Shown: one piece after another, positions 1 to 64,000 of the stretch
How positions within the stretch are numbered: the first letter of the stretch is position 1
Layout of the letters: each line of letters starts with the position of its first letter
Assembly (NCBI RefSeq): GCF_013377905.1
Contig: NZ_JABKAV010000010.1
Span: 1-64,000, forward strand
Length of the DNA stretch: 64,000 bases
Direction: 5' to 3'
Source: Hymenobacter terrestris
GTDB lineage: Bacteria; Bacteroidota; Bacteroidia; Cytophagales; Hymenobacteraceae
Position numbers and translations under genes: made by a program
The notes under the pieces: generated by a model
The model's database searches: none
The model's input: only the letters and a program-made list of their open reading frames with translations
Told to the model about the DNA's origin: nothing

Positions 1-86
1 CGGGGTAATGATACAGGAAAAATATGGCAGCGCAGGGCACAATAGGCCCAACGGTTTGTTTGGACGCCAATCCGTTACTTTGGGCT

Positions 87-1001
87 ATGGCTGATTTTCT
101 GCGTGAACTGATTCGCCCGGCCGCCGAGCTACTCGTTGCCGACGTATGTCTGGTAGGTCTACCGCTCGATTTCGGGACGGTGCTGGAAGGCGGCCGGGGC
201 GGGGCCGCGCACGGCCCGAACGCCATCCGGGCCGAGCTGCGGCGCTACCACAAAACCTACAACCTCGAACACAACACCGACCTGCGCCGGCTGCGGATAG
301 CCGATGCGGGCAACCTGCCGCTGCGCGCCGCCCGTCACGCCGACAACCACGAAACCATTGCCACCGAACTGGCCCGGCTGCTGGTGCAATATCCGCGGGT
401 AGTGGTGCTGGGTGGTTCGCACGATGGATCTTACAGCAGCGTACGGGGCCTGCACGCCGCTACCGGCAGCCAGCCGCTGGGCGGCATCAACCTCGATGCC
501 CACGCCGACGTGAAAGACCGCCCCGGCCTGCTCAGCAGCGGTACGCCCTTCGGAAAGCTGCTGCGCGAAGGTCTGGTAGTCGGGGCCCGCTTCACGGAAA
601 TCGGGCTGCACTCCAACCTCAATACGCAGGCCGATAGTAGCTTTCTGCGCCAACAGCAGGCCCATGTAGTGCCGCTGGCCCTATTGCAGGCCGAGGGGAT
701 GCCCGCGCACATGGGCCGGGCGCTGGCGCGGGCTACGGCAGCCGGCCCGGCCTTCGTGAGCTTTGATATTGACTGTTGTGCCCAGGCCTATGCGCCCGGG
801 GTAAGCGCGCCCAGCGCCGACGGCCTGACGCCACGCCAGGCCACCGAGGCTGCCTGGCTGGCCGGTAGTACCGCTGGTGTGCGCCTGTTCGAGGTAATGG
901 AACTCAATCCGCTCTTCGACCGCGACCAGCAGACGGCGCGGCTGGCAGCTACCGTTGTGGCGGCGTATCTTACGGGAGTGGCCGCCGCACTGGTCCGGTA
1001 G
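87..1001 (+). CDS. Formimidoylglutamase-type ureohydrolase (arginase family)
   Basis: A 304-residue protein of the arginase/agmatinase/formimidoylglutamase superfamily, which hydrolyses guanidino or formimino substrates with a di-manganese centre. Metal-ligand motifs are visible: GGSHD near residue 109, DAHAD at 137-141 and SFDID ending near 229, followed by APGVSAP, which is typical of the formimidoylglutamase (HutG) branch of histidine breakdown. The first metal motif is GGSHD where many relatives have GGGHE or GGDHS. I start at the ATG at 87 because the 21 codons upstream in frame do not resemble family N-termini. No other hut gene is visible, so the exact substrate is inferred. Family call firm, substrate moderate. 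Confidence 0.82.
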   Translation: MADFLRELIRPAAELLVADVCLVGLPLDFGTVLEGGRGGAAHGPNAIRAELRRYHKTYNLEHNTDLRRLRIADAGNLPLRAARHADNHETIATELARLLVQYPRVVVLGGSHDGSYSSVRGLHAATGSQPLGGINLDAHADVKDRPGLLSSGTPFGKLLREGLVVGARFTEIGLHSNLNTQADSSFLRQQQAHVVPLALLQAEGMPAHMGRALARATAAGPAFVSFDIDCCAQAYAPGVSAPSADGLTPRQATEAAWLAGSTAGVRLFEVMELNPLFDRDQQTARLAATVVAAYLTGVAAALVR

Positions 1002-1052
1002 TACCCGCTCCTCCGGCTTCCCTGTTGCCTTTGTCTGCTCTCCTCTTATTAT

Positions 1053-1964
1053 ATGAAAACGACCCTGCTATTCCTGCTGCTGGCTGCCGGCCCGGCTATG
1101 GCCCAGAAAACGACACCGCCGAAAGCCCCGGCCGCCAAAAAAAGCTCTCCTACAAAAGCTGCCCTGCCGGCCGGGCCCGCTCCCATATTTTCGCTCGATT
1201 GCGCCACCGACCTGCCACCCGCTGGCCCGTTGCAGAAAACGCACTGCGAAATCCGCCACCTGACGCTGCCCGCCCCACCCGCCGACATGCCCCTGACGGT
1301 GGATGCGCGCACCAACGGCAGCATTAGCGTGCGGGCCTGGGCCGGGGCAGATGTGCGGGTGCGGGCGCGTGTTACGGGCAAGGCAGCCACCGCCGAAACC
1401 GCCCGGGCCCTGGCTGCCGCCGTGCGCCTGATTGCCACCGCCCATACGGTGCGGGCTGCGCTGGCCAATGGCTCGGTAGAGGGCTGGGCCGTGAGCTACG
1501 AAGTGCTGGTGCCGGCCCAGACCAACCTGGTACTGACGGCCGTGAACGGGGCGCTGACGCTGGAAAACGTACGTGGCCAACTGCGCCTGACTACCACCAA
1601 CGGGCCACTCGTGCTACGTGGCGTGTCCGGCGACGTGCGCGCCCAGACCACCAACGGCCGCATCGACCTAAGCCTGAGCGGCGACACTTGGACTGGTCCG
1701 GGGCTGGACGTGAGCACCGTGAATGGCGACATCAGCTGGCAGCTGCCGGCCGAGTATACTGCAACGATACTGGCCCGCACTACCCGCGGCCGGGTGGCCG
1801 CCGAACTCAATACCAAGCGCCTCAACCTGCTGCCCCACAACTTAGCCGCTACGCTGGGCAAAGGCGGAGCGCAACTTAAAGTGAGTACCGTAAACGGCAA
1901 TGTGCGGGTAACGCAGCCGCAACCCGCCCCCGCCGCTGCTCCCGACACCCTCGACGTGGAGTAG
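1053..1964 (+). CDS. Secreted DUF4097-like beta-repeat protein
   Basis: A 303-residue exported protein. It opens with a clear signal peptide (about residues 1-17, ending AMAQ), then an Ala/Pro/Lys-rich linker to about residue 45. The rest is a repetitive beta-rich domain with recurring short units such as TNGSISV, VNGALTL, TTNGPLVL, TTNGRIDL and VNGDISW, each about 20 residues apart. This is the pattern of the DUF4097/putative adhesin family, thought to form a right-handed beta-helix. It lies 51 bp after the ureohydrolase on the same strand. The biochemical role is unknown; a periplasmic or surface location follows from the signal peptide. Confidence 0.72.
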   Translation: MKTTLLFLLLAAGPAMAQKTTPPKAPAAKKSSPTKAALPAGPAPIFSLDCATDLPPAGPLQKTHCEIRHLTLPAPPADMPLTVDARTNGSISVRAWAGADVRVRARVTGKAATAETARALAAAVRLIATAHTVRAALANGSVEGWAVSYEVLVPAQTNLVLTAVNGALTLENVRGQLRLTTTNGPLVLRGVSGDVRAQTTNGRIDLSLSGDTWTGPGLDVSTVNGDISWQLPAEYTATILARTTRGRVAAELNTKRLNLLPHNLAATLGKGGAQLKVSTVNGNVRVTQPQPAPAAAPDTLDVE

Positions 1965-2008
1965 GCCTGCTGGCTGTTCGCAATGTAACCGACCAGCAGG
2001 TTTACCTA

Positions 2009-2848
2009 TTACTCTTCGCCGGCCATTACCTGAACGTGGCTGAGCACGGCGACCAGCGTAACGCCGCCGATAATGTTGCCCAGCAGAGCCGGAACTACAA
2101 AATTGCCCAGCACCTGTCCCCAACTGGCCCCGCCCACGGCCGCTACACTGAACACTTCAATCGAGCCCGCAATAATGTGGCTGAAATGTGCCAAGCCTAC
2201 CAGGTACGTCATCAGGATAATAACCCACACTCGGGCCGATTCGGCGAACGGTAGCAGCCAGACCATCAGGGCAATTATCCAGCCGGCGAAAATGCCGCGT
2301 AGCAGCGTAGTGCCAAAACCAAAGGCCATGGCCTTCTCGCCCATCCGCACAAATTCAGTCTTAACATCGTCATCAAAAGCAGTGCTGTGCATAGCTACCA
2401 ATGAGAGAATTAGGGCCCCAAGCAGGTTGGAAACCAGCACCACGCCCCAAAGCCGCAGGACGTTGAGCAGGGTGTCAACGTCCTTTTTGGCCAGTAGCGG
2501 CAGGATGGGGGTCAGCGTGTTTTCGGTGAATAGCTGCTGGCGAGCCAGAATTACAATCAGAAATCCAAAGCTGTAGCCAAACTTAGCAACCAAGGGCCGC
2601 CAGGGAGCATCGGGCAGGTAGTGGTTGAGCAGGCCTTCGCCAATCATGGAGAAACCCATCGAAAGGCCTGCCGCGAGTCCCGACCAAAACAGGGCTACCG
2701 TCGGGCGCCGCAACTCCATCTCGCCCTCCTGCATGGTGGTGCGGTAAAGCACTTTGCCCGTGGGGGCCTTGCGCTCATTCACCTCGCGCTGCTCGGCACG
2801 CTCTTGCTTGATTTCCTGCTGTTTGATTTTCTCGTCTTCTTCTTGCAT
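2009..2848 (-). CDS. Formate/nitrite transporter (FNT) family channel
   Basis: A 279-residue integral membrane protein with a charged, helical N-terminal tail (residues 1-50, rich in Glu, Lys and Gln) followed by about six hydrophobic segments. The core shows FNT features: WSGLAAGLSMGFS in the first membrane segment, LFTENTLTP, and VGLAHFSHIIAGS toward the end. The long charged N-terminus places it nearer the YfdC branch than FocA or NirC. FNT proteins are pentameric channels for small monovalent anions; the ion carried here cannot be told from sequence. No nitrite reductase or formate lyase gene is adjacent. Confidence 0.83.
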   Translation of the reverse strand: MQEEDEKIKQQEIKQERAEQREVNERKAPTGKVLYRTTMQEGEMELRRPTVALFWSGLAAGLSMGFSMIGEGLLNHYLPDAPWRPLVAKFGYSFGFLIVILARQQLFTENTLTPILPLLAKKDVDTLLNVLRLWGVVLVSNLLGALILSLVAMHSTAFDDDVKTEFVRMGEKAMAFGFGTTLLRGIFAGWIIALMVWLLPFAESARVWVIILMTYLVGLAHFSHIIAGSIEVFSVAAVGGASWGQVLGNFVVPALLGNIIGGVTLVAVLSHVQVMAGEE

Positions 2849-3070
2849 GGCAAGCCTTAAACGCAGCCGCTTAAATTAGGCCGAAACAGGCAGCTGAAAT
2901 AAACTGGTCGCACAAATAATAACTCCGCAACCGCCTGAATACATGGTGTAAACGGAAAGTCGCGGAGTTGTTATTTTTCGCTGCTGGTAGCGTTGGCAGC
3001 CGAATCAACTATGAAAGGGAGCGAACTATACAACGCAAAAGCCAGCTGGAAAGCGCCATTGGCTCAGGGT

Positions 3071-4060
3071 TCAGCGAGCTACCTCCTCGGTGCGGAAGCG
3101 CTTGGGTTCACCGGCTTTGGGGCGCGGGTATTGATTCTGCTGCTTTTTCTGGTACGATTTCACCAGCCAGGCTGCACCTACCAGCCCCACTAGAGCCGCA
3201 GCTGCAAGGCCAAATTTAGCCTGAATCGGGTCGTTGGGTGCGGGGGGCAGGTAGGCTACGCCGTTGGCATCGAGGCGGGCGGGGTGCTGCACGTAGCGGC
3301 CGTGGGCTGGTACGCAGAACTCATCGGCCAGCCGGCGCAGGCCCGCGCCTGCACCAGGGCCTGGCATGGCAGGGCCGTGGCCGCAGCCAATGGCCTCGGG
3401 CCGCAGGTCGGCCAGCTGCCGGATCGATTCGCCTACCTGCTGCCAGTCGTAATTAAACGGAGCTCCCGCGATGCTGATGTCTTCCAGCTGCAGCAACACC
3501 GCCGGCACCGACTCGTGGTTGCAGGTGGCAAACGCGTCGGCTCCCAGCAGCGTACGGTCTTTCTCGCGGAACAGCGCTACCTGGCCCGGAGCGTGCCCGG
3601 GTACGTGGTGCCACTGCCAGTCGGGCAGAAAGGGTGGGTCGAGGTCGTTGGCGGGCAACTGTTGCACGTAGTCGGAGAGCTGAAACGACTGGGGCGGGAA
3701 GAACCGGGCCGCGAAGGCCAGCGAGCCACCGCCGGCCACTGTTGGGTCGGCGGGCGGATACACGGCCCGGGCCGTGAGAAAGGGCAGTTCCAGCTGGTGT
3801 GCCAGTACCGGTACCTTCCAGTGCTCGGCTAGCGCCTGCGCCGAGCCGGCATGGTCGAGGTGGCCATGGGTGAGGATGATGGCCTCGGGGTGAGTGCCAG
3901 GATAAAACAGCTCGTCGGCAGCTGCCACTATGGCCTGCTCCGACCCCGGCAGGCCGGTATCAACCAGCACCCACTCGCCGGGCCGGCCGGTTTCAACAAA
4001 ATACACGTTAACAAAGCGCTGAATAGTAAGCTGATTAACGCCGGGAGCTACTTGTTTCAT
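3071..4060 (-). CDS. MBL-fold metallohydrolase with C-terminal membrane anchor
   Basis: A 329-residue metallo-beta-lactamase-fold hydrolase. The zinc motif THGHLDHAG lies near residues 64-72, and later metal or substrate motifs are VPGHAPGQ and GCGHGPA, as in the glyoxalase-II-like branch. Unusually, the catalytic domain is followed by a hydrophobic segment (about residues 280-300, FGLAAAALVGLVGAAWLV) and a basic tail, so it may be held at the inner membrane by its C-terminus. It stands alone between a transporter and a divergent cupin gene. Substrate unknown. Confidence 0.85.
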   Translation of the reverse strand: MKQVAPGVNQLTIQRFVNVYFVETGRPGEWVLVDTGLPGSEQAIVAAADELFYPGTHPEAIILTHGHLDHAGSAQALAEHWKVPVLAHQLELPFLTARAVYPPADPTVAGGGSLAFAARFFPPQSFQLSDYVQQLPANDLDPPFLPDWQWHHVPGHAPGQVALFREKDRTLLGADAFATCNHESVPAVLLQLEDISIAGAPFNYDWQQVGESIRQLADLRPEAIGCGHGPAMPGPGAGAGLRRLADEFCVPAHGRYVQHPARLDANGVAYLPPAPNDPIQAKFGLAAAALVGLVGAAWLVKSYQKKQQNQYPRPKAGEPKRFRTEEVAR

Positions 4061-4229
4061 AAGAAGGTAATGAGGTAGAAGGATGCAATCTGTACGCGCC
4101 CGCCCCCTATTTTGATTTGCCTTGCTGACACCGCCAGCCCGCCAGCATAATGATTCAGATCGGACAATCCGCTACTTTAGCGCCTTCACCCGGCCGTCAG
4201 AACCTCATATTGGCGGCTTTAAGGCATCT

Positions 4230-4733
4230 ATGGTTACCAGCTCCGACAAAACTGCCCGCTTTCTGGAAACCCGCCAGCAACTGGAAATTGATGGTTTCCG
4301 AATCAGACACGAGGACCTGGCCCGGCCCTGGGGCGGTTTCTTTGTGCTTGATGAAACGCAGACTCAACGATTCGCCAACCAATACTTTGCCGGCCTGGCT
4401 ATAGATGAACTGCGGATTGCCGGCCAGCTGAGCCCCAAAATTCTGCTCGTAGCCCCGCAGCAGCGTCTTTCGTGGCAGTACCATTACCGGCGGGCCGAAA
4501 TCTGGCGCATCGTCAGCGGCCCGGTAGGAATTATTATCAGCGACACCGACCAGGAAGGGGAGCTGAAAACATACAGCGCCGGTGAGCAAATCACGCTCCG
4601 GCAGGGCGAGCGGCACCGCCTCGTCGGCCTCGATAGTTGGGGCATCGTGGCCGAAATCTGGCAGCACACCGATGCCGCCCATCCCTCCGATGAGGAGGAC
4701 ATCGTGCGCGTGCAGGACGACTTTAACCGCTAG
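4230..4733 (+). CDS. Cupin protein, mannose-6-phosphate isomerase-like
   Basis: A 167-residue cupin-fold protein with the layout of the type II mannose-6-phosphate isomerase / GDP-mannose pyrophosphorylase C-terminal domain. Visible are PWGGFFVLDE, the metal-binding region around SWQYHYRRAEIWRIVSG, and QGERHRLVG. In the family these residues bind a metal in a jelly roll. It lacks any nucleotidyltransferase domain, so it is a stand-alone cupin. I chose the ATG at 4230; 36 further in-frame codons upstream look non-coding. It converges on the glucose-6-phosphate isomerase gene, so a sugar-phosphate role is plausible but not shown. Confidence 0.75.
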   Translation: MVTSSDKTARFLETRQQLEIDGFRIRHEDLARPWGGFFVLDETQTQRFANQYFAGLAIDELRIAGQLSPKILLVAPQQRLSWQYHYRRAEIWRIVSGPVGIIISDTDQEGELKTYSAGEQITLRQGERHRLVGLDSWGIVAEIWQHTDAAHPSDEEDIVRVQDDFNR

Positions 4734-4778
4734 AACCAGGGCGAAGGCCGGCCACCCGAATCAATAAGGCAGCACGCA

Positions 4779-4815
4779 AAAGCGCCCCAACTACTACAGC
4801 CGGGGCGCTTTCGTT
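4779..4815. terminator. Bidirectional terminator between cupin and pgi genes
   Basis: Inverted repeat AAAGCGCCCC (4779-4788) and GGGGCGCTTT (4802-4811) flanked by A-rich and T-rich ends. It sits between two convergent genes and can serve both. Confidence 0.75.
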
Positions 4816-4832
4816 TAACAACAGCAAGCCGT

Positions 4833-6551
4833 CTAAGCCAACACTTGGTTCAGGCGCTTCAGCAACTCGGCCAGGCCGGCCTCGGCGTTGCCGCCGCCCA
4901 GATGCACCCGTAGCGTGCGGCGGCCATAGTCCTGTAGGGCCTGCAGGTCGCCGGCCGCCTGGGCGTTCTGGAAGGTGCCGAAGGTGTAGGGGCGGCCGGG
5001 CAGGGGTAGGTCGTGGGGATGGTCGGTGGTGAGCTGCAGGAACAGGCCGGTATCGGGGCCGCCCTTGTGGTACTGGCCCGTAGAGTGAAGAAAGCGCGGG
5101 CCGTAGCCGGCCGCCGTAGCCAGATGGAGGCGCTGCTGCACAAGGGCACGCAGCGCATCGAGTTCGGCGTTGAGGGCCGGTGTTTCCATCAGGTAGGCCT
5201 GCACACAGAGGTAGTCGCCCGCCTTAGCCTGCCCAAAAAAGGCCTTTAACACAGCTTCGGTGCTGGTGCCGGTTACGCTGGCGTAGTAGTCGAGGCCGTT
5301 TTCAGAGGCGTTGGGGTAGCTGGTCTGGGGTAGCTGGCCCTGCTGCTCTACCACTTCCATGAGGCGGTTGGTAGCGGTTTTGGCAGCCTGCACATTAGGC
5401 TGGTCGAAGGGGTTGATGCTCAGCACCGCGCTGGCTACGGCCGTGGCCACTTCCCAGCGGAAGAATTCGGCTCCCAGATCCAGCGCATCGCGCAGTAGAA
5501 TAGTGATGATGGGGTGGCCGGCGGCTTGTAGCGCGGCTACTTTCTGGCGGTTTTCCTCATCGGGCTGGTTTTCGTAGCCCACATACACAAACACCCGGTC
5601 GGAGCCGTACACGGCCGGCGCGCTGAGTGGGTCGCCGGCCAGCGGCAGGATGCCAGTGCCTTGCTTACCGGTGCTTTCGGCCACGAGCTGCTCCAGCCAC
5701 AACCCGAAATCCGAAAGGTTTTCGGGTACCACCAGCGTCAGCTTGTCGCAGCCCTGCTGGGCTAATACACCTAGGGCCGCGCCCAGCTCCAGGCCGGGAT
5801 TATGGTCCGCCGGGCCTTCGGCTCCGCAGGCTCGCATCATGGTTTGGGCGCGCTCCAGCAAGGTTTTAATATCGATGCCGAGCAGCGCGGCAGGTACCAG
5901 GCCGAAGTAGGAGAGGGCCGAGAAGCGGCCGCCCACATCGGCGAAGTTGAGGAAGATACGGCGGTACTTCTGGGCCGTAGCCTGCGTTACGAACTGCGAG
6001 CCGGGGTCGGTAATGGCCACAAAATTCTCGCCGGCCCTGTCGCCCTTCAACTCCTGCATCCGGGCGAAGAAATAGTCGCCGAAGGCCAGCGGCTCGGCCG
6101 TGGTGCCCGATTTGGAGGCTACTACAAACAGCGTTTCAGCCAGCGGCACGGCCGCTTCAATCTCGCGCACCGAGCCGGGGTTGGTGGTGTCGAGCACCGA
6201 CAGTGGCAGGCCGCCGGCCAGCTGCCCGAACGCTTGGCGCAGCACAATGGGCGTCATCGAGCTGCCACCCATGCCCATTACCACCACGTGGCGGAAGCCG
6301 GCGGCTTTCACTTCCTCCACAAACTGCTCTATTTCGGGCACGGCGGGCAGCATATCGTCTACTACCCGCAGCCAGCCCATGAAACTACGGATACTTTGCT
6401 GCCCCTCAGCATCGGAAACCCACAAATCGGCCTGTTTCTGCCAGAAGCCGGTGGTGAAGTTCTGCGTCTGGAACTTGGCCAACTGGGCGTCGGCGGCGGA
6501 CTGGTAAGAGCCGAGCTGCAGGGTTTGGGAGGCAATGGAGGAAGTGGACAT
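4833..6551 (-). CDS. pgi: Glucose-6-phosphate isomerase (SIS-domain type)
   Basis: A 572-residue phosphoglucose isomerase that interconverts glucose-6-phosphate and fructose-6-phosphate in the cytoplasm. The first SIS domain has GMGGSS at residues 93-98 and SKSGTT at 146-151, both sugar-phosphate-binding motifs. GGRFSALSYFG follows, and the second SIS domain spans roughly 330-500. It most resembles the PGI half of bifunctional transaldolase/phosphoglucose isomerase proteins; here no transaldolase domain is attached, although a separate small transaldolase lies at 29280. The start at 6551 is supported by a TATCTTTG promoter box about 64 bp upstream. The 85 in-frame codons before it read as non-coding. 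Confidence 0.9.
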   Translation of the reverse strand: MSTSSIASQTLQLGSYQSAADAQLAKFQTQNFTTGFWQKQADLWVSDAEGQQSIRSFMGWLRVVDDMLPAVPEIEQFVEEVKAAGFRHVVVMGMGGSSMTPIVLRQAFGQLAGGLPLSVLDTTNPGSVREIEAAVPLAETLFVVASKSGTTAEPLAFGDYFFARMQELKGDRAGENFVAITDPGSQFVTQATAQKYRRIFLNFADVGGRFSALSYFGLVPAALLGIDIKTLLERAQTMMRACGAEGPADHNPGLELGAALGVLAQQGCDKLTLVVPENLSDFGLWLEQLVAESTGKQGTGILPLAGDPLSAPAVYGSDRVFVYVGYENQPDEENRQKVAALQAAGHPIITILLRDALDLGAEFFRWEVATAVASAVLSINPFDQPNVQAAKTATNRLMEVVEQQGQLPQTSYPNASENGLDYYASVTGTSTEAVLKAFFGQAKAGDYLCVQAYLMETPALNAELDALRALVQQRLHLATAAGYGPRFLHSTGQYHKGGPDTGLFLQLTTDHPHDLPLPGRPYTFGTFQNAQAAGDLQALQDYGRRTLRVHLGGGNAEAGLAELLKRLNQVLA

Positions 6552-6614
6552 CGGCAAAAAAACTAAACGAGCAAAAACAAGGGCGGCCAACCAACCGGCT
6601 GGCCGTGGAACGGG

Positions 6615-6622
6615 CAAAGATA
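6615..6622 (-). promoter_or_regulatory. -7 promoter box for pgi (TATCTTTG)
   Basis: The minus strand reads TATCTTTG, a perfect match to the Bacteroidota -7 consensus TAnnTTTG. It would give a 5' leader of about 55-60 nt. No convincing -33 TTG was found at the usual spacing. Confidence 0.55.
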
Positions 6623-6633
6623 TGGAAGCCCGC

Positions 6634-7107
6634 TTACCCGACACATCGGCTGCTAGCCGCCCAAGCCTCGTCCCATTCCTGCTCCAAAGCAAGTTGGGTG
6701 CTAGGGTCCTGGAAGCTGAGCAGCCAGTCGAGGGCGGCATGCGGCGTATGAAAAAACTGCACTTCGCAACTGATAAAGTGCCGGGCGGCCCGGTGCAGCA
6801 TTTCAACAGTCATCTGATTGTAGAGGCCATTCTTGGGGATGATAAACGCGGCGTGCTGTACCGCCGGCACCGCTATCCGCGGCAGCCAGTGCGTGGCTAT
6901 CCACAGCTGCTGGGCGATGGTGAGGTCGGGCAGGCCGTGCAGGTCGATAAGGCTCTCGGCCACGGTGTTTTGCTCGATCAATTGCGCAACGCCCTGCACG
7001 CTGCGCTGAAACGCCGCCATATCGGCTGGGGGGCGATGAAACTGTAGCCGCACCAGCGCTGACTCCGGCACGTATTGAAGGCAGATGTCGTGCAGATGAA
7101 GTAGCAT
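6634..7107 (-). CDS. Conserved hypothetical protein, SpoIIAA/STAS-like
   Basis: A 157-residue soluble protein with no signal peptide or membrane segment. The alternating hydrophobic pattern (ALVRLQFHRP early, AAFIIPKNGLY in the middle, then VQFFHTPHAALDWLL near residue 128) recalls SpoIIAA/STAS-like small proteins, in which a final FxxxxxAxxWL element is common. I cannot name the family with confidence. Its end lies just upstream of the pgi promoter on the same strand. Confidence 0.6.
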   Translation of the reverse strand: MLLHLHDICLQYVPESALVRLQFHRPPADMAAFQRSVQGVAQLIEQNTVAESLIDLHGLPDLTIAQQLWIATHWLPRIAVPAVQHAAFIIPKNGLYNQMTVEMLHRAARHFISCEVQFFHTPHAALDWLLSFQDPSTQLALEQEWDEAWAASSRCVG

Positions 7108-7309
7108 GGTGCTTGTGGGGCAGGGTGTGGCGGAGATATGGCTCGGCTAACGGGATGAGACAGGCAGTGGTTCCGCGGCCGCAGGGATACGAAAGCGAGC
7201 TGGCCTCTAACATTTCACAACGGTCTTTCTTCTGATCGGGTAAATCAACGCTTCCCCGCCGAAGTACGTAACCGCTCCTCGCCCGGCAAAATGCCGGATA
7301 TTTGTACCC

Positions 7310-8209
7310 ATGACTTCGCCTACAACCACAATCCGACCCGCCGAGGCATCTGTTATTCCGGCGCAGCCGCTTGGCCTGGCGCTGCTGCGCCTGCAGTTCC
7401 GGCTGCAGGCCGCGCTTTCCACCCAATGGGCCTTTCGCTCGGCCTGGCGACTGTTTACCACGCCGCGCCGTCTGCCCGAAAAGGCCTGGGAAGCCGCCGT
7501 GCTGGCCGAGGCCCGCCGTTTTGCGGTGCCCGGCCCCACCGGCGCGCTGGCTGCCTACGAGTGGAATCCGACCGGCACGCGCACGGTGCTGCTGGTGCAT
7601 GGCTGGGAGCATCGGGCCAGCTTCTGGGGGGTGCTGGTTCGGGCATTGGTGGCGGCCGGCTACCGGGTGGTGGCCTTCGATGCGCCGGGCCACGGTGCCT
7701 CGGCGGGCCACCGTCTGACGCTGCCGGCCTACGTGGGGGCCGTGCAGGCCGTGGCCGACATGCTTGGCCCGCTACACGCCGTGGTGGCCCACTCGCTGGG
7801 TGGGGCTACGGTGGTGGGCGGGCCAGTCCATTTCAATACTGATACCACTGCAACCTTGCCGCGGCTGGTGCTGCTGGCCGTGCCCGCCAGTACGCCCGCC
7901 GTAGCCCGCCGCTTCGCCGAGATGCTGGGCCTGCCGCCGGCCGTAATGGCCCGCATGGGCCGCTACATTCGCGAGCAGCACGGCCGCGACGCCGAAAGCT
8001 TCAGTCTGACGCAGGCCGGGCCGGTTTTCCCGGTGGGGCGCGCACTGCTGCTGCACGACGAACACGACGAGAGCATCCCGTTTGCCGAGGCCCGGGAACT
8101 GGCCGCCGCCTGGCCCGATCTGGAGTTCGGGGCTACCAGCGGACTGGGCCACAACCGTATAATGCGCGAACCAGCTGTGTTGACCCGCATCGTAACGTTT
8201 CTGAGCTGA
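7310..8209 (+). CDS. Alpha/beta hydrolase
   Basis: A 299-residue alpha/beta-hydrolase-fold enzyme. The oxyanion-hole strand LLVHGWEHRAS lies near residues 95-105, the nucleophile elbow AHSLGGA near 163, and the C-terminal catalytic region is LLLHDEHDESIPF, then GLGHNRI with the likely catalytic His. The N-terminal 70 residues form an extra helical extension. Substrate unknown. A second, unrelated-looking alpha/beta hydrolase lies at 9270 on the other strand. Confidence 0.88.
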   Translation: MTSPTTTIRPAEASVIPAQPLGLALLRLQFRLQAALSTQWAFRSAWRLFTTPRRLPEKAWEAAVLAEARRFAVPGPTGALAAYEWNPTGTRTVLLVHGWEHRASFWGVLVRALVAAGYRVVAFDAPGHGASAGHRLTLPAYVGAVQAVADMLGPLHAVVAHSLGGATVVGGPVHFNTDTTATLPRLVLLAVPASTPAVARRFAEMLGLPPAVMARMGRYIREQHGRDAESFSLTQAGPVFPVGRALLLHDEHDESIPFAEARELAAAWPDLEFGATSGLGHNRIMREPAVLTRIVTFLS

Positions 8210-8417
8210 GCTGGCATACCCGTTGGGCAGGAGCCGGGCAGCAGGGAAAGCCTCAGATTTTCGACAGAATTAGCAGCTACCTTACCTGTGAATCAGCAAG
8301 TCTGTTTCAGGAATTCTGAAGATTTGAATTATAGTAGTCTATCTATACTTGCTGACTTGCCAGACAGCCTCAGCGGCTCACTTCAGTTTTATTCATTCAC
8401 TTAGCTGTTCCCATCCG

Positions 8418-9224
8418 GTGCTTAAATCGTTGTTATTCCGTCTGGTGCTGGTCCTCTCGTTGGGTAGCGCCACGCTGCCGGCCGTGGCGCAGGTGCCGCT
8501 GGCCACCCCTGCCGATACCACCCTCAACAAGTACCAGACCCCGGCCGGAGCCGCTAAGAAAGCCTGGTACAAGGGCAAGCTGGTGCGAGCCAGCCTCGTG
8601 CCAGCGCTGCTTATCACCTACGGAGCCATTACGGCGCAAGGCGACGCGGGTATCAACCGCGAGATCCGCACGTTCGTCCGGCAGCAGTTCCGGCCGGTGA
8701 GTACCCGGTTTGATGACGCGCTGCTGCTTGCGCCCTATGCCGAACTGGGCCTAGTGGCGCTGGCAGGGGTGGAGTCGCGCTCCGACCGCATCAACACGCT
8801 GCTGGTTATTGTTAAAGCTGAGGCTATTATGCTGGCCAGCGTGTATGCGGTGAAAAGCCTAAGCCGCGAAACCCGTCCCGATGGAGATGATAATTACTCG
8901 TTTCCGTCGGGGCACACGGCGCAGGCGTTTCTGGCGGCCAGTATCGTACACACCGAGTTTCGCGACAAAAGCCAGTGGTACGGTGTGGGGGCCTACACCA
9001 TTGCTACCAGTGTGGCGGCCCTGCGCATGATCAATGACAAACACTGGCAGAGCGACGTGGTAGCCGGGGCCGGCTTCGGTATTTTATCGGCTCACCTGGC
9101 TTACCTCACCCACCGCAACCGCTGGGGCCGCCAGCCCCGGCTTCTGCGCGAAACCAGCCTCTCGCCCACCTACGTGCCCGGTGGTGGCATGGGCCTGGGG
9201 CTGGTATGGCGGCCCCGCCGATAG
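8418..9224 (+). CDS. PAP2-family membrane-associated phosphatase
   Basis: A 268-residue protein with all three signature blocks of the type 2 phosphatidic-acid phosphatase family: KSLSRETRP, SFPSGHT and RMINDKHWQSDV. These give the phosphate-binding Arg/Lys, the two catalytic His and the Asp. The start is uncertain: I use GTG 8418 because a clean signal peptide (hydrophobic core, ending AVAQ) follows at once; an upstream TTG at 8349 would place 23 hydrophilic residues before it. Relatives dephosphorylate lipid phosphates such as undecaprenyl pyrophosphate or phosphatidate at the membrane. Confidence 0.83.
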   Translation: MLKSLLFRLVLVLSLGSATLPAVAQVPLATPADTTLNKYQTPAGAAKKAWYKGKLVRASLVPALLITYGAITAQGDAGINREIRTFVRQQFRPVSTRFDDALLLAPYAELGLVALAGVESRSDRINTLLVIVKAEAIMLASVYAVKSLSRETRPDGDDNYSFPSGHTAQAFLAASIVHTEFRDKSQWYGVGAYTIATSVAALRMINDKHWQSDVVAGAGFGILSAHLAYLTHRNRWGRQPRLLRETSLSPTYVPGGGMGLGLVWRPRR

Positions 9225-9269
9225 CGCCCAGCTGTCTACTGCTATTGTTAGGCGGGCTTCCAGCCGCCT

Positions 9270-10226
9270 TTAGGCCTCTATTTCTTCCCCCACCACTTCG
9301 CCCCGAATAAAACGGGCTACCAGATCGGGCTGGGTAATGGGTAGCATGTGGCCGCCTTCAACCAGCTGCAGGGTGGCACCGTCTACCTGTTCAACTAGTG
9401 CCCGGCCATTAGTGGCCCAGTCGAGTACGGCATCGTGGCGGCCGTATAGTACGCGCACGGGCAGCTGTAGCTCGGGCAGGCGGGCCGTGAGGGTGGGCAG
9501 GTAGGTGGGCAGGGCTTCCAGATCGGCAATGGTGGCCAGAAACTGGGCGGGCTGCAGGCTGAGCATACCGCCCGCTCTGGTGGCGTAGTCGTGGGGTGGG
9601 GTTTCGGGCCCGAACAGGGCCTTCATTACCTGGGGGCTGCGGCGCATGGAAAGCGGCGTGGCCACCGTCCAGGCGACAAGCTGCTGCTGCCAGCGCGACG
9701 TAATCATCAGGCGCTGAAATATGGGCGGCACCGTTTCGGGCAGCGCCGACAGCGGCGCAACCAAAGCCAGACCCGCCACGCGGCCGGGGTGGTTGAGGGC
9801 CAGCGCCAGGGCCACGGCCCCACCCAGCGAGTGGCCCACTACCAGCGGCCGCCCTAGGTCCAGCTTGTCAATCAGGGCCGCCAACGTGTCGGCTTGGCTA
9901 AGCAAATCGGCGCTGGCGGGCCGCTGCGAGTAGCCCGAGCCCGGCCTGTCGACTACCACCACTCGATAGTCAGCCGCCAGCTTTTCCAGCACCTGGTAGG
10001 TGAACTGGCCCATCTGGCCACCCAACCCATGCACCAGCAGCAGCACCGGCCCCGCGCCCTGCTCGCGCACGTGCAGTCGCCCGCCCGGCAAATCCACGAA
10101 CGAGCCGCTGGGAGGCAGCGCCGCCCGCACCTTGCGGGCCGTACGATGCGTGAACAGCACCAGCCCGCCCAGCGTTGCGCCGCCCAGGGTTAGAATCGAG
10201 TAAGCAGTAGTCCTGAGGTGCTTCAT
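9270..10226 (-). CDS. Alpha/beta hydrolase with N-terminal membrane anchor
   Basis: A 318-residue alpha/beta hydrolase. A hydrophobic N-terminal segment (about residues 8-26, ILTLGGATLGGLVLF) likely anchors it. LLVHGLGGQMGQ gives the oxyanion region, VVGHSLGGAVALA the nucleophile Ser, LYGRHDAVLDW the acid and EGGHMLP the catalytic His. The overall arrangement resembles haloalkane-dehalogenase or epoxide-hydrolase-like enzymes, but substrate cannot be assigned. A long inverted repeat follows upstream of its start. Confidence 0.87.
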   Translation of the reverse strand: MKHLRTTAYSILTLGGATLGGLVLFTHRTARKVRAALPPSGSFVDLPGGRLHVREQGAGPVLLLVHGLGGQMGQFTYQVLEKLAADYRVVVVDRPGSGYSQRPASADLLSQADTLAALIDKLDLGRPLVVGHSLGGAVALALALNHPGRVAGLALVAPLSALPETVPPIFQRLMITSRWQQQLVAWTVATPLSMRRSPQVMKALFGPETPPHDYATRAGGMLSLQPAQFLATIADLEALPTYLPTLTARLPELQLPVRVLYGRHDAVLDWATNGRALVEQVDGATLQLVEGGHMLPITQPDLVARFIRGEVVGEEIEA

Positions 10227-10262
10227 GTTGGTGTCCTAAGAAGAGGGAGATTTGGTAAAAGG

Positions 10263-10415
10263 AAGCTGTTTAGAAAGTTATGAACAGCAATGAGCTCGTC
10301 ATGCTGAGCGGAGTCGAAGCATCTCTACCGCTTCGTTGTAGTAGTAATGCAACGAAGCGGTAGAGATGCTTCGACTGCGCTCAGCATGACGTTCTTTTGG
10401 CTTTCTAAACAGCTT
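10263..10415. repeat. MITE-like nested inverted repeat, family A core
   Basis: Perfect 15-bp outer inverted repeats AAGCTGTTTAGAAAG (10263-10277) and their complement (10401-10415) enclose an inner palindrome at 10298-10390. The inner arms are 41 bp with one mismatch and begin GTCATGCTGAGCG. The inner core recurs at 21837, 25152, 47644 and 53003. There is no open reading frame inside. Confidence 0.8.
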
Positions 10416-10434
10416 CAAGATCTTAACTTAAGCG

Positions 10435-11907
10435 CTAGTTGACCGGCATTCGCCCGGCTGGCCCTAGTTGCAGCGTGCCGTCGTTGATGCGGGTGTAGCG
10501 AATATTGAGCAGGTCCTTGAGGTAGTTCTGATGAACGAACCAGGGGCGGCGGGAGCCCTGCCGGGGCAGCTCGCCGCCCGCCCGCTGTACGTAGCCCGAC
10601 GAGAAGTCGAGGAGCGGCCGGGCCAGCAGGTCGGTGGGACGGCGCGGTACGGCAATGGCCAGCTGGTGGCGGTCGAGGTAGCGCAGCAGGCGGCAGAAGT
10701 AGTTGGCCGTCAGGTCTACTTTCAGCGTCCAGGAAGCATTGGTGTAGCCGAAGGCCATCAGCAGGTTGGGTACGCCGCTCAGCATCATGCCCCGGTAGCT
10801 AAGCGTTTCCGATGGCTGCACTGGCTGGCCATCGACCGTGAGCTGAATGCCGCCCAGTAGCTTGATTTTGAGTCCGGTGGCCAGCACCACTAAATCGGCG
10901 GGCAGCTCTCGGCCCGATTTCAGCTGCAGGCCGTTGGGCGTGAACCGCTCAATTTCGTCGGTAACCACCGCGGCCCGGCCCTTGCGAATGGCACGGAACA
11001 AGTCGCCGTCGGGTACCAGACAGATGCGCTGGTCCCAGGGGTTGTAGCGCGGCGTAAAATGGGTGGCAACATCGTAGTCGGGGCCGAGCTGGCGGGCCGC
11101 CAGGCGCACGAGCTGCTGCTTAACCAGCGCGGGCCGGCCCCGGGCAATGGCATACTGCACAATGCCTAGCAGCACGTTTTTCCAGCGCGTAAGCCGGTGG
11201 GCCAGGCTGCCGGGTAGCCATCTCCGGAGCCGGTTGGCCAGCTTATCTTCGGAAGGCTGGCTGACCACAAACGACGGCGAGCGTTGCAGCATGGTAACGT
11301 GGGCGGCCGATTTTGCTATGGTAGGAACCAGGGTAACGGCCGTGGCCCCGCTGCCCAGCACGACCACTTGCTGGCCGTCGTAGTTCAGGTTTTCGGGCCA
11401 GAACTGGGGCTGCACAATGCGGCCCCGAAAGTCGGATTCGCCGGCGAATTCGGGCCGGTGGGCCTGCTCGTAATCGTAGTATCCGCTGCAGGCATACAGA
11501 AACCGCGCCTTTAATTGCTGCTGCTGCCCGTTGTGCGCAACCGCTACGGTCCAGCAGGCTTCCGCACTCGACCAAGCGGCACTTAGCACTTTGTGACCGA
11601 ACCGAATATGCCGGGTAATGCCGCCTTCCTCAGCCGTTTCGCGCAGGTAGTCGAGGATGGCCGGACCGTCGGCAATGGCCTTGGGGTTGGTCCAGGGCCT
11701 GAACGAGTAGCCCAGCGTGTGCATGTCGGAATCGGAGCGCACCCCCGGGTAGCGAAACAGGTCCCAGGTGCCACCCAACGCCTGGCGGGCCTCCAGAATC
11801 TGGTAGGTTTTGCCGGGGCAGCGCCGCTGCAGCACATGCGCCGCCCCAATGCCCGAAAGGCCGGCCCCCACAATCAGCACATCAAGCGGCTCGTTTTCTG
11901 TTGTCAT
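10435..11907 (-). CDS. FAD-dependent monooxygenase, Baeyer-Villiger (EthA-like)
   Basis: A 490-residue class B flavoprotein monooxygenase. The N-terminal FAD Rossmann motif is VGAGLSGIGAA (residues 14-24), then EARQALGGTWDLFRYPGVRSDSD as separate pieces typical of EthA-like enzymes. A second, NADPH-binding Rossmann motif VLGSGATAVT lies near 190. The Baeyer-Villiger fingerprint FxGxxxHxxxWP should precede it; here the segment reads FRGRIVQPQFWP, so the fingerprint His is replaced by Gln. The enzyme probably oxidises ketones or soft nucleophiles; activity of the variant is uncertain. Confidence 0.86.
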   Translation of the reverse strand: MTTENEPLDVLIVGAGLSGIGAAHVLQRRCPGKTYQILEARQALGGTWDLFRYPGVRSDSDMHTLGYSFRPWTNPKAIADGPAILDYLRETAEEGGITRHIRFGHKVLSAAWSSAEACWTVAVAHNGQQQQLKARFLYACSGYYDYEQAHRPEFAGESDFRGRIVQPQFWPENLNYDGQQVVVLGSGATAVTLVPTIAKSAAHVTMLQRSPSFVVSQPSEDKLANRLRRWLPGSLAHRLTRWKNVLLGIVQYAIARGRPALVKQQLVRLAARQLGPDYDVATHFTPRYNPWDQRICLVPDGDLFRAIRKGRAAVVTDEIERFTPNGLQLKSGRELPADLVVLATGLKIKLLGGIQLTVDGQPVQPSETLSYRGMMLSGVPNLLMAFGYTNASWTLKVDLTANYFCRLLRYLDRHQLAIAVPRRPTDLLARPLLDFSSGYVQRAGGELPRQGSRRPWFVHQNYLKDLLNIRYTRINDGTLQLGPAGRMPVN

Positions 11908-12056
11908 GAGTGCTGATTTTGACTTTTGTTCTAGCCCCTGGCAGGCAGTGGGCTCAATAACCGAAAAAATAAACCGGCCCGTCTACCGTCGTGTTCAGGC
12001 AGGAAAACGAGTTGATACGGTCCTCTGCCAGCTAACCCAAATTGCGACGTAAGGGT

Positions 12057-12191
12057 GTTGCACGCTGTAGGGGCGGGGCTTGTCCCCGCTCGCCGCTATA
12101 ACGTGCATTATGGGACCTCCAAACAGCTGTTCAATACATACGTGCTGACGGCGGGCGGGGGAAAGCCCCGCCCCTACAGCGTTTTACGCAA
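12057..12191. repeat. GC-rich terminal-inverted-repeat element
   Basis: The arms begin GTTG and contain CGCTGTAGGGGCGGGGCTT, matched in reverse complement by AAGCCCCGCCCCTACAGCG near 12163-12181, with further pairing inward (CGCTCGCCG against CGGCGGGCG). The centre is about 50 bp of unrelated sequence. It fills the gap between the monooxygenase start and the end of the J-domain gene. A partial relative of one arm occurs at about 54468-54495. Confidence 0.7.
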
Positions 12192-12201
12192 CTTTAGCTG
12201 G

Positions 12202-13224
12202 CTATACTGTGTCGTGGCCCTCGGTGGCCAGCTCGCGCAGCAGCTGGCGCAGGCCGGCCGGCTCCTGCAGCAGCAGCAGTACTTGGGCCAGGTACTCGGC
12301 CTCCGCTTTCAGGTGGCGCTTAAGCTGCCTGATTTCCTGTTCGCGCTTTTTGCCGGTGGTAGCGCCCAGGCCGTTCTCGCCGTATTGCAGCGCCTGAATC
12401 TGCTGCTTTAGCTCGTTTTGCTGCTGTTGCAGGGCTTGGGTATAGCGCGTCAGCAGCGTGTCATCGGTCTGGTCGGAGGGGGCGGTTTCGGACAGCAGCT
12501 GCAGCAGGGTGTACAGGTCGTTGGCTTCGTAGGCCTCCGTGATGCGCTGCATAAGCTGGGTGCGCTGCCCATGGGTGCTTTCGTCGCGGCTCAGGTCGGG
12601 ATGATGGGCGCGGGCCAGCTGGCGGTACAGGGTTTTGGTGTTGGCCAGTAGCGCCTGCTCCTGGATGCGCGCGGCCTGGGCGGCCGCTTCCTCGGTTCGT
12701 TGTTGCTTGGTTTTGCGCCGGGCCCGGGCTGCCTCGGCGGCCTGCTCGTGCGGGGCCTGACCGGTTGTGTTGGCTGGCGGCGGCACGGATGCTTCCAGGG
12801 GGGGCTGCTGCTCGTCCTCGTCCGCATCAGCGGCGCTGCGACGCGGGGCGTATTTGCGCAGCATCTCGGCGGCATCTTCCCCAAACCGGTCCTGCAGGGT
12901 GCGGGCGTTGCCCAGCAGCAGGGCCGTAATCTGCTGCTGCTCCAGTCGGCTGAAATAGCCCAGCAGCAAGGCCTCTTCCAGGGGCGCAAACAGCGCCTGC
13001 CGGGCCTGCACTACGGTTTCGGCGGCCGGGCCTACCTGCTGCCAGTAGCGGCGGCGCGCCTCGGCCTGTGCTTCCTTCAGCTCCCGTAGCCGCTGCCGCA
13101 ACCCTTCTACCCGCGCTACGGCTTCGGCAAAGGCCTGTTGCGCCGGTGTACCGGGGGCCACCGAGGCCAGAGCAGGCAGCGAGTTGGCCGCGGGGAGGTC
13201 GGTATAGGGGTTGTGCAGGTGCAT
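12202..13224 (-). CDS. J-domain-containing coiled-coil protein
   Basis: A 340-residue acidic, Gln/Ala-rich protein. The N-terminal and middle regions are predicted coiled coil. A J-domain core is visible near residues 210-260: LYRQLARAHHPDLSRD with the essential HPD tripeptide, then a helix containing ITEAYEANDLYTLL. The C-terminal 80 residues are again coiled coil. J-domains stimulate Hsp70 ATPase, so it may be a specialised DnaK co-chaperone; the HPD is the main support. The ATG at 13224 is preferred because a TATCTTTG promoter box lies just upstream, between it and the longer in-frame start. Confidence 0.72.
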   Translation of the reverse strand: MHLHNPYTDLPAANSLPALASVAPGTPAQQAFAEAVARVEGLRQRLRELKEAQAEARRRYWQQVGPAAETVVQARQALFAPLEEALLLGYFSRLEQQQITALLLGNARTLQDRFGEDAAEMLRKYAPRRSAADADEDEQQPPLEASVPPPANTTGQAPHEQAAEAARARRKTKQQRTEEAAAQAARIQEQALLANTKTLYRQLARAHHPDLSRDESTHGQRTQLMQRITEAYEANDLYTLLQLLSETAPSDQTDDTLLTRYTQALQQQQNELKQQIQALQYGENGLGATTGKKREQEIRQLKRHLKAEAEYLAQVLLLLQEPAGLRQLLRELATEGHDTV

Positions 13225-13251
13225 GGTGGGCGAGTAGTGGAGTGAGCCGGG

Positions 13252-13259
13252 CAAAGATA
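13252..13259 (-). promoter_or_regulatory. -7 promoter box for the J-domain gene (TATCTTTG)
   Basis: Minus strand TATCTTTG matches TAnnTTTG and predicts transcription starting near 13246, about 20 nt before the ATG at 13224. Confidence 0.5.
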
Positions 13260-13278
13260 CGGTCAACCCTTCGCCGCC

Positions 13279-14178
13279 TCAGCCCCATAGTTCATACGCC
13301 ACCCGGAACGTATTGCAATGTGCGTCTACAATGTCGGCCAGTCGCTCGGAGTAGCCGCCGCCCATGCTTACGGCCACAGGCAAGTGGTGTTGGTAGCAGA
13401 GGCCGAGCACGTACTCGTCGCGCTGGCGGCAGCCGGCGGCAGTGAGGGCCAGCTTGCCGAGCTTGTCGGTGGCCAGCACATCCACCCCGGCCAGGTAAAA
13501 TACGAAATCGGGCTGCACCTCGGCCAGCAGCCGGGGCAGCGTGGTGCCCAGCGTCCGGAGATACTCGGCGTCGGTGGTGCCCAGGTCCAGGGCTACGTCA
13601 AGGTCCGACTGCTCCTTGCGCAGCGGATAGTTGGCCCCGGCGTGCATCGAAAACGTAAATACGCGCGGCTCATCCCGGAAAATGCTGGCTGTGCCGTCGC
13701 CCTGGTGCACATCAAGGTCCACAATCAGCACCTGCCGGGCCAGGCCGTGCTGAAGCAGGTGGGCGGCGGCAATGGCTATGTCATTGAGCACGCAAAACCC
13801 CTCGCCCCGGTCGCGGAACGCGTGGTGGGTGCCCCCGGCGAGGTTAAGCCCGATTCCCTCACGCAACGCCCGCTTTGCTGATTCGAGGGTGCCGGCCGAA
13901 CTGCTCAGCGAGCGGCGCGTTAGCTCGGGGCTTTGCGGCAGGCCCAGGCGGCGCACCTCGGCCGCGCTCAGTTGCTGGTCGCGCACCTTGTGCCAATAAT
14001 CGGCCGAGTGTACGCGCAAAATATCCTCTTCGGAGCAGAAGCCGGGGTCGTAAAAATCAGCTTCGGCCGCTATGCCCTGCCACAGCAGCTGCTCCCGAAT
14101 CAGGCCGTATTTGGCAATCGGGAAGCGGTGGCCGGCAGGCAAGGGTAGCGTGTAGCGGTCGGAGGTAGCAAGGTGCAT
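13279..14178 (-). CDS. Histone-deacetylase-family (acetoin utilisation-like) hydrolase
   Basis: A 299-residue class-II-type zinc deacetylase homologue. The diagnostic motifs are in order: GGTHHAF (the His pair), GFCVLND, DLDVHQGDGTA (zinc ligands), HAGANYP, YLAGVD (third zinc ligand) and MGGGY. Bacterial members deacetylate acetylpolyamines or acetyl-lysine proteins. The start ATG at 14178 opens with MHLATSDRY, resembling family N-termini. The MOSC gene ends 25 bp upstream on the same strand, so the two may be co-transcribed. Confidence 0.88.
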   Translation of the reverse strand: MHLATSDRYTLPLPAGHRFPIAKYGLIREQLLWQGIAAEADFYDPGFCSEEDILRVHSADYWHKVRDQQLSAAEVRRLGLPQSPELTRRSLSSSAGTLESAKRALREGIGLNLAGGTHHAFRDRGEGFCVLNDIAIAAAHLLQHGLARQVLIVDLDVHQGDGTASIFRDEPRVFTFSMHAGANYPLRKEQSDLDVALDLGTTDAEYLRTLGTTLPRLLAEVQPDFVFYLAGVDVLATDKLGKLALTAAGCRQRDEYVLGLCYQHHLPVAVSMGGGYSERLADIVDAHCNTFRVAYELWG

Positions 14179-14203
14179 ACAGGATGACTGACTCCGGCCG
14201 CAG

Positions 14204-14725
14204 TTAGACCTTAGGTAACACGGCCACCCCGTCCCCAACCCGAACTAATCCGCCCTGGAGAATGCGGGCCGTGAGGCCGCCGTGGCCGCGCATGGCGTTG
14301 TAGCCGCCGGGCCCAAGCTCCTCTTCCATACGTGAGCAGGGGTGGCACTCCCCCGTAATTTCGAGCACAACTTCGGACCCGATGCGGATCTGCCGGTTTT
14401 TCAGGGCCAGCAGGTTCAGGCCGCTCACCACCAGGTTACGGCGTAAACGGGCCGGATCGAGCGACCCGGGCAGACCCAAAAAGCCTGCTACGGCGGCCAG
14501 GTGTTCATGCTGAATGAGGGTGATTTGCCGCTTGCCGCCGGGGCGGGGGCGGGCATGGTCGCCCAGCAGATGGCGGTCGGTTTCCGCCTCAGCTTCGGCT
14601 ACCACCTGCATGGCTTCGCGGCGCACCGGGCGCAGGCCAATCCACTCGATGCGGCCTTGCTGGGGCAGCGTGCCCAGCAGCCGGGCAATGGTCGATTTAT
14701 CGTCGCCGAAGTAAGGAAAGGGCAT
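14204..14725 (-). CDS. MOSC-domain protein
   Basis: A 173-residue stand-alone MOSC (molybdenum cofactor sulfurase C-terminal) protein. The conserved Cys motif occurs as GECHPCSRMEE around residues 128-138, followed by GGYNAMRGHGG. MOSC domains bind molybdenum cofactor sulfur or N-hydroxylated substrates, and short bacterial forms resemble YiiM and YuaD. No molybdoenzyme is adjacent. It probably heads a two-gene unit with the deacetylase-like gene. Confidence 0.87.
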   Translation of the reverse strand: MPFPYFGDDKSTIARLLGTLPQQGRIEWIGLRPVRREAMQVVAEAEAETDRHLLGDHARPRPGGKRQITLIQHEHLAAVAGFLGLPGSLDPARLRRNLVVSGLNLLALKNRQIRIGSEVVLEITGECHPCSRMEEELGPGGYNAMRGHGGLTARILQGGLVRVGDGVAVLPKV

Positions 14726-14784
14726 TTTGTAAACTCAGAAATTGAATACTCAGAATGATGGACGGCTTTACCTCGCAACCCAAT

Positions 14785-15510
14785 CTACAACCCTAAAAAA
14801 TCCCAGCCCACAATTAGCCTGGCTACCCCGTAGGCTGCCCCGGCGGCCAGCGAGCCAACGCCGGCCATTTTGAGTGCCCCCCACACGGGCGGCTGGCCAG
14901 TAAGGCGGCTGCGCAGGTAGCCGAAAATCAGCAGGCACACCAGCGTTATCAACGCCGACCAAACCAGGCCTTCAGCGGGTGTAGGCGTGAAAAAGTAGGC
15001 GCTCAGCGGAATCAGCCCGCCCACTACGTAGGCCCCGGCAATGGTATAGGCGCTTTTGGGAGCTTGGCGCGGGTCGGGCTTTTCGAGGCCCAGCTCGTAT
15101 TTCATCATGAAACGCACCCACTGGTCGGGGTCGGCGGTCAGCTCGTGCACGGCTAGGGCGCGGGTGCTTTCCGACAAACCGATTTCAGCCAGCAAATCGT
15201 CTACCTCGGCCCGCTCTACCTCGGGTACGGTGGCTACTTCGGCATACTCACGTTTCAGCTCAGAATCGTAATGTTCCACTTCGGTGCGGCCGGCCAGGTA
15301 GCCCCCCAAGCCCATGGCAATGGAGCCGGCCACAATCTCGGCCAGCCCGGCCGTAATTACCAGGCCCGACGAGTTCACGGCCCCGCTAAGGCCGGCGGCC
15401 AGCGCAAACGGCACCGTCAGCCCGTCGGCCAGCCCGATAACAATATCCTGCAGCACTGCCGAACTGCTCAAGTGGTTTTCGTCGTGTGGGTGGATGTGCG
15501 GGTGTGCCAT
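14785..15510 (-). CDS. VIT1/CCC1-family iron/manganese transporter
   Basis: A 241-residue membrane protein of the vacuolar iron transporter family. It has a His-rich N-terminus (MAHPHIHPHDENH), the first membrane helix motif VIGLADGLTVPFALAAGLSG, a hydrophilic metal-binding loop rich in Glu in the middle (residues 75-130), and three C-terminal helices. Eukaryotic relatives move Fe2+ or Mn2+ out of the cytosol. The chosen ATG at 15510 gives the expected His-rich start. It is divergently placed from a Dps gene, which makes an iron-storage or detoxification role likely. Confidence 0.86.
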   Translation of the reverse strand: MAHPHIHPHDENHLSSSAVLQDIVIGLADGLTVPFALAAGLSGAVNSSGLVITAGLAEIVAGSIAMGLGGYLAGRTEVEHYDSELKREYAEVATVPEVERAEVDDLLAEIGLSESTRALAVHELTADPDQWVRFMMKYELGLEKPDPRQAPKSAYTIAGAYVVGGLIPLSAYFFTPTPAEGLVWSALITLVCLLIFGYLRSRLTGQPPVWGALKMAGVGSLAAGAAYGVARLIVGWDFLGL

Positions 15511-15640
15511 ACGCAACGTCTGGAAAGTGGATAAAACGTGCACCGGATAACTAACCTACGCCAGTGTCCTACGTATGCTAAACCAACCGGACGGATTCGT
15601 GCCGGCATTATTTTTCTGATTTTTTCTGACCTCTCTACTT

Positions 15641-16267
15641 ATGGCTAAGTCAAGCGCCACTACCAAAACAAAAGACACGCAAACCAGCGGCCCTGCGTCC
15701 AGCATCCAGCCCATCATGAATCAGCAGTTCGATGCGCCCAAGCCGCTCCAGAAGTACGGAACTGTATCGCAGCGGCTGCCCATCGGCCTCGATGAAAAAA
15801 CGCGTCAGCAGAGCGTAACCCAGCTCAACCAGCTGCTCGCCGATACCATGACGCTGCGCGACATGTACAAGAAGCATCATTGGCAGGTGGTAGGCCCCAC
15901 GTTCTATCAGTTGCACCTGCTCTACGATAAGCACTACGAGGAGCAAAGCACGATTGTAGATACCATTGCCGAGCGCATTCAGATTCTAGGCGGCGTAGCT
16001 ATTGCTATGGCCCACGATGTAGCCGAGCTGACCACTATCCCGCGTACGCCCCGCGACCGGGAGGAGGCCCCAATTCAGGTGTCGCGCCTGCTGGAAGCCC
16101 ACCAGATTATCCTCAAAAACTGCCACGACTATGCTAAGCAGGCCGATGAGGCTGGCGACGACGGCACCAACGACGTGGTAGTAAGCGACGTAATGCGGAC
16201 CAACGAACTACAGGTGTGGTTTGTATCGGAGCACGTGGTAGACACGCAACTCGTTCGCTCTGAATAG
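15641..16267 (+). CDS. dps: Dps family ferritin-like protein
   Basis: A 208-residue Dps/ferritin-like protein with an N-terminal tail of about 55 residues before the four-helix domain. The ferroxidase region shows KKHHWQVVGP near residue 80 and LHLLYDKHYEEQSTIVD, which supply the His, Asp and Glu ligands at the dimer interface. A second conserved stretch is RIQILGGVAI. Dps shells store iron and protect DNA from peroxide. The long tail could bind DNA. It is divergent from the VIT1 gene and convergent with the iron permease, forming an iron group. Confidence 0.9.
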   Translation: MAKSSATTKTKDTQTSGPASSIQPIMNQQFDAPKPLQKYGTVSQRLPIGLDEKTRQQSVTQLNQLLADTMTLRDMYKKHHWQVVGPTFYQLHLLYDKHYEEQSTIVDTIAERIQILGGVAIAMAHDVAELTTIPRTPRDREEAPIQVSRLLEAHQIILKNCHDYAKQADEAGDDGTNDVVVSDVMRTNELQVWFVSEHVVDTQLVRSE

Positions 16268-16271
16268 GTAA

Positions 16272-16342
16272 TTCCTGCTGAATAAGTAGAAAAGGCCTCT
16301 TCCCGCAGCGGGAAGAGGCCTTTTCTACTTATTCAGCAGGAA
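16272..16342. terminator. 71-nt perfect palindrome, bidirectional terminator
   Basis: Thirty-five base pairs of perfect complementarity around a single central A at 16307; the inner arms read GAAAAGGCCTCTTCCCGC. It starts five bases after the dps stop codon, and its right arm encodes the last codons of the convergent iron permease. The inner GC stem is flanked by A and T runs, fitting bidirectional intrinsic termination. Confidence 0.85.
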
Positions 16343-16835
16343 GTGTAGCTTGGCCACCTCGATGGTGACGGCGGTGGCGGCGCTTTTTTAAGTGATTTTC
16401 CTCGGCTTCCTCTATCGAGTGCGTCCGGCCGAGGTTGTGGTCCCGACGGGCCTTTTCAGCCAGCAGGCAGAAGTAGTTGTGGAGCATGTGGATTTCTTCC
16501 TCCGAGAAATCCTGCGCGTTGATGAGCCGGTTGCTGGCTCCTTTATGGGAAGCCAGCAGCTCATTAAGTTTGAGGTGAAGCACCAGCGAATCTTTGTTCT
16601 GAGCCCGCTGAATGAGAAACACCATCAAAAAGGTGACAATTGTGGTGCCGGTGTTGATGACCAGCTGCCAGGTTTCGGAGTAGTGAAACAGTGGCCCTGT
16701 AACGGCCCAGGCCAGTATGGTAGACAGCGCCAGGCAAAAAGCCGCCGTACTGCCCGACCAAGTGGTGACCCGGGCGGCAAACCGGGCAAAAAAGGGCGTG
16801 GTGCCCGCCAGCGCTACAGAAGAGAGGGGCTGCAT
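16329..16835 (-). CDS. Low-affinity iron permease family protein
   Basis: A 168-residue protein with two membrane helices (about residues 27-45 and 60-78). It carries the low-affinity iron permease family signature around [18 protein letters not shown], then [16 protein letters not shown]. The C-terminal tail is strongly basic and His-rich ([12 protein letters not shown]), which might bind metal. The last codons are encoded inside a 71-nt palindrome. Bacterial members are short, and transport has not been well demonstrated for them. Confidence 0.8.
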
Positions 16836-16983
16836 ACGAGAGGGGGGTAGGAGAGGCGGCAGAAGCGGGAGTTACTACTAAATATAAGTCCATTAAATGA
16901 ATGCGGAACGAAATTTTTACGCCTGACAATGAGCCCTAACCAGTGTGCCGACGCATTATCTGACGGAAAAACGTGCCCCGTGC

Positions 16984-17014
16984 TTGCACCCTGACTTCCG
17001 ACCCCCTACTTTTG
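16984..17014 (+). promoter_or_regulatory. Promoter of tRNA-Leu (TTG-N20-TACTTTTG)
   Basis: A -33 TTG at 16984-16986 and a -7 TACTTTTG at 17007-17014 with 20-nt spacing fit the Bacteroidota sigma consensus. The tRNA begins 71 nt downstream. Confidence 0.65.
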
Positions 17015-17085
17015 TCATCGATTCGCCGCCTCAGCGAGTCCGGAGGCTTCGGCTTTTGAACAAGAAAGAGTGCTTGCCAACAACT

Positions 17086-17167
17086 GCGCACGTGGTGAAA
17101 CTGGTAGACACGCCATCTTGAGGGGGTGGTGCCTTCGGGTGTGGGAGTTCGAATCTCCCCGCGCGCA
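17086..17167 (+). tRNA. tRNA-Leu (anticodon GAG)
   Basis: An 82-nt class II tRNA with a long variable arm. The anticodon stem is CCATC/GGTGG, the loop is TTGAGGG and the anticodon GAG is at 17120-17122, reading CUC and CUU. The T arm is GGGAG-TTCGAAT-CTCCC. The acceptor stem GCGCACG/CGCGCGC has one A-C mismatch at position 5-68. CCA is not encoded. Confidence 0.92.
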
Positions 17168-17177
17168 CTCTTGCAGG

Positions 17178-17216
17178 AAAATCCGCTTCGGCCTTGGCCG
17201 ATGCGGATTTTTTGTT
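17178..17216 (+). terminator. Intrinsic terminator after tRNA-Leu
   Basis: AAATCCGC and GCGGATTT arms with an inner GGCC-TT-GGCC hairpin, followed by a T-rich run. Confidence 0.75.
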
Positions 17217-17298
17217 TTTAGGCATATTTCGTTTTCTGGCGCAGGCAGGAAACTTTGGCTTTCTTGGCGCGGCAAATAACGCCTATCCTGCCCCTGCT

Positions 17299-17465
17299 AT
17301 GCAATTGCCCTCCCTGCACACTTGGCCGCCGAAACGGCCCGAGTGGCCCGCCGCTTCCCGCTCACGCTGCTGTGCGCCTTCGTACTGTGCGGCGCGGGCT
17401 TCTATCTAATCCAGCGCGATACATCTGCAGGTCCGTAGGAAAACGAATTATTATGGCTGTTTCCA
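17299..17465 (+). pseudogene. Disrupted 5' segment of the DUF4153 gene
   Basis: ATG 17299 begins MQLPSL, then the sense frame shifts. In the next frame one reads HLAAETARVARRFPLTLLC and further membrane-like residues, then QRDTSAGP and an in-frame TAG. After the TAG the same frame continues ENELLWLFPLL straight into the long downstream frame. So a one-base loss near 17317-17321 and a nonsense codon separate the natural start from the body of the gene. Either the gene is decaying, or the read has errors, or translation restarts internally. Confidence 0.6.
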
Positions 17466-19217
17466 TTGCTGTCGGCGGCGGGGCTGGGGCTGCCGCTCAC
17501 GCTGGCCCTGGCCCTCACGGCCGAGCGGTATAGCTGGCGGCCGGGTATGCTCATGGCGGGGCAACTGTGGGCATTAGCGCTGCTGGGGCTCTGGTACGCA
17601 CTGGCCCCCGCCGAGCCCAATATCGTTTGGGCGCTACGGTTAGTGTTACTACTACTGGCGGCCCATTTGGCCGTGGCGGCCGGCCCTTACCTGGCCGAGC
17701 TGCGCGGCACGGCCGATACGCCGGGCTTCTGGCGCTACAACAAAACCTTGTTTCTACGGATTCTGACAGCCGGGCTCTACTCGGGTGTGCTGTTCGGGGG
17801 CTGCGCGCTGGCGTTGCTGGCCATCGATAACCTGTTTGGCGTGGAGCTGGACGGCCGCTGGTATGGCTACCTGTTTGTGGGGCTGGCCACGGTGTTCAAT
17901 ACCTGGTTTTTCCTGGCTGGCGTGCCCATTAGCTTTGCAGCTCTGGAGCAGCCAACGCCCTACCCCAAGGGCCTGAAGGTTTTCACCCAGTTCGTGCTGC
18001 TGCCGCTGGTTGTGCTCTACTTCGCGATTCTCTACGCTTACCTGGGCCGCATTCTGCTCACCTGGATACTGCCGCAGGGCTGGGTTTCGGTGCTGGTGCT
18101 GGCATTGGCGGTGGCCGGCATCTTCGCGCTGCTCCTCATTCACCCCATCCGGGAGGCCGTCGAAAATGCCTGGATTAGCACGTTTGCCCGCTGGTTCTAC
18201 CGGGCGCTATTCCCGCTGCTGGGGCTGCTGGCCGTAGCCATCGGCACCCGCATCAGCGAGTACGGCATCACGGAGGAACGCTACTTCGTGCTGCTGCTGG
18301 CCGGCTGGCTGCTGGGTATGGCGACCTACTTTCTGTGGCGCCGGGGCCAGGGCATCATCTGGATTCCGGCCTCGCTGGGGCTGCTGGCCCTGCTGGCTGC
18401 CGGCGGGCCCTGGGGCGCGTTTGCCGTGGCCGAGCGCAGCCAGCTCGGGCAGCTGCGCGAAATCAGCCAGCAGTTCAACCTGCTGCAAAATGGCCACCTC
18501 GACAGCGCCGCCCAGCGGCAGCCGAATCTCCCTTTTAAGGCGCGGCAACGTTTAAGCTCCGTTTTCGATTTTTTTGCTGACCGTGACGCGCTATCTACCC
18601 TGCAACCGTTGTTCGTAGCCTCGCTCACGCCGCCCGATTCGGTGCGCCGCAAGCCCAATAGGCTGGAAAGCAACTGGCGTCAGAACCGTCTGTTTACCCT
18701 CACGGGCTACGACCGGGTTTCGCGCTATGTGACCGAAAGCAGTTCCCGCGAGTCAGCCCAGCGGGTAAATTTTGGGACGGAAAGAAATGACGATACCAGC
18801 GAAGTGTACGACTTGGGCAACGGCCGCTACTGGCTCAACGATATCAATGTGCACGAATATAACGGGGGTACTGCTGCAGGTAAGGTAGTAGCCCGAATTC
18901 GGGTGGCCGGGGCCGATAGTTTCCGGTTACGGGCGCTCCGTTACGGGCAGCAGTTGTTAGTAGAGCAGCGCCAGGGCATGGGCCGCTGGCAGCCGCGCTT
19001 GTCGGTGTCGCCGGGTGCGCTGGCCGATTCGCTCGCTGCCGTCCATGGCCGTAGCCTCGTCGATTACCGCGTCAATTTGACCGTGAAAGACCTTAACCTC
19101 CGCGCCGCCAGCTCCACCCTCAGCCTGCAGCTTTACCTAACCGATTTAACCCGCGAGCAGCAGGGCGACACGGTACGCTACAACTACCAGGCCCGCGCGC
19201 TGCTGGAGGTGAGGTAA
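17466..19217 (+). CDS. DUF4153 multi-pass membrane protein (5' end disrupted)
   Basis: A 583-codon open frame coding for a DUF4153-type membrane protein. At least ten hydrophobic segments fill residues 1-330 (for example LAAHLAVAAGPYLAEL and the loop RYNKTLFLRILTAGLYSGVL). A soluble C-terminal half of about 240 residues follows, with RVSRYVTESS and YWLNDINVHEY. The position given is the first possible TTG after an in-frame TAG; the expected N-terminus lies upstream in a shifted frame (17299-17465). The long intact frame suggests either recent inactivation or internal initiation. Function unknown. Confidence 0.72.
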   Translation: MLSAAGLGLPLTLALALTAERYSWRPGMLMAGQLWALALLGLWYALAPAEPNIVWALRLVLLLLAAHLAVAAGPYLAELRGTADTPGFWRYNKTLFLRILTAGLYSGVLFGGCALALLAIDNLFGVELDGRWYGYLFVGLATVFNTWFFLAGVPISFAALEQPTPYPKGLKVFTQFVLLPLVVLYFAILYAYLGRILLTWILPQGWVSVLVLALAVAGIFALLLIHPIREAVENAWISTFARWFYRALFPLLGLLAVAIGTRISEYGITEERYFVLLLAGWLLGMATYFLWRRGQGIIWIPASLGLLALLAAGGPWGAFAVAERSQLGQLREISQQFNLLQNGHLDSAAQRQPNLPFKARQRLSSVFDFFADRDALSTLQPLFVASLTPPDSVRRKPNRLESNWRQNRLFTLTGYDRVSRYVTESSSRESAQRVNFGTERNDDTSEVYDLGNGRYWLNDINVHEYNGGTAAGKVVARIRVAGADSFRLRALRYGQQLLVEQRQGMGRWQPRLSVSPGALADSLAAVHGRSLVDYRVNLTVKDLNLRAASSTLSLQLYLTDLTREQQGDTVRYNYQARALLEVR

Positions 19218-19298
19218 GCCAGTGCCGGGGCGGCGCGAAAACCAAGCTGTTGAGTACGCTGGGCTTGGAGCCATATTTTTCAAGCCTTTTTTTACTCA

Positions 19299-19516
19299 TT
19301 ATCCGCTCGTTAATAAGCTGATAATGTCTCTGATTTTTTGGACGTTAGCTTCTGCTTCGGCACGTAGGTGGGGCAGGAGTTGGGGCCCATAATTGCGCTG
19401 GCAATCCGCAGCCGCATAATGGTCGTAACTTTCGCTGGACAGTGCGGAATTAGACGCCAGCTGGCCGTTGGGACAGTGGCACCTTTTACGCTGGCGCTTA
19501 CCTGAAAACCATTCGC
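19299..19516 (-). pseudogene. Possible zinc-ribbon gene remnant
   Basis: Within the 350-bp gap before arsM, the minus strand has 72 open codons with no ATG, GTG or TTG near the front, and an in-frame TAG just upstream. The translation contains KRQRKRCHCPNGQLAS, like a small SEC-C or zinc-ribbon motif. A charged helical end, LRAEAEANVQKIRDII, precedes the stop. It looks like the 3' remnant of a decayed gene. The family is not identified. Confidence 0.3.
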
Positions 19517-19567
19517 CTATTCCCGTGCTTACCAGCGCATTCCTCCTTTCATTCGACTTCCTCTCTC

Positions 19568-20617
19568 ATGGAGCAAAATATTCAGCAGCAGGTACAGGAC
19601 TATTACGGCCGCGAACTGACCACCAGCCAGGACCTGAAAACCAACGCCTGCTGCACCGATGATATTCCGACCGCCCACAAGCGAATTCTAGCCACGCTGG
19701 AGTCGGAGGTGCTGGAGAAATACTACGGCTGCGGCGTGTGCGTGCCCTCGGCCGTGGAGGGCCTCACGGTGCTCGACCTGGGCTCGGGCTCGGGCCGCGA
19801 CGTGTACTTGCTCTCGAAGCTGGTGGGCGAGCAGGGCCGCGTAATCGGGGTGGACATGACGGAGGAGCAGCTGGCCGTGGCCAACCGCAACATTGCCGCC
19901 CACACCACCAAATTCGGCTACGCCAAGCCCAACGTGGAATTCCGCCACGGCTACATCGAAGACCTGGCCTCCGCCGGCATCGAGGACAACAGCGTGGACC
20001 TGGTGGTGAGCAACTGCGTACTCAACCTGAGCACCGACAAAGCCGCTACCTACCGCGAAATTTTCCGGGTGCTGAAGCCCGGCGGCGAGCTATTTATTGC
20101 CGACGTATTTGCCGACCGCCGCATTTCCGAGAGCCTGCGCCAGGACCCGGTGCTCTACGGCGAGTGCCTGAGCGGTGCCCTCTATACCGAGGATTTCCGC
20201 CGCCTGCTGCGCGATTTGGGCGTGAATGATTACCGCCTCATGAGCCAGCGCCGCCTCACCATCGACAACGAGGAAATCGAGCAGAAAGTGGGTAACATCA
20301 AGTTCTACTCGCTCACGGTACGCGCCTTTAAGCTGGCCCTGGAAGACCAGTGCGAGGACTACGGCCAGGTGGCCACCTACCTCGGCACCCTGCCCGACGA
20401 GCCCAACGGCTTCACCCTCGACGACCACCACCACTTCGAAACCGGCCGGCCTATGCTGGTGTGCGGCAACACCGCCGACATGCTCGCCCTCACCCGTTTC
20501 GGTGCCCACTTCCGCCTCGACGGGGCCAAGGACCGGCACTTCGGCTTGTTTCCCTGCGGGCCGGTAGCCACCACGGCCAGCAGCTCCTCCGACGACACCA
20601 CCGGCAGCTGCTGCTAA
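19568..20617 (+). CDS. arsM: Arsenite S-adenosylmethionine methyltransferase
   Basis: A 349-residue ArsM-type methyltransferase that methylates trivalent arsenic using SAM. The class I SAM-binding motif is LDLGSGSGRD near residues 69-78. Candidate arsenic-binding cysteines are the CC at 28-29, CGVC at 55-58 and the Cys in VSNCVLNLS. The C-terminus ends SCC after a Ser/Asp-rich linker. The radical SAM gene arsS follows 60 bp downstream, the usual arrangement for arsenosugar synthesis. No ArsR-like repressor is seen next to it. Confidence 0.9.
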   Translation: MEQNIQQQVQDYYGRELTTSQDLKTNACCTDDIPTAHKRILATLESEVLEKYYGCGVCVPSAVEGLTVLDLGSGSGRDVYLLSKLVGEQGRVIGVDMTEEQLAVANRNIAAHTTKFGYAKPNVEFRHGYIEDLASAGIEDNSVDLVVSNCVLNLSTDKAATYREIFRVLKPGGELFIADVFADRRISESLRQDPVLYGECLSGALYTEDFRRLLRDLGVNDYRLMSQRRLTIDNEEIEQKVGNIKFYSLTVRAFKLALEDQCEDYGQVATYLGTLPDEPNGFTLDDHHHFETGRPMLVCGNTADMLALTRFGAHFRLDGAKDRHFGLFPCGPVATTASSSSDDTTGSCC

Positions 20618-20677
20618 GCCGGCTGCGGCCGGCGGCACGTTGCTGCGGCGCTTCCAACTTTTTCTCTCCCTGAGTCT

Positions 20678-21727
20678 ATGATTAAGTCCCTCAAGGCCAC
20701 CGGCAACCAACTGGCCGACTCTGCCTTCCAACTCACCGTGCTCAGTCGGGAGGAAGCCGATACGCACCACCAACCGCGCTTTCACGAGAAGCTGCGCGGT
20801 GCTGGATTTTTTCCGCTGCGGCCGGTGGCGCCCGCCGTAATGCAAATCAACGTGGGCAAAATGTGCAACCAAGTGTGCAACCATTGCCACGTAGATGCCG
20901 GCCCCGACCGCAAGGAAATCATGACCCGCGAAACGATGCAGCTCTGCCTCGATGCGCTGGCCCAGACCGACATTGCCACGGTAGACCTCACCGGCGGCGC
21001 TCCGGAAATGAACCCCGATTTCCGCTGGTTTGTGGAGCAAATCAGCCTGCTGGGCCGCAAGGTGCTGGTGCGCTGTAACCTCACCATCATCGTAGCCAAC
21101 AAAAAGTACCACAGCCTGCCCGAGTTCTTCAAGCTGCACGGCGTAGAAGTAGTGAGCTCGCTGCCGTGCTACACCGCCGAAAACACCGACAAGCAGCGCG
21201 GCGACGGCGTGTTTGAGGATTCCATCAAAGCGCTGAAAATGCTTAACGCCGTGGGCTACGGCCAAGAGGGCTCAGGCTTGGTGCTGAATCTGGTGTACAA
21301 CCCCGTTGGCGCGTCGCTGCCCGGCCCGCAGGCCGGTTTGCAGGCCGATTACAAGCGGGCCCTGTCGCGGGATTTCGGCATCGTCTTCAACGAACTGTAT
21401 GCCATCACCAACCTGCCCGTGAGCCGCTACCTCGACTACCTCATCGAGTCGGGCCAGTACGCCGGCTACATGGAAAAGCTGGTGAATGCCTTCAATCCGG
21501 CGGCGGCGGCCAGCGTGATGTGCCGCGACACCATCTCGGTAAGCTGGGACGGCGGCCTCTACGACTGCGACTTCAACCAGATGCTGGACCTGCACGTGGC
21601 CAGCCCCTCGCGCCACATCCGCGACTTTGATGCCGCCGCCCTTGCCGGGCGCGCCATCGTGGTAAACCAGCACTGCTACGGCTGCACCGCTGGTGCGGGC
21701 TCCAGCTGCGGCGGCACCGTGGTATAA
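20678..21727 (+). CDS. arsS: Arsenosugar biosynthesis radical SAM protein
   Basis: A 349-residue radical SAM enzyme of the ArsS family, which adds a 5'-deoxyadenosyl group to methylated arsenic. The [4Fe-4S] motif CNQVCNHC (C63, C67, C70) sits after MQINVGK, and DLTGGAPEMNP is the GGE-like SAM motif. Later cysteines in MCRDTISV, YDCDFNQML and the terminal CYGCTAGAGSSCGG are typical of this Cys-rich family. It is paired with arsM and ends at a strong terminator, so the two form a compact transcription unit. Confidence 0.92.
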   Translation: MIKSLKATGNQLADSAFQLTVLSREEADTHHQPRFHEKLRGAGFFPLRPVAPAVMQINVGKMCNQVCNHCHVDAGPDRKEIMTRETMQLCLDALAQTDIATVDLTGGAPEMNPDFRWFVEQISLLGRKVLVRCNLTIIVANKKYHSLPEFFKLHGVEVVSSLPCYTAENTDKQRGDGVFEDSIKALKMLNAVGYGQEGSGLVLNLVYNPVGASLPGPQAGLQADYKRALSRDFGIVFNELYAITNLPVSRYLDYLIESGQYAGYMEKLVNAFNPAAAASVMCRDTISVSWDGGLYDCDFNQMLDLHVASPSRHIRDFDAAALAGRAIVVNQHCYGCTAGAGSSCGGTVV

Positions 21728-21753
21728 GCAACCAGTTGCATTAATTGGTATGA

Positions 21754-21792
21754 GAAAGGCCGACCAGTTCTACTGGTCGGCCTTTCTTTTTT
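21754..21792 (+). terminator. Intrinsic terminator after arsS
   Basis: 15-bp arms starting GAAAGGCCGACCAGT, loop TCT, then a run of T. It closes the arsM-arsS unit. Confidence 0.9.
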
Positions 21793-21836
21793 ACGGGTAT
21801 TGGCGGCGGCGCTAAAAACCCAAACGACCACAAACC

Positions 21837-21936
21837 AGAACGTCATGCTGAGCGGAGCCGAAGCATCTCTATCGCTTCGCTGAACAACTGTAACGAAGCG
21901 GTAGAGATGCTTCGGCTCCGCTCAGCATGACGTTCT
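21837..21936. repeat. Family A long palindrome, copy 2
   Basis: Arms of about 43 bp beginning AGAACGTCATGCTGAGCGGA, nearly perfect (one T/G mispair), with a 14-nt loop. It lies just downstream of the TonB-dependent receptor gene. Confidence 0.85.
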
Positions 21937-21969
21937 TTTTGCTGCGGATGCTTTCGCCTGAGAACCGCG

Positions 21970-24900
21970 CTAATTAAACGAGTAGCGCAGGCCCAGCTGC
22001 CCCTGCCAGCGCGAGTTGATGGGGTCGGTTTGCCAGGGCGTGCTGGTAGGCTCTTTGAACTGGTACACCGGCTTGTTGTTCTCGATGCGCAGGAAATTGA
22101 GCAGGGCGTAGCCCGAGTTGTTGATGTTCGGCACGAAGTACTGACGGCCCCAGTCGTTGCTTAGCAGGTTGCCCAGGTTAAGCACGTCGAGGGTGATTTC
22201 CAGGCGCTGGGTGCCGGCTTGAGTGAGGGGCAGCTTGGCGGTGAGGCGCAGGTCGAGCTGCTGGACCCAGGGCGTGCGGGCCGCGTTGCGCTCGGCGTAG
22301 CTGCCGCGGCGGCCCGACAGGTAAGGGCTGTTTTTGATATACTGGTCGAGCTGGTCGTATTGCTGCGCCGCCGACACCGGCGCGGAGCCCGTGATGGGTG
22401 CCAGCACGATGTCTTCGGGACTGCGTGGAATAAACAGCAGGTCGTTTTTGGCCGAGCCGTCGCGGTTCACGTCGCCCTCATACACGAAGGAAAACGGACT
22501 GCCCGAGCGCGCAATGTACACCAGGCTGGCCCCGAGGTTGACCCTCCGCACGTTCAGATTATAATACACGTTGCCGATGAACTTGTGGCGCAGGTCGAAG
22601 TTGGAATAGGCCAGGGCGGGGCTGTTGGCCACCAATGATTGGTTCCACTCGTAGTTGGCGGCCGGCGACACGCGCACGCCGTTCACCAGGTCCTTGCTCT
22701 GGCCATAGCTGTAGCCGGCGTAGGCTTCCAGGCGGTTCTGGATGCGCTTGCTGAGCGTGAAGGTGGCGTTGTAGTTGTAGCCTTGGTCAGTGTTGCGCAT
22801 GACAAAGACGTTGGTAAACGCGGGGTCGATTTTGGCCGCGCTGCCGGTGTTGGTGAAGTAGGGCCGGTTGTCGGCGCCGGCGAAGGTGGATTTGGCATCC
22901 TTGAAATTGATGGACTGAAACAGCATGCCCGCCACCACTTTCGAGTACAGGCCCTCGACTGTGAAGGTGAAATCGTAGGGCAGCTTGACATCAAAGGCCA
23001 GCGTGGATTTCCAGTCGCGCGGCAGCTTGAAATCGTTGTCAACCAGGTTGATTTCGGCAATGCCGGGCTGCACCGACTGCAGCGCCGACAGGTCCTCGGC
23101 AATGGGCAGGGCGCCGGTGGGGCGGAAGTCGATGTTGTTGTAGCGGTTGCCCGACACGTAGTGCGCGTAGGCGTACCACACAAACGGAATGCGCCCCGTG
23201 AACAGCCCCGAGCCCCCGCGCACCTGCACGGTATTGGCCTCGTTGAGCTGATAGTTGAAGCTGAGGCGGGGGTTGAACTGCGGCACGCCGCCAAACTTGT
23301 TCTGGTACTGCGCAAACTCCGGGTTCCGGGCCACGGCTGGGTTCACGGGTATCTTATCGGGGTGCAGCTGCATGTCGAGGCGCAGGCCCAGCTGCAGGCT
23401 CAGGCGGTCGGTTGGGCGGTAGTCGTCCTGGGCGTAAGCGCTGAGCAGCAGCACCCGGTAATCGGCCGAGGGCTGGGTTTTGTTGAAGGCCGCGTCGTTG
23501 TTTTCGGTGTTGTACACGCCGCGCACGCGGTTGGGGCGGTTGGCCAGGAACGCATCTACCGAGGGGTATTGCCAGCGGCCATTGAAGGCCGTCAGGAAGC
23601 GGTATTCGATGTTGTTAAGCTCGTTGGAAGTGCCGAAAGTGAGCGTGTGCTTGTCCTTGAAAATCGTCAGGTTGTCGGTCAGTTGCGTGGTGCTCACGCT
23701 GGAGCCGTAGATGGCCGCCTCGCGGTAGGTGCCCGCGTAAATGATGGTGGAGGCGTTGTAGTTGATTTCGAGGTGCGGAAACAGGCGGTTCTGGTAGCTG
23801 CGGTCTTCGTTCACGGTGTTGTAGCCGGCAATCAGCTGGTTCGAAACCCGGTTGTTGAACGTACTTTTCAGCTCGGCCACCAGGCTGTTGGTGCGGCTGT
23901 TGTGGCGGAAGCCCTGGTTGCCGTAGTTGAGCACCGTGGGCGAGCGTTCGAGGTTGTCGGCGAAGCCGGCCACGTAGTTGTCGCGCAGCGTGAGACGGTG
24001 CTTGTCGGAGATGTTGTAGTCGAAGCGCAGCAAAAACTTGTCGCTGTTGCGCCGGATAGATGCGCGGCCAAACGTGCCGGGGTCGTAACCGTATTCCGAC
24101 TTCAAAAAATCGCTCACCTGCTGGGCCACCTCCAGCGGCACGCCGGCGTCGGGGGTGCCAGGCGCGAAGGATACCGGCTCCTCGCGGCGCTGCAGCTCGT
24201 AGTTGCCGAAGAAAAACAGCTTGTTTTTGATGATGGGCCCACCCAGGCTGGCGCCCGACTGGATGTCGTAATACTTGTCGATGGGCGTGCGCAGGCCGTC
24301 CACGCTCCGGCCCGTGAGCACTTGGTTGCGGCCGTAGCTGTACACGCTGCCGGCAAACCGGTTGGTGCCGCTCTTGGTCACGGCGTTGATGTTGGCCCCC
24401 GTGAAGTTGCCCAGTGTGACGTTGAAAGGCGAAATCACGACCGAAATTTCGTCGATGGCATCGAGCGAAATGGGCTGGGTACCAGCCAGCGCGCCGGGCG
24501 TGCCCGCCGCTACCGAACCCGCCGCGCCGCTCGACGGCTCCTGAAACCCGAGCACGTCGTTGGTGGCCATGCCATCAATGCTCAGGTTGTTGAAGCGGTA
24601 GTTGGAGCCGCCGAAGGAGTTCTTGTTGCCCTGCGGCATCAGCTTGGTGAGGTCGCCGAGGCTGCGGTTCACCGTGGGCGTGTTCTGGATGGCCGTCTGC
24701 CCCAGGTGGTAAGCCTGACCGTTTTTGTCGGTCGTAAAAGGGTCACTTTTGTTGGCTGTCACCTGCACGTCGGCCAGTTCGGTGCTAGTTTCGCGCAGCG
24801 TGAACGTCTGGCGGGCCACTTTGCCCAGGCTCAGGTATAGCTCCGTTTTGGTTTCGGTGGTGTAGCCCACGTAGCTCACCTGCACCTGGTAGGGCCCGCC

Positions 24901-25113
24901 GGGTTTGAGGTTGTTGAGCTGGAACTTGCCGCTCGGGTCCGACTGCGTGCCGCTACGGGTGCCCGTGGGTACGTGCGTCAGCACCACCGTGGCGCCGGGA
25001 ATACCGCTTCCGTCCTGGCCTTCCACCTGGCCCTCAAAAGCACTGGTTGTGAGTTGGGCGAACGTGAGCAGCGGTAGAAAGGCGGCCAGCAGCAGGAGTA
25101 GGAGTGTTTTCAC
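21970..25113 (-). CDS. TonB-dependent receptor with carboxypeptidase-regulatory domain (Oar-like)
   Basis: A 1047-residue outer-membrane receptor. A signal peptide (residues 1-19, ending TFAQ) is followed by a carboxypeptidase-regulatory-like beta-sandwich (about 25-110: GQDGSGIPGATVVLTH, then SDPSGKFQLNNL). Next comes a plug domain (about 115-260, with NNLSIDGMATND), then a long beta-barrel ending in an aromatic-rich LRYSFN. This layout matches Oar-like TonB-dependent receptors rather than SusC, and no SusD partner is present. Ligand unknown. The gene is bracketed by two copies of the same long palindrome. Confidence 0.88.
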   Translation of the reverse strand: MKTLLLLLLAAFLPLLTFAQLTTSAFEGQVEGQDGSGIPGATVVLTHVPTGTRSGTQSDPSGKFQLNNLKPGGPYQVQVSYVGYTTETKTELYLSLGKVARQTFTLRETSTELADVQVTANKSDPFTTDKNGQAYHLGQTAIQNTPTVNRSLGDLTKLMPQGNKNSFGGSNYRFNNLSIDGMATNDVLGFQEPSSGAAGSVAAGTPGALAGTQPISLDAIDEISVVISPFNVTLGNFTGANINAVTKSGTNRFAGSVYSYGRNQVLTGRSVDGLRTPIDKYYDIQSGASLGGPIIKNKLFFFGNYELQRREEPVSFAPGTPDAGVPLEVAQQVSDFLKSEYGYDPGTFGRASIRRNSDKFLLRFDYNISDKHRLTLRDNYVAGFADNLERSPTVLNYGNQGFRHNSRTNSLVAELKSTFNNRVSNQLIAGYNTVNEDRSYQNRLFPHLEINYNASTIIYAGTYREAAIYGSSVSTTQLTDNLTIFKDKHTLTFGTSNELNNIEYRFLTAFNGRWQYPSVDAFLANRPNRVRGVYNTENNDAAFNKTQPSADYRVLLLSAYAQDDYRPTDRLSLQLGLRLDMQLHPDKIPVNPAVARNPEFAQYQNKFGGVPQFNPRLSFNYQLNEANTVQVRGGSGLFTGRIPFVWYAYAHYVSGNRYNNIDFRPTGALPIAEDLSALQSVQPGIAEINLVDNDFKLPRDWKSTLAFDVKLPYDFTFTVEGLYSKVVAGMLFQSINFKDAKSTFAGADNRPYFTNTGSAAKIDPAFTNVFVMRNTDQGYNYNATFTLSKRIQNRLEAYAGYSYGQSKDLVNGVRVSPAANYEWNQSLVANSPALAYSNFDLRHKFIGNVYYNLNVRRVNLGASLVYIARSGSPFSFVYEGDVNRDGSAKNDLLFIPRSPEDIVLAPITGSAPVSAAQQYDQLDQYIKNSPYLSGRRGSYAERNAARTPWVQQLDLRLTAKLPLTQAGTQRLEITLDVLNLGNLLSNDWGRQYFVPNINNSGYALLNFLRIENNKPVYQFKEPTSTPWQTDPINSRWQGQLGLRYSFN

Positions 25114-25151
25114 GCGAAAGGGGTAAGTAGGGGAGGGAATTGAGTCGGCGT

Positions 25152-25244
25152 GTCATGCTGAGCGCAGTCGAAGCATCTCTACCGCTTCGTTGGATTACTA
25201 CCGCAACGAAGCGGTAGAGATGCTTCGACTGCGCTCAGCATGAC
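25152..25244. repeat. Family A long palindrome, copy 3 (perfect arms)
   Basis: Perfect 41-bp arms beginning GTCATGCTGAGCGCAGTCGA around an 11-nt loop, in the gap between the receptor and phosphate transporter genes. Confidence 0.87.
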
Positions 25245-25272
25245 GTTCTGTTTTTGGTCTTTAGAAGGCCCA

Positions 25273-26388
25273 TCACTGGCCCAGCGTGTGGAAGGCGTAG
25301 TAGAAGCCCGCGCTCAGCAGCGCGGCCACCGGCAGCGTGAGCAGCCACGACAGCCCGATTTTGGCAATCTCGCGGGAGTTGGCCGTGCCGTTTACCAGTC
25401 CGATGCCATAGATGCTGCCCACCGATACGTGCGTGGTGGATACCGGCAGGCCAAATTTGCTGGCTGCAATCACCAGCAGGCTCGTTATCAAATTGGCTGT
25501 GAATCCCTGGCCGTGGTTGAGTTTCGATATCTTCTTGCTCATGGTGTCGGCCACTTTCCGCGCATTCAGCAAGCCGCCAATGGCCATGGCCACGGCCAGA
25601 ATAAGGACGTTGACGGGCATGGCGAAGAACTTGCACAACAGCAGCAGTCCCACCAGCTTGGGCGTGTCGTTGAGGCCGCGGGCAAAGCTCATGGCCGCGG
25701 CGCTGGCGTAGTGCAGGTTGTTGATCAGGGGCTGAAAGTTCAGGCCGATGAACTGGCCCTGGTAGAGGTTCTGGCATTCGGCCTGGGTGCCCGTGCCGGC
25801 TCGTAGCGTGGGCAGCGTCGTGAAGGCCGCAGTAGGCACCGAGGCCACTGGCACCCAGGCGTCGCCCACGCACACGCACGATGCTTCGGTGATGCCCGCC
25901 GCCCGGCGGCCCTGCCGAAACAGCACGTACACCAGGCTACCCAGCACCACGGCCAGTACCGGCCCCAGAATGAGCGGCAGAAAAAAGCTGGCCCCCAGCT
26001 TGGCAAAATTCACCGCCGTGCCCACTGCCACCAGTCCGGCCCCCACCAACGCGCCCACCAGCCCGTGCGTGGTAGAAATAGGAAAGCCAAACCGCGTGGC
26101 CAGCAGCACCGTGACGCCCGCCGCCAGCGCTACCGACAGCGTGAACTCAACCGACTGAATAATATCGTCGGGCACCAGCCCTTTGCCCGAGAAGTTCTTA
26201 ATCAGCTCCTCGGCAAAAAAATACGAGCAGATGGAGCCGGCAAACGTAGCCACCGTGGCCAAAATCAGGGCCGGGCGGTAGGCCATTGTACCGCTGCCCC
26301 ACAGCGTAGCTACGCCCTTAAAGTTGTCGTTGGCGCCGTTGGAGTACGTGAGCAGCAGAACCGCCAGAAACAGGAACAGAAGCAGCAT
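25273..26388 (-). CDS. PiT-family inorganic phosphate transporter
   Basis: A 371-residue membrane protein with the two inverted PiT signature repeats: SNGANDNFKGVATL near residues 16-29 and RGLNDTPKLVGLLLL near 215. FPISTTHGLVGALVG and LPVSTTHVSVGSIYG are the paired STTH motifs. PiT carriers import metal-phosphate with protons or sodium at low affinity. The central loop includes an unusual stretch with two Cys (ASCVCVGDAW). It stands alone, with the guaA terminator just upstream. Confidence 0.92.
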   Translation of the reverse strand: MLLLFLFLAVLLLTYSNGANDNFKGVATLWGSGTMAYRPALILATVATFAGSICSYFFAEELIKNFSGKGLVPDDIIQSVEFTLSVALAAGVTVLLATRFGFPISTTHGLVGALVGAGLVAVGTAVNFAKLGASFFLPLILGPVLAVVLGSLVYVLFRQGRRAAGITEASCVCVGDAWVPVASVPTAAFTTLPTLRAGTGTQAECQNLYQGQFIGLNFQPLINNLHYASAAAMSFARGLNDTPKLVGLLLLCKFFAMPVNVLILAVAMAIGGLLNARKVADTMSKKISKLNHGQGFTANLITSLLVIAASKFGLPVSTTHVSVGSIYGIGLVNGTANSREIAKIGLSWLLTLPVAALLSAGFYYAFHTLGQ

Positions 26389-26410
26389 AGGGAGCGGTAC
26401 TAAAAAGCCT

Positions 26411-26447
26411 AAGCAAAAGCCCCACGCCAGATACCGGCGTGGGGCTT
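26411..26447 (-). terminator. Terminator of guaA (minus strand)
   Basis: AAGCCCCACGCC (26417-26428) pairs with GGCGTGGGGCTT (26436-26447) across a 7-nt loop. On the minus strand it is followed by TTTTGCTT. Confidence 0.78.
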
Positions 26448-26591
26448 ATGGGGCAATCTACGGCGGTATTCCGACCGTTGGTTTCACCGGCTCAGGAAAT
26501 AGTTTCCGGCTGGCTCGTGGCGCAACACCAATCGAAGTACAGCGCAGCTACACCTCGCCCTTCGGGCCGAATCAAGGCGTGCGGTTTCCGC

Positions 26592-28124
26592 TTATTCCCA
26601 CTCAATAGTAGCCGGCGGCTTGGAGCTGATGTCGTACACCACGCGGTTGATGCCGCGCACCTGGTTGATGATTTTGTTGCTGACTTCGGCCAGGAACTCG
26701 TAGGGCAGGTGCGACCAGTCGGCCGTCATGCCGTCCACGCTGGTTACGGCGCGCAGGGCCACCACCTGCTCGTAGGTACGCTCGTCGCCCATTACGCCCA
26801 CGCTCTGGATGGGCAGCAGCATCACGCCGGCCTGCCACACCTCGTCGTAAAGGCCGTGCTCTTTGAGGCCGTTGATGAAGATGGCGTCGGCGCGCTGGAG
26901 CAGGTCTACTTTATGGGGCGTGATGTCGCCCAAGATGCGGATGCCCAGGCCGGGCCCGGGGAAGGGGTGGCGGTGCAGGATATGGCCCGGCAGGCCCAGT
27001 GCAGCACCCACTTCGCGCACCTCGTCCTTGAACAAGGCCCGCAGCGGCTCCACAATCTTCAGGTTCATCTTCTCGGGCAGGCCGCCCACGTTATGGTGGC
27101 TCTTGATTGTCACGGCCGGGCCGTTTACCGATACTGACTCGATTACATCGGGGTAGATTGTGCCCTGGGCCAGCCAACGGGCGCCATCTACTTTCTGTGC
27201 TTCCTGATCGAACACCTCGATGAACGTGCGGCCTATGGCCTTACGTTTCTGCTCGGGGTCGGTGAGGCCTTCGAGGGCCGCGTAAAACTCGGCGCTGGCG
27301 TCCACGCCGCGCACATTCAGGCCCAGGTCTTTGTAGGAGTGCAGTACGTCTTCGTACTCATCCTTACGCAGCAGGCCGTTGTTCACGAAAATGCCGTGCA
27401 GCCGCGAGCCAATGGCGCGGTGCAGCAGCAACGCCGCCACACTCGAATCGACGCCGCCCGAAAGGCCCAGAATTACCTGATCCTGCTCGCCAATGGTGGT
27501 TTGTAGCGTGGCCACCATGCTATCCACGAAGTGCTCGGGCGTCCAGTCCTGGGCGCAGCCGCACACGTCTACCACGAAGTTGCGCATCAAGCGCTTGCCG
27601 TCCGTTGAGTGCGTTACTTCAGGGTGAAATTGGATGCCGAAGGTTTGCTGACCTTCGATTTCGTAGGCCGCCACCGCTACATCGGGCGTGCCGGCAATGG
27701 CCAGAAAGCCCGCCGGTAGCTCATTGATAGTGTCGCCGTGCGACATCCAGACCTGCGAGCCGGGCTCCAGGCCATGCAGTAGTGGGTGGTGCTGGTTGAT
27801 GTGGCTGAGGCGGGCGCGGCCGTACTCGCGGATGGTGGCTGGCAGCACCTCGCCGCCCTGCTGGTGGGCCAGCAGCTGCGCGCCGTAGCACACGCCCAGC
27901 ACCGGCACCCGGCCCAAATAAGCGCTCAGGTCGGGGTTGGGCGAGTCGGCGTCGCGCACCGAGCAGGGCGAGCCCGAAAGCACAACGCCCCGGATATCCT
28001 CAGTGAGGTCCGGGGCGTGCGTAAACGGGTGGATTTCGCAATAAACATTCAGCTCCCTAATGCGCCGGGCAATGAGCTGGGTGTATTGCGAACCGAAATC
28101 GAGGATGAGAATTTGTTCAGGCAT
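26592..28124 (-). CDS. guaA: GMP synthase (glutamine-hydrolysing)
   Basis: A 510-residue enzyme that converts XMP to GMP. The N-terminal class I glutamine amidotransferase has the catalytic Cys in [10 protein letters not shown] (C79) and its His/Glu in FHPEVTHS. The ATP pyrophosphatase P-loop is GLSGGVDSS, and the C-terminal dimerisation domain includes [13 protein letters not shown] and ends [10 protein letters not shown], the classical GuaA terminus. The start is ATG 28124; a TTG two codons earlier is possible. A -7 box lies only four bases before the ATG, so the message may be leaderless. Confidence 0.97.
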
Positions 28125-28127
28125 AGG

Positions 28128-28155
28128 CAAAATTAGTGTGCCGAATCCATACCAA
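28128..28155 (-). promoter_or_regulatory. Promoter of guaA (TTG-N17-TAATTTTG)
   Basis: The minus strand has TTG at 28155-28153 and TAATTTTG at 28135-28128, immediately before the ATG at 28124. Confidence 0.5.
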
Positions 28156-28420
28156 CCCTACTTTCTGGCTTTTTTCTGCCGTCGCCCCGCCGGGGCTGCG
28201 GCCGCCGCCGGCCAAACGGCGGCTTCTGCGGGGCCAGGGCAGGCGTTGGCCGTAAATGCGCCCTGCCGGTTTGGCGCCCGTTCCGAAACAGGGTACTTAT
28301 GCACTAGCTCACTCCTGAAATCACTGCCCCGACCCGAGATGCTGAACTATCAGCAGCGGCTTCGGTCGTCTGGTCTTTAGGCTCTCGCAAAGCAATGTTT
28401 TCGTTCTCAACCTTCCTGTT

Positions 28421-28816
28421 ATGCTACTTTCTTCTCTGATTTGGTCGCTGCTCTCCTGGAGCATATTCGCATGGCCCGGGGCTCCGTTGCCGGCCACGCC
28501 GGGGGGGCAAGGCCCCGCTACCCGCGAGGTATACGGCAACGTCACCGACCTTAAGGATACTCCCGTAGCCGGTGCCTCAGTCTCGGTCGGCACCGACAGC
28601 AGGACCCTGGTTGTTACCAACTCAGAAGGCCGGTTTCTACTTAAAGGCAGCGCGCTGGAATTCCGCCTGCTCATCACTTCCGCGGGCTACCACGATACCA
28701 GCGTGGTTGTGCCAGCTGCCAGCACTGCCTTCAATGCCCGGTTGCGGCCCATTGCCAACTACAAACGCCAGTTCAAGCGCCAGTACAAATCAGCAAAGCG
28801 AGCCTACAAAAATTAA
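28421..28816 (+). CDS. Small exported carboxypeptidase-regulatory-like protein
   Basis: A 131-residue protein with an N-terminal hydrophobic segment (residues 1-20) that should direct export. One carboxypeptidase-regulatory-like beta-sandwich follows (about 35-110), recognised by VYGNVTDLKDTPVAGASVSV, TNSEGRFLLKG and SAGYHDTSVVV. The tail is strongly basic and aromatic (YKRQFKRQYKSAKRAYKN). Such domains are common at the front of TonB-dependent receptors; a free-standing copy is less usual, and its partner is unknown. Confidence 0.68.
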   Translation: MLLSSLIWSLLSWSIFAWPGAPLPATPGGQGPATREVYGNVTDLKDTPVAGASVSVGTDSRTLVVTNSEGRFLLKGSALEFRLLITSAGYHDTSVVVPAASTAFNARLRPIANYKRQFKRQYKSAKRAYKN

Positions 28817-28923
28817 GTCCTCTGGCGAACAAGATAAGTGCTTCAACGCAAAGTAATTGCTGCCGGAAAGCCGCGTAAACCGCATTTATTTTAGCTGGCA
28901 TGCCGAATTCCTGCTAACTGTGC

Positions 28924-28931
28924 CTACCTTT
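28924..28931 (+). promoter_or_regulatory. -7 promoter box for the SRP RNA (TACCTTTG)
   Basis: TACCTTTG is an exact TAnnTTTG match about 5-8 nt before the expected 5' end of the RNA. Confidence 0.5.
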
Positions 28932-28935
28932 GACC

Positions 28936-29026
28936 CGGCGAGTCAGAACGACCAGCTCCTGCTGAATTCCCCCAGGACCGGAAGGTAGCAAGGGTAGGTG
29001 GTTGAGCGGTGCGATTTTGGCTCGCT
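28936..29026 (+). ncRNA. ffs: Signal recognition particle RNA, small bacterial type (4.5S-like)
   Basis: Recognised from the conserved helix 8 tip CAGGACCGGAAGGTAGCA, with a GGAA tetraloop flanked by the Ffh-binding symmetric and asymmetric loops. Outer stem pieces ACCA and TGGT flank it, and a GAGC/GCTC element with a long T run ends the transcript near 29033. The 5' end is set from the -7 box and is approximate. Confidence 0.88.
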
Positions 29027-29132
29027 TTTTTTTGCACCACGGAGTAGCGCGAATTTTTTTTGGATTGCACGGATTTTGTAGCCGGACCAATCTGCTCGTC
29101 GCTGACCTAAGTATACAGTTTGAAGAAAACAT

Positions 29133-29165
29133 AAAAGGCGGCCCGTTTGGGCCGCCTTTTTGTTT
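29133..29165 (+). terminator. Strong GC hairpin terminator
   Basis: AAAAGGCGGCCC pairs with GGGCCGCCTTTT across a GTTT loop, then TTTTGTTTTT. It lies between the SRP RNA and the transaldolase and probably catches SRP read-through. Confidence 0.8.
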
Positions 29166-29279
29166 TTGCGTACTTTGCGCCGCCGGCCGTTGCCGGCTTC
29201 CGGAGGCAGAGCGGCCCGCTCAACGGCTCGTTCCTGAAATCCGTGAAATCCGATAAAATCTGCGCTAATCCGTGATCTG

Positions 29280-29936
29280 ATGAAGTTTTTTCTCGATACC
29301 GCCAACCTCAAGGAAATTCAGGAAGCCGTAGAGCTGGGCGTGCTTGATGGCGTGACCACCAACCCTTCGCTGATGGCCAAAGAGGGCATCAAAGGCACCG
29401 ATGCCGTGATGAGCCACTACAAGCAGATCTGCGAACTCGTGGACGGCGACGTGTCGGCCGAGGTAATCGCCACCGATTTTGAGGGCATGATCCGTGAGGG
29501 CGAGGCGCTGGCCGAGCTGCACCCCAATATTGTGGTGAAAGTGCCCATGATCAAGGAAGGCGTGAAAGCTATCCGCTACTTCTCCGATAAAGGCATCAAG
29601 ACTAACTGCACGCTGATTTTCTCGGCCGGGCAGGCCCTGCTGGCCGCTAAAGCTGGTGCCACGTACGTGTCGCCCTTCGTAGGCCGCCTCGATGATATCG
29701 GGCACGACGGCCTGCAGCTGGTGCAGCAGATTGTGGACATCTTCAGCAACTATGGCTACCCCACGCAGGTGCTGGCCGCCTCGGTGCGCCACGTACCGCA
29801 CCTGCTGCAGTGCGCCGAGCTGGGTGCCGATGTGGTTACCTGCCCGCTGAGCGTAATTATGGGCCTGCTCAACCACCCGCTCACCGACAAAGGCCTGGCT
29901 ACTTTCCTGGCCGACCATAAGAAGGTGAATGCCTAA
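29280..29936 (+). CDS. Small transaldolase / fructose-6-phosphate aldolase
   Basis: A 218-residue class I aldolase of the TalC/FSA subfamily. Visible are FFLDTANL (D6), [19 protein letters not shown] with the Schiff-base Lys at residue 87, TNCTLIFS and [11 protein letters not shown]. At about 218 residues it matches the short decameric forms rather than the 310-residue TalB type. It acts in the non-oxidative pentose phosphate pathway or as an aldolase on fructose-6-phosphate; sequence alone does not separate the two. The isomerase at 4833 belongs to the family often fused to a transaldolase. Confidence 0.93.
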
Positions 29937-29951
29937 GGGATTTTAGGGAAT

Positions 29952-30020
29952 TGGTTTGTTGAGGTCCTGGATGACGTTCAACGGCTTTCTGCAGGAACGT
30001 CATCCAAGGCCCCACCAAAC
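29952..30020. repeat. Intergenic inverted repeat (GGATGACGTTC type)
   Basis: GGTTTGTTGAGGTCCTGGAT and the following GACGTTC pair imperfectly with GAACGTCATCCAAGG and then CCCCACCAAACC, leaving a 15-nt loop. It may act as the terminator of the transaldolase gene. Confidence 0.6.
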
Positions 30021-30040
30021 CACGACCGCAAGTTCCCGCC

Positions 30041-30244
30041 ATGTACATCATCAAAGTAAAGGGTAAGGCCAAGATTCCGGACTACATTCAGTTGCGAGAC
30101 CAGGAGTTTGTGCTCATTGCCTACTTCCGGGCCGACCGCCCGTTGAAGGATCTGCACCGCTACGGCCTCGAAGGCAAAGAAACCGAGCTGGCCGGCGTCA
30201 TTAGTGACCTCGAATTTGGCAGGCTGCAAAAGCTGGAAATATAG
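30041..30244 (+). CDS. Small conserved hypothetical protein
   Basis: A 67-residue cytoplasmic protein starting MYIIKVKGKAKIPDYIQLRD. It alternates beta-like and charged stretches and has no signal peptide or Cys. A coding assignment is favoured by a good start, normal composition and position between two real genes on the same strand, 105 bp after the transaldolase. I do not recognise a family. Confidence 0.6.
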   Translation: MYIIKVKGKAKIPDYIQLRDQEFVLIAYFRADRPLKDLHRYGLEGKETELAGVISDLEFGRLQKLEI

Positions 30245-30264
30245 GCTTCGGATCAGAGGATTTT

Positions 30265-30366
30265 CTGTCATTTTGAGCGAAGCGAAGGACTTGGGAAGCA
30301 GGTAACTACTGATAGCTTTTCCAGGTCCTTCGTTCTTGCTCAATGCGCAACATGCTCAGGATGACA
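30265..30366. repeat. Degenerate long inverted repeat (TGTCATTTTGAGCG type)
   Basis: TGTCATTTTGAGCGAAGCGA on the left faces an imperfect complement ending CTCAGGATGACA on the right. The inner part GAAGGACTTGG faces CCAGGTCCTTC. It resembles family A in size and layout but is a decayed or separate family. Confidence 0.6.
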
Positions 30367-30403
30367 GGCTTTTTCGGACAAAAATGCCCCATAACCCCAC
30401 ACT

Positions 30404-31102
30404 ATGACCGTTATTGAGCTGCACGACGCCTACATAATGCAGGACGTGAACACCGTACTGCAGAAGGTAACGTTTGCACTGGAAAAGGGTGAGTTTGCCT
30501 ACCTGGTCGGCCGCACGGGTTCGGGTAAAAGCTCGTTGCTGAAGACGCTGTACGCCGATTTGCCGCTGCCCGCCGGTACCGGCTCGGTGGTGGGCTTCGG
30601 GCTGCCCCGCAACATGGGCAGTAGCGGCAGCGACAAAGTGCCCTACCTGCGGCGCAAGCTGGGCATCATCTTCCAGGATTTTCAGTTGCTTTTCGACCGC
30701 TCGGTGGCCGACAACCTGCTGTTCGTGCTTAATGCCACCGGCTGGAAAGGCAAGGCCCGCAAGCAGCAGCGCATTTCGGAAGTGCTCATGCGCGTGGGAC
30801 TGGCCAGCGTGGCCGGCAAAATGCCCCACCAGCTTTCGGGTGGCGAGCAGCAGCGGGTGGTAATTGCCCGGGCGCTGCTGAATGAGCCGCTGCTGCTGCT
30901 GGCTGACGAACCCACCGGCAACCTCGACCCCGACGTGTCGGACAGTATTATGAAGCTGTTCGTGGAAATCAATAATGCCGGTACGGCCGTGCTCATGGCC
31001 ACCCACAACTACCAGCTCATCGAGCAGTACCCGCACCGGGTATTGAAGTGCGAGCAGGGCCAGCTGATTGACTCGGCCATTACGCCTTTTGCCCTGAGCT
31101 AA
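30404..31102 (+). CDS. ftsE: Cell-division ABC ATPase FtsE
   Basis: A 232-residue ABC ATPase. Walker [10 protein letters not shown] is at residues 36-44, the Q-loop lies in [17 protein letters not shown], the signature is LSGGEQQR, Walker B is [12 protein letters not shown] and the H-loop is MATHNYQLI. The Q-loop region is characteristic of FtsE. With FtsX it couples cytoplasmic ATP hydrolysis to periplasmic cell-wall hydrolases at the septum. No ftsX lies beside it; the next gene is a glycosyltransferase. Confidence 0.92.
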
Positions 31103-31224
31103 GCCCGCGCGGTCCAAAAAAACTGGGCGCTGCTGACAACCAATTGGCTCGCCTGAGCCTCCAGGTGTAGGCAGCTGTCCCGCCCAACGCTCCTTTCCCA
31201 TCCGCAAGCCCCTACCCGTCGCGC

Positions 31225-32115
31225 ATGATTGGGCTCTCCGTGCTGATTCCGGTATTTAACCACGACGTGCGGCCGCTGGTGCGCGCGTTGCTGGCGCAGG
31301 TCGCCGATTGGCATGGTCCTGTCGAAATCCGCTGCCTCGACGATGGCTCACAGCAGTCGTTTCGGGTGCTGAACCGGGAGCTGGACGGGCTGCCCGGCGT
31401 GGTATATGCCGAACTGGAGCGCAACGTGGGCCGGGCGGCCATCCGCAACCAGCTGGCCGCTACTGCCCGCTACGCGTGGCTGCTGCTGCTCGACAACGAC
31501 AGCCGCCTGCCCGACGACCAGTTTTTGGCGCGCTACCGGGCCGGCCGCTACCTGGCCCCGGTACTGGCTGGCGGCACCGTCTACGAAACCACCCCTCCCG
31601 ACAACGACGCCCTACACCTGCGCTGGCTGTACGGCTGTAGGCGCGAAGCCCGGCCGGCCGCCGTGCGCCAGCGTGCCCCGCATGGCCAGCTCACGCTCAA
31701 CAACCTGCTTATTCAGGCCGGCGTTTTCCGGGAGTTGGGCCTCGACGAAAGCCTGACGCGCTATGGCCACGAAGACACCAAGTTCGGCTGGCTGCTCCGG
31801 CGCTCCGGCATAGTGGTGCAGCACCTCGACAACCCCGTGTTGCACGATGGCCTGGAAGCGGCCCCCATATTTCTGCAGAAAAGCCACGATGCCGTGCGCA
31901 ACCTCGTGCAGCTGTACCGGGCCGAGGGCCTGGGCGCCGAAACGCGCCTGCTGGGCGCTGCCCTGCGGTTGCAGCGCTGGGGCCTGAGCGAGGCCGTGCG
32001 CACCACCTTCAGCCTGCGCCAGGCCCAGGTGCAGCGCAACCTGCTCTCGGCTCGCCCCAGCCTGCGCCAGCTCGACGCCCTCAAGCTCTACTGGCTGCTG
32101 ACGGAGTTGCGCTAA
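31225..32115 (+). CDS. Family 2 glycosyltransferase
   Basis: A 296-residue GT-A-fold glycosyltransferase. It starts ISV-like with GLSVLIPVFNHDVRPLV, has the nucleotide-binding Asp in RCLDDGSQQ and a DxD-type motif in LLLLDNDSRLPDDQF. The acceptor region includes LTNN-like LTLNNLLIQAGVFRELGLDE. It has no membrane segment, so it acts on the cytoplasmic face. It follows ftsE by 122 bp on the same strand; acceptor and sugar are unknown. Confidence 0.87.
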   Translation: MIGLSVLIPVFNHDVRPLVRALLAQVADWHGPVEIRCLDDGSQQSFRVLNRELDGLPGVVYAELERNVGRAAIRNQLAATARYAWLLLLDNDSRLPDDQFLARYRAGRYLAPVLAGGTVYETTPPDNDALHLRWLYGCRREARPAAVRQRAPHGQLTLNNLLIQAGVFRELGLDESLTRYGHEDTKFGWLLRRSGIVVQHLDNPVLHDGLEAAPIFLQKSHDAVRNLVQLYRAEGLGAETRLLGAALRLQRWGLSEAVRTTFSLRQAQVQRNLLSARPSLRQLDALKLYWLLTELR

Positions 32116-32164
32116 GGTGCAACCAGTGCCGGCCGAGTAGCGCGCCTCTCGGTGAGGGTACGCA

Positions 32165-32200
32165 AAAGCGCCGGCTCTTCCAGAGAAGAACCGGCGCTTT
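32165..32200. terminator. Bidirectional terminator between glycosyltransferase and lipoprotein genes
   Basis: AAAGCGCCGG and CCGGCGCTTT arms with an inner TCTTC/GAAGA stem and CAGA loop, between convergent genes. Confidence 0.82.
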
Positions 32201-32226
32201 CAGCGGTTTTGCAGACAGTTTGCAGG

Positions 32227-33120
32227 CTAGTCGTTGTCGGTGTTTTTCACTTCCGACTTCACTTCCTTGTAGGCACCTTTCACGGCTCCACCTACTTTAC
32301 TACCTACTTTGGCGGCTCCCTGGCCAACGTCCTTGCCGGCTTCCTTTACATCGGAGGCAGTGTTGCTAGCGGCCCGGCCCACAGCCGAACGCTCGTCCTG
32401 GGTTTCGTTGGCTACTTCGTTGGCCGCGCCTCCAATAGCGTCGGCTCCCTGCGCGGTGCGTGCTTCGGCCTTATCGAACGATTTGAAGGCGGCGTATTTC
32501 AGCTTTTCCTTCTGGATCTCGGCCAGATCATTAACCGGAATGTCGCCTTTTACGTTGTCGTAGGCTTCGTCGAGCGCCCGCCACTCGGCGTTGATGTTGC
32601 GCCAGTCGTTGATGTCGTATTTATCCTCGTTTTGCTTGATGTCGTTGACGAACGACTCGTACGTCTGGCGGGCGTTGGCCGCCGTTACGCGAGAGGCCGG
32701 CGAGCTAGGTTTGTAATACTTGCCCAACTGCATTTCTCCCGCCGAAGCCATGCCCGAACGGTTGGTCCAGGAGGCCTCGCGCTTATCGTAAGCCGTAGTG
32801 TAACGGTTACGCAACTGCTCGATTTCCTGACGGCGAGTGTCGTCATACTGGTCGGCGTATTTGTCTACGGCCGCCACCCGGCTGTCAAAGTCGGCCTTCA
32901 TCTGGGCCGTTTCGCGGTTATAGTCCTCCTCAGTTGCGTTGGCCGCGGCTTCCGCTCTGGTTTCGGCGTCGGAAACGAAGGTCTGAAAATCGTTGTAGGC
33001 CTGGTCTTTATCGGCGGCCATTTCGGTTTGCTGAGCGTTGCTGCAGCTGGTTTGCGTGAACATACCGCCGGCCAGCAGCAGAGCCGAGAGAGCCGGGATG
33101 GTGAGGGTTTTACGAAGCAT
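32227..33120 (-). CDS. Putative lipoprotein, coiled coil with LEA-like tail
   Basis: A 297-residue exported protein. Its N-terminus has a hydrophobic core then TQTSCSNAQQ, where the Cys may be lipidated although the lipobox is not ideal. The middle (about 30-200) is a charged helical region rich in Glu, Asp, Lys and Ala. The last 70 residues repeat Gly/Ala/Lys patterns such as AGKDVGQGAAKVGSKVGGAVK, written here in part, like LEA or YtxH-type stress proteins. Likely a periplasmic structural or stress protein; the family is uncertain. Confidence 0.68.
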   Translation of the reverse strand: MLRKTLTIPALSALLLAGGMFTQTSCSNAQQTEMAADKDQAYNDFQTFVSDAETRAEAAANATEEDYNRETAQMKADFDSRVAAVDKYADQYDDTRRQEIEQLRNRYTTAYDKREASWTNRSGMASAGEMQLGKYYKPSSPASRVTAANARQTYESFVNDIKQNEDKYDINDWRNINAEWRALDEAYDNVKGDIPVNDLAEIQKEKLKYAAFKSFDKAEARTAQGADAIGGAANEVANETQDERSAVGRAASNTASDVKEAGKDVGQGAAKVGSKVGGAVKGAYKEVKSEVKNTDND

Positions 33121-33263
33121 AAGAAGGGGGTTAAAAAGGAAAGGGGAGTTGCTGGAGAGAGCAAAATTGGCCGGAGCCTTTGGGGTCTAACGCAAACCTG
33201 CAACTTGCGGTTGCGGTAGCTTAGGGTGCGGGTACGTAGGGTACAGCCCGGTGTGGCGCGCTG

Positions 33264-33271
33264 TATATTTG
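33264..33271 (+). promoter_or_regulatory. -7 promoter box (TATATTTG)
   Basis: Exact TAnnTTTG match 33 nt before the proposed GTG start of the aminotransferase. It argues against the more upstream in-frame ATG at 33226. Confidence 0.5.
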
Positions 33272-33303
33272 CCGTTCTGGTTGCTTTCCTTTTCGATTTG
33301 TCC

Positions 33304-34467
33304 GTGTCTGTTTCGCCCTTGCCTGTCGCGCCGCCTGCGCCTATCCAGCTGCTCGATTTACCGGCCCAGCATGCTCCGCTGCAGGCCGAGCTAAACGCCG
33401 CCGCTGCCATCTGCCTGCACGAAGCCGCTTTCATTCAGGGCCCGGCCGTGGGGCAATTTGCCGCCGAGCTGGGCCAGTACTTGGGCGGCCCGCACGTGGT
33501 GCCTTGCGCCAACGGCACCGACGCGTTGCAGCTGGCCCTGCTGAGCCTGAAGCTGCCGGCCGGAGCCGAGGTAATAGTACCGGCCTTCACCTACGTGGCC
33601 ACGCTGGAAGCCGCCGCCGTGCTTGGCCTGCGCCCAGTGCCGGCCGATGTGATGCCCGGCACTTTCAACCTCGACCCGCAGGCCGTGGCCGCCGCCCTCA
33701 CGCCCCGCACCGGGGCCATTATGGCCGTACACCTGTTCGGGCAGTGCGCCGATTTGCAGGCCCTGCGCCAGCTGGCCGACCAGCACGGCGTGTCCCTCAT
33801 CGAGGATAATGCCCAGGCCATCGGGGCCACGTTTCAGGCTGAAGACGCGGCCACCTGGGTGGCCGGCACGGTAGGGGAGGTAGGCACCACTTCGTTTTTC
33901 CCCAGTAAAAACCTAGGCGGCTTTGGTGATGGAGGTGCGCTATTTACGCGGGATGCCGAACGGGCCGACTATCTGCGTCAACTAGCCAACCACGGCCAGA
34001 CGCGCAAATACCACCACCAGCATATCGGCCTGAATTCGCGCCTCGATACGCTGCAGGCCACCCTGCTGCGCGTGAAGCTGCCGCACCTGCCCGTCTGGAC
34101 GGCCGCCCGCCAGCGCGTGGCCGCCCGATACGATGCGCTGCTCGCGGGCCTGCCGGGCGTTGCGGTGCCGGCCCGCGACCCGCGCAGCACCCACGTTTTT
34201 CATCAGTACACGCTTACCATAGCCGACGAACCCGGCCGCCGCGACGCGCTGCAGCAGTTTCTGGCGGCGCGCGGTGTGCCTACGGCCGTGTACTACCCGC
34301 TGCCAAACCACCTGCAGCCGGCCTACGAGTACCTGGGCTACCGGGCCGGGCAGTTCCCGGTGGCCGAGCGCCTGTGCCGCACCGTCCTCTCGCTGCCCAT
34401 CCACCCCACGCTTACCGATGAGCAGGTGGCCTACGTAGCAGCGCAGGTGCGGGCGGGGCTGGAATAG
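33304..34467 (+). CDS. DegT/DnrJ/EryC1/StrS-family sugar aminotransferase
   Basis: A PLP-dependent aminotransferase of about 387 residues. Landmarks are IQLLDLPAQ near the start, CANGTDALQLAL (cofactor phosphate binding), AVHLFGQCAD, SLIEDNAQAIGAT with the pyridine-binding Asp, and FFPSKNLGGFGDGGAL with the Schiff-base Lys. The C-terminal part has AVYYPLPNHLQPAY and LSLPIHPTLT. The family aminates keto-sugar nucleotides for lipopolysaccharide or glycoprotein glycans. The start is uncertain: GTG 33304 or TTG 33298, both downstream of a -7 promoter box. Confidence 0.9.
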   Translation: MSVSPLPVAPPAPIQLLDLPAQHAPLQAELNAAAAICLHEAAFIQGPAVGQFAAELGQYLGGPHVVPCANGTDALQLALLSLKLPAGAEVIVPAFTYVATLEAAAVLGLRPVPADVMPGTFNLDPQAVAAALTPRTGAIMAVHLFGQCADLQALRQLADQHGVSLIEDNAQAIGATFQAEDAATWVAGTVGEVGTTSFFPSKNLGGFGDGGALFTRDAERADYLRQLANHGQTRKYHHQHIGLNSRLDTLQATLLRVKLPHLPVWTAARQRVAARYDALLAGLPGVAVPARDPRSTHVFHQYTLTIADEPGRRDALQQFLAARGVPTAVYYPLPNHLQPAYEYLGYRAGQFPVAERLCRTVLSLPIHPTLTDEQVAYVAAQVRAGLE

Positions 34468-34533
34468 GGGCTTGGCCCGGTTTTTTCTTTTCGCCCTCGT
34501 AGTTCTGTTTTTCTCCTCCTGATTCCCTCATCT

Positions 34534-35343
34534 ATGCGCGTTTCCTTCCTCACCATTCTGCTGCCGCTGGCCGGCGTTGCGGCACTTACCACGGCCGCTA
34601 TAACCAAGCCCGCACAAGGCTTCAACATCTTCTCGGTGCAGCAGGATATTGAGCTGGGAGCCCAGGTAGCGCGCCAGACTGATTCGCTCTACCGGGCAAA
34701 AGGCCAGCTGATGAGCCGCAGCAGCAACCCCCGCGCCTACCAGTTGCTCGACGGCGTGGTGAAGCGCGTGCTCGACAGTGGCCAGCTCAAGTACCGCAAG
34801 GAGTTCCCCTGGGATGTGCAGCTCATCAAAGACGACAAAGTGCAGAATGCCTTCGCCACGCCCGGCGGCCATATTTACGTGTTTTCGGGACTGATTAAGT
34901 ATCTCGACAACGAGAACCAACTGGCCGGGGTGCTGGGCCACGAAATTGCCCACGCCGACCGCCGTCACAGCACCCAGACCATGCAGAAGCAATACGGTAC
35001 CAGCATGCTGCTGGGGCTGCTGCTGGGCAACCGTTCCAACGGCCAACTCGTGCAGATTGCCGCCGGCCTGGGCCAGCTCAAGTTCAGCCGCAGCTACGAA
35101 ATCGAGGCCGACAAATATTCCACCGTCTACCTCAACGGCACCCGCTACTACGCCTGCGACGGTGCGGCTGGCTTCTTCATCAAGGCTGAGAAAGAAGGCG
35201 GTGCCCGCTCCCCGGAGTTTATGAGCACCCACCCTAACCCGGGTTCCCGCGTCCAGAACATCCAGAACAGCGCCCGGCAGCTGGGCTGCACCGGCCGCAC
35301 CGTGAGCAACAAGAATTTCGAGGAGTTGAAGCGGGTGTTGTAG
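34534..35343 (+). CDS. M48-family metalloprotease, exported
   Basis: A 269-residue zinc metalloprotease. An N-terminal signal or anchor segment (residues 1-22) is followed by FATPGGHIYVFSGLI, the zinc motif HEIAH at residues 136-140 and a third ligand in YEIEADKYS. The distal STHPNPGSRVQNI is a family hallmark. It resembles the short BepA/LoiP-like periplasmic proteases involved in outer-membrane protein quality control. Two longer M48 genes lie at 54651 and 56220. Confidence 0.88.
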   Translation: MRVSFLTILLPLAGVAALTTAAITKPAQGFNIFSVQQDIELGAQVARQTDSLYRAKGQLMSRSSNPRAYQLLDGVVKRVLDSGQLKYRKEFPWDVQLIKDDKVQNAFATPGGHIYVFSGLIKYLDNENQLAGVLGHEIAHADRRHSTQTMQKQYGTSMLLGLLLGNRSNGQLVQIAAGLGQLKFSRSYEIEADKYSTVYLNGTRYYACDGAAGFFIKAEKEGGARSPEFMSTHPNPGSRVQNIQNSARQLGCTGRTVSNKNFEELKRVL

Positions 35344-35348
35344 CGCAC

Positions 35349-35414
35349 GGCAGTAACGCCGAAGCCGCCGAGTAGGGCATGGCTGTCCTACTCGGCGGCT
35401 TCGGCGCTACTGCC
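35349..35414. terminator. Long hairpin after the M48 gene
   Basis: Arms of 28 bp with one mismatch, GGCAGTA then CGCCGAAGCCGCCGAGTAGG against the complement, and a 10-nt loop. There is no long T run, so it may be a repeat element rather than a simple terminator. Confidence 0.65.
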
Positions 35415-35519
35415 CGTTTCGGACATTTGGTATGGGGATAATAGTGATTTGGCCGCCCGCTTTGGCCGAAACGCGTACTTTCGCCGGCTCTTGGCTTCCT
35501 CACTCCAACTCCCTTGCTT

Positions 35520-36116
35520 ATGGCTACTCCGCTCGTAACGCCACTTGCCCCCGATGCTAACCCTGAAGTGGCAGAGATGGCGGCTTTCTTCAACGAAACG
35601 CTGGGTTTCTGCCCCAACAGCGTGCTCACCATGCAGCATCGGCCGGCCATTGCCACGGCCTTTATCCAGCTCAATAAGGCCGTAATGGCCAACCAGGGCC
35701 GGGTAACCAGCGCTCTAAAGCGCCTTATCGGCTACATCAGCAGCCACGCCGCTGGGTGTCAGTACTGCCAGGCGCACACTATTCTAGCGGCCGAGCGTTA
35801 CGGGGCCGAACAGCAGCAGCTCGACCATATCTGGGAGTACCCTACGCATCCGGCTTTTTCGGAGGCCGAGCGGGCCGCCTTGGCATTTGCCGTGGCTGCT
35901 TCGGCCGTGCCCAATGCCGTGAGCGAGGCCGTTGGCCAGACGCTGCGCCAACACTGGACGGAGGGCGAAATCGTGGAAATTCTGGGAGTAATTAGTCTTT
36001 TTGGCTACCTCAACCGCTGGAACGACTCGATGGGTACCCACCTGGAAGAAGGTGCCGTTGCTGCTGGGCAGCAGCACCTTGCCGGCCGCGGCTGGAGCCC
36101 CGGCAAGCATGCCTGA
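35520..36116 (+). CDS. Carboxymuconolactone decarboxylase / AhpD-like protein
   Basis: A 198-residue all-helical protein of the CMD/AhpD superfamily. The redox motif is HAAGCQYCQAHT, a CxxC followed by His as in AhpD-like peroxidases. N-terminal FNETLGFCPNSVLTMQHRP and the C-terminal LFGYLNRWNDSMG are typical of the uncharacterised peroxidase-related branch. It probably handles peroxides or acts as a thiol oxidoreductase. The ATG at 35520 is used; a TTG two codons earlier is less likely. Confidence 0.86.
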   Translation: MATPLVTPLAPDANPEVAEMAAFFNETLGFCPNSVLTMQHRPAIATAFIQLNKAVMANQGRVTSALKRLIGYISSHAAGCQYCQAHTILAAERYGAEQQQLDHIWEYPTHPAFSEAERAALAFAVAASAVPNAVSEAVGQTLRQHWTEGEIVEILGVISLFGYLNRWNDSMGTHLEEGAVAAGQQHLAGRGWSPGKHA

Positions 36117-36172
36117 TCCGTTAGCCTAAGCACGAAAATCAGCAGTTGTTCGACCTGATCCGGGCGTAGCGC

Positions 36173-36883
36173 TTAGTCGGCGTCGGGGGCGGCAGTGGGG
36201 GCCAGCAGCACTCGGTTTAGTTCGTTCCGGTGCGTACGCCAGTCGGGCATGAACTGGTCTACCAGGCCCCAGAAACGGGCGTTGTGCAGTCGCTCGTGCA
36301 GGTGGGTCAGCTCGTGTACCACCACGTACTCCAGGCAGGGCAGGGGCCGCTTGATGAGCTCTAGGTTCAGCCAGATGCGGGCCGCCCCGATATTGCAGGT
36401 GCCCCAACGGGTCCGCATCTGCCGGATGCCCCAGGCCGCCGCCGTGCGCCCTACTATCGGCTCCCACTTGGCCAGCAGCCCGGGCAGCCGCTGCCGGAGC
36501 TGCTGGCGGTACCAGGCCGCCAATATGGCCTCGCGCTGAGCGGCAGTGCTGTCGGCGGGCGCGTAGAGGTGCAGTTGCTGGGTGTCGGGCTGCAGCTCCA
36601 CGCGGGGCCGGATGGCGGGGCGCACTTTTAGCGCGTAGGGTTGGCCGAGAAAGGGCACGGCATCCCCTGTTTCATAGTGCAAGGTTGGGGCCGGCTCGCG
36701 GGCGGCAAACCGCTGTTGGTGCTGCTCAATCCAGGCCCGGCGGGCCTGCACGAATGCCTCGATGGCCGCCGTAGGCGTGTGCAGCGGCACCGCCACCCGG
36801 ATGCGGCCGCCGGCATACACCGTCAGTCGCAGGCTGCGCATGCGCTGGCGCACGAGGTCAATCTGGAGTCCGGCAATTTCCAT
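36173..36883 (-). CDS. YgjP-like zinc metallopeptidase (SprT/DUF45)
   Basis: A 236-residue protein of the YgjP/WLM group. The zinc motif is VVHELTHLHERLHNARFW, with the HExxH and a third His downstream. NLELIKRPLPCLEYVVVHEL matches the family in shorter pieces, and the N-terminal half is a beta-rich domain. Members are predicted soluble metallopeptidases of unknown substrate. The gene is divergent from the oxidoreductase, and the intervening gap carries an inverted repeat. Start ATG 36883 gives MEIAGLQIDLV. Confidence 0.85.
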   Translation of the reverse strand: MEIAGLQIDLVRQRMRSLRLTVYAGGRIRVAVPLHTPTAAIEAFVQARRAWIEQHQQRFAAREPAPTLHYETGDAVPFLGQPYALKVRPAIRPRVELQPDTQQLHLYAPADSTAAQREAILAAWYRQQLRQRLPGLLAKWEPIVGRTAAAWGIRQMRTRWGTCNIGAARIWLNLELIKRPLPCLEYVVVHELTHLHERLHNARFWGLVDQFMPDWRTHRNELNRVLLAPTAAPDAD

Positions 36884-36893
36884 GTTTGAAAGT

Positions 36894-37011
36894 TTCAGGC
36901 CGCAAGCTACAAGCTGCAAGTCTTTCTGTTACGCCTATCTTTCTGAGGCGCTAGTTTCTCGGACTACCTGATGGAGGCTTGTTGCCCGAAGCTTGTAGCT
37001 TGCGGCCTGAA
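36894..37011. repeat. Inverted repeat in divergent intergenic region
   Basis: TTCAGGCCGCAAGCTACAAG (36894 on) is matched by its complement at 36990-37011; arms are 22 bp, perfect, separated by 74 bp. The right side also has two direct GAAGCTTG(T/C)AGC units. Confidence 0.75.
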
Positions 37012-37025
37012 GCTTGCAGCTCACT

Positions 37026-38042
37026 ATGGAATCAGCCGTTCGTTTTGTTATCTGCGGAGTGGGCCACATCGGCCGCCGCCACGCCGCGCTGGTGGCCGCC
37101 CACCCCGAGGCCCAGTTGGTGGCGCTAGTCGATAGCCGGCCCGAGCTGGTTCCGGCGCTGGCCGACGATTTTCCCGGCGTCCCGTTCTTCGCCTCCCTCG
37201 ACGACTACCTCAGCCACGGTCCCGCCGCAGACGTGCTGACGGTAGCCACGCCCAACGGCTTGCACGCGCAACAGGCCATTCAGGGCCTGCGGGCGGGGTT
37301 GCACGTGGTGGTCGAGAAACCGCTGGCCCTGCACAAATCCGACGCCGAGGACATCGTACATACGGCCCTGCAAACCGGCCGTTTTGTGTTCGGAGTGATG
37401 CAGAACCGGTACTCGCCGCCCGCCGCCTGGCTTAAGCAGATAGTGCAGGAAGGCCGGTTGGGAAAGGTGTTTCTGGTGCAGCTCAACTGCTTCTGGAACC
37501 GCGACGAGCGGTACTACACGCCCGGCAGCTGGCACGGCACCCGCGTCGCCGACGGTGGCACGCTCTTCACGCAATTCAGCCACTTCGTCGATTTGCTTTA
37601 CTGGGTGTTCGGCGACATCACCAACATCTCGGCCCGCTTCCGCGACTTCACCCACGAGCACCTCACCGAGTTCGAGGACTCGGGCCTGGTGACGTTTGAC
37701 CTCGTGCGCGGCGGCAGCGGCACGCTGCAGTACAGCACCGCCGTCTGGGACCGGAACCTGGAAAGCTCGCTGACGGTGGTGGCCGAGCGTGGCAGCCTGC
37801 GCCTGGGCGGCCAGTACATGGACAAAGTAGAGTACTGTCACCTGCAGGATTACACGCTGCCCGCGCTGCCGCCCACCAACCCCGCCAACCAATACGGCCC
37901 CTACCAGGGCTCGGCCGCCAACCACGTCCACGTTATCGACAACGTAGTAGAAACCCTCCGGCAACGCGGCGTAGCAACAACCAACGCGCTGGAAGGCCTG
38001 AAAGTAGTAGAAATGATTGAGCGGATTTATGCGCTACGGTGA
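37026..38042 (+). CDS. Gfo/Idh/MocA-family oxidoreductase
   Basis: A 338-residue NAD(P)-dependent sugar-type dehydrogenase. The Rossmann motif CGVGHIGRRHAALV lies near residues 10-23, the family signature EKPLALH is at about 96-102, and the C-terminal substrate domain begins near 120 with GVMQNRYSPPAAWLKQ. It probably oxidises a sugar nucleotide or sugar alcohol; WlbA-like UDP-glycan enzymes share this arrangement. I start at ATG 37026, four codons into a longer frame that opens with TTG. Confidence 0.9.
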   Translation: MESAVRFVICGVGHIGRRHAALVAAHPEAQLVALVDSRPELVPALADDFPGVPFFASLDDYLSHGPAADVLTVATPNGLHAQQAIQGLRAGLHVVVEKPLALHKSDAEDIVHTALQTGRFVFGVMQNRYSPPAAWLKQIVQEGRLGKVFLVQLNCFWNRDERYYTPGSWHGTRVADGGTLFTQFSHFVDLLYWVFGDITNISARFRDFTHEHLTEFEDSGLVTFDLVRGGSGTLQYSTAVWDRNLESSLTVVAERGSLRLGGQYMDKVEYCHLQDYTLPALPPTNPANQYGPYQGSAANHVHVIDNVVETLRQRGVATTNALEGLKVVEMIERIYALR

Positions 38043-38080
38043 GCGGCCCTTGTGCTAGCTGAAATGTATATTCACCTCTG

Positions 38081-38848
38081 ATGCTAACCCCCGACCCTTA
38101 CGACCAGCAAGCCCTTACTGACCTGCGCTCTTGGCAGCAGCGGATGCAGCGCAAGCCCAGCCTGCTGAACCGCTTTACGCGCCAGCTGCAGTCCCGGCTC
38201 AATGCCCTGCTGCCCGAAAAGCTACACCGCGCCCTCACGGCTACCATCCAGAAAATGGTGGAGGGCGTGCTGTTCGGCTCGCAGCATACCACCCGCCAGC
38301 CGGTGCAGCAGGGTACGCTGGCCGAGCGCGAGGAGCAAGTGCGGGCCCGCATCCGCAACTACCGCAACGCGGCGGCCGTGGAGGGCGGCGCTACCGGGGC
38401 CGCCGGCTTCCTGCTGGGCCTCGCCGATTTCCCGTTGCTGCTCGGCATCAAGCTCAAGCTGCTCTTCGATATTGCCGCCCTCTACGGCCACGATGTGCGC
38501 CAGCTTTCCGAGCGGCTCTACCTACTGCATATCTTTCAACTGGCCTTCAGCAGCCAGCACACCCGCCGCGAAACCTACCACCAACTGGCCGACTGGCCCG
38601 CCACCGGGGCCACTGCCACTGCCGAAACCTTCGATTGGCGCCAGTTTCAGCAGGAGTACCGCGACTATATCGACCTGGCCAAAATGGCCCAACTGCTGCC
38701 CGTGGTGGGGGCGGCTGTGGGGGCGGTGGCCAACTATCGTTTGCTGGCCCAACTCGGCGAAACAGCCATTATGGCCTATCGTATGCGCTTGTTCGCTCAA
38801 GCACCCGAGTCGCAGCCGACTATCCCGCCGGCCGCGTTGCCCGAATAG
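38081..38848 (+). CDS. EcsC-family protein
   Basis: A 255-residue protein related to EcsC. The recognisable centre is GGATGAAGFLLGLADFPLLLGIKLKLL written in pieces, followed by IAALYGHDV and LLHIFQLAFSS. A second Gly/Ala-rich amphipathic stretch LLPVVGAAVGAVANYRLL lies near residue 210. EcsC proteins are membrane-associated and of unknown function, in some cases near ABC exporters. Here it follows an oxidoreductase gene by 38 bp. Confidence 0.82.
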   Translation: MLTPDPYDQQALTDLRSWQQRMQRKPSLLNRFTRQLQSRLNALLPEKLHRALTATIQKMVEGVLFGSQHTTRQPVQQGTLAEREEQVRARIRNYRNAAAVEGGATGAAGFLLGLADFPLLLGIKLKLLFDIAALYGHDVRQLSERLYLLHIFQLAFSSQHTRRETYHQLADWPATGATATAETFDWRQFQQEYRDYIDLAKMAQLLPVVGAAVGAVANYRLLAQLGETAIMAYRMRLFAQAPESQPTIPPAALPE

Positions 38849-38877
38849 TCCCGGTCTGCTGAGGAATAATATCAAAA

Positions 38878-38909
38878 ATGCCCCGACGGTTGCCATCGGG
38901 GTATTTTTT
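38878..38909 (+). terminator. Intrinsic terminator after the EcsC gene
   Basis: ATGCCCCGA pairs with TCGGGGTAT (one wobble), followed by TTTTT. It separates this gene from the riboswitch region. Confidence 0.85.
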
Positions 38910-39020
38910 GTGTGTATTGAATAGAAGGAAGAACGAGTTAAAATGCGCTTTCTGCCGCCGTTTACGGCACAGGCCGCGCGGTAAATGGGTGCTGAGAAGG
39001 TAGCGCAGACGGGCGGGTAG

Positions 39021-39051
39021 TTGCCGGGGCAGCAATCTGGTTCTACCTTTG
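39021..39051 (+). promoter_or_regulatory. Promoter of the sulfur-responsive operon (TTG-N20-TACCTTTG)
   Basis: TTG at 39021-39023 and TACCTTTG at 39044-39051 with exactly 20 nt between them, the Bacteroidota optimum. Transcription should start near 39056, about 24 nt before the riboswitch. Confidence 0.7.
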
Positions 39052-39079
39052 AGGCATCAATTCTTTCTTCCCCGAAGGA

Positions 39080-39178
39080 TTGTTTTTATAAAGAGGCGCT
39101 GAGAGACAGGCTCGATGAAGCGTCGGCAACCATCCGCAACCGCGGGCACGGTGCCAAGTCCTGACCATATAAAAACAA
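39080..39178 (+). promoter_or_regulatory. SAM-I-type (S-box clan) riboswitch
   Basis: The P1 helix TTGTTTTTATA (39080-39090) pairs perfectly with TATAAAAACAA (39168-39178), 11 bp. Between them lie the S-box landmarks in order: AGAGGCGCTGAGAGAC, GGCTCGATGAAGC, CGGCAACC and CGGTGCCAAGTCCTGACC. In this family SAM binding stabilises P1 and lowers expression of sulfur genes. No classical terminator directly follows P1; a coding leader begins seven bases later. Confidence 0.9.
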
Positions 39179-39184
39179 GTTACC

Positions 39185-39298
39185 GTGGACGCCTCCAACA
39201 ACGCCCTGCTTTCTTCCGCCGCCCTTATTGCTACGCCCGCCGTGTTCCGGCACCGGGCTGGTATGTGCTGCTGTTGGGGCTGTTGTTGCCGGGCCTAA
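39185..39298 (+). CDS. Cysteine-rich leader peptide (predicted attenuation ORF)
   Basis: A 37-codon frame beginning GTG 39185, seven bases after riboswitch P1, and ending TAA 39296-39298. It translates to an Ala/Leu-rich start, then FRHRAGM and finally CCCWGCCCRA: six Cys codons at 39266-39274 and 39281-39289. An in-frame TAA at 39170 limits any longer version, and GTG is the only start codon near the front. Runs of one codon near the end of a short frame, followed by a hairpin, are the hallmark of ribosome-stalling attenuation. Cys-codon leader peptides are known before cysteine genes in actinobacteria. The role here is inference. Confidence 0.65.
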   Translation: MDASNNALLSSAALIATPAVFRHRAGMCCCWGCCCRA

Positions 39299-39307
39299 TT
39301 ACCGGTC

Positions 39308-39325
39308 GCGGGCCACTGTGCCCGC
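39308..39325 (+). promoter_or_regulatory. GC-rich hairpin after the Cys leader peptide
   Basis: GCGGGC (39308-39313) and GCCCGC (39320-39325) with a CACTGT loop begin ten bases after the leader stop. GGGCC and GGCCC segments at about 39291 and 39352 could form alternative pairings. There is no following T run, so Rho or translational coupling may be involved. The rest of the gap to 39563 (about 240 bp) shows no other gene. Confidence 0.45.
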
Positions 39326-39563
39326 CTAGCCGCTGAGTAAGCGCGAGCCCAAGGCCCGCCGCTCCGCTGGCGTCCCCTCTTCCCTTTTTGCTGGATTATC
39401 CGCTTGGCCTGCGCAGGTCTGGTCGGGCCGTTGGGCTCGTCTGGGTTTGGGGCGTTTGCGCCATAATATGGGCTGGGGAGCGTCCGGCTGCGGGCCGGCA
39501 GGGGTGGCGTTGGCTGTGCTCAGGGGTTTTCTGCCTGCTTTTTCACCCTTTTTTTTCCTGGAT

Positions 39564-40562
39564 ATGACTGCTGCCACCAAGCCTATTGGCATCTACTTCG
39601 AGCACCCCGAATGGTTTAAGCCACTGTTTGCCGAACTCGATCGGCGCGGGCTGGCCTACGAGAAAATCGACGCCGCCCACCACCTTTTCAACCCCGCCGA
39701 GCAGCAAAGCCCCTACAGCTTGGTGGTGAACCGCATGAGCTCCTCGGCCTACCTGCGAGGCCACGGCCAGGGCATTTTCCACACGGCCGGCTACGCCACG
39801 CACCTCGAGCGCATCGGCACGCGCATCATCAACGGCTCGGCGGCTACGGCCATCGAAACCAACAAGGCCCGGCAGCTTTCCCTGTTCGAGACGCTGGGGC
39901 TGGGCTACCCCGCTGCGCGGGTGATAAACCACGCCAGCCGGGCAGTAGAGGCCGCCCGCGAGCTGCGCTTCCCAGTGGTAGTTAAGGTGAACATCGGGGG
40001 CAGCGGGGCCGGCATCATCCGCTTCGATACGCTGGCGGGTCTGCAAGCCGCAGTGGAGGCCAATCAGCTGGATCTGGGCCTCGACCAAACGGCGCTGGTG
40101 CAGGAGTACGTGACGCCCCGCGGGGGCCACATTCACCGGGTCGAGACGCTCAACGGCAAGTTTCTCTACGCCATGAAGGTGTACACGACCGGCGAAAGCT
40201 TCAACCTGTGCCCGGCCGAAATCTGCCAGATTCCGGAGGAGCAGTCGGCCGAGTTTTGCCTGACCGAAGCGCCTAAAAAGGGTATTCAGGTAGAAGCCTT
40301 TACGCCCCCGGCCGAGGTAATCGAAGCCGTGGAGCGCATCGTGGCCGCCGCCAGCATTGATGTGGGCGGCGTGGAGTACCTGATTGATGAACGCACCGGC
40401 CAGGTGCTGTACTACGACATCAACGCGCTGTCCAATTTCGTGGCCGACGCCGTGAACGTGGTCGGCTTCGACCCCTACGCCCGCTTCGTGGACTACCTCG
40501 AAAGCCAGCTCCCGGCCGAAGCAAATACGCTGAAGGCCCCGTTGGCCGCATTAGCAGTCTGA
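39564..40562 (+). CDS. ATP-grasp ligase (RimK/glutathione-synthetase-like)
   Basis: A 332-residue ATP-grasp protein and the first full gene behind the SAM riboswitch and Cys leader. The ATP-grasp core is visible from NKARQLSLFETLGL and FPVVVKVNIGGSGAGIIRF (the Lys and Gly-rich ATP loop) to QEYVTPRGGHIHRVE and VDVGG-like IDVGGVEYLID, with YYDINALSNF as the magnesium-binding end. The fold ligates a carboxylate to an amine or thiol. Its place in a sulfur-controlled operon suggests a sulfur-containing or peptide product, but the substrate is unknown. Start ATG 39564; the upstream codons are leader sequence. Confidence 0.83.
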   Translation: MTAATKPIGIYFEHPEWFKPLFAELDRRGLAYEKIDAAHHLFNPAEQQSPYSLVVNRMSSSAYLRGHGQGIFHTAGYATHLERIGTRIINGSAATAIETNKARQLSLFETLGLGYPAARVINHASRAVEAARELRFPVVVKVNIGGSGAGIIRFDTLAGLQAAVEANQLDLGLDQTALVQEYVTPRGGHIHRVETLNGKFLYAMKVYTTGESFNLCPAEICQIPEEQSAEFCLTEAPKKGIQVEAFTPPAEVIEAVERIVAAASIDVGGVEYLIDERTGQVLYYDINALSNFVADAVNVVGFDPYARFVDYLESQLPAEANTLKAPLAALAV

Positions 40563-40617
40563 TTGCCTGTTTTCCTGAAAACCCGAAGCCCCAAGGCTTC
40601 TTAACCACTCTGCAACT

Positions 40618-41637
40618 ATGAAATTTGGCTATTGGATGCCCGTTTTCGGGGGCTGGCTGCGCAACGTCGTCGACGAGCAGATGCCCACCGACTGGACTTA
40701 CGTGAAGGAGCTGGCTCGCCGCAGCGAAACGCTGGGCTACGACCTGACCCTTATTGCCGAGCTCTACCTCAACGACATTAAGGGGCCCGAGGCGCCCGCG
40801 CTGGAGGCCTGGAGCACGGCCGCCGCGCTGGCCGCCGTAACCGAGCAGCTGGAAATTATGGTGGCCGTGCGGCCCACGTTTCATCAGCCGGCGCTGCTGG
40901 CCAAGCAGGCCGCCAACATCGACCTAATTGCCCCCGGCCGCCTTTCGCTCAACGTGGTGAGCTCGTGGTGGCGCGATGAGGCCACCAAGTACGGCCTGCA
41001 CTTTGAGCAGCACGACGACCGTTACGCCCGCACCCGCGAGTGGCTCGACGTGGTGAAAAACGTGTGGGAGCACGACCACTTCAGCTACGACGGCAAGTAT
41101 TACCAGCTCACCGACAACGTGCTGCAACCCAAGCCCGCCAAGGCCCCGTTCCTGTACGCCGGCGGCGAATCGGAGGCGGCCAAAGACTTGATTACGACCC
41201 AGTGCGACGGCTACGTGATGCACGGCGACTCGCCTGCCCATATTGGGGCCCGCATTGCCGACATGCGCCGCCGCCGCGAGCAGAAAGGGCTGCCACCGAT
41301 GAAATTCGGGGTGGCTGGCTACACCATTGTGCGCGAAACCGAGCAGGCCGTCAGCCGGGAACTGGCCCGCATTACCGACGTAAAAGCCACGGCTGCTGGC
41401 TTCGGCAACTACCAGCAGTGGCTGGCCGGTACCCAGCTCGAGCAGCAGGTGTCGCTGCAGGATTACTCGGTTTCCAACCGGGGCCTGCGCACCGGCCTCA
41501 CCGGCACGCCCGCCCAGCTCCAGGACCGGATCGGCGAGTTCGAGCGGGTTGGGGTCGATTTCTTTCTGTTGCAGGCCAGCCCGCAGCTCGAAGAAATGGA
41601 GCGCTTCTCGGAGTCGGTTATTCGGGTGCTGGCTTGA
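40618..41637 (+). CDS. LLM-class flavin monooxygenase (SsuD/SfnG-like)
   Basis: A 339-residue TIM-barrel, bacterial-luciferase-like FMNH2-dependent monooxygenase. It opens FGYWMPVFGGW, like dimethylsulfone monooxygenase SfnG, and has AVRPTFHQPALLAKQAANIDLIAPGRLSLNVVSSWW in overlapping pieces typical of the SsuD/SfnG group. HDDRYARTREW, FLYAGGES and GLTGTPAQLQDRI follow. These enzymes release sulfite from organosulfur compounds when sulfate or cysteine is scarce. That fits the SAM riboswitch and Cys leader upstream. It lies 55 bp after the ATP-grasp gene. Exact substrate unknown. Confidence 0.87.
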   Translation: MKFGYWMPVFGGWLRNVVDEQMPTDWTYVKELARRSETLGYDLTLIAELYLNDIKGPEAPALEAWSTAAALAAVTEQLEIMVAVRPTFHQPALLAKQAANIDLIAPGRLSLNVVSSWWRDEATKYGLHFEQHDDRYARTREWLDVVKNVWEHDHFSYDGKYYQLTDNVLQPKPAKAPFLYAGGESEAAKDLITTQCDGYVMHGDSPAHIGARIADMRRRREQKGLPPMKFGVAGYTIVRETEQAVSRELARITDVKATAAGFGNYQQWLAGTQLEQQVSLQDYSVSNRGLRTGLTGTPAQLQDRIGEFERVGVDFFLLQASPQLEEMERFSESVIRVLA

Positions 41638-41695
41638 GTGCTGGTCTGATTTTATTACCCCAGTGGGCCGCTACCGGCCCGGTTCATTTTTACCC

Positions 41696-41726
41696 GGATG
41701 CGCGCTGCGGCAAGCGGCGCGCATCC
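41696..41726 (+). promoter_or_regulatory. Perfect hairpin between monooxygenase and permease genes
   Basis: GGATGCGCGC (41696-41705) pairs with GCGCGCATCC (41717-41726) across an 11-nt loop, ending 11 bases before the permease ATG. There is no T run, so it looks like an intercistronic processing or translation-control element rather than a terminator. Confidence 0.55.
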
Positions 41727-41737
41727 TTGCTTGTTGT

Positions 41738-43207
41738 ATGCTTAAAAAATCATTGGAACTGCTGCGGCAGGAAGCGGCCGAAACAGGCAGCAACACCCTC
41801 AAACGAAGCCTCAACGGCTTCAACCTCATTACCATCGGTGTCGGCGTAATTATCGGGGCCGGGCTGTTTTCGCTAACCGGCATTGCTGCTGCCAACAACG
41901 CCGGCCCGGCCATCACGCTCTCGTTTATCGTGGCGGCCGTGGGATGCGCGTTTTCGGCCCTATGCTACGCCGAATTTGCCTCCATGGTGCCGGTGTCGGG
42001 CTCGGCCTACACCTACGCCTACGCCACTATGGGCGAGCTGTTTGCCTGGATTATCGGCTGGGACCTAGTGCTCGAATACTCGGTGGGCGCGGCTACGGTG
42101 GCCATCAGCTGGTCGCAGTACCTGCTCAATTTCCTGGCCAAATACGGTATCCACCTGCCCCCGCAACTGGTTATGTCGCCATTCGAAACGGCCACGCTGG
42201 CCGGCGGCGGGGGCGAGGTACACGGGCTGGTGAACGTGCCGGCCATGCTCATCGTGCTGGCCATTACGCTCATCATCATTCGGGGTACGGCCGGCTCGGC
42301 GTGGTTCAACGCCCTAGTCGTTACGCTGAAAGTGGCCGTGGTGCTGGTGTTCATCGGCCTGGGCTGGCAGTACATCGACCCCGCTAACTACCAGCCCTAT
42401 ATTCCGGCCAATACCGGCACGTTCGGCGAGTTTGGCTGGAGCGGAATATTACGCGGGGCAGGCGTCATTTTCTTCGTGTTCATCGGCTTCGATATCGTGG
42501 CCACTATGGCGCAGGAAACCAAGAACCCGCAGCGCAACCTGCCCATTGGCATCCTCGGCTCGCTGGCGGTCTGCACCGTGCTGTTCGTGCTTTTCGGCTA
42601 CGTGATGACGGGTTTGGCCAACTACACCGAGTTCAAGAACAGCGCCGCGCCGGTGGCCATTGCTATCGAAAAAACACCCTATGCCTGGCTGTCGGGCGCG
42701 GTTATTCTGGCCATCATCATTGGCTACACCTCCGTCATTCTGGTGGATTTGCTGGGCCAGAGCCGGGTGTTCTTCAGTATGGCCAAGGATGGGCTGCTGC
42801 CCCCGGTGTTTGCCCGCATCAACGAGCGGTTTCGCACGCCGCTGCAATCCAACCTGCTGCTGGGCCTGTTCATTGCCCTGTTCGCGGGCTTTGTGCCCAT
42901 CTCGGTAGTGGGCGAAATGACGAGCATCGGCACACTGCTGGCCTTCGTGATGGTGTGCGCGGGCGTGCTCATAATGCGCAAGCGCGAGCCCGACGCACCC
43001 CGGCCTTTCCGCACGCCCTGGGTGCCGCTGGTACCCATTCTGGGCATTCTCACCTGCGTAGTGATGATGGTGTCGATGCCCTGGGAAACTTGGCTGCGCC
43101 TAGCCGTTTGGCTGGCCATTGGGCTGGTCATTTACTACGGCTACGGCCGTAAGCACAGCAAGCTGGGCCAGCAGGCCCGGGCCGCTGCCGCACGGCCGGT
43201 GCTATGA
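41738..43207 (+). CDS. APC-superfamily amino-acid permease (CAT-like)
   Basis: A 489-residue, roughly 12-helix amino-acid/cation transporter. The N-terminal motif LITIGVGVIIGAGLFSLTG is the unwound helix 1 of the APC family. ISFVGSAYTY-like SGSAYTYAYATMGELFAWIIGW follows in shorter pieces, and FFVFIGFDIVATMAQETKNPQRNLP is the helix 6 substrate region, also quoted here only as a landmark. It belongs to the YfnA/CAT group, which carries cationic or broad amino acids. As the last gene of the sulfur-controlled unit it might import a sulfur amino acid or peptide product. Confidence 0.88.
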   Translation: MLKKSLELLRQEAAETGSNTLKRSLNGFNLITIGVGVIIGAGLFSLTGIAAANNAGPAITLSFIVAAVGCAFSALCYAEFASMVPVSGSAYTYAYATMGELFAWIIGWDLVLEYSVGAATVAISWSQYLLNFLAKYGIHLPPQLVMSPFETATLAGGGGEVHGLVNVPAMLIVLAITLIIIRGTAGSAWFNALVVTLKVAVVLVFIGLGWQYIDPANYQPYIPANTGTFGEFGWSGILRGAGVIFFVFIGFDIVATMAQETKNPQRNLPIGILGSLAVCTVLFVLFGYVMTGLANYTEFKNSAAPVAIAIEKTPYAWLSGAVILAIIIGYTSVILVDLLGQSRVFFSMAKDGLLPPVFARINERFRTPLQSNLLLGLFIALFAGFVPISVVGEMTSIGTLLAFVMVCAGVLIMRKREPDAPRPFRTPWVPLVPILGILTCVVMMVSMPWETWLRLAVWLAIGLVIYYGYGRKHSKLGQQARAAAARPVL

Positions 43208-43258
43208 CCCCAACGTCGGCTGGCACCACCAGCGCAGGCCGGAGGGAGCATTAGAATT

Positions 43259-43312
43259 CACATAAGCGACAGGGCCCCGACGATTAATCGTCGGGGCCCT
43301 GTCGCTTATGTG
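43259..43312. terminator. 54-nt near-perfect palindrome, bidirectional terminator
   Basis: Twenty-five-bp arms around a TTAA centre; the inner part reads AGCGACAGGGCCCCGACGAT. It lies between the convergent permease and small secreted-protein genes. Confidence 0.85.
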
Positions 43313-43331
43313 GTTGCTAAAATGGTCTTGT

Positions 43332-43757
43332 TTAGCCCTTGTTCTGACGCTTCGCTTGGTGCTTGGCCTTTTTGTCGGCCTGCATCTGTGCGTATTTGGT
43401 GTACTGGTCGGCGCTCAGGATCTGCTTAAGCTGGGCGTCGTATTGGGCCCGCTGACCTTTCATGGCCTGATGGCGCGCCTTTCTATCGGCTTTGGCTACC
43501 GTGCCGGCCTGGCCTTTGTTGGCCTGCTGCTGCTGAATACGGGCCAGTTGCAACTGGCGCACCTGCTGGCTCTGGGCGGCCGAGAGGTTGAGGCTTTTAG
43601 TGAGCTTCTGCGCGGCGCGGTCGGCACGCTGCTCAGGAGTCAGGTCTTGCTTCTGGCTCTTCTGGTACTGGCCACGGACGGTTTTTACCGGAGTGATCTG
43701 GGCCGAAGCGGCCGCTGAAATCGAGAAGGCGGCAAGAAGGATGAGGAGCTTTTTCAT
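43332..43757 (-). CDS. Small exported LTxxQ/Spy-like helical protein
   Basis: A 141-residue exported protein. A signal peptide (residues 1-19, ending ASAQ) leads into a helical, Gln/Lys/Ala-rich body with two LTxxQ-like units: DLTPEQRADRAAQKLTKSLNL and ILSADQYTKYAQMQADKK, quoted in part. It resembles the DUF4890/Spy-CpxP-type periplasmic proteins seen in Bacteroidota. The tail is strongly basic. A periplasmic chaperone-like role is possible but not shown. Confidence 0.75.
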   Translation of the reverse strand: MKKLLILLAAFSISAAASAQITPVKTVRGQYQKSQKQDLTPEQRADRAAQKLTKSLNLSAAQSQQVRQLQLARIQQQQANKGQAGTVAKADRKARHQAMKGQRAQYDAQLKQILSADQYTKYAQMQADKKAKHQAKRQNKG

Positions 43758-44001
43758 GGCGTATGTATGGGGAAAGTGCTGTTTGCAGAAATGGTGTCCG
43801 ACAGCCAGCCAATCCGGCTGCGGGCTTCTGATAGAGCAATTGCAACTCCGGTGCCAGTTTGTGCCGATGTTGCCCTAAATACACAGCTTTTAAAATTTAA
43901 ATTTTCCCGTTAAACCTTTGGTTATATTTTCTATCGTTTATGCTAATTTATTGAATAACAGGTATTTATATTTTTACGGACAATATAATCTGCTCAGGGT
44001 G

Positions 44002-44718
44002 TTATTCAACCAGCAGCAGATTTCTTCGTCGGATATAGGCCTCCCGGTCCTGCCAGCGCACCCGATACCACAGGTCCTGCCGGCCCACCACCTCAAACCG
44101 GTCACCGGCGGCGGCGGTGGTCAGCCAGGTAGCCCCGGCGCTGGGGCCGGCCATAAGCGGGGCGCGGGCGCGCGCTACAAGCCCTACCCGAGCGGAGGCC
44201 AGCACGTTTAGCGCCAGGCCCACGCCCAGCAGGTAGCTGCCGTACACGGCCCACCAGACCCGGTCGGCGGTGCGGCGGCGTAGCAGCAGAGCTGCCCCGG
44301 CCACTATGGCCAGCAGCAGAAGGCCCTGCAGCAAGCGGTAATAGTAGCGTTGCAGTGTGATAAACAGGCTTTGCCGCCAAGTGTCGGGGTAGCCCGTCAG
44401 GCGGTGTTCCTGGGCCAGGCTCACCATTTTCTGCCAGGTAGCGTAGCGCGGCTCCAGATTCTGAGACACACTTAAGTAATAGAGAGCGGCCGGATAATGG
44501 CCCAGCACCTCCTGGGTGTAGGCCATGCGCAGCGCCTGCCGGCCCGATTGCAGGCCGTCGGAGTCGCGAGCCTGCCGGTACCAGGGGTACGCCTGGGCCA
44601 CCTGCCCGACCCTGTACAGCGAATCGGCTTTTTGAAGCGCCGGACTAACTTTTTGGGCCTGAATCGGTTGAGCGAAACTCAGGAGGAGCAGGAAAAAAAG
44701 GGGGGCTTTTTTGAGCAA
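44002..44718 (-). CDS. TPR/SH3b membrane protein (BatE-like)
   Basis: A 238-residue protein with a signal peptide (ending IQAQ), TPR-like helices (about 25-95: ADSLYRVGQVAQAYPWYRQA), two membrane helices (about 125-185) and a C-terminal SH3b-like domain with DRFEVVGRQDLWYRVRW. The TPR plus SH3 order recalls BatE of Bacteroidota aerotolerance clusters, although a partial Bat cluster lies 14 kb away. The apparent start is TTG 44718 because no upstream in-frame ATG exists. It is divergent from tRNA-Lys. Confidence 0.7.
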   Translation of the reverse strand: MLKKAPLFFLLLLSFAQPIQAQKVSPALQKADSLYRVGQVAQAYPWYRQARDSDGLQSGRQALRMAYTQEVLGHYPAALYYLSVSQNLEPRYATWQKMVSLAQEHRLTGYPDTWRQSLFITLQRYYYRLLQGLLLLAIVAGAALLLRRRTADRVWWAVYGSYLLGVGLALNVLASARVGLVARARAPLMAGPSAGATWLTTAAAGDRFEVVGRQDLWYRVRWQDREAYIRRRNLLLVE

Positions 44719-44723
44719 AACAG

Positions 44724-44754
44724 TTGCACAGTTAAATCCGGGACTCTACTTTTG
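44724..44754 (+). promoter_or_regulatory. Promoter of tRNA-Lys (TTG-N20-TACTTTTG)
   Basis: TTG at 44724-44726 and TACTTTTG at 44747-44754 with 20-nt spacing; the same -7 box as tRNA-Leu. Confidence 0.68.
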
Positions 44755-44798
44755 TGCCACAATCAGCCACAAGGGCTTATTGCCAGCACAAAGAAACT

Positions 44799-44874
44799 GA
44801 TTCTGTAGCTCAGCTGGTAGAGCAATACACTTTTAATGTATGGGTCCTGGGTTCGAATCCCAGCGGGATCACCA
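44799..44874 (+). tRNA. tRNA-Lys (anticodon TTT)
   Basis: A 76-nt tRNA including the encoded CCA. The acceptor stem is GATTCTG/CGGGATC, the anticodon stem ATACA/TGTAT, the loop CTTTTAA with anticodon TTT at 44832-44834, and the T arm CTGGG-TTCGAAT-CCCAG. Confidence 0.95.
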
Positions 44875-44910
44875 AAACCCTTCCTACGCTTTGTAGGGAG
44901 GGTTTTTTCT
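44874..44910 (+). terminator. Intrinsic terminator after tRNA-Lys
   Basis: CCCTTCCTAC pairs with GTAGGGAGGG across GCTTT, followed by TTTTTTCTTTT. Confidence 0.85.
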
Positions 44911-44989
44911 TTTAGCACGATTGGCAGCGGTGCCACCTGACCGCGCCGGCTCCACCCGGCCTAGCTGCCCAGTCGACCTTTTTGCACGC

Positions 44990-44997
44990 TATATTTG
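44990..44997 (+). promoter_or_regulatory. -7 promoter box for topB (TATATTTG)
   Basis: Exact TAnnTTTG match 58 nt before the GTG start. Confidence 0.5.
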
Positions 44998-45054
44998 TTG
45001 ACTCCCCGCTGACTCTCGCATCGGTTTAGTCAGCGCCTAAAATCAGCGTAATCT

Positions 45055-47616
45055 GTGATTGTTTGCATTGCCGAAAAGCCCAGCGTGGCCCGCGAAATTG
45101 CCAACGTGCTCGGCGCCGACCGCCGGATGGACGGCTATTATGAGGGCAACGGCTATCAAGTAACCTGGACGTTCGGCCACTTCTGCCAGCTGCGCGAGCC
45201 CGAGGACTACCGCCCCGAGTGGAAGCGCTGGAGCATCCACGATTTGCCCATGGTGCCCGAGCAGTTCGGTATCAAGCTCATGCTGCGCGATGATGGTGTG
45301 GTGCGCCAGTTCGCCGTTATCAAGCGTTTGCTGGCCGCCGCCGATGAGGTGGTGAACTGCGGCGACGCCGGCCAGGAAGGGGAGGTGATTCAGCGCTGGG
45401 TGCTGATGGAGGCCAAGTACCGCAAGCCCACCAAACGCCTCTGGATTTCCTCACTCACCGAGGAAGCCATCCGCCAGGGCTTCCAGAACCTGCGGGAGGG
45501 CTCCGAGTTCGACTCGCTTTACCAGGCCGGCAAGAGCCGGGCTGTGGGCGACTGGCTGCTGGGCCTGAACGCGACGCGCCTGTTCACGCTCAAGTACGCG
45601 CCCGGCCAGCGCCAAGTGCTCAGCATCGGGCGGGTGCAAACGCCCACGCTGGCCCTGCTGGTCGACCGCTACCACGAAATCCAGAACTTCCGGCCAGAGC
45701 CCTACTGGGTGCTGCGGGCTGAATACCGGAGCACTATGTTCAGCCATGTGGCCGTGGTGAAACCGGGCAAAGACGACGACGAGCCCGACGAAAAGGCCCG
45801 CCTCAAGGCCCGCGGCTACTTCGTGACCCAGCAGGAAGCCGACGAGGCCCTGGCCCGCGTAACCGGCCAGCCGCTCACGGTGACGAGCGTCATCATCAAA
45901 AAGGCCCTGGAGAGTCCGCCCGCACTGTTCGACCTGACGTCCTTGCAGGTGCAGTGCAACAACCAGCTGGGCCTCTCGGCCGAGGACACGCTCAAAACGG
46001 TACAGGGTCTCTACGAGAAGAAAGTAGTGAGCTACCCGCGTGTCGATACCACGTTTCTGCCCGACGACCAGTACCCCAAAATTGCCGGCATTTTGCGCGG
46101 GCTGGGCGGTTACGCGGCCCTCACGGCCCCGCTGCTGGCGGCCCCCAAAATCCGCAAGAGCGCCAAGGTTTTCAACAACAACAAAGTCACCGACCACCAC
46201 GCCATCATCCCAACCGGAGCCAGCGCGGGCGGCCTTGGCGGCAACGAGCAGCGGGTGTACGACATCATCGTGCGCCGCTTCCTGGCCGCTTTCTACCCCG
46301 ATTGTGAGGTGTCGAATACGACCGTAACGGCCGACGTGGCGGGCCTCACGTTCCGCGTCCGGGGCCGGCAGATTCTCAGTCCCGGCTGGCGCGAAGTGTA
46401 CGGCGACCCCGAGAAGCAGACCGTAGCCAACGAAAAGAGGAGCAGTAGTAGCAGCAGCGACGACGACGACGTAGTGGGCACCGTGCTGCCGGCCTTCGTG
46501 AAAGACGAAAGCGGCCCCCACCAGCCCCGCCTCGACGCCAAGCAAACCCAGGCCCCACGCGATTACACCGAGGCCATGTTGCTGCGCGGCATGGAAACGG
46601 CCGGCCGCAACGTGGACGACGACGAGCTGCGGCTGGCCATGAAGGAAAACGGCATCGGTCGCCCCTCCACCCGCGCGGCCATCATCGAAACGCTATTTAA
46701 GCGCGGGTACATCATCCGCGACCGAAAGAAAATTGTGCCCACGCCCACGGGAGTCGAGCTGATTGGCCTCATCCGCAACCCCACACTGAAGTCGGCGGAA
46801 CTGACGGGGCAATGGGAGAAAAAGCTGCGCCAGATTGAGGGCGGCGAGCTAGACCAGGAGCAGTTTCTGGGGGAGCTGAAGCAGCTGGTGCGCGAAATGG
46901 TGCAGGAGGTGAAGCAGGATGGTTCCGGCCGCGCTATCAGCACCACGGCTCCGCCTGCTGGCTCCGTTTCTGCTGGGAAAGCGGGAGCCCCGGCCGGCAA
47001 AACAGCGGCACCAGTTCCCAGAGCGGCAGCTACCCCAGCCATACCCGGAGCACTTGGGACTTGCCCGGCTTGCGGCAGCGGCCATGTGCTGCGGGGCAAA
47101 TCGGCGTTTGGCTGCTCGCGCTGGAAGGAGGGTTGCCAGTTCCGGCTACCGACTGAATTCGAGGGCAAGAAAATCACCGACAAGCAGGCCGGCGACCTGC
47201 TCAAGAAAGGCCGCACCCAGGTGATGAAAGGCTTTCTGGACGACGACGGCAACAAGTTCGATGCCGCCGTTCTGCTCACGCCCGCCCGCACCCTGGAGTT
47301 GGCCCGCGCCGCCGAAAGCAAGCCCACCACCGCCACCGACCCCGGCCAGATACCCTGCCCCGTCTGCCGGTTGGGCCAGATGCTGCGCGGCAGCAGTGCT
47401 TGGGGCTGCTCCCGCTTCCGCGAAGACTGCCAGTTCCGGGTCCCCTTCGCCTGGGGCGGCAAAACCCTGACGGATGCCCAAATGAACCAGTTGCTGCGCA
47501 AGGGTAAAACCGGCGTCATCCGCGGGTTTGTATCCAGCAAAACCGGCAAGAACTACGAGGCCGTGCTGCAAATTGGGGCCGAAGGGCGCATTGAGCCGGT
47601 GTTTGGGCAGGGGTGA
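45055..47616 (+). CDS. topB: DNA topoisomerase III
   Basis: An 853-residue type IA topoisomerase that decatenates DNA. The N-terminal TOPRIM domain starts VCIAEKPSVAREIANVLGA and has the metal motif GDAGQEGE (about residues 103-110). The catalytic Tyr is Y327 in VVSYPRVDTTFLPDD. NGIGRPSTRAAIIETL marks the DNA-gate region. Two C-terminal zinc-ribbon repeats (CPACGSGHVLRG from about 670 and CPVCRLGQMLRG from about 768, each followed by GCSRW or GCSRF) extend the protein beyond the usual 650-700 residues. The start is GTG. No conjugation genes are nearby, so it looks chromosomal. Confidence 0.94.
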   Translation: MIVCIAEKPSVAREIANVLGADRRMDGYYEGNGYQVTWTFGHFCQLREPEDYRPEWKRWSIHDLPMVPEQFGIKLMLRDDGVVRQFAVIKRLLAAADEVVNCGDAGQEGEVIQRWVLMEAKYRKPTKRLWISSLTEEAIRQGFQNLREGSEFDSLYQAGKSRAVGDWLLGLNATRLFTLKYAPGQRQVLSIGRVQTPTLALLVDRYHEIQNFRPEPYWVLRAEYRSTMFSHVAVVKPGKDDDEPDEKARLKARGYFVTQQEADEALARVTGQPLTVTSVIIKKALESPPALFDLTSLQVQCNNQLGLSAEDTLKTVQGLYEKKVVSYPRVDTTFLPDDQYPKIAGILRGLGGYAALTAPLLAAPKIRKSAKVFNNNKVTDHHAIIPTGASAGGLGGNEQRVYDIIVRRFLAAFYPDCEVSNTTVTADVAGLTFRVRGRQILSPGWREVYGDPEKQTVANEKRSSSSSSDDDDVVGTVLPAFVKDESGPHQPRLDAKQTQAPRDYTEAMLLRGMETAGRNVDDDELRLAMKENGIGRPSTRAAIIETLFKRGYIIRDRKKIVPTPTGVELIGLIRNPTLKSAELTGQWEKKLRQIEGGELDQEQFLGELKQLVREMVQEVKQDGSGRAISTTAPPAGSVSAGKAGAPAGKTAAPVPRAAATPAIPGALGTCPACGSGHVLRGKSAFGCSRWKEGCQFRLPTEFEGKKITDKQAGDLLKKGRTQVMKGFLDDDGNKFDAAVLLTPARTLELARAAESKPTTATDPGQIPCPVCRLGQMLRGSSAWGCSRFREDCQFRVPFAWGGKTLTDAQMNQLLRKGKTGVIRGFVSSKTGKNYEAVLQIGAEGRIEPVFGQG

Positions 47617-47643
47617 TATTATAACCAGATGGGCAAACCGCAC

Positions 47644-47733
47644 GTCATGCTGAGCGGAGCCGAAGCATCTCTACCGCTTCGCTGAACGAGTGCAACGAAG
47701 CGGTAGAGATGCTTCGGCTCCGCTCAGCATGAC
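47644..47733. repeat. Family A long palindrome, copy 4
   Basis: GTCATGCTGAGCGGAGCCGA opens a left arm of about 37 bp that is matched at 47696-47733. It lies between topB and the DUF2905 gene. Confidence 0.85.
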
Positions 47734-47763
47734 ATTATTCTAATCCTGATAAACCTATTCCCC

Positions 47764-47997
47764 ATGTCTCCCCAATTCGGTAAAACCCTTTTCCTGCTGG
47801 GCCTGGGCCTGATGCTGCTTGGGTGCCTGCTGTGGCTGGGCGGTGGCTCGGGGTGGTTTAGCTGGTTTGGGCGGCTGCCGGGAGATGTGCGGGTGGAGCG
47901 GCCGGGCTTTCGGCTGTACGTGCCGTGGGTGTCGATGCTGCTTATTAGCGCCGTGCTGAGTTTGCTGCTGGCGCTGTGGCGGCGGCTGGGCGGGTAG
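47764..47997 (+). CDS. DUF2905-family small membrane protein
   Basis: A 77-residue protein with two membrane helices (about 7-28 and 53-70) joined by a loop with GRLPGDVRVERPGFRLYVPW, the DUF2905 family signature. Function unknown; widespread in bacteria. Confidence 0.85.
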   Translation: MSPQFGKTLFLLGLGLMLLGCLLWLGGGSGWFSWFGRLPGDVRVERPGFRLYVPWVSMLLISAVLSLLLALWRRLGG

Positions 47998-48133
47998 GGG
48001 CGAAGCTGAACAAAGGAGCGGCCTCGCGGCTTTTAACAGCCAGCTGGCTCTTGCCGGTCGGAACCGCGTACCTTATTGACCCGGAGTTGCGGCTTCGGAT
48101 GCTTCCTTTCGCCATCCAACCCCTTCTTCTCCC

Positions 48134-49675
48134 ATGCCCAAAATCGTTTCTCCCCAGGTCGAATTCGACCACCTGCTGGCCCAGACCAAAACTGCCGCCC
48201 CCGAAATATTTGCGCCCGACGGCACCGGCTACCTCAACCTGATGGAAGGCCGCTGGCAGGAGCCAGGCAAGCCCCGCGACTTCGTTTCGCCCATTGATGG
48301 CAGCATTATCGGCCGCCTGCCGATGCTCGATGAGACCACCGCGTTGCGCGCCGTGCAGGCCGCCAAGGCCGAAGCCGCCGCTTGGGCCAACACCGACCTG
48401 GATGAGCGCAAGCGCCGGGTGCAGGATTGCCTGACCCAGCTGCAGCCCCACGTCGAGCTGGTGGGCAAGCTGCTCATGTGGGAGATTGGCAAAACCTACA
48501 AGCTGGGCTTCACCGACATCGACCGCGCCATCGACGGCGTGCAGTGGTACGTCGATAACATTGAAAGCATGCTGGGCAAGCGTACCCCGCTGGGGCTCGT
48601 CAGCAACATTGCCTCCTGGAACTACCCCATGTCGGTGCTGCTGCACGCGGTGCTGGTGCAGGCGCTGTGCGGCAACGCGGTCATCGCCAAAACGCCCACC
48701 GATGGCGGCTTTATTTCCTTGAGCCTGACCTTCGCCATTGCCCGCCGCTGCGGCCTGCCCGTGACGCTGGTGAGCGGCTCGGGCGGCGAACTGAGCGACG
48801 TGCTGGTGAAGCACGCCGCTATCGACTGCCTCAGCTTCGTGGGGGGGCGCAAAAACGCCCGCAATATTTCCGATGCCTTGTCCACTACCGACAAGCGCTA
48901 CATGCTGGAGATGGAGGGCGTGAACACTTACGGCATCTGGGACTACTCCGACTGGGACGCCATGGCCCAGCAGCTCAAAAAGGGCTACGACTACGGCAAG
49001 CAGCGCTGCACGGCCTACGTGCGCTTCGTGGTGGAGCGCCGGCTGTTTCCGCAGTTCCTCGAAACCTACTGGAACACCGTCCGGGACCTGAAAATCGGTA
49101 ACCCCACACTGGTGGACGCCCCCGATGACGCGCTGCCTAACCTGGCGTTCGGCCCCGTCATCAACGCCCAGCAGGCCCAGGACCTGGACCGCCTCTACCA
49201 GGATGCCCTCAAAACCGGGGCCACGCCCATCTACGAGGGCCAGCTCGACGACGCGCTGTTCCTGCCCGGTCAGGACCGGAGCGCCTACCGCGCCCCGCGG
49301 GCGCTGGTGAACCTGCCGCGCCAGAGCGAGCTGTACTTCAAGGAGCCCTTCGGCCCCATCGACAGCATTGTGCTGGTGGATCGGGTGGAGGAGCTGGTGG
49401 GCGAGATGAACATCAGCAACGGGGCGCTGGTGGCCGCCATTGCCTCCGACGATGCCAAGCTGGCCGCGCGCACGGCCAAGGAGGTGCGCGCCTTCAAAGT
49501 GGGCCTCAACCAGCTCCGCTCCCGCGGCGACCGGGCCGAAGTGTTCGGCGGCTTGGGCGAGTCGTGGAAGGGCGCTTTCGTGGGCGGCGCGCTACTGGTC
49601 GAAGCCGTAACGGAGGGCGACAAACCCATCCTCGGCAATTTTGAGGACGCTATCCGGCTGCCCGAGAACATCTAG
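48134..49675 (+). CDS. Aldehyde dehydrogenase superfamily protein
   Basis: A 513-residue NAD(P)-dependent aldehyde dehydrogenase. Landmarks are SNIASWNYPMSV (cofactor-proximal Asn), FVGGRKNARNIS, the catalytic Cys in GKQRCTAYVRF near residue 296, and FKEPFGPIDSIVLVD. The glutamate motif reads LEMEGVNTYGI rather than the common ELGGKS, keeping the Glu but changing its surroundings, as in some glyceraldehyde-3-phosphate-type (GapN-like) relatives. Substrate unknown. It is followed by a strong terminator. Confidence 0.85.
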   Translation: MPKIVSPQVEFDHLLAQTKTAAPEIFAPDGTGYLNLMEGRWQEPGKPRDFVSPIDGSIIGRLPMLDETTALRAVQAAKAEAAAWANTDLDERKRRVQDCLTQLQPHVELVGKLLMWEIGKTYKLGFTDIDRAIDGVQWYVDNIESMLGKRTPLGLVSNIASWNYPMSVLLHAVLVQALCGNAVIAKTPTDGGFISLSLTFAIARRCGLPVTLVSGSGGELSDVLVKHAAIDCLSFVGGRKNARNISDALSTTDKRYMLEMEGVNTYGIWDYSDWDAMAQQLKKGYDYGKQRCTAYVRFVVERRLFPQFLETYWNTVRDLKIGNPTLVDAPDDALPNLAFGPVINAQQAQDLDRLYQDALKTGATPIYEGQLDDALFLPGQDRSAYRAPRALVNLPRQSELYFKEPFGPIDSIVLVDRVEELVGEMNISNGALVAAIASDDAKLAARTAKEVRAFKVGLNQLRSRGDRAEVFGGLGESWKGAFVGGALLVEAVTEGDKPILGNFEDAIRLPENI

Positions 49676-49717
49676 CGCTCCGCTGCTGAACTGCGGCGGC
49701 AATTGCTAGAAACAGAA

Positions 49718-49752
49718 AGCCCCGCCTGAAGCTACGTGCTTCGGGCGGGGCT
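49718..49752 (+). terminator. Intrinsic terminator after the aldehyde dehydrogenase
   Basis: AGCCCCGCCTGAAGC pairs with GCTTCGGGCGGGGCT across a TACGT loop. A weak T stretch follows. Confidence 0.78.
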
Positions 49753-49894
49753 CTATTACAGCTGTTATAGTCTACATTCACAAAACATGTAAGCAGGAAA
49801 TATTTCCCTATCAAGCTCGTAAGATTAAGTAGACCTGCTTACACTTTGAAATAATCTAGCTCTATTTCCTCTTTATGCCAAACAACGAGAGCAT

Positions 49895-50329
49895 TCATTG
49901 TTTTTTATATTTCAGCCCTGCTGGTATAAATAGCGGCCCTTTATTATATATATCAACATAGATTACTAAAGTATCTTTTGTGGTTGACGTAATAAAATAA
50001 TATTTGTCAAGCAGTCCCAACTTGCCACTAATAGGCAAGCCTGTTTGTCTGCTATTTATTCTAACCGCCGTTTTCTTATATATTGGATTGTTTACAGTTT
50101 TTCTCAGTAAGATTTCCAGACTTTGATTATCAGAAGTTTTAAGCCCTTTCAAAAAAATATGCGAATTATAAATACTTGAATTTGGATCTCCTTTCTTAAG
50201 AAGAAGAGGATTATGAGCATTATATCCAAAAGTACTATCTGCTGATGTTGCTAAATTTGCAAAATCGTTTTGCCCGTATGATATCCTTGCAAGAAGAATA
50301 AAAATCAATAATGCTAGACAAAACTTCAT
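49895..50329 (-). CDS. Orphan small exported protein in AT-rich island
   Basis: A 144-residue protein with a signal peptide (residues 1-19, ending SYGQ) and a mostly beta-type body (TAVRINSRQ, YYFITSTTKDTLVIYVDIY). Its codons are far more AT-rich than those of the flanking genes and favour Ile, Lys and Asn, which suggests recent transfer. I recognise no family. It lies within an island of low GC from about 49760 to 50780. Confidence 0.6.
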   Translation of the reverse strand: MKFCLALLIFILLARISYGQNDFANLATSADSTFGYNAHNPLLLKKGDPNSSIYNSHIFLKGLKTSDNQSLEILLRKTVNNPIYKKTAVRINSRQTGLPISGKLGLLDKYYFITSTTKDTLVIYVDIYNKGPLFIPAGLKYKKQ

Positions 50330-50638
50330 GTTTTTAGATTATGTATTTTATGAAAAAGTTAATAAAGTTTATTTTTTATTATTCGCTCATGCGATGAAAA
50401 ATTTACCTAATTTAATGCAATTTGGTGTCTAATATCATTCTCTTTAAATTACACAAGCTTTAAATTACACAAGATTTTATCTTAGAATCAGTTAATTTTC
50501 AGTGATTTGTATATGTAAAATTTATTTCAGTAGATGGTGACGATAATATCCTATTGCTAATAACGTCCGCCTGAGTACCGCTAGGCATGCACATTATTCA
50601 CATCAAAACCGGTCGCCGGGTTATTCATCTTAGAAATT
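50330..50638. other. AT-rich intergenic stretch with a short tandem repeat
   Basis: No gene is seen. It holds a tandem duplication of TTTAAATTACACAAG (about 50446-50475) and poly-A/T tracts. The composition is sharply AT-rich against the GC-rich genome. Confidence 0.5.
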
Positions 50639-50791
50639 TTATTCTGCTTTAATTCTCATAATCTTGCCGTCCCGTATCACTACAAGGTCCGCGTTTTTAG
50701 ACTTCTTGAATTCAATCAACCGCTGATAGGCTAAATCGAGCCCGGCTAAGATTTTGCCTTCTAGTTCCAGTTGCTTTTTAATCGTGGTCAT
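50639..50791 (-). CDS. Small putative antitoxin partner of zeta toxin
   Basis: A 50-residue protein, ATG 50791 to TAA 50639, that starts inside the end of the zeta-toxin gene (14-nt overlap). The sequence is a charged helix (MTTIKKQLELEGKILAGLD) followed by a short beta-like end ADLVVIRDGKIMRIKAE. Its size, charge and overlap with the toxin gene are those of an antitoxin translated by coupling. It is not similar enough to the epsilon antitoxin for me to call it that; the antitoxin role is inference. Confidence 0.6.
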   Translation of the reverse strand: MTTIKKQLELEGKILAGLDLAYQRLIEFKKSKNADLVVIRDGKIMRIKAE

Positions 50792-51362
50792 ATTGCTTCT
50801 TTAATTGTTTAAACTCTGATTTACTCAATACATCAAGTTTCCCACTGATGGTTTGACGGGCAATCAGCTTACGTTTACCGAAAGAATTATCAAACAGTGA
50901 CGCTCCGTCAACTATCGGCAAGTAGATATCAAACAAATTTTTGATTCCTCTGCTATATCTCCTTTCGATTACTTCCGGTTCGATGTTATGTCCGCCCTCT
51001 AACACTCTGAGCTTCACCCGCTCCTTCGCGAGTTCTACGTTCTGAAGCCAAAAGAATAGCAAAGTAGTGGTGTAACCCTGTCGTTTGGCCTGCTCTATTT
51101 TCTGCTTGAAGCTTTTGGTTGCCAGCGTAGTTTCAAACGCGAAAGTTTCATCGTTAGCCAGGAGCGTATTCATCCGTCCCAACATTATCCTTCCCGCTTC
51201 AAAAGCCACTTTCTCGGGCTGAAACGGAGAAAGACCTCTGGCAATTTCATCGGCATTCACGAACTCTTTGCACTCCAGTATTTCGGGTAGAATAGTGAAC
51301 GAGGCTGTCGTCTTGCCTGCGCCGTTACAACCCGCTATAATGAAGAGATTCTTGTCTGGCAT
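50778..51362 (-). CDS. Zeta-toxin-family kinase
   Basis: A 194-residue P-loop kinase. Walker A is GCNGAGKTT at residues 11-19; then FVNADEIARGLSPF and FAFETTLATKSF (the substrate-binding Asp/Glu region) and EVIERRYSRGIKNLF are typical of zeta toxins. Such toxins phosphorylate UDP-N-acetylglucosamine or related sugars and block wall synthesis. The small partner gene follows and overlaps, the reverse of the classical epsilon-zeta order. The AT-rich island lies directly downstream. Confidence 0.83.
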   Translation of the reverse strand: MPDKNLFIIAGCNGAGKTTASFTILPEILECKEFVNADEIARGLSPFQPEKVAFEAGRIMLGRMNTLLANDETFAFETTLATKSFKQKIEQAKRQGYTTTLLFFWLQNVELAKERVKLRVLEGGHNIEPEVIERRYSRGIKNLFDIYLPIVDGASLFDNSFGKRKLIARQTISGKLDVLSKSEFKQLKKQYDHD

Positions 51363-51500
51363 AACTGCGAATCGGTGGGTCTGGCTGGTGGAATGTCAGA
51401 AGTGAGTGAGCTGAGAGGCTGAGTTGTCCCACCAAACGCCGCCGGCCCCAAAAGCCCCACCACGGCACCCAAGATACTGCGTTGGCCGTATCTTCGCATC

Positions 51501-52856
51501 ATGCGCCTACTTTCCCGCTTCCTTCCGCTGCTGGGGCTGCTCCCGGTGGCCGCCTGCGTGCCGTTGGGTACGCCCATCACCGACCCCAACGCCGCCCGCC
51601 GGCCCGCCACGCCCGGCCAGGTGGGCACCGAGTACTACGTTGATAAAAAGCTGCGCTACGAGGACTACATCTACGACCCCAACGTGCGCACCGTGCTCTG
51701 CTACGTGCCCACGGGCCAGGCCGGGCAGGTGTTCAACCCGCCGGTGGTGCCGCTTAGCCAGGGCCAGTCGCCGGTGCTGGAGTTCGATGTGCTTGGCGGC
51801 TCGGGCCAGCGGCTCACGGCCAAGCTCATCCACTGCGACCTGAACTGGCAGCCCTCGATGCTGACCGACATGCAGTTTCTGAGCGAAATCAACGAGCAGC
51901 TCATCAACAACTACCGGCCCTCGGTGAGCACCAAAGTGCCTTACCAGCACTACCAGGTGCAAATGCCGCGCGTGAAGCTGTCGGGCAACTACCTGTGGGT
52001 GGTGCAGGGCACGAGCGGCACGCCGCTGCTGAGCCGCCGGGTGCTGGTGTTCGAAGATGGTGCCGTGCAGATTGCCATGAAGCAGGGCATTCTGGTGGCC
52101 GGCGAGGAGCGTTTTCGCTGGCAGCAGATCGACTTTGGGATTCGCTACAATATGGCCCTTGTCAATCCGGCCCAGGAAGTGAAGGTGGTGCTGCGCCAGA
52201 ACTTCCGCTGGGATAACGCCCACTATAACCTGCGGCCCACCTTTGTGCGCGACGCCGAGCAGCAGCTCGACTACCAGTATTTCAACTTTGAAAACGCCTT
52301 CCCCGGTCTGAGCGAGTTCCGGTTCATGGACCTGCGCACCTTCCGCTCGGCGGGGGCCGGGGTGGCTAGTCTCGATGCTACCACCACGCCCCGTAGCGTG
52401 CTGCTGCTGCCCGAAGCCTCGCGGCTGGGCGAGCGGTACACCCAGTACGACGACATCAATGGCCAGCGCCTGATTGAGAGCCGCGAGTACCCCGGCGACC
52501 CCAGCACCAACACCGAGTATCTCGACGTAACCTTCCAGCTAAATGCCGAAGTGCCCGCTGCCGGCCCCGTATATGTGCTCGGCGCCCTAAGCGACTGGCA
52601 GCTACGCGACGAGTTCAAGCTGACCTATGACGCTGCAAACCGCCAGTACCGGGGCCACGCGCTGCTCAAGCAGGGCTACTACAACTATTACTACGCCACC
52701 CAAACTCCCACCGGAGCCAACAGCATTCCGTGGGAAGGCAGCCACCAGGAAACCGAAAATCAGTACGATTTGCTGGTGTACTACCGCCCGCCCGGTACCC
52801 GCACCGACCTGCTCATCGGCTACCAGCGCTTGGATGTGAACAGCCGGCGGCCGTAG
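51501..52856 (+). CDS. DUF5103 protein, type IX secretion plug-like lipoprotein
   Basis: A 451-residue outer-envelope lipoprotein. The lipobox LPVAACV places lipid on Cys 19. The body matches the DUF5103 family: VLEFDVLGG, LIHCDLNWQPSMLTDMQFL quoted as landmark, NYRPSVSTKVPYQHYQV and RFMDLRTFRSAG. The last ~90 residues resemble a carbohydrate-binding-like beta-sandwich (VYVLGALSDWQL). In Flavobacterium the related Plug protein seals the SprA translocon of the type IX system. That makes T9SS likely in this organism, although no por genes lie nearby. Confidence 0.86.
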   Translation: MRLLSRFLPLLGLLPVAACVPLGTPITDPNAARRPATPGQVGTEYYVDKKLRYEDYIYDPNVRTVLCYVPTGQAGQVFNPPVVPLSQGQSPVLEFDVLGGSGQRLTAKLIHCDLNWQPSMLTDMQFLSEINEQLINNYRPSVSTKVPYQHYQVQMPRVKLSGNYLWVVQGTSGTPLLSRRVLVFEDGAVQIAMKQGILVAGEERFRWQQIDFGIRYNMALVNPAQEVKVVLRQNFRWDNAHYNLRPTFVRDAEQQLDYQYFNFENAFPGLSEFRFMDLRTFRSAGAGVASLDATTTPRSVLLLPEASRLGERYTQYDDINGQRLIESREYPGDPSTNTEYLDVTFQLNAEVPAAGPVYVLGALSDWQLRDEFKLTYDAANRQYRGHALLKQGYYNYYYATQTPTGANSIPWEGSHQETENQYDLLVYYRPPGTRTDLLIGYQRLDVNSRRP

Positions 52857-52892
52857 GGATTACAGGGAACTCAGGGGCCGGGTTAACGTAGG

Positions 52893-52991
52893 AACGTCAT
52901 TCAGAGCGCAGCGAAGAATCTCGCGTGCAGTCGTTGAGATACTAATCCAGCGTCAGCACGCGAGATTCTTCGCTGCGCTCTGAATGACGTT
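52893..52991. repeat. Family B long palindrome, copy 1
   Basis: AACGTCATTCAGAGCGCAGC opens a left arm of about 36 bp that ends CTCGCGTGC; the loop is about 27 nt and the complement ends at 52991. Its core sequence differs from family A. A second copy is at 59361. Confidence 0.85.
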
Positions 52992-53002
52992 CTTTTAGAC
53001 TA

Positions 53003-53146
53003 AGAGCATGTTTGGGAATTGTTATGCTGAGCTTGCCGAAGCATCTCTACTGCTTCGCCAGCGGCTTCTCTAACGAAGCGGTAGAGATGCTTCGGCAAGC
53101 TCAGCATGACGGAAACGCTGTTTTAATAAATTCCCAAACACGCTCT
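53003..53146. repeat. Family A palindrome inside MITE-like terminal repeats
   Basis: Outer 18-bp inverted repeats AGAGCATGTTTGGGAATT (53003-53020) and 53129-53146 (one mismatch) enclose an inner palindrome beginning TTATGCTGAGCTTGCCGAAG. Same nested plan as 10263-10415 but with a different outer repeat. Confidence 0.78.
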
Positions 53147-53166
53147 AAGCTTCCCATCACCTAACT

Positions 53167-54462
53167 ATGTACAACACCATCCTTGTCGTGCTCGGCGTGG
53201 CAATTCTGGGCGTGGCCTGGCTGCCGTCGCTGCTCAAAAAGTATCCGCTTTCGTATCCGATTTTGTTTGTGGGGCTGGGGATGCTGATTTTTACCCTGCC
53301 GCTGGGCCTGCCCGACCCCGACCCGGTGGAGTTCTCCACCTTCGCCACCCACCTCACCGAACTGTGCGTGACGGTGGCCCTCACCGGCACCGGCCTCAAA
53401 ATTGACAAGCGGTTTTCGATAAAAGCCTGGCGCATTCCGCTGCTGCTGGTGCTGGTGCTGATGGTGCTGACTATCGGCGGCTTCGTGGGCGTGGCCTGGG
53501 GCGTGTTCGGGCTGCCGCTGGCCTCGGCCGTGGTGCTAGCCGCCACCCTCGCGCCCACCGACCCGGTGCTGGCCGGCGACGTGCAGGTAGGCGAGCCCGG
53601 CAAGGGCGGCGAAGACAACGTGCGCTTCGCCCTGACGGGTGAGGCAGGCCTCAACGACGGCCTGGCCTTTCCGTTCGTGTATCTGGCCCTGGCGCTGCTG
53701 CCTATTGCCAAGGAAAGTATGAGCGAGCGGCTCTGGCACTGGACCTGGATGGATATGGGCTACCGCGTGGCCATGGGGGTGCTGGCCGGTTGGCTGGCGG
53801 GCCGGCTGCTGTCGTACCTGATTTTTGATTTGCCGCGCCGCGCCCGCATCCGGCCCAATGCCTACGGCTTTGTGGCGCTGGCCGTAACGCTGGTGGCCTA
53901 CGGGCTTACCGAGCTGGTGCACGGCTACGGGTTTCTGGCCGTGTTTGTAGCGGCCGTTACACTGCGCCGCCACGAGCGCAGCCACGAGCACCAGGACGAG
54001 ATGCACGACTTCACCGACCAGTTGGAGCGCCTGCTGATTGTGATAATTCTGACCCTGTTCGGCGGCTCTATTGCCTGGGGGTTGTTCAATTACCTGAACT
54101 GGACGGGCGTAGCGCTGGGCCTGATTCTGCTGTTGGTGCTACGGCCTTTGGGGGGGCTGCTCACGCTTTGGGGTAGCCGCCTCGACTGGAGCGAGCGGCT
54201 GGTGGTATCGTTTTTTGGTATCCGTGGTATCGGCTCCTTCTTCTACCTGGCCTTTGCCCTCGATACCCGCTATTTCCCTAACAGCCGCGAACTGTGGGCT
54301 ACTACCGGCTTCACGGTGCTCGTGTCCATCGTGCTGCACGGCACGCTGGCCACGCCCGTTATGAACTGGCTCGACCGGCGCCAGGGCCGCCCCACAGTAG
54401 AGGAGCAGGAAGAGCAGGATACGCAGCAGCAGCAGGAAGGGGAGTCCGCCAGCACGACGTAG
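53167..54462 (+). CDS. Cation:proton antiporter (CPA1 type)
   Basis: A 431-residue membrane protein with about 12-13 helices. Helix 5-6 motifs are LAATLAPTDPVLAGDVQVG and ALTGEAGLNDGLAFPFVYLA, quoted separately; the ND pair is the cation-binding site of CPA1 antiporters. SFFGIRGIGSFFYLAFAL near residue 350 is the arginine-containing helix 11 motif. The C-terminal tail is a Glu/Gln-rich acidic stretch. It exchanges Na+ or K+ for protons at the inner membrane. Confidence 0.9.
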   Translation: MYNTILVVLGVAILGVAWLPSLLKKYPLSYPILFVGLGMLIFTLPLGLPDPDPVEFSTFATHLTELCVTVALTGTGLKIDKRFSIKAWRIPLLLVLVLMVLTIGGFVGVAWGVFGLPLASAVVLAATLAPTDPVLAGDVQVGEPGKGGEDNVRFALTGEAGLNDGLAFPFVYLALALLPIAKESMSERLWHWTWMDMGYRVAMGVLAGWLAGRLLSYLIFDLPRRARIRPNAYGFVALAVTLVAYGLTELVHGYGFLAVFVAAVTLRRHERSHEHQDEMHDFTDQLERLLIVIILTLFGGSIAWGLFNYLNWTGVALGLILLLVLRPLGGLLTLWGSRLDWSERLVVSFFGIRGIGSFFYLAFALDTRYFPNSRELWATTGFTVLVSIVLHGTLATPVMNWLDRRQGRPTVEEQEEQDTQQQQEGESASTT

Positions 54463-54514
54463 GGGCTTGCCCCCGCCCGCCGCTGGAACAGGCCCCGTCG
54501 GGGATGTAACGCTA

Positions 54515-54582
54515 AACTCCCGCTTCGCGTATCGTTGCGCCATGTCGTTTAGCTGTCAGCAACGACACGCAAAGCGGGAGCT
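54515..54582. repeat. Long imperfect hairpin upstream of M48 gene
   Basis: ACTCCCGCTTCGCGTATCG and onward to TTGC pairs with the complement ending AAGCGGGAGCT with three mismatches over 24 bp; the loop is about 19 nt. A fragment similar to the GC-rich element at 12057 precedes it (about 54468-54495). Confidence 0.65.
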
Positions 54583-54650
54583 TCATGCCATATCCCAACA
54601 CCAGCCGCCGCGTTGCGTTCAAGCATTATCTCTCACCAACTCCTGCTCCT

Positions 54651-56111
54651 ATGCTTCTACGTTCTATTCCCTCCCTGCTACTTGCCGGCCTGCTGCTGAC
54701 CGGTTGTGCTACCAACCCGGTAACGGGTAAAAAAGAAGTCATGCTCGTGTCGGAAGGGCAGGAGCTGGCGATGGGTAAAGAATCGGACCCGGCCATTATT
54801 GCGCAGTTCGGTTTGTACCAGAATGAGAAGCTGCAGAACTACATCAACACGATGGGCGACAAGATGGGCAAGGTGTCGCACCGGCCCGAGCTCAACTACC
54901 AGTTCCGCATCGTCGATTCGCCGGTAATTAACGCCTTTGCCGTGCCGGGGGGCTACGTGTACTTCACGCGTGGCATTATGGCAAACTTCAACAACGAAGC
55001 CCAGTTTGCCGGCGTGCTGGGCCACGAAATCGGCCACGTAACGGCCCGACATTCGGCCAAGCAGCAAACTACCTCCATCCTCAGCCAGGTGGGCCTGATG
55101 GGGGCCATGATTGCCTCACCCCGGTTTGCCCAGTACGGCGAGCAAGCCATGCAGGGCCTGCAGCTACTCAACCTCAAGTTCGGCCGCGACGATGAAAACC
55201 AGGCCGACGAGCTGGGCGTGGAGTACTCGACTAAAATAGGCTACAACGCCGCCGAAATGGCCGATTTCTTTCGCACCCTGGAGCGCGAGCAGCAGCAGGC
55301 CGGCGGCGAGGCCATCCCCGATTTCCTGAGTACCCACCCTAACCCCGCCGACCGCTACGAGCACGTGAACCAGCTGGCAGCCCAGTGGAAAGCCAAGCCC
55401 GGCACGCCCGCCAAGCTTGCCATCAACCGCGACGCTTACCTGCGCCTCATCGACGGCATTACTTATGGCGAAGACCCGCGCCAGGGCTTCGTGGAGAACA
55501 ACGCTTTCTACCACCCCGAGCTGAAATTCCAGTTCCCGGTGCCCCAGGGCTGGAAGACCCAGAACTCGCCTCAGCAATTCCAGATGGCCGATCCGGCCGG
55601 CAAAGCCATGATGTTGCTCACGCTGGCCCCCGGCAGCTCGGTGCAGGAAGCCGCTCAGGCCGTGGCCAAACAGCTGAGCCTGCAGGTAGCCGAGTCGCGC
55701 GAGCTGACGGTAAACGGCTTCCCGGCCCTGGCTTTCGTGGGTACCCAAGTGCAGCAGGACCAGCAAACCGGCCAGCAGCAAACCGGTATGCAGGTGCTGA
55801 GCTACATTATTCAGGACGGTAAAACGCTTTATATGATGCTCGGCGGCAGTGCCCCGCAGGATTTTGCGGCCTATGCGCCCGTGTTCACCCGCACCATGGA
55901 AGGCTTCCAGCGCCTCACCGCCGCCGACAAGCTCAACCGCCAGGCCGAACGCCTGCGCATCCGCGCCACCACAACCAGCCAGACGCTGGCCCAGGCCCTG
56001 AGTGCCAACGGCGTACCCACCAAGCGGCACGAAGAAATGGCCATCCTCAACGGCATGCAGCTCTCCGACCGGCTCGGCCGCGGTATGCTGTTTAAAGTGG
56101 TGGGGAAATAA
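54651..56111 (+). CDS. M48-family metalloprotease lipoprotein
   Basis: A 486-residue BepA-like protease. The lipobox LLLTGCAT (C19) gives an outer-envelope lipoprotein. The M48 domain contains NAFAVPGGYVYFTRGI and zinc motif HEIGH at 125-129, with ENQADELGVEY as the third ligand and STHPNPADR. The C-terminal half (about 260-486) is an additional domain ending in a LysM-like stretch with QTLAQALSANGVPTKRHEEM and MLFKVVGK. The next gene is a tandem paralogue lacking the lipobox. The ATG at 54651 directly precedes the lipoprotein signal. Confidence 0.88.
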   Translation: MLLRSIPSLLLAGLLLTGCATNPVTGKKEVMLVSEGQELAMGKESDPAIIAQFGLYQNEKLQNYINTMGDKMGKVSHRPELNYQFRIVDSPVINAFAVPGGYVYFTRGIMANFNNEAQFAGVLGHEIGHVTARHSAKQQTTSILSQVGLMGAMIASPRFAQYGEQAMQGLQLLNLKFGRDDENQADELGVEYSTKIGYNAAEMADFFRTLEREQQQAGGEAIPDFLSTHPNPADRYEHVNQLAAQWKAKPGTPAKLAINRDAYLRLIDGITYGEDPRQGFVENNAFYHPELKFQFPVPQGWKTQNSPQQFQMADPAGKAMMLLTLAPGSSVQEAAQAVAKQLSLQVAESRELTVNGFPALAFVGTQVQQDQQTGQQQTGMQVLSYIIQDGKTLYMMLGGSAPQDFAAYAPVFTRTMEGFQRLTAADKLNRQAERLRIRATTTSQTLAQALSANGVPTKRHEEMAILNGMQLSDRLGRGMLFKVVGK

Positions 56112-56219
56112 GAACTGGCGGGGTCTTTGGTTACTACCGGGTGGGCCGCCTCCCTATCGGCGCCGCTGCCCTGGCGGCGCCGCAGGGCCCGGCCAACTTT
56201 TCTACTTAGCGTTTCTGTC

Positions 56220-57650
56220 ATGAAAAACTTCCTCTCGCATCCCTTCCTCCGTACCGGCGCCATGGCGCTGGCGTTGCTGCCGCTGGCCGGCTCGGCTGGT
56301 TTCCGCCCGCCGGCCCCAGCCAAGGAGCCCGACCCCCAAGTGCTGGCCCAGTTCGGCCTGCTCAATAACCCGGCCCTGCAAAAGTTCATCGACCTGAAAG
56401 GCCAGCAGATGGCCGCCGTGTCCAGCCGCTCCGATTTCGGTTACCAGTTTACCATTCTGGACTCGCCGATGATAAACGCCTTCGCCGCGCCCGATGGCAA
56501 CATCTACTTCACGCGCGGCATTATGGCCCATTTCAACGATGAGGCGCAGTTTGCCGGCGTGCTGGGCCACGAGTTGGGCCATGTAACGGCCCGCCACGGT
56601 GAGAAACAGCAAACCCGCTCGACGCTGGCCTCCGGGGCGCTGCTGCTGGGCTCCATTCTCTCGAAGCGGGTGGCCTCCATTGCCCAGCCGCTGTCGCAGG
56701 GCGCGGGCCTGTTGTTTCTCAAGTACGGCCGCGACGATGAGCGTGAGGCTGACAAGCTGGGCGTGGCCTACTCGAGCAAAATCGGGTACGATGCCTCCCA
56801 TATGGCCGATTTCTTCCTCACGCTCCAGCGCCAGGAGCAGGCCAGCGGAGCCGGTGGCACGCCCACGTTCCTGAGCAGCCACCCCAACTCGGCCGACCGC
56901 TACAGCACCGTGCGGCAGCTGGCTGCCCAGGCCAAGCAACAACAGGGCGGCCGGGCCCTCACGGTAAACCGCAGCGGTTATCTGCGCATGCTCGAAGGCA
57001 TGCCCTACGGCGAAGACCCACGTCAGGGCTTCGTGGAAGGCGGCGTATTCTACCATCCCGAGCTGAAATTCCAGTTCCCCATTCCGCAGGGCTGGCAGAG
57101 CCAGAACTCGCCCCAGCAGTTCCAGATGGCCGAGCCCAACGGTAAAGCCGTGCAAATCCTGACGCTGGCTCCCGGCAACTCAGTCGATGAAGCGGCCCAG
57201 GCGTTGGCCAAGGAGCTGAACATCAGTTCGCCACAAGCCAGCCGCACCACCATCAACGGCCTGCCCGCTATTGCCCTGCAGGGCGACCAAGTGGGCCAGG
57301 ATCAGCAGGGCCGCCAGGGCATCCAGGCCAGCACGCTTTCCTACATCATTCAGGATGGCAAAACGCTGTACGCCCTCATCGGTCTCTGCGGCCCCGGTAC
57401 GCTGGGCAGCTATGGCCCCGCCTTCCAGCGCACGGCCCAGGGTTTCCGCCGCCTCACCGACGCCAGCAAGCTGAACCGCCAGAGCGAGAAAATTCGCATC
57501 CGCACCGCCAAAGCCGGTCAGACGCTGGCCCAAGCCCTCACGGCCAATGGCGTGTCCAGCAAGCGCCACCAAGAGCTGGCTATTCTGAACGGTATGAAAA
57601 CCACCGACAAGCTCAGCGCCGGTACGCTGTTTAAAGTGGTGGGGAAGTAG
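56220..57650 (+). CDS. M48-family metalloprotease, tandem paralogue
   Basis: A 476-residue paralogue of the preceding gene along its whole length. Both share NAFA(V/A)P, HExGH (here HELGH), EADKLGVAYSSKIGYDAS, the line YGEDPRQGFVEG and the closing TLFKVVGK. The signal region ends LAGSAGFRPP with no Cys, so it is probably soluble in the periplasm, whereas its neighbour is lipidated. It follows the first copy after 108 bp. The pair seems to be an old tandem duplication that split in location. Confidence 0.88.
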   Translation: MKNFLSHPFLRTGAMALALLPLAGSAGFRPPAPAKEPDPQVLAQFGLLNNPALQKFIDLKGQQMAAVSSRSDFGYQFTILDSPMINAFAAPDGNIYFTRGIMAHFNDEAQFAGVLGHELGHVTARHGEKQQTRSTLASGALLLGSILSKRVASIAQPLSQGAGLLFLKYGRDDEREADKLGVAYSSKIGYDASHMADFFLTLQRQEQASGAGGTPTFLSSHPNSADRYSTVRQLAAQAKQQQGGRALTVNRSGYLRMLEGMPYGEDPRQGFVEGGVFYHPELKFQFPIPQGWQSQNSPQQFQMAEPNGKAVQILTLAPGNSVDEAAQALAKELNISSPQASRTTINGLPAIALQGDQVGQDQQGRQGIQASTLSYIIQDGKTLYALIGLCGPGTLGSYGPAFQRTAQGFRRLTDASKLNRQSEKIRIRTAKAGQTLAQALTANGVSSKRHQELAILNGMKTTDKLSAGTLFKVVGK

Positions 57651-57677
57651 GTTTAACTTTGCCTCCATTCGTTTTGA

Positions 57678-57715
57678 AAGCTAGACTTCAAGTTTTTTGA
57701 GGTCTAGCTTTTTTA
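57678..57715. terminator. Bidirectional terminator between M48 and hypothetical gene
   Basis: AAGCTAGACTTCAA (57678-57691) pairs with TTGAGGTCTAGCTT (57697-57710) with one wobble, then TTTT. The minus-strand gene's last codons lie within it. Confidence 0.8.
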
Positions 57716-58202
57716 TGAAAGACTGAATGGTTTCGGAGTTGAGCAGTATCCAGACATCATCTCCTGTGGGGTCTTCGGGGATAAAATCGAACTCCAAATG
57801 ACAATTAGCTATTGCTAATTCTAAGCCTTCAAAGTTGAGTAGCAACAGGTGCGGCCGGGTGTCGGGAAATCCAAAAACATCAAAACCGGTGAGTTGTCTG
57901 CCCACCAGCTGCTGCCAGTAGGCTGTCTCGGGGGCAAACTTTTCGCTGGCCAAGCAAAACGAGGTAGCTGAAGCACATAACGTGTAGTGAAACCACCCCT
58001 TAACCCCGTTCCACCCGATAAAGACGGTTTGTCCATTCTCGAATTGCAATTCTACCTGCTGGGCAATGATATCTATCCCTTGCTCATTCGTTGTCAAAGC
58101 CTCTATCCCGAAAACATCATGGTAGAAGTATGCAGCTAACCTTTGGCGCACGACGCTGGCCACGGGCCGGAGCAGGTGCTCCAAGAGAAGTGGATAACTC
58201 AT
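57681..58202 (-). CDS. Conserved hypothetical protein
   Basis: A 173-residue soluble protein without signal or membrane segments. Notable pieces are MSYPLLLEHLLRPV, IDIIAQQVELQFENGQ, FIGWNGVKGWFHYTL and an acidic HLEFDFIPEDPTGDD before a basic Lys/Leu end. Its composition is less GC-rich than its neighbours'. The pattern is reminiscent of small immunity-type or SMI-like proteins, but I cannot assign a family. Confidence 0.6.
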   Translation of the reverse strand: MSYPLLLEHLLRPVASVVRQRLAAYFYHDVFGIEALTTNEQGIDIIAQQVELQFENGQTVFIGWNGVKGWFHYTLCASATSFCLASEKFAPETAYWQQLVGRQLTGFDVFGFPDTRPHLLLLNFEGLELAIANCHLEFDFIPEDPTGDDVWILLNSETIQSFIKKLDLKKLEV

Positions 58203-58289
58203 CTGGATTAGAGTAAAAAAAGCACCTCAGTCTAACTACTCGAATTAGGCGCGTAATTAATAGCAGCGAAATCAGCGACAATCTGTGAT

Positions 58290-59315
58290 TTAGTCCTCCA
58301 GCGCGTTGGTCAGAAACGTGTTCTTGAGGCCCAGCCAGAGCAGCCAGAATCCTAGGCACCAGTAGAGGTAGGTGCGGTAGTAGTCCTGGGTGTTGCGGTA
58401 GCGGGTTTGTTTGATTTCGGACTTCTCGTAACTATTGATCTGGTCGAACACCTGGCGCAGGCCGGCGTTGTCGGTGGCGCGGAAGAAGCGGCCGTCGCCG
58501 GCCTGGGCAATCTGGCGCATGGTGGTTTCGTCGAGACGCGTTTCCACGAAACGGGGCCGGCCGTTCTCGTCGGTGCCGTAGGGCACCACGCCATCCTGCC
58601 CCAGCCCGATGGTGTAGAGTTTAAGGCCATAGGCATGGGCCAGTTGGGCGGCCGTCAGCGGGTCGAGCGAGCCGGCTGTGTTTTCGCCGTCCGAGAGCAG
58701 GATGCACACTTTGGTGCGCGAGGGCGAATCGCGGAGGCGGTTGGTGGCCACGCCCAGCGCCGTACCGATGGCCGTGCCGTCGTTGGCAATCAGGCCCAGG
58801 CGCAGGCCCTGCAGGTTTTCGCGCAGCAGCTCGTAGTCGGTGGTGAGGGGAGCCAGCGAGTAGGCGTTGCCGGCGAAGGCCACCAGCCCCACCCGGTCGC
58901 CGCGGCGGCGGTCCAGGAAACCGAGGGCCACGCGCTTAGCAGCCTCCAGGCGGTTGGGGCGCAAATCCTGCAGCTCCATCGAGGCCGACACGTCGAGCAC
59001 CAGCACAATATCAATGCCCTGGCCGGTTTGCGCCACCCGCTCGTCGGTGCGCTGGGGCCGCGCCAGCGCCACAATCCCGAAGCCCAGGCTTAGGGCCAGC
59101 ACCACATCGGGCACGAAACGCAGGGCCGCGCTCCAGTCGCGCCGCAGCTCGCCGGCCACGAAGGCCACATCCAGGTGCGCCCGCCGCCGCCGGGCCAGCG
59201 CCCAGCGCAGCACGAACAGCAGTGGCACCAGCGGCAGTAGCAGCAGCAGGCGCGGCTGCTCCCAGCTGTAGCCGGCCAGCGTGGCGTAGCGCAGGCTGTC
59301 GAGCAGTTCTTGCAT
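58290..59315 (-). CDS. BatA-like VWA-domain membrane protein
   Basis: A 341-residue protein with N-terminal helices (about 20-40 and 68-86), a von Willebrand A domain with the MIDAS motif VLDVSASMEL (D108) and LLSDGENTAGS, and a C-terminal membrane helix (about 315-333). This is the layout of BatA/BatB in Bacteroidota aerotolerance clusters. It is the last gene of a unit with the BatD-like and DUF58 genes upstream on the same strand. A family B palindrome sits between it and the preceding gene. The function of Bat proteins is linked to oxidative and envelope stress. Confidence 0.87.
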   Translation of the reverse strand: MQELLDSLRYATLAGYSWEQPRLLLLLPLVPLLFVLRWALARRRRAHLDVAFVAGELRRDWSAALRFVPDVVLALSLGFGIVALARPQRTDERVAQTGQGIDIVLVLDVSASMELQDLRPNRLEAAKRVALGFLDRRRGDRVGLVAFAGNAYSLAPLTTDYELLRENLQGLRLGLIANDGTAIGTALGVATNRLRDSPSRTKVCILLSDGENTAGSLDPLTAAQLAHAYGLKLYTIGLGQDGVVPYGTDENGRPRFVETRLDETTMRQIAQAGDGRFFRATDNAGLRQVFDQINSYEKSEIKQTRYRNTQDYYRTYLYWCLGFWLLWLGLKNTFLTNALED

Positions 59316-59360
59316 TTATGGTGGAAGGAGAGCGTGAAATAATGACTTAGCGAGCAAAGA

Positions 59361-59459
59361 ACGTCATTCAGCGCGCAGCGAAGAATCTCGCGTGCAGTCG
59401 TTGAAGTATACTAATCCAGCGTCAGCACGCGAGATTCTTCGCTGCGCGCTGAATGACGT
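59361..59459. repeat. Family B long palindrome, copy 2
   Basis: ACGTCATTCAGCGCGCAGCG starts a left arm of about 34 bp that ends CGCGTGC, with the complement ending at 59459. It is nearly identical to 52893-52991, including the loop with ACTAATCCAGCGTCA, and interrupts the Bat gene group. Confidence 0.85.
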
Positions 59460-59467
59460 GCCCTTGA

Positions 59468-60472
59468 TCATTCGCCTTCTTGCGTCATCACCTGCCCGTA
59501 CTGGCGTTCGGCAAACTGGCGGAGCAGGTCGAACATGACGTCGGTTTCGGTGTCTTCCTCGAAAAACTGATTGCCGTAGATAACCCGGTCGGCCAGGGCC
59601 AGGGCCTGCCGCACATCGGGGTCGTGGTGGTAGCGGGCCACGATTTCGCGGGTCGTGAGGCTGGTGATGTTGAAGTTGGTGAGCGTGGAGAGGTAGTTTT
59701 TCCAGAGCGTAATGGCCCGCTCCATGTTGTTGAGCGAGCGGGAAAGCGTGAATCGCTCGACGTGGCGGGCATATTGGGCCAGAAAGTACGCATGGTTCTT
59801 CCGCAAGCGGTAGCGGCGGTAGCGCAGGCGCAGGCGCTGCCGGAAGCCCAGCACCAGCCCGCCGGCCAGCAGCAGCAGCCCGGCCAGTCCGGCCAGCCAA
59901 TAGGGGTAATTGAAGCGCTGGGCTACGGGCAGTAGCTGCAGATTCTGGCGTAGCGCCGGCGCCTCGGCGGCGGCAACAACCGGAGCCGTAGGCCGCAGCC
60001 GCACCTGTGCTGCCGGCGTGGGCACCACCAGCGTATCGCGACCGCGCAGCACGGTTACGGGCACGCTCAGCGTCTGCACCGAATCGAGGCTGAAGGTGCG
60101 CAGGCGGTATACGGCTTGGTCGAGGCTGCGGCCCTGGCGGGTGCGAGTGGGCCGGTAGCGGCGGCCCACATACTCGAAGGGCGCGAAGCTGGCGGCCGAG
60201 TCGGGGAAGATGATTTCCAGCGCCGGCGCGTGGTCCGAGGTCAGCTCGTATTCAATAATTTCGCCCACCCGCACGCTCGCCTTCCGGAACCGGCCCTGCG
60301 CCACTGCCTGCTGCTGCTGCGCCGATGCGCCGGCTACCGTAGCTGCGACGGGTACCTGAGCCGGCACCTGCGCGACGCCCGCGCCGGCCAGCAGGAGCAG
60401 GACCACCGTTGCCGACAACCGCCGGCCAATGCGTTGCGGCCAATACCAGTTCAAGCCCGCGCCCTCACCCAC
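59468..60472 (-). CDS. Bat-cluster membrane protein (BatD-like)
   Basis: A 334-residue protein with a signal segment (about 18-36), a beta-rich periplasmic part to about residue 175 (VGEIIEYELTSDHAPALEI, TFSLDSVQTLSVPVTVLRG, each quoted as landmark), a membrane helix at about 190-210 and a basic cytoplasmic domain of about 120 residues. Position between DUF58 and VWA genes and this topology suit the BatD-related proteins of Bacteroidota, although similarity cannot be scored here. It overlaps the end of the DUF58 gene by 8 bp, showing tight coupling. Confidence 0.72.
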   Translation of the reverse strand: MGEGAGLNWYWPQRIGRRLSATVVLLLLAGAGVAQVPAQVPVAATVAGASAQQQQAVAQGRFRKASVRVGEIIEYELTSDHAPALEIIFPDSAASFAPFEYVGRRYRPTRTRQGRSLDQAVYRLRTFSLDSVQTLSVPVTVLRGRDTLVVPTPAAQVRLRPTAPVVAAAEAPALRQNLQLLPVAQRFNYPYWLAGLAGLLLLAGGLVLGFRQRLRLRYRRYRLRKNHAYFLAQYARHVERFTLSRSLNNMERAITLWKNYLSTLTNFNITSLTTREIVARYHHDPDVRQALALADRVIYGNQFFEEDTETDVMFDLLRQFAERQYGQVMTQEGE

Positions 60473-61364
60473 GACCTCCGCGCTGGTTGCGCCGCCGGAA
60501 CAGGTTCACCAGCTGGGGAACGAAGTCGTCGGCGGTGCTGATGGACAGGAATTCGGTGCGGTGGCGGCGGCAGATCTGGCCAATCTGGGCCCGGTTCTGC
60601 TCGTAGGTGGCCCGGTAACGCTCCCGAAAGGCCGCCGACGAGGTATTCGTCCACACGGTACGGCCCGATTCCTGGTCATGGAGCGGGATGATGCCCAAAG
60701 GCGGGAATTCCTGCTCGCGCTGGTCGAGTAGTTGCAGCACCACCAAATCGTGCTTGCGGGCTAGCATCGTCAGCTCCCGCTCGTAGTCGGCGTCGATAAA
60801 ATCGGAAATCAGCAGCACAATACTGCGCCGCTTCAGCAGCCCCAGCGCCTGCTTTATGCCGGCCGCCACCGCCGTTTGCCGGTGCTGGGGCTCCAGCTCG
60901 TACAGCCGCTTGATGAGCGAGTAGGCGTGGTGGGTGCCTTTGCCCGAAGGCTGGTACAGCTCTTTCTGGTCGGAGAAGGCCAGCAGGCCCAGCTGGGCAT
61001 CCTGGCGGGCGGCGGCCAGTGCCAGCACCCCGCAAATGTCGCGGCCCATATCGAGCTTGCGGCGGCCGGCCGCGCCTACCTGCTGCGAGGCACTCACATC
61101 GAGCAGCAGCAGCACCTGTTGCTCACGCTCTTCCTTATAGGTTTTTACAAACGTGCCGTGGCCTTTGCTGCTCACGGCCCAGTCGATGGCTCGCACTTCG
61201 TCGCCGTACTGATACAGGCGCACCTCATCCACTTCCAGGCCCGTACCTTTAAACACGGAGTGAAAATTGCCCTGCAACTGGGCATCCACGGCCTTTAGGA
61301 TGCGGATTTCCATCTGCCGCAGGCGGCGCACAAGCTGCTGGAAAGGCGAATCGGCGGGTTTCAT
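60465..61364 (-). CDS. DUF58-domain (BatB/VWA-like) protein
   Basis: A 299-residue DUF58 protein. The core is YGDEVRAIDWAVSSKGHGTFVKT, in pieces, followed by a VWA-like LLLLDVSASQQVG and IVLLISDFIDADYE. Members work with MoxR AAA+ ATPases in protein assembly or stress. Here no MoxR gene is adjacent: the next gene upstream is on the opposite strand. The start ATG 61364 gives MKPADSPFQQLVRRLRQMEIR, close to family N-termini, and discards 111 non-coding codons of the longer frame. Confidence 0.88.
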   Translation of the reverse strand: MKPADSPFQQLVRRLRQMEIRILKAVDAQLQGNFHSVFKGTGLEVDEVRLYQYGDEVRAIDWAVSSKGHGTFVKTYKEEREQQVLLLLDVSASQQVGAAGRRKLDMGRDICGVLALAAARQDAQLGLLAFSDQKELYQPSGKGTHHAYSLIKRLYELEPQHRQTAVAAGIKQALGLLKRRSIVLLISDFIDADYERELTMLARKHDLVVLQLLDQREQEFPPLGIIPLHDQESGRTVWTNTSSAAFRERYRATYEQNRAQIGQICRRHRTEFLSISTADDFVPQLVNLFRRRNQRGGRG

Positions 61365-61388
61365 TCGGCCTAAACTACGGTATTGACC

Positions 61389-61396
61389 TAACTTTG
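61389..61396 (+). promoter_or_regulatory. -7 promoter box (TAACTTTG)
   Basis: An exact TAnnTTTG match ending five bases before the GTG at 61402, so the message may be nearly leaderless. Confidence 0.5.
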
Positions 61397-61401
61397 CCTT
61401 C

Positions 61402-61797
61402 GTGAAACGAATTTCCCATTGCCTATCCGCTGCCCGCCGGGCCCTGCCGCTGGCCGGGCTGCCGGCTTTGCTTACGGCTTTACTGCTGACTGCCAGCGCC
61501 TGCCAGAAAGCAGAAGAGGTGCCCGCGACCGCCCAATTACTGCCGCCCGACAAAATGGTGAGCGTGCTGATTGAACTGCACACGCTGGAAGCGCGCACCG
61601 AGGCGGCTCTGCTGCCGCCCGATTCCAGCCGGGCCCTGTTCCGGCAGGAGCAGAAGAAAGTGTACTGGCGCCACGAGGTATCGGACTCCACCTTCACCCA
61701 AAGCTTCCGCTATTACGCCGTCCGGGGCAAGGAGCTGAACACTATCTACCAATCCGTTATCGACAGCCTTGCTACCCGCGAGAAGATGGCAAAATAG
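61402..61797 (+). CDS. DUF4296-family lipoprotein
   Basis: A 131-residue lipoprotein. An N-terminal hydrophobic stretch (about 12-33) ends LTASACQK, with the lipid Cys at residue 34. The body contains LLPPDKMVSVLIELHTLEART and the C-terminal YYAVRGKELNTIYQSVID, both characteristic of DUF4296 in Bacteroidota. It starts with GTG at 61402, five bases after a -7 promoter box. Function unknown. It is divergent from the DUF58 gene. Confidence 0.83.
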   Translation: MKRISHCLSAARRALPLAGLPALLTALLLTASACQKAEEVPATAQLLPPDKMVSVLIELHTLEARTEAALLPPDSSRALFRQEQKKVYWRHEVSDSTFTQSFRYYAVRGKELNTIYQSVIDSLATREKMAK

Positions 61798-61812
61798 GGT
61801 GGAAAACTTTGT

Positions 61813-62145
61813 TTAACGAAGGCGGCTGCCGTTGGGAAGAGGGGCCGCCAGGGTGGCCAGCACAATGTGGCCGGCCGCATCGGGGGCACCAGTAACCAGC
61901 ACCTCGGAGCGTAGCGGCCCGATTTGTTTGGGTGGGAAGTTCACCACGCACAGCACCTGCAGGCCCGGCAAGTCAGCCACTTGGTAATGATGTGTAATCT
62001 GGGCGCTGGACTTACGCAGGCCGATTTCGGGCCCCAAGTCAATCAGAAGCCGATAGGCGGGCTGGCGCGCCTCCGGAAATTCGTGCGCCTCCACAATAGT
62101 ACCCACGCGCATATCCACGCGCTCAAATTCCTCCCAGGTTAGCAT
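61813..62145 (-). CDS. csaA: CsaA-like tRNA-binding-domain protein
   Basis: A 110-residue single-domain protein with the EMAP-II/Arc1-like tRNA-binding OB fold. [34 protein letters not shown] and [17 protein letters not shown] mark the fold. CsaA proteins are dimeric, with reported chaperone and export-related activity. The length fits CsaA exactly. Confidence 0.88.
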
Positions 62146-62197
62146 ATTTTCAGGTTAGAGAGATTGAGGGCCGGGAAGTCAAAAAGTGCAAACTACC

Positions 62198-62740
62198 TTA
62201 TTCGGCAAAGGGCGCCAACTGCTCGAGGCGCAGGCGCGTTTTCTGCTCCCACTCGGCTTGTTTGGGGGTGTTGAGGCCGTGGTTGCTCTCCTGGTCGTAG
62301 CGGGCTTCGTCGCGCTGCCAGGCCAGAAAGGCCACTTTCGTGATGTTGTTGAAAGCCGGCTGCAAGTGCAGGCAGTCGAACTTGATGAGACTCAGCTTCT
62401 GGCGCAGCAGCCGGGTATGTACCTCGGTCAGGTCGAAATGCAGCTGCTCGTGGCGCAGCAGCGCGGGCGAGGCTTGGGCCGCGTTGCGCACCCACGACTC
62501 GGAGGGCGCAAACGTGGCCTGCACCTTGCCCGAAAACTTGAAATCGATGCAGCCAATTGTGGCGTCGATGGAGGACGAGGTGAGGGCCGCCAGCCGGTCG
62601 GTGTTGGGGCGGGCCCGGAAGTCTTCCCAGCTAAGCGGCCGGGCGGCACTCCAGGTAATTTTAGGGGCCGGCGGCGTAACCTGGGCCGGCGCGGCGGGCA
62701 TCAGCAGGCTAAGCAGCCAGAAGGGAGCAGTAAAGAGCAT
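62198..62740 (-). CDS. DUF922-family putative secreted zinc protease
   Basis: A 180-residue exported protein. The signal region covers residues 1-19; WSAARPLSWEDFRARPN and LLRHEQLHFDLTEVH follow, with HEQLH as a HExxH-type zinc motif near residue 96. This is the pattern of DUF922, a family predicted to be secreted zinc-dependent proteases. It lies 66 bp after the MATE gene stop on the same strand and may be co-transcribed with it. Confidence 0.82.
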   Translation of the reverse strand: MLFTAPFWLLSLLMPAAPAQVTPPAPKITWSAARPLSWEDFRARPNTDRLAALTSSSIDATIGCIDFKFSGKVQATFAPSESWVRNAAQASPALLRHEQLHFDLTEVHTRLLRQKLSLIKFDCLHLQPAFNNITKVAFLAWQRDEARYDQESNHGLNTPKQAEWEQKTRLRLEQLAPFAE

Positions 62741-62806
62741 GAGGGGGGAGCTATTGGCTTGGCTTAATAGCGGTCAACTGACTGCTTTAGTTCATTCGGT
62801 GAGCTA

Positions 62807-64000
62807 CTAACGCACGGCCAGCACGGGCTCGGCAAGCGAAGCCGCTACCAATGGCCGCCGATAGAAGCGCAGTAGCAGCATGCCGGCTACCAAAGTCAGC
62901 CCCGTAAGCAAACCCAGCCACACGCCCACTGCGCCCATATTTAGTTTGAAAGCCAGTACGTAGCCCAGCGGTAGGGCTACCACCCAGTAAGCCAGCAGGG
63001 CTACCACCGACGGCACCTTCACGTCTTCGAGGCCCCGGAGCGCGCCCAGGCCAACCACCTGCAGTCCGTCGGAAATCTGGAAGGCGGCGGCAATCAGCAG
63101 CAGCGTAGCAGCCTGAGCCACCACGGCGGGGTCGTCGTTGTAGTAGAACGGCAGGTAGTTGCGCACCAGCACCAGAATAAGGCCCATCAGGCCCATAAAG
63201 GTAAGCGTGAGCAGGTAGGCCATCTGGCCTGCCTGCCGGGCCCGCATCCCATCGTGCGCCCCAAAAAACTTGCCTACCCGAATGGTAGCCGCCGCCCCGA
63301 TGCCGCTGGCAGCCATATAGGTAACCGAGGCCACGTTGATGGCAATCTGGTGGGCAGCCAGCTGGGTAGCGCCGAGCCAGCCAATCATGATGGCCGAAAA
63401 GCTGAATGCGCCCATCTCAAACGTCATCTGCACGCCAATGGGCGCGCCCAGGCCGAGCAGGCGGCGCAGGCCGGCCGTATCGGGCCGCAGGTTGGCCTGC
63501 GCTGCGAGCCGGTAGGGTTGCAGCCGCTTGGCCCGCAGTACATACCAGGCCATTAGCCCGGCCATCAGCACGCGGGCTATCAGCGTGGCCCAGGCAGCGC
63601 CCATCATCCCCATATTGGGCATGCCCAGCTCCCCGAACACCAGCCCGTAGCAAAGCACCGCATTCACCACATTGGCCTGTATTGAGAGCGACATAGCCTG
63701 CTTGGTGAGGCCCAGGCCCTCGGCAAACTGCTTGAAGCCCTGGAAAATCATCAGCGGGAAAAACGACAGGAACAGTACCTGCACCCAGGGTGAGGCCAGC
63801 AGCACCACCGCCTCGGGCTGCCCCAGATGGGGCAGCAGGGCCGGTACCAGCAAGCCCAGCGCCGCCAGCACCAGACCAGCCACCACGCTCAGCCACACGC
63901 CGTTCACGAGCAAGCGGCCATTGGCGGCCACATCCTGGCGACCATCGGCGGCGGCTACCAGCGGCGTAATGCCCATCGTCAGGCCCAGGCCCAACACCAT
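62807..64000 (-). CDS. MATE-family efflux transporter (5' end beyond window)
   Basis: The 397-residue C-terminal part of a MATE exporter; the start lies beyond the right edge. It opens inside the first half-domain (LTMGITPLVAAADGRQD) and shows LASPWVQVLFLSFFPLMIFQ, the paired mid-protein motif GAPIGVQMTFEMGAFSFSA and TIRVGKFFGA in the second half. MATE proteins export drugs or metabolites using Na+ or H+ gradients. Subfamily looks NorM-like. About 50-60 residues are probably missing. Confidence 0.88.
   Translation of the reverse strand: MVLGLGLTMGITPLVAAADGRQDVAANGRLLVNGVWLSVVAGLVLAALGLLVPALLPHLGQPEAVVLLASPWVQVLFLSFFPLMIFQGFKQFAEGLGLTKQAMSLSIQANVVNAVLCYGLVFGELGMPNMGMMGAAWATLIARVLMAGLMAWYVLRAKRLQPYRLAAQANLRPDTAGLRRLLGLGAPIGVQMTFEMGAFSFSAIMIGWLGATQLAAHQIAINVASVTYMAASGIGAAATIRVGKFFGAHDGMRARQAGQMAYLLTLTFMGLMGLILVLVRNYLPFYYNDDPAVVAQAATLLLIAAAFQISDGLQVVGLGALRGLEDVKVPSVVALLAYWVVALPLGYVLAFKLNMGAVGVWLGLLTGLTLVAGMLLLRFYRRPLVAASLAEPVLAVR

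Follow-up and report, generated by a model that had tools for sequence, protein, structure and literature searches.

In the window analysed here (the whole stretch of 64,000 nt from Hymenobacter terrestris), a SAM-I riboswitch ends just before the start codon of a short cysteine-rich leader ORF, and the two precede an operon of sulfur-linked genes. We think it probable that together they control sulfur acquisition through two RNA-level inputs read in series, in which SAM would gate the leader and Cys-tRNA would then act through it. Sequence comparison indicates that the locus is one instance of a wider riboswitch and poly-Cys leader module present in several genera of the Cytophagales. Riboswitches and leader peptides are each already well known; in the combination proposed here, a SAM-I aptamer would act on the start of a leader that senses Cys codons.

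Layout of the locus and its proteins

The initial annotation described a SAM-I riboswitch followed by a leader with six Cys codons and three genes, and this arrangement is confirmed: on the + strand the order is riboswitch, leader, ATP-grasp ligase, SsuD/SfnG-like monooxygenase and APC permease (Table 1). The aptamer passes the RF00162 gathering threshold in the covariance-model search (70.9 bits vs 44.4, E 1.5e-14), and profile matches agree with the gene assignments. The TAnnTTTG box, given as a sigma-A box in Flavobacterium in the accessible text of PMC9723704, occurs at about the same position in 31/33 related riboswitch-bearing ATP-grasp loci. By sequence, the leader start lies 134 nt past this candidate box, so the leader ORF would not be leaderless. 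Between them is a 5′ hairpin, P0, whose left arm was detected in 32 of the 33 related loci and whose 3′ arm overlaps the three outermost bases of the extended P1. A single promoter would, as we infer, serve the whole operon, and the GC hairpin ahead of the permease gene could reduce read-through into it.

Table 1. Features of the riboswitch-leader operon, with positions in the window
Feature	Position	Strand	Remarks
Terminator-like hairpin	38870-38912		end of preceding gene
Promoter candidate	39020..39051	+	upstream TTG-type element (~39021-39023) plus TAnnTTTG box
TAnnTTTG box	39044-39051	+	TACCTTTG; promoter candidate
P0, 5′ hairpin	39058..39082	+	arms CAATTCTTTC ... GAAGGATTG
Extended P1, 5′ strand	39080..39090	+	TTGTTTTTATA
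SAM-I riboswitch aptamer (RF00162)	39083..39175	+	covariance-model match
Extended P1, 3′ strand	39168..39178	+	TATAAAAACAA; leader start codon 6 nt further on
Leader ORF	39185..39298	+	GTG start, 37 codons; peptide VDASNNALLSSAALIATPAVFRHRAGMCCCWGCCCRA
Leader-to-gene spacer	39299..39563	+	265 nt; pyrimidine tract immediately 5′ of gene start
ATP-grasp ligase	39564..40562	+	RimK/LysX/ArgX-like fold
Luciferase-like flavin monooxygenase	40618..41637	+	SsuD/SfnG relative; 55-nt gap after ATP-grasp
Strong GC hairpin	41696..41726	+	monooxygenase-permease gap
APC-family amino-acid permease	41738..43207	+	100-nt gap after monooxygenase
Long palindrome	43255-43315		3′ of operon

The monooxygenase scores 200.3 against the luciferase-like family PF00296 (gathering 27.9), and 240.9 and 170.4 against the SfnG (TIGR04021) and SsuD (TIGR03565) equivalogs, below their curated cut-offs of 382.95 and 518.2. 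The permease passes PF13520 (193.9 against 27) and falls below the curated cut-off for BcaP, NF053761 (559.5 against 690). The ATP-grasp protein passes PF08443 marginally (22.2 against 21) and scores 58.1 against the RimK family TIGR00768, below the curated cut-off of 143.4; a fold search places it near ArgX, LysX and RimK (Z 24-27), and also close to ligases that include the peptide-modifying PsnB, a neighbourhood that does not give its substrate. Among open PMC papers we found none that brings together ATP-grasp, alkanesulfonate monooxygenase and luciferase-like proteins. A role for the two enzymes in organosulfur use is plausible: the operon would most likely scavenge an organosulfur compound, perhaps imported by the permease; the ATP-grasp enzyme would tag this compound, and the flavin monooxygenase would cleave a C-S bond.

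The leader ORF and the genes that carry it

The window leader has six Cys codons (CCCWGCCC) near its stop, at 39266, 39269, 39272, 39281, 39284 and 39287. The conservation in relatives that the initial annotation had named as a check is borne out, since a scripted search finds the leader in 33/36 Hymenobacter/Solirubrum ATP-grasp loci (L158, at a contig end, was dropped from these loci; L168 is truncated at the end of its contig; L181 has a Cys leader, though the search misplaced its start). In 27 of the 33 leader-bearing loci the GTG sits exactly 29 nt past GGTGCC. When all 33 riboswitch-bearing ATP-grasp loci are taken, unselected for Cys, the ORF right behind P1 has at least three Cys in nine codons in every one (1.56 expected from dinucleotide shuffles) and at least four in 21 (0.2 expected). 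At least four are also found in 41/62 leaders from a wider set (0.45 expected; L137-, L142- and L181 dropped from this and the codon count), but because those loci were preselected for at least three Cys, we prefer the unselected test. TGT outnumbers TGC among the leader Cys codons (271:78), and is rare in the 36 long ORFs of the window (15:99). Little of the peptide is conserved apart from the initial codons and the Cys run, the number of Cys varies, and the sequence around the runs differs between loci. The leader thus has the marks of an attenuator ORF in being short, in its near-stop run of Cys codons and in its conservation 5′ of pathway genes.

The stacking of SAM and Cys inputs is kept in relatives, at cysteine and sulfate genes as well as at the sulfur-linked genes for which it had been proposed. 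In a pattern scan of 193 riboswitch-like sites, a Cys leader lies behind the riboswitch at 33/34 cysH, 21/25 metY (absent at the other 4), 17/17 APC, 9/9 ATP-grasp, 3/3 NhaC-like and 3/3 SusC sites, and at 2/27 metH, 2/21 MetB/cystathionine-type and 0/9 homoserine dehydrogenase sites; these counts by gene class are not genome frequencies, because loci were chosen by score, riboswitch sites were located by pattern, and related species enter more than once. The two metH and two MetB/cystathionine-type matches look like chance ORFs. Counting against the module, all 29 sites parsed from the 30 top-scoring SAM riboswitch loci of a class sample lack an intervening Cys leader, although that list is mostly metH.

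ATP-grasp orthologues (79-96% identity) occur in 24/61 genomes of the genus, including the window's own, and in the genomes of other Hymenobacter a permease homologue lies directly behind the riboswitch-leader module. For the ATP-grasp genes of two Hymenobacter species (L172, L173) and of Spirosoma/Fibrisoma (L185-L189), the pattern scan finds no convincing riboswitch or forward poly-Cys leader within 6 kb upstream. The few weak pattern matches there fall within genes, and a poly-Cys ORF in L173 is on the opposite strand.

P1 position and the output step

SAM-I riboswitches usually repress when SAM binds. Here the 3′ strand of P1 stops 5-9 nt short of the leader's start codon in 75 of the 93 loci measured, a set that leaves out metH and MetB sites, L245 and L024, and from which 2 of 95 loci were dropped because their helix was shorter than 7 pairs. 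P1 extensions vary among loci yet keep pairing; inside Hymenobacter P1 is almost unchanging, so that its covariation comes from the remaining genera, and a few loci gave a longest helix that was not P1. This spacing makes leader translation the most likely target of the riboswitch. For SAM-I (S-box) riboswitches, the class to which the window aptamer belongs by score, the accessible text of PMC2258182 describes a mode with the ribosome-binding site on the 3′ side of the P1 helix; here the start codon that would be guarded belongs to a poly-Cys leader ORF and not to a metabolic gene.

Between leader and gene we find no excess of intrinsic terminators. They occur in 13/58 Hymenobacter-type spacers (shuffle mean 13.5) and in 1/21 hand-picked loci of other Cytophagales (shuffles 0.6), so the excess expected of a ribosome-mediated attenuator does not appear (L137- and L142- were dropped from the terminator and motif counts). 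Terminators follow SAM riboswitches 5′ of MetB/cystathionine-type genes in 18/21 cases (0.9 by shuffles) and 5′ of homoserine dehydrogenase in 9/9 (1.0 by shuffles); in a hand-picked met-type list they occur at 20/28 sites, all 20 of these two kinds. At metH, with no Cys leader, the count is 3/27 (shuffle mean 0.6). Because metH sites, too, mostly have no terminator and yet have no leader, a missing terminator is not enough to implicate the leader as output.

Folds, alignment and motif search revealed neither an attenuator structure shared among loci nor a rut-like motif between leader and gene, and no convincing conserved RNA structure emerged there from single folds or from aligning 9 metY leaders of the Pontibacter type (L193 was left out of alignment A3). 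The motif search of the spacers returned pyrimidine tracts only, stronger than in shuffled sequences. C exceeds G on the sense strand of the spacer, a bias that may be common to these 5′ regions. As intrinsic terminators are not in excess, the output is probably Rho-dependent termination or translational.

Related ATP-grasp operons in the Acidobacteriota and Gemmatimonadota are preceded by Met/Cys-codon leaders with ordinary terminators in 8/9 loci (0.6 in shuffles), and antiterminator pairing reaches p 0.033 or less in 5/9; these nine were hand-picked after terminators had been seen by eye, and two of them, L208 and L217, are near-identical.

Proposed serial control and its alternatives

Because P1 covers the leader's own start and no terminator excess follows, the two inputs look serial. 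In the mechanism that we propose, the SAM-bound aptamer would stabilise P1 and seal its 3′ strand, the A-rich part of the leader initiation region, leaving the leader untranslated. When SAM is low, a ribosome would translate the leader; with ample Cys-tRNA it would reach the stop, and with scarce Cys-tRNA it would stall on the mostly UGU run close to the stop. A stalled ribosome would allow expression of the downstream gene and a finished or missing one would not, most likely at the translational level or by Rho-dependent termination within the long spacer, which is rich in pyrimidines. If SAM represses, an assumption on which the AND logic rests, expression would have to depend on leader translation, and an abundance of SAM or of Cys-tRNA should each suffice to turn the genes off. 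The genes would then be on only if SAM and Cys-tRNA are both low.

This predicted logic is the opposite of that in the initial annotation, which kept the operon on unless SAM and Cys-tRNA were both abundant. Such behaviour would be expected if riboswitch and leader acted in parallel, each independently on one downstream step. Independent additive inputs in tandem do exist in the mgtCBR attenuators and in the tandem SAM/B12 riboswitches of metE cited in the accessible text of PMC3641672, and the Met/Cys leaders of the Acidobacteriota and Gemmatimonadota would be OR-type, stalling on either codon turning expression on. However, with P1 on the leader start and no terminator excess after it, the riboswitch has no evident output of its own. 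We therefore regard parallel action as unlikely, and of the earlier interpretation the conserved stacking of the two inputs stands while its both-needed OFF logic is left unsupported.

The P1-to-start geometry, the most constrained feature of the module, would also suit control mainly by SAM at the leader start, with the Cys run a passive slow stretch that senses no cysteine; the metH riboswitches, having neither terminator excess nor leader, indicate that a translational mode exists without a Cys input. Yet Cys runs recur in varied sequence context 5′ of particular sulfur genes, and we consider a passive run improbable. We give very little credence to a functional small peptide with no sensor role, whether it would bind metal or serve as a precursor for modification by the two enzymes, ATP-grasp and monooxygenase. 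The closeness of the ATP-grasp fold to ligases that include PsnB would favour a precursor, but the loose conservation of the peptide, its varying Cys number, its preference for TGT, the similar ORFs preceding cysH, metY and permease genes, and the Met/Cys codons with terminators in other phyla all argue against it.

The proposed serial arrangement shares elements with several known systems, and we recognised no report of a SAM riboswitch combined with a Cys leader among the open PMC papers that our searches listed. In mycobacterial cys operons the poly-Cys ORFs (Seliverstov et al. 2005, PMC1262725) likewise carry their Cys codon run close to the stop; no terminator hairpin is conserved, pyrimidine motifs occur and Rho has been weakly proposed. 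The accessible text describes no riboswitch, whereas here a SAM-I aptamer precedes the leader and covers its start. The mycobacterial poly-Cys ORFs of Canestrari et al. (2020) are, by that paper's title, leaderless, whereas here an aptamer lies 5′ of the leader. The uORFC-8-2 motif 5′ of cysS in Rhodobacterales also places Cys codons in a short uORF, but its conserved Cys codons number two, an intrinsic terminator is present, and no riboswitch is mentioned in the accessible text (PMC8632094). The Salmonella mgtA and mgtCBR leaders combine a codon-sensing ORF in the leader RNA with a second input, but the signals are Mg, ATP and Pro, and the two mgtCBR inputs are independent (PMC3641672, accessible text). 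In the Bacteroidota, leader-peptide attenuation is suspected 5′ of amino-acid biosynthesis operons of Flavobacterium psychrophilum, although with no riboswitch-leader combination in the accessible text (PMC9723704).

We lean slightly towards a broader reading, in which Cytophagales SAM-I expression platforms fall into three types: terminators at cystathionine-type and homoserine dehydrogenase genes, neither terminator nor leader at metH, and leader gating, whose sole output would be translation of the poly-Cys leader and which would act as a regulon-wide serial AND gate on sulfate and organosulfur acquisition genes. The sulfur regulon would thereby be split by signal, methionine genes responding to SAM alone and sulfur-acquisition genes to SAM and cysteine. 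If this is true, riboswitches aimed at the start of a leader that senses codons would provide nature with a compact logic gate, repeated 5′ of several sulfur genes in one bacterial order, and its presence here suggests a testable sulfur role for the widespread pair of ATP-grasp enzyme and flavin monooxygenase.

Architecture and conservation of the operon

The initial annotation had claimed a SAM-I riboswitch followed by a Cys leader and by ATP-grasp, monooxygenase and permease genes; this order is present on the plus strand of the window. The H. terrestris genome contains three SAM-I matches: that of this operon, one 5′ of metH (identity checked) without a Cys leader, and one 5′ of metY with its own Cys leader, whose peptide ends in CGCCSACCCCC.

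Features of the operon and two RNA genes elsewhere in the window
Feature	Position or length	Strand	Basis
Promoter candidate, TAnnTTTG box	39044-39051	+	sequence
Small 5′ hairpin	between promoter box and aptamer	+	
SAM-I aptamer	39083-39175	+	
Leader ORF, GTG start, six Cys codons	39185-39298	+	
Spacer, leader to first gene	265 nt	+	
ATP-grasp ligase, luciferase-like monooxygenase, APC permease	three genes 3′ of spacer	+	
tRNA gene	44799-44871	+	
Bacteroidales small SRP RNA	28929-29031	+	

All locus counts here come from score-ranked samples of related species, with sites partly found by pattern. Orthologues of the ATP-grasp gene (79-96% identity) occur in 24 of 61 genus genomes, the window's own counted. 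From a scan of named genomes we used the best 80 of 148 relatives, which belong to Hymenobacter, Solirubrum, Spirosoma, Fibrisoma, Chitinophagaceae, Acidobacteriota, Gemmatimonadota and others; among these 80 loci, 77 contain a monooxygenase match and 19 a permease match. The leader is conserved in relatives, as its earlier reading implied: a script found riboswitch and Cys leader in 33 of 36 Hymenobacter/Solirubrum ATP-grasp loci (the window plus 35 named; locus L158 excluded). One of the other three, L168, is truncated by a contig end; in L172 and L173 a pattern scan of 6 kb upstream found no convincing riboswitch or forward-strand Cys leader, and SusC-like and SusD-like genes (named by eye) lie upstream. 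The riboswitch-bearing loci share the TAnnTTTG box (31/33) and the 5′ hairpin arm (32/33). These loci were unselected for Cys; all 33 have an ORF right behind P1, the aptamer's closing helix, with at least three Cys in nine codons (1.56 expected from shuffled sequences), and 21 have at least four (0.2 expected). Two loci are unusual: the monooxygenase match of L177 is split into two overlapping pieces, which may reflect a frameshift or assembly error, and L211 (Cyclobacteriaceae) has a Cys leader ending NNACCCCR 5′ of its ATP-grasp gene and no monooxygenase match, with a cystathionine-synthase-like gene (named by eye) a few genes further along.

A recurring riboswitch-leader module

Sequence comparison indicates that the conserved part of the leader is its codons. 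Apart from the opening codons and the Cys stretch, the peptides are divergent, and Cys is encoded by 271 TGT and 78 TGC codons; 36 long window ORFs, not all necessarily genes, use 15 and 99. In 75 of 93 loci, 5-9 nt separate the end of the P1 3′ strand from the start codon of the leader, and a GTG start lies exactly 29 nt after GGTGCC in 27 of 33 Hymenobacter/Solirubrum leaders. The P1 helices measured have 7-15 pairs, their sequence varying between genera with pairing retained. By this geometry the SAM-I riboswitch is positioned on the leader start; SAM-I riboswitches with an RBS within the 3′ side of P1 have been described (PMC2258182).

By the same kind of evidence, riboswitch plus Cys leader is a recurring module, not a one-off: riboswitches with a Cys run near the stop, of up to eight Cys, recur in genus, family and order samples. 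Among 193 riboswitch-like sites found by pattern, a Cys leader lies between site and gene for cysH (33/34), metY (21/25), APC (17/17), ATP-grasp (9/9), NhaC-like (3/3), SusC (3/3), metX (1/3) and a carbonic-anhydrase-like gene (1/1), representatives of the main classes being verified against NCBIfam and Pfam. Homoserine dehydrogenase (0/9) and metK (0/1) sites have none, and the four matches at metH (2/27) and MetB/cystathionine-type genes (2/21) resemble chance ORFs, and one of the four falls at a spurious site. No gene class could be assigned to 40 of the 193 sites, eight of which have a leader; some of the 40 are not riboswitches. Outside Cytophagales, 0 of 29 parsed class-sample sites, most of them metH, have a Cys leader between riboswitch and gene. 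In some Cytophagales (L301 and L303; L298 and L299 on the minus strand) a single SAM riboswitch precedes two successive Cys leaders, for example one ending RVCCCCCCC and then one ending MRMRMRSCCC. Where the APC permease directly follows the module, a hairpin of variable sequence lies ~12-25 nt 5′ of its start codon (L092, L107, L135, L136, L137, L138, L140, L149).

Leaders in other lineages

Of the 39 loci that belong to neither Hymenobacter nor Spirosoma relatives, nine have a leader of Met and Cys codons (e.g. MAMCMCMCCC) 5′ of the same ATP-grasp gene: six in Acidobacteriota (L208, L217, L210, L215, L191, L192) and three in Gemmatimonadota (L202, L205, L224). No riboswitch was detected 5′ of these nine; eight contain a strong terminator and five an antiterminator pairing at p ≤ 0.033; two of these five loci are nearly identical. 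These leaders provide independent support. In Chitinophagaceae, eight loci have a poly-Cys ORF on the opposite strand, seven of them (L194, L196, L201, L212, L214, L216, L221) before a divergent SusC-type TonB receptor-like gene, called by appearance and checked in L201; a few weaker 3-Cys matches from the same scan are probably chance.

Enzymes, output step and proposed mechanism

The ATP-grasp structure model (mean pLDDT 82) has a predicted fold matching ArgX, LysX and RimK (Z 24-27), and the protein scores under the RimK-family cut-off. The best PDB matches of the monooxygenase profile are 3rao, 8vw6 and 8t0u, the last a dimethylsulfone monooxygenase; the protein itself scores under both the SfnG and the SsuD cut-off. 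We infer that the ligase may tag a substrate, with oxidative C-S cleavage following.

Terminators follow SAM riboswitches 5′ of MetB/cystathionine-type genes (18/21 sites; shuffle mean 0.9) and homoserine dehydrogenase (9/9; 1.0), but 5′ of metH at only 3/27 sites (0.6). The stretch from Cys leader to gene shows no terminator excess, either in Hymenobacter-type loci (13/58 versus 13.5 in shuffles) or in other Cytophagales (1/21 versus 0.6), and therefore the terminator platform is not used in the leader module. The metH riboswitches (e.g. L002, L020, L241, L244, L250) mostly have neither terminator nor Cys leader; these sites show that a Cytophagales SAM-I switch can work without either. Rho would fit as the output step, being compatible with a spacer whose sense strand has more C than G and contains pyrimidine tracts in a motif search; a translational output is as possible. 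Mycobacterial Cys leaders, for which a passage of PMC1262725 weakly proposes Rho, are described there as lacking terminators, like the Cytophagales module.

The module would most likely work as follows: in the presence of SAM, P1 would close and the leader would not be translated; when SAM is low, a ribosome would enter the leader and sense Cys-tRNA at the Cys run, and its stalling would allow downstream expression. Because SAM-I riboswitches normally repress, an untranslated leader should mean OFF, and the operon would therefore be ON only when SAM and Cys-tRNA are both scarce.
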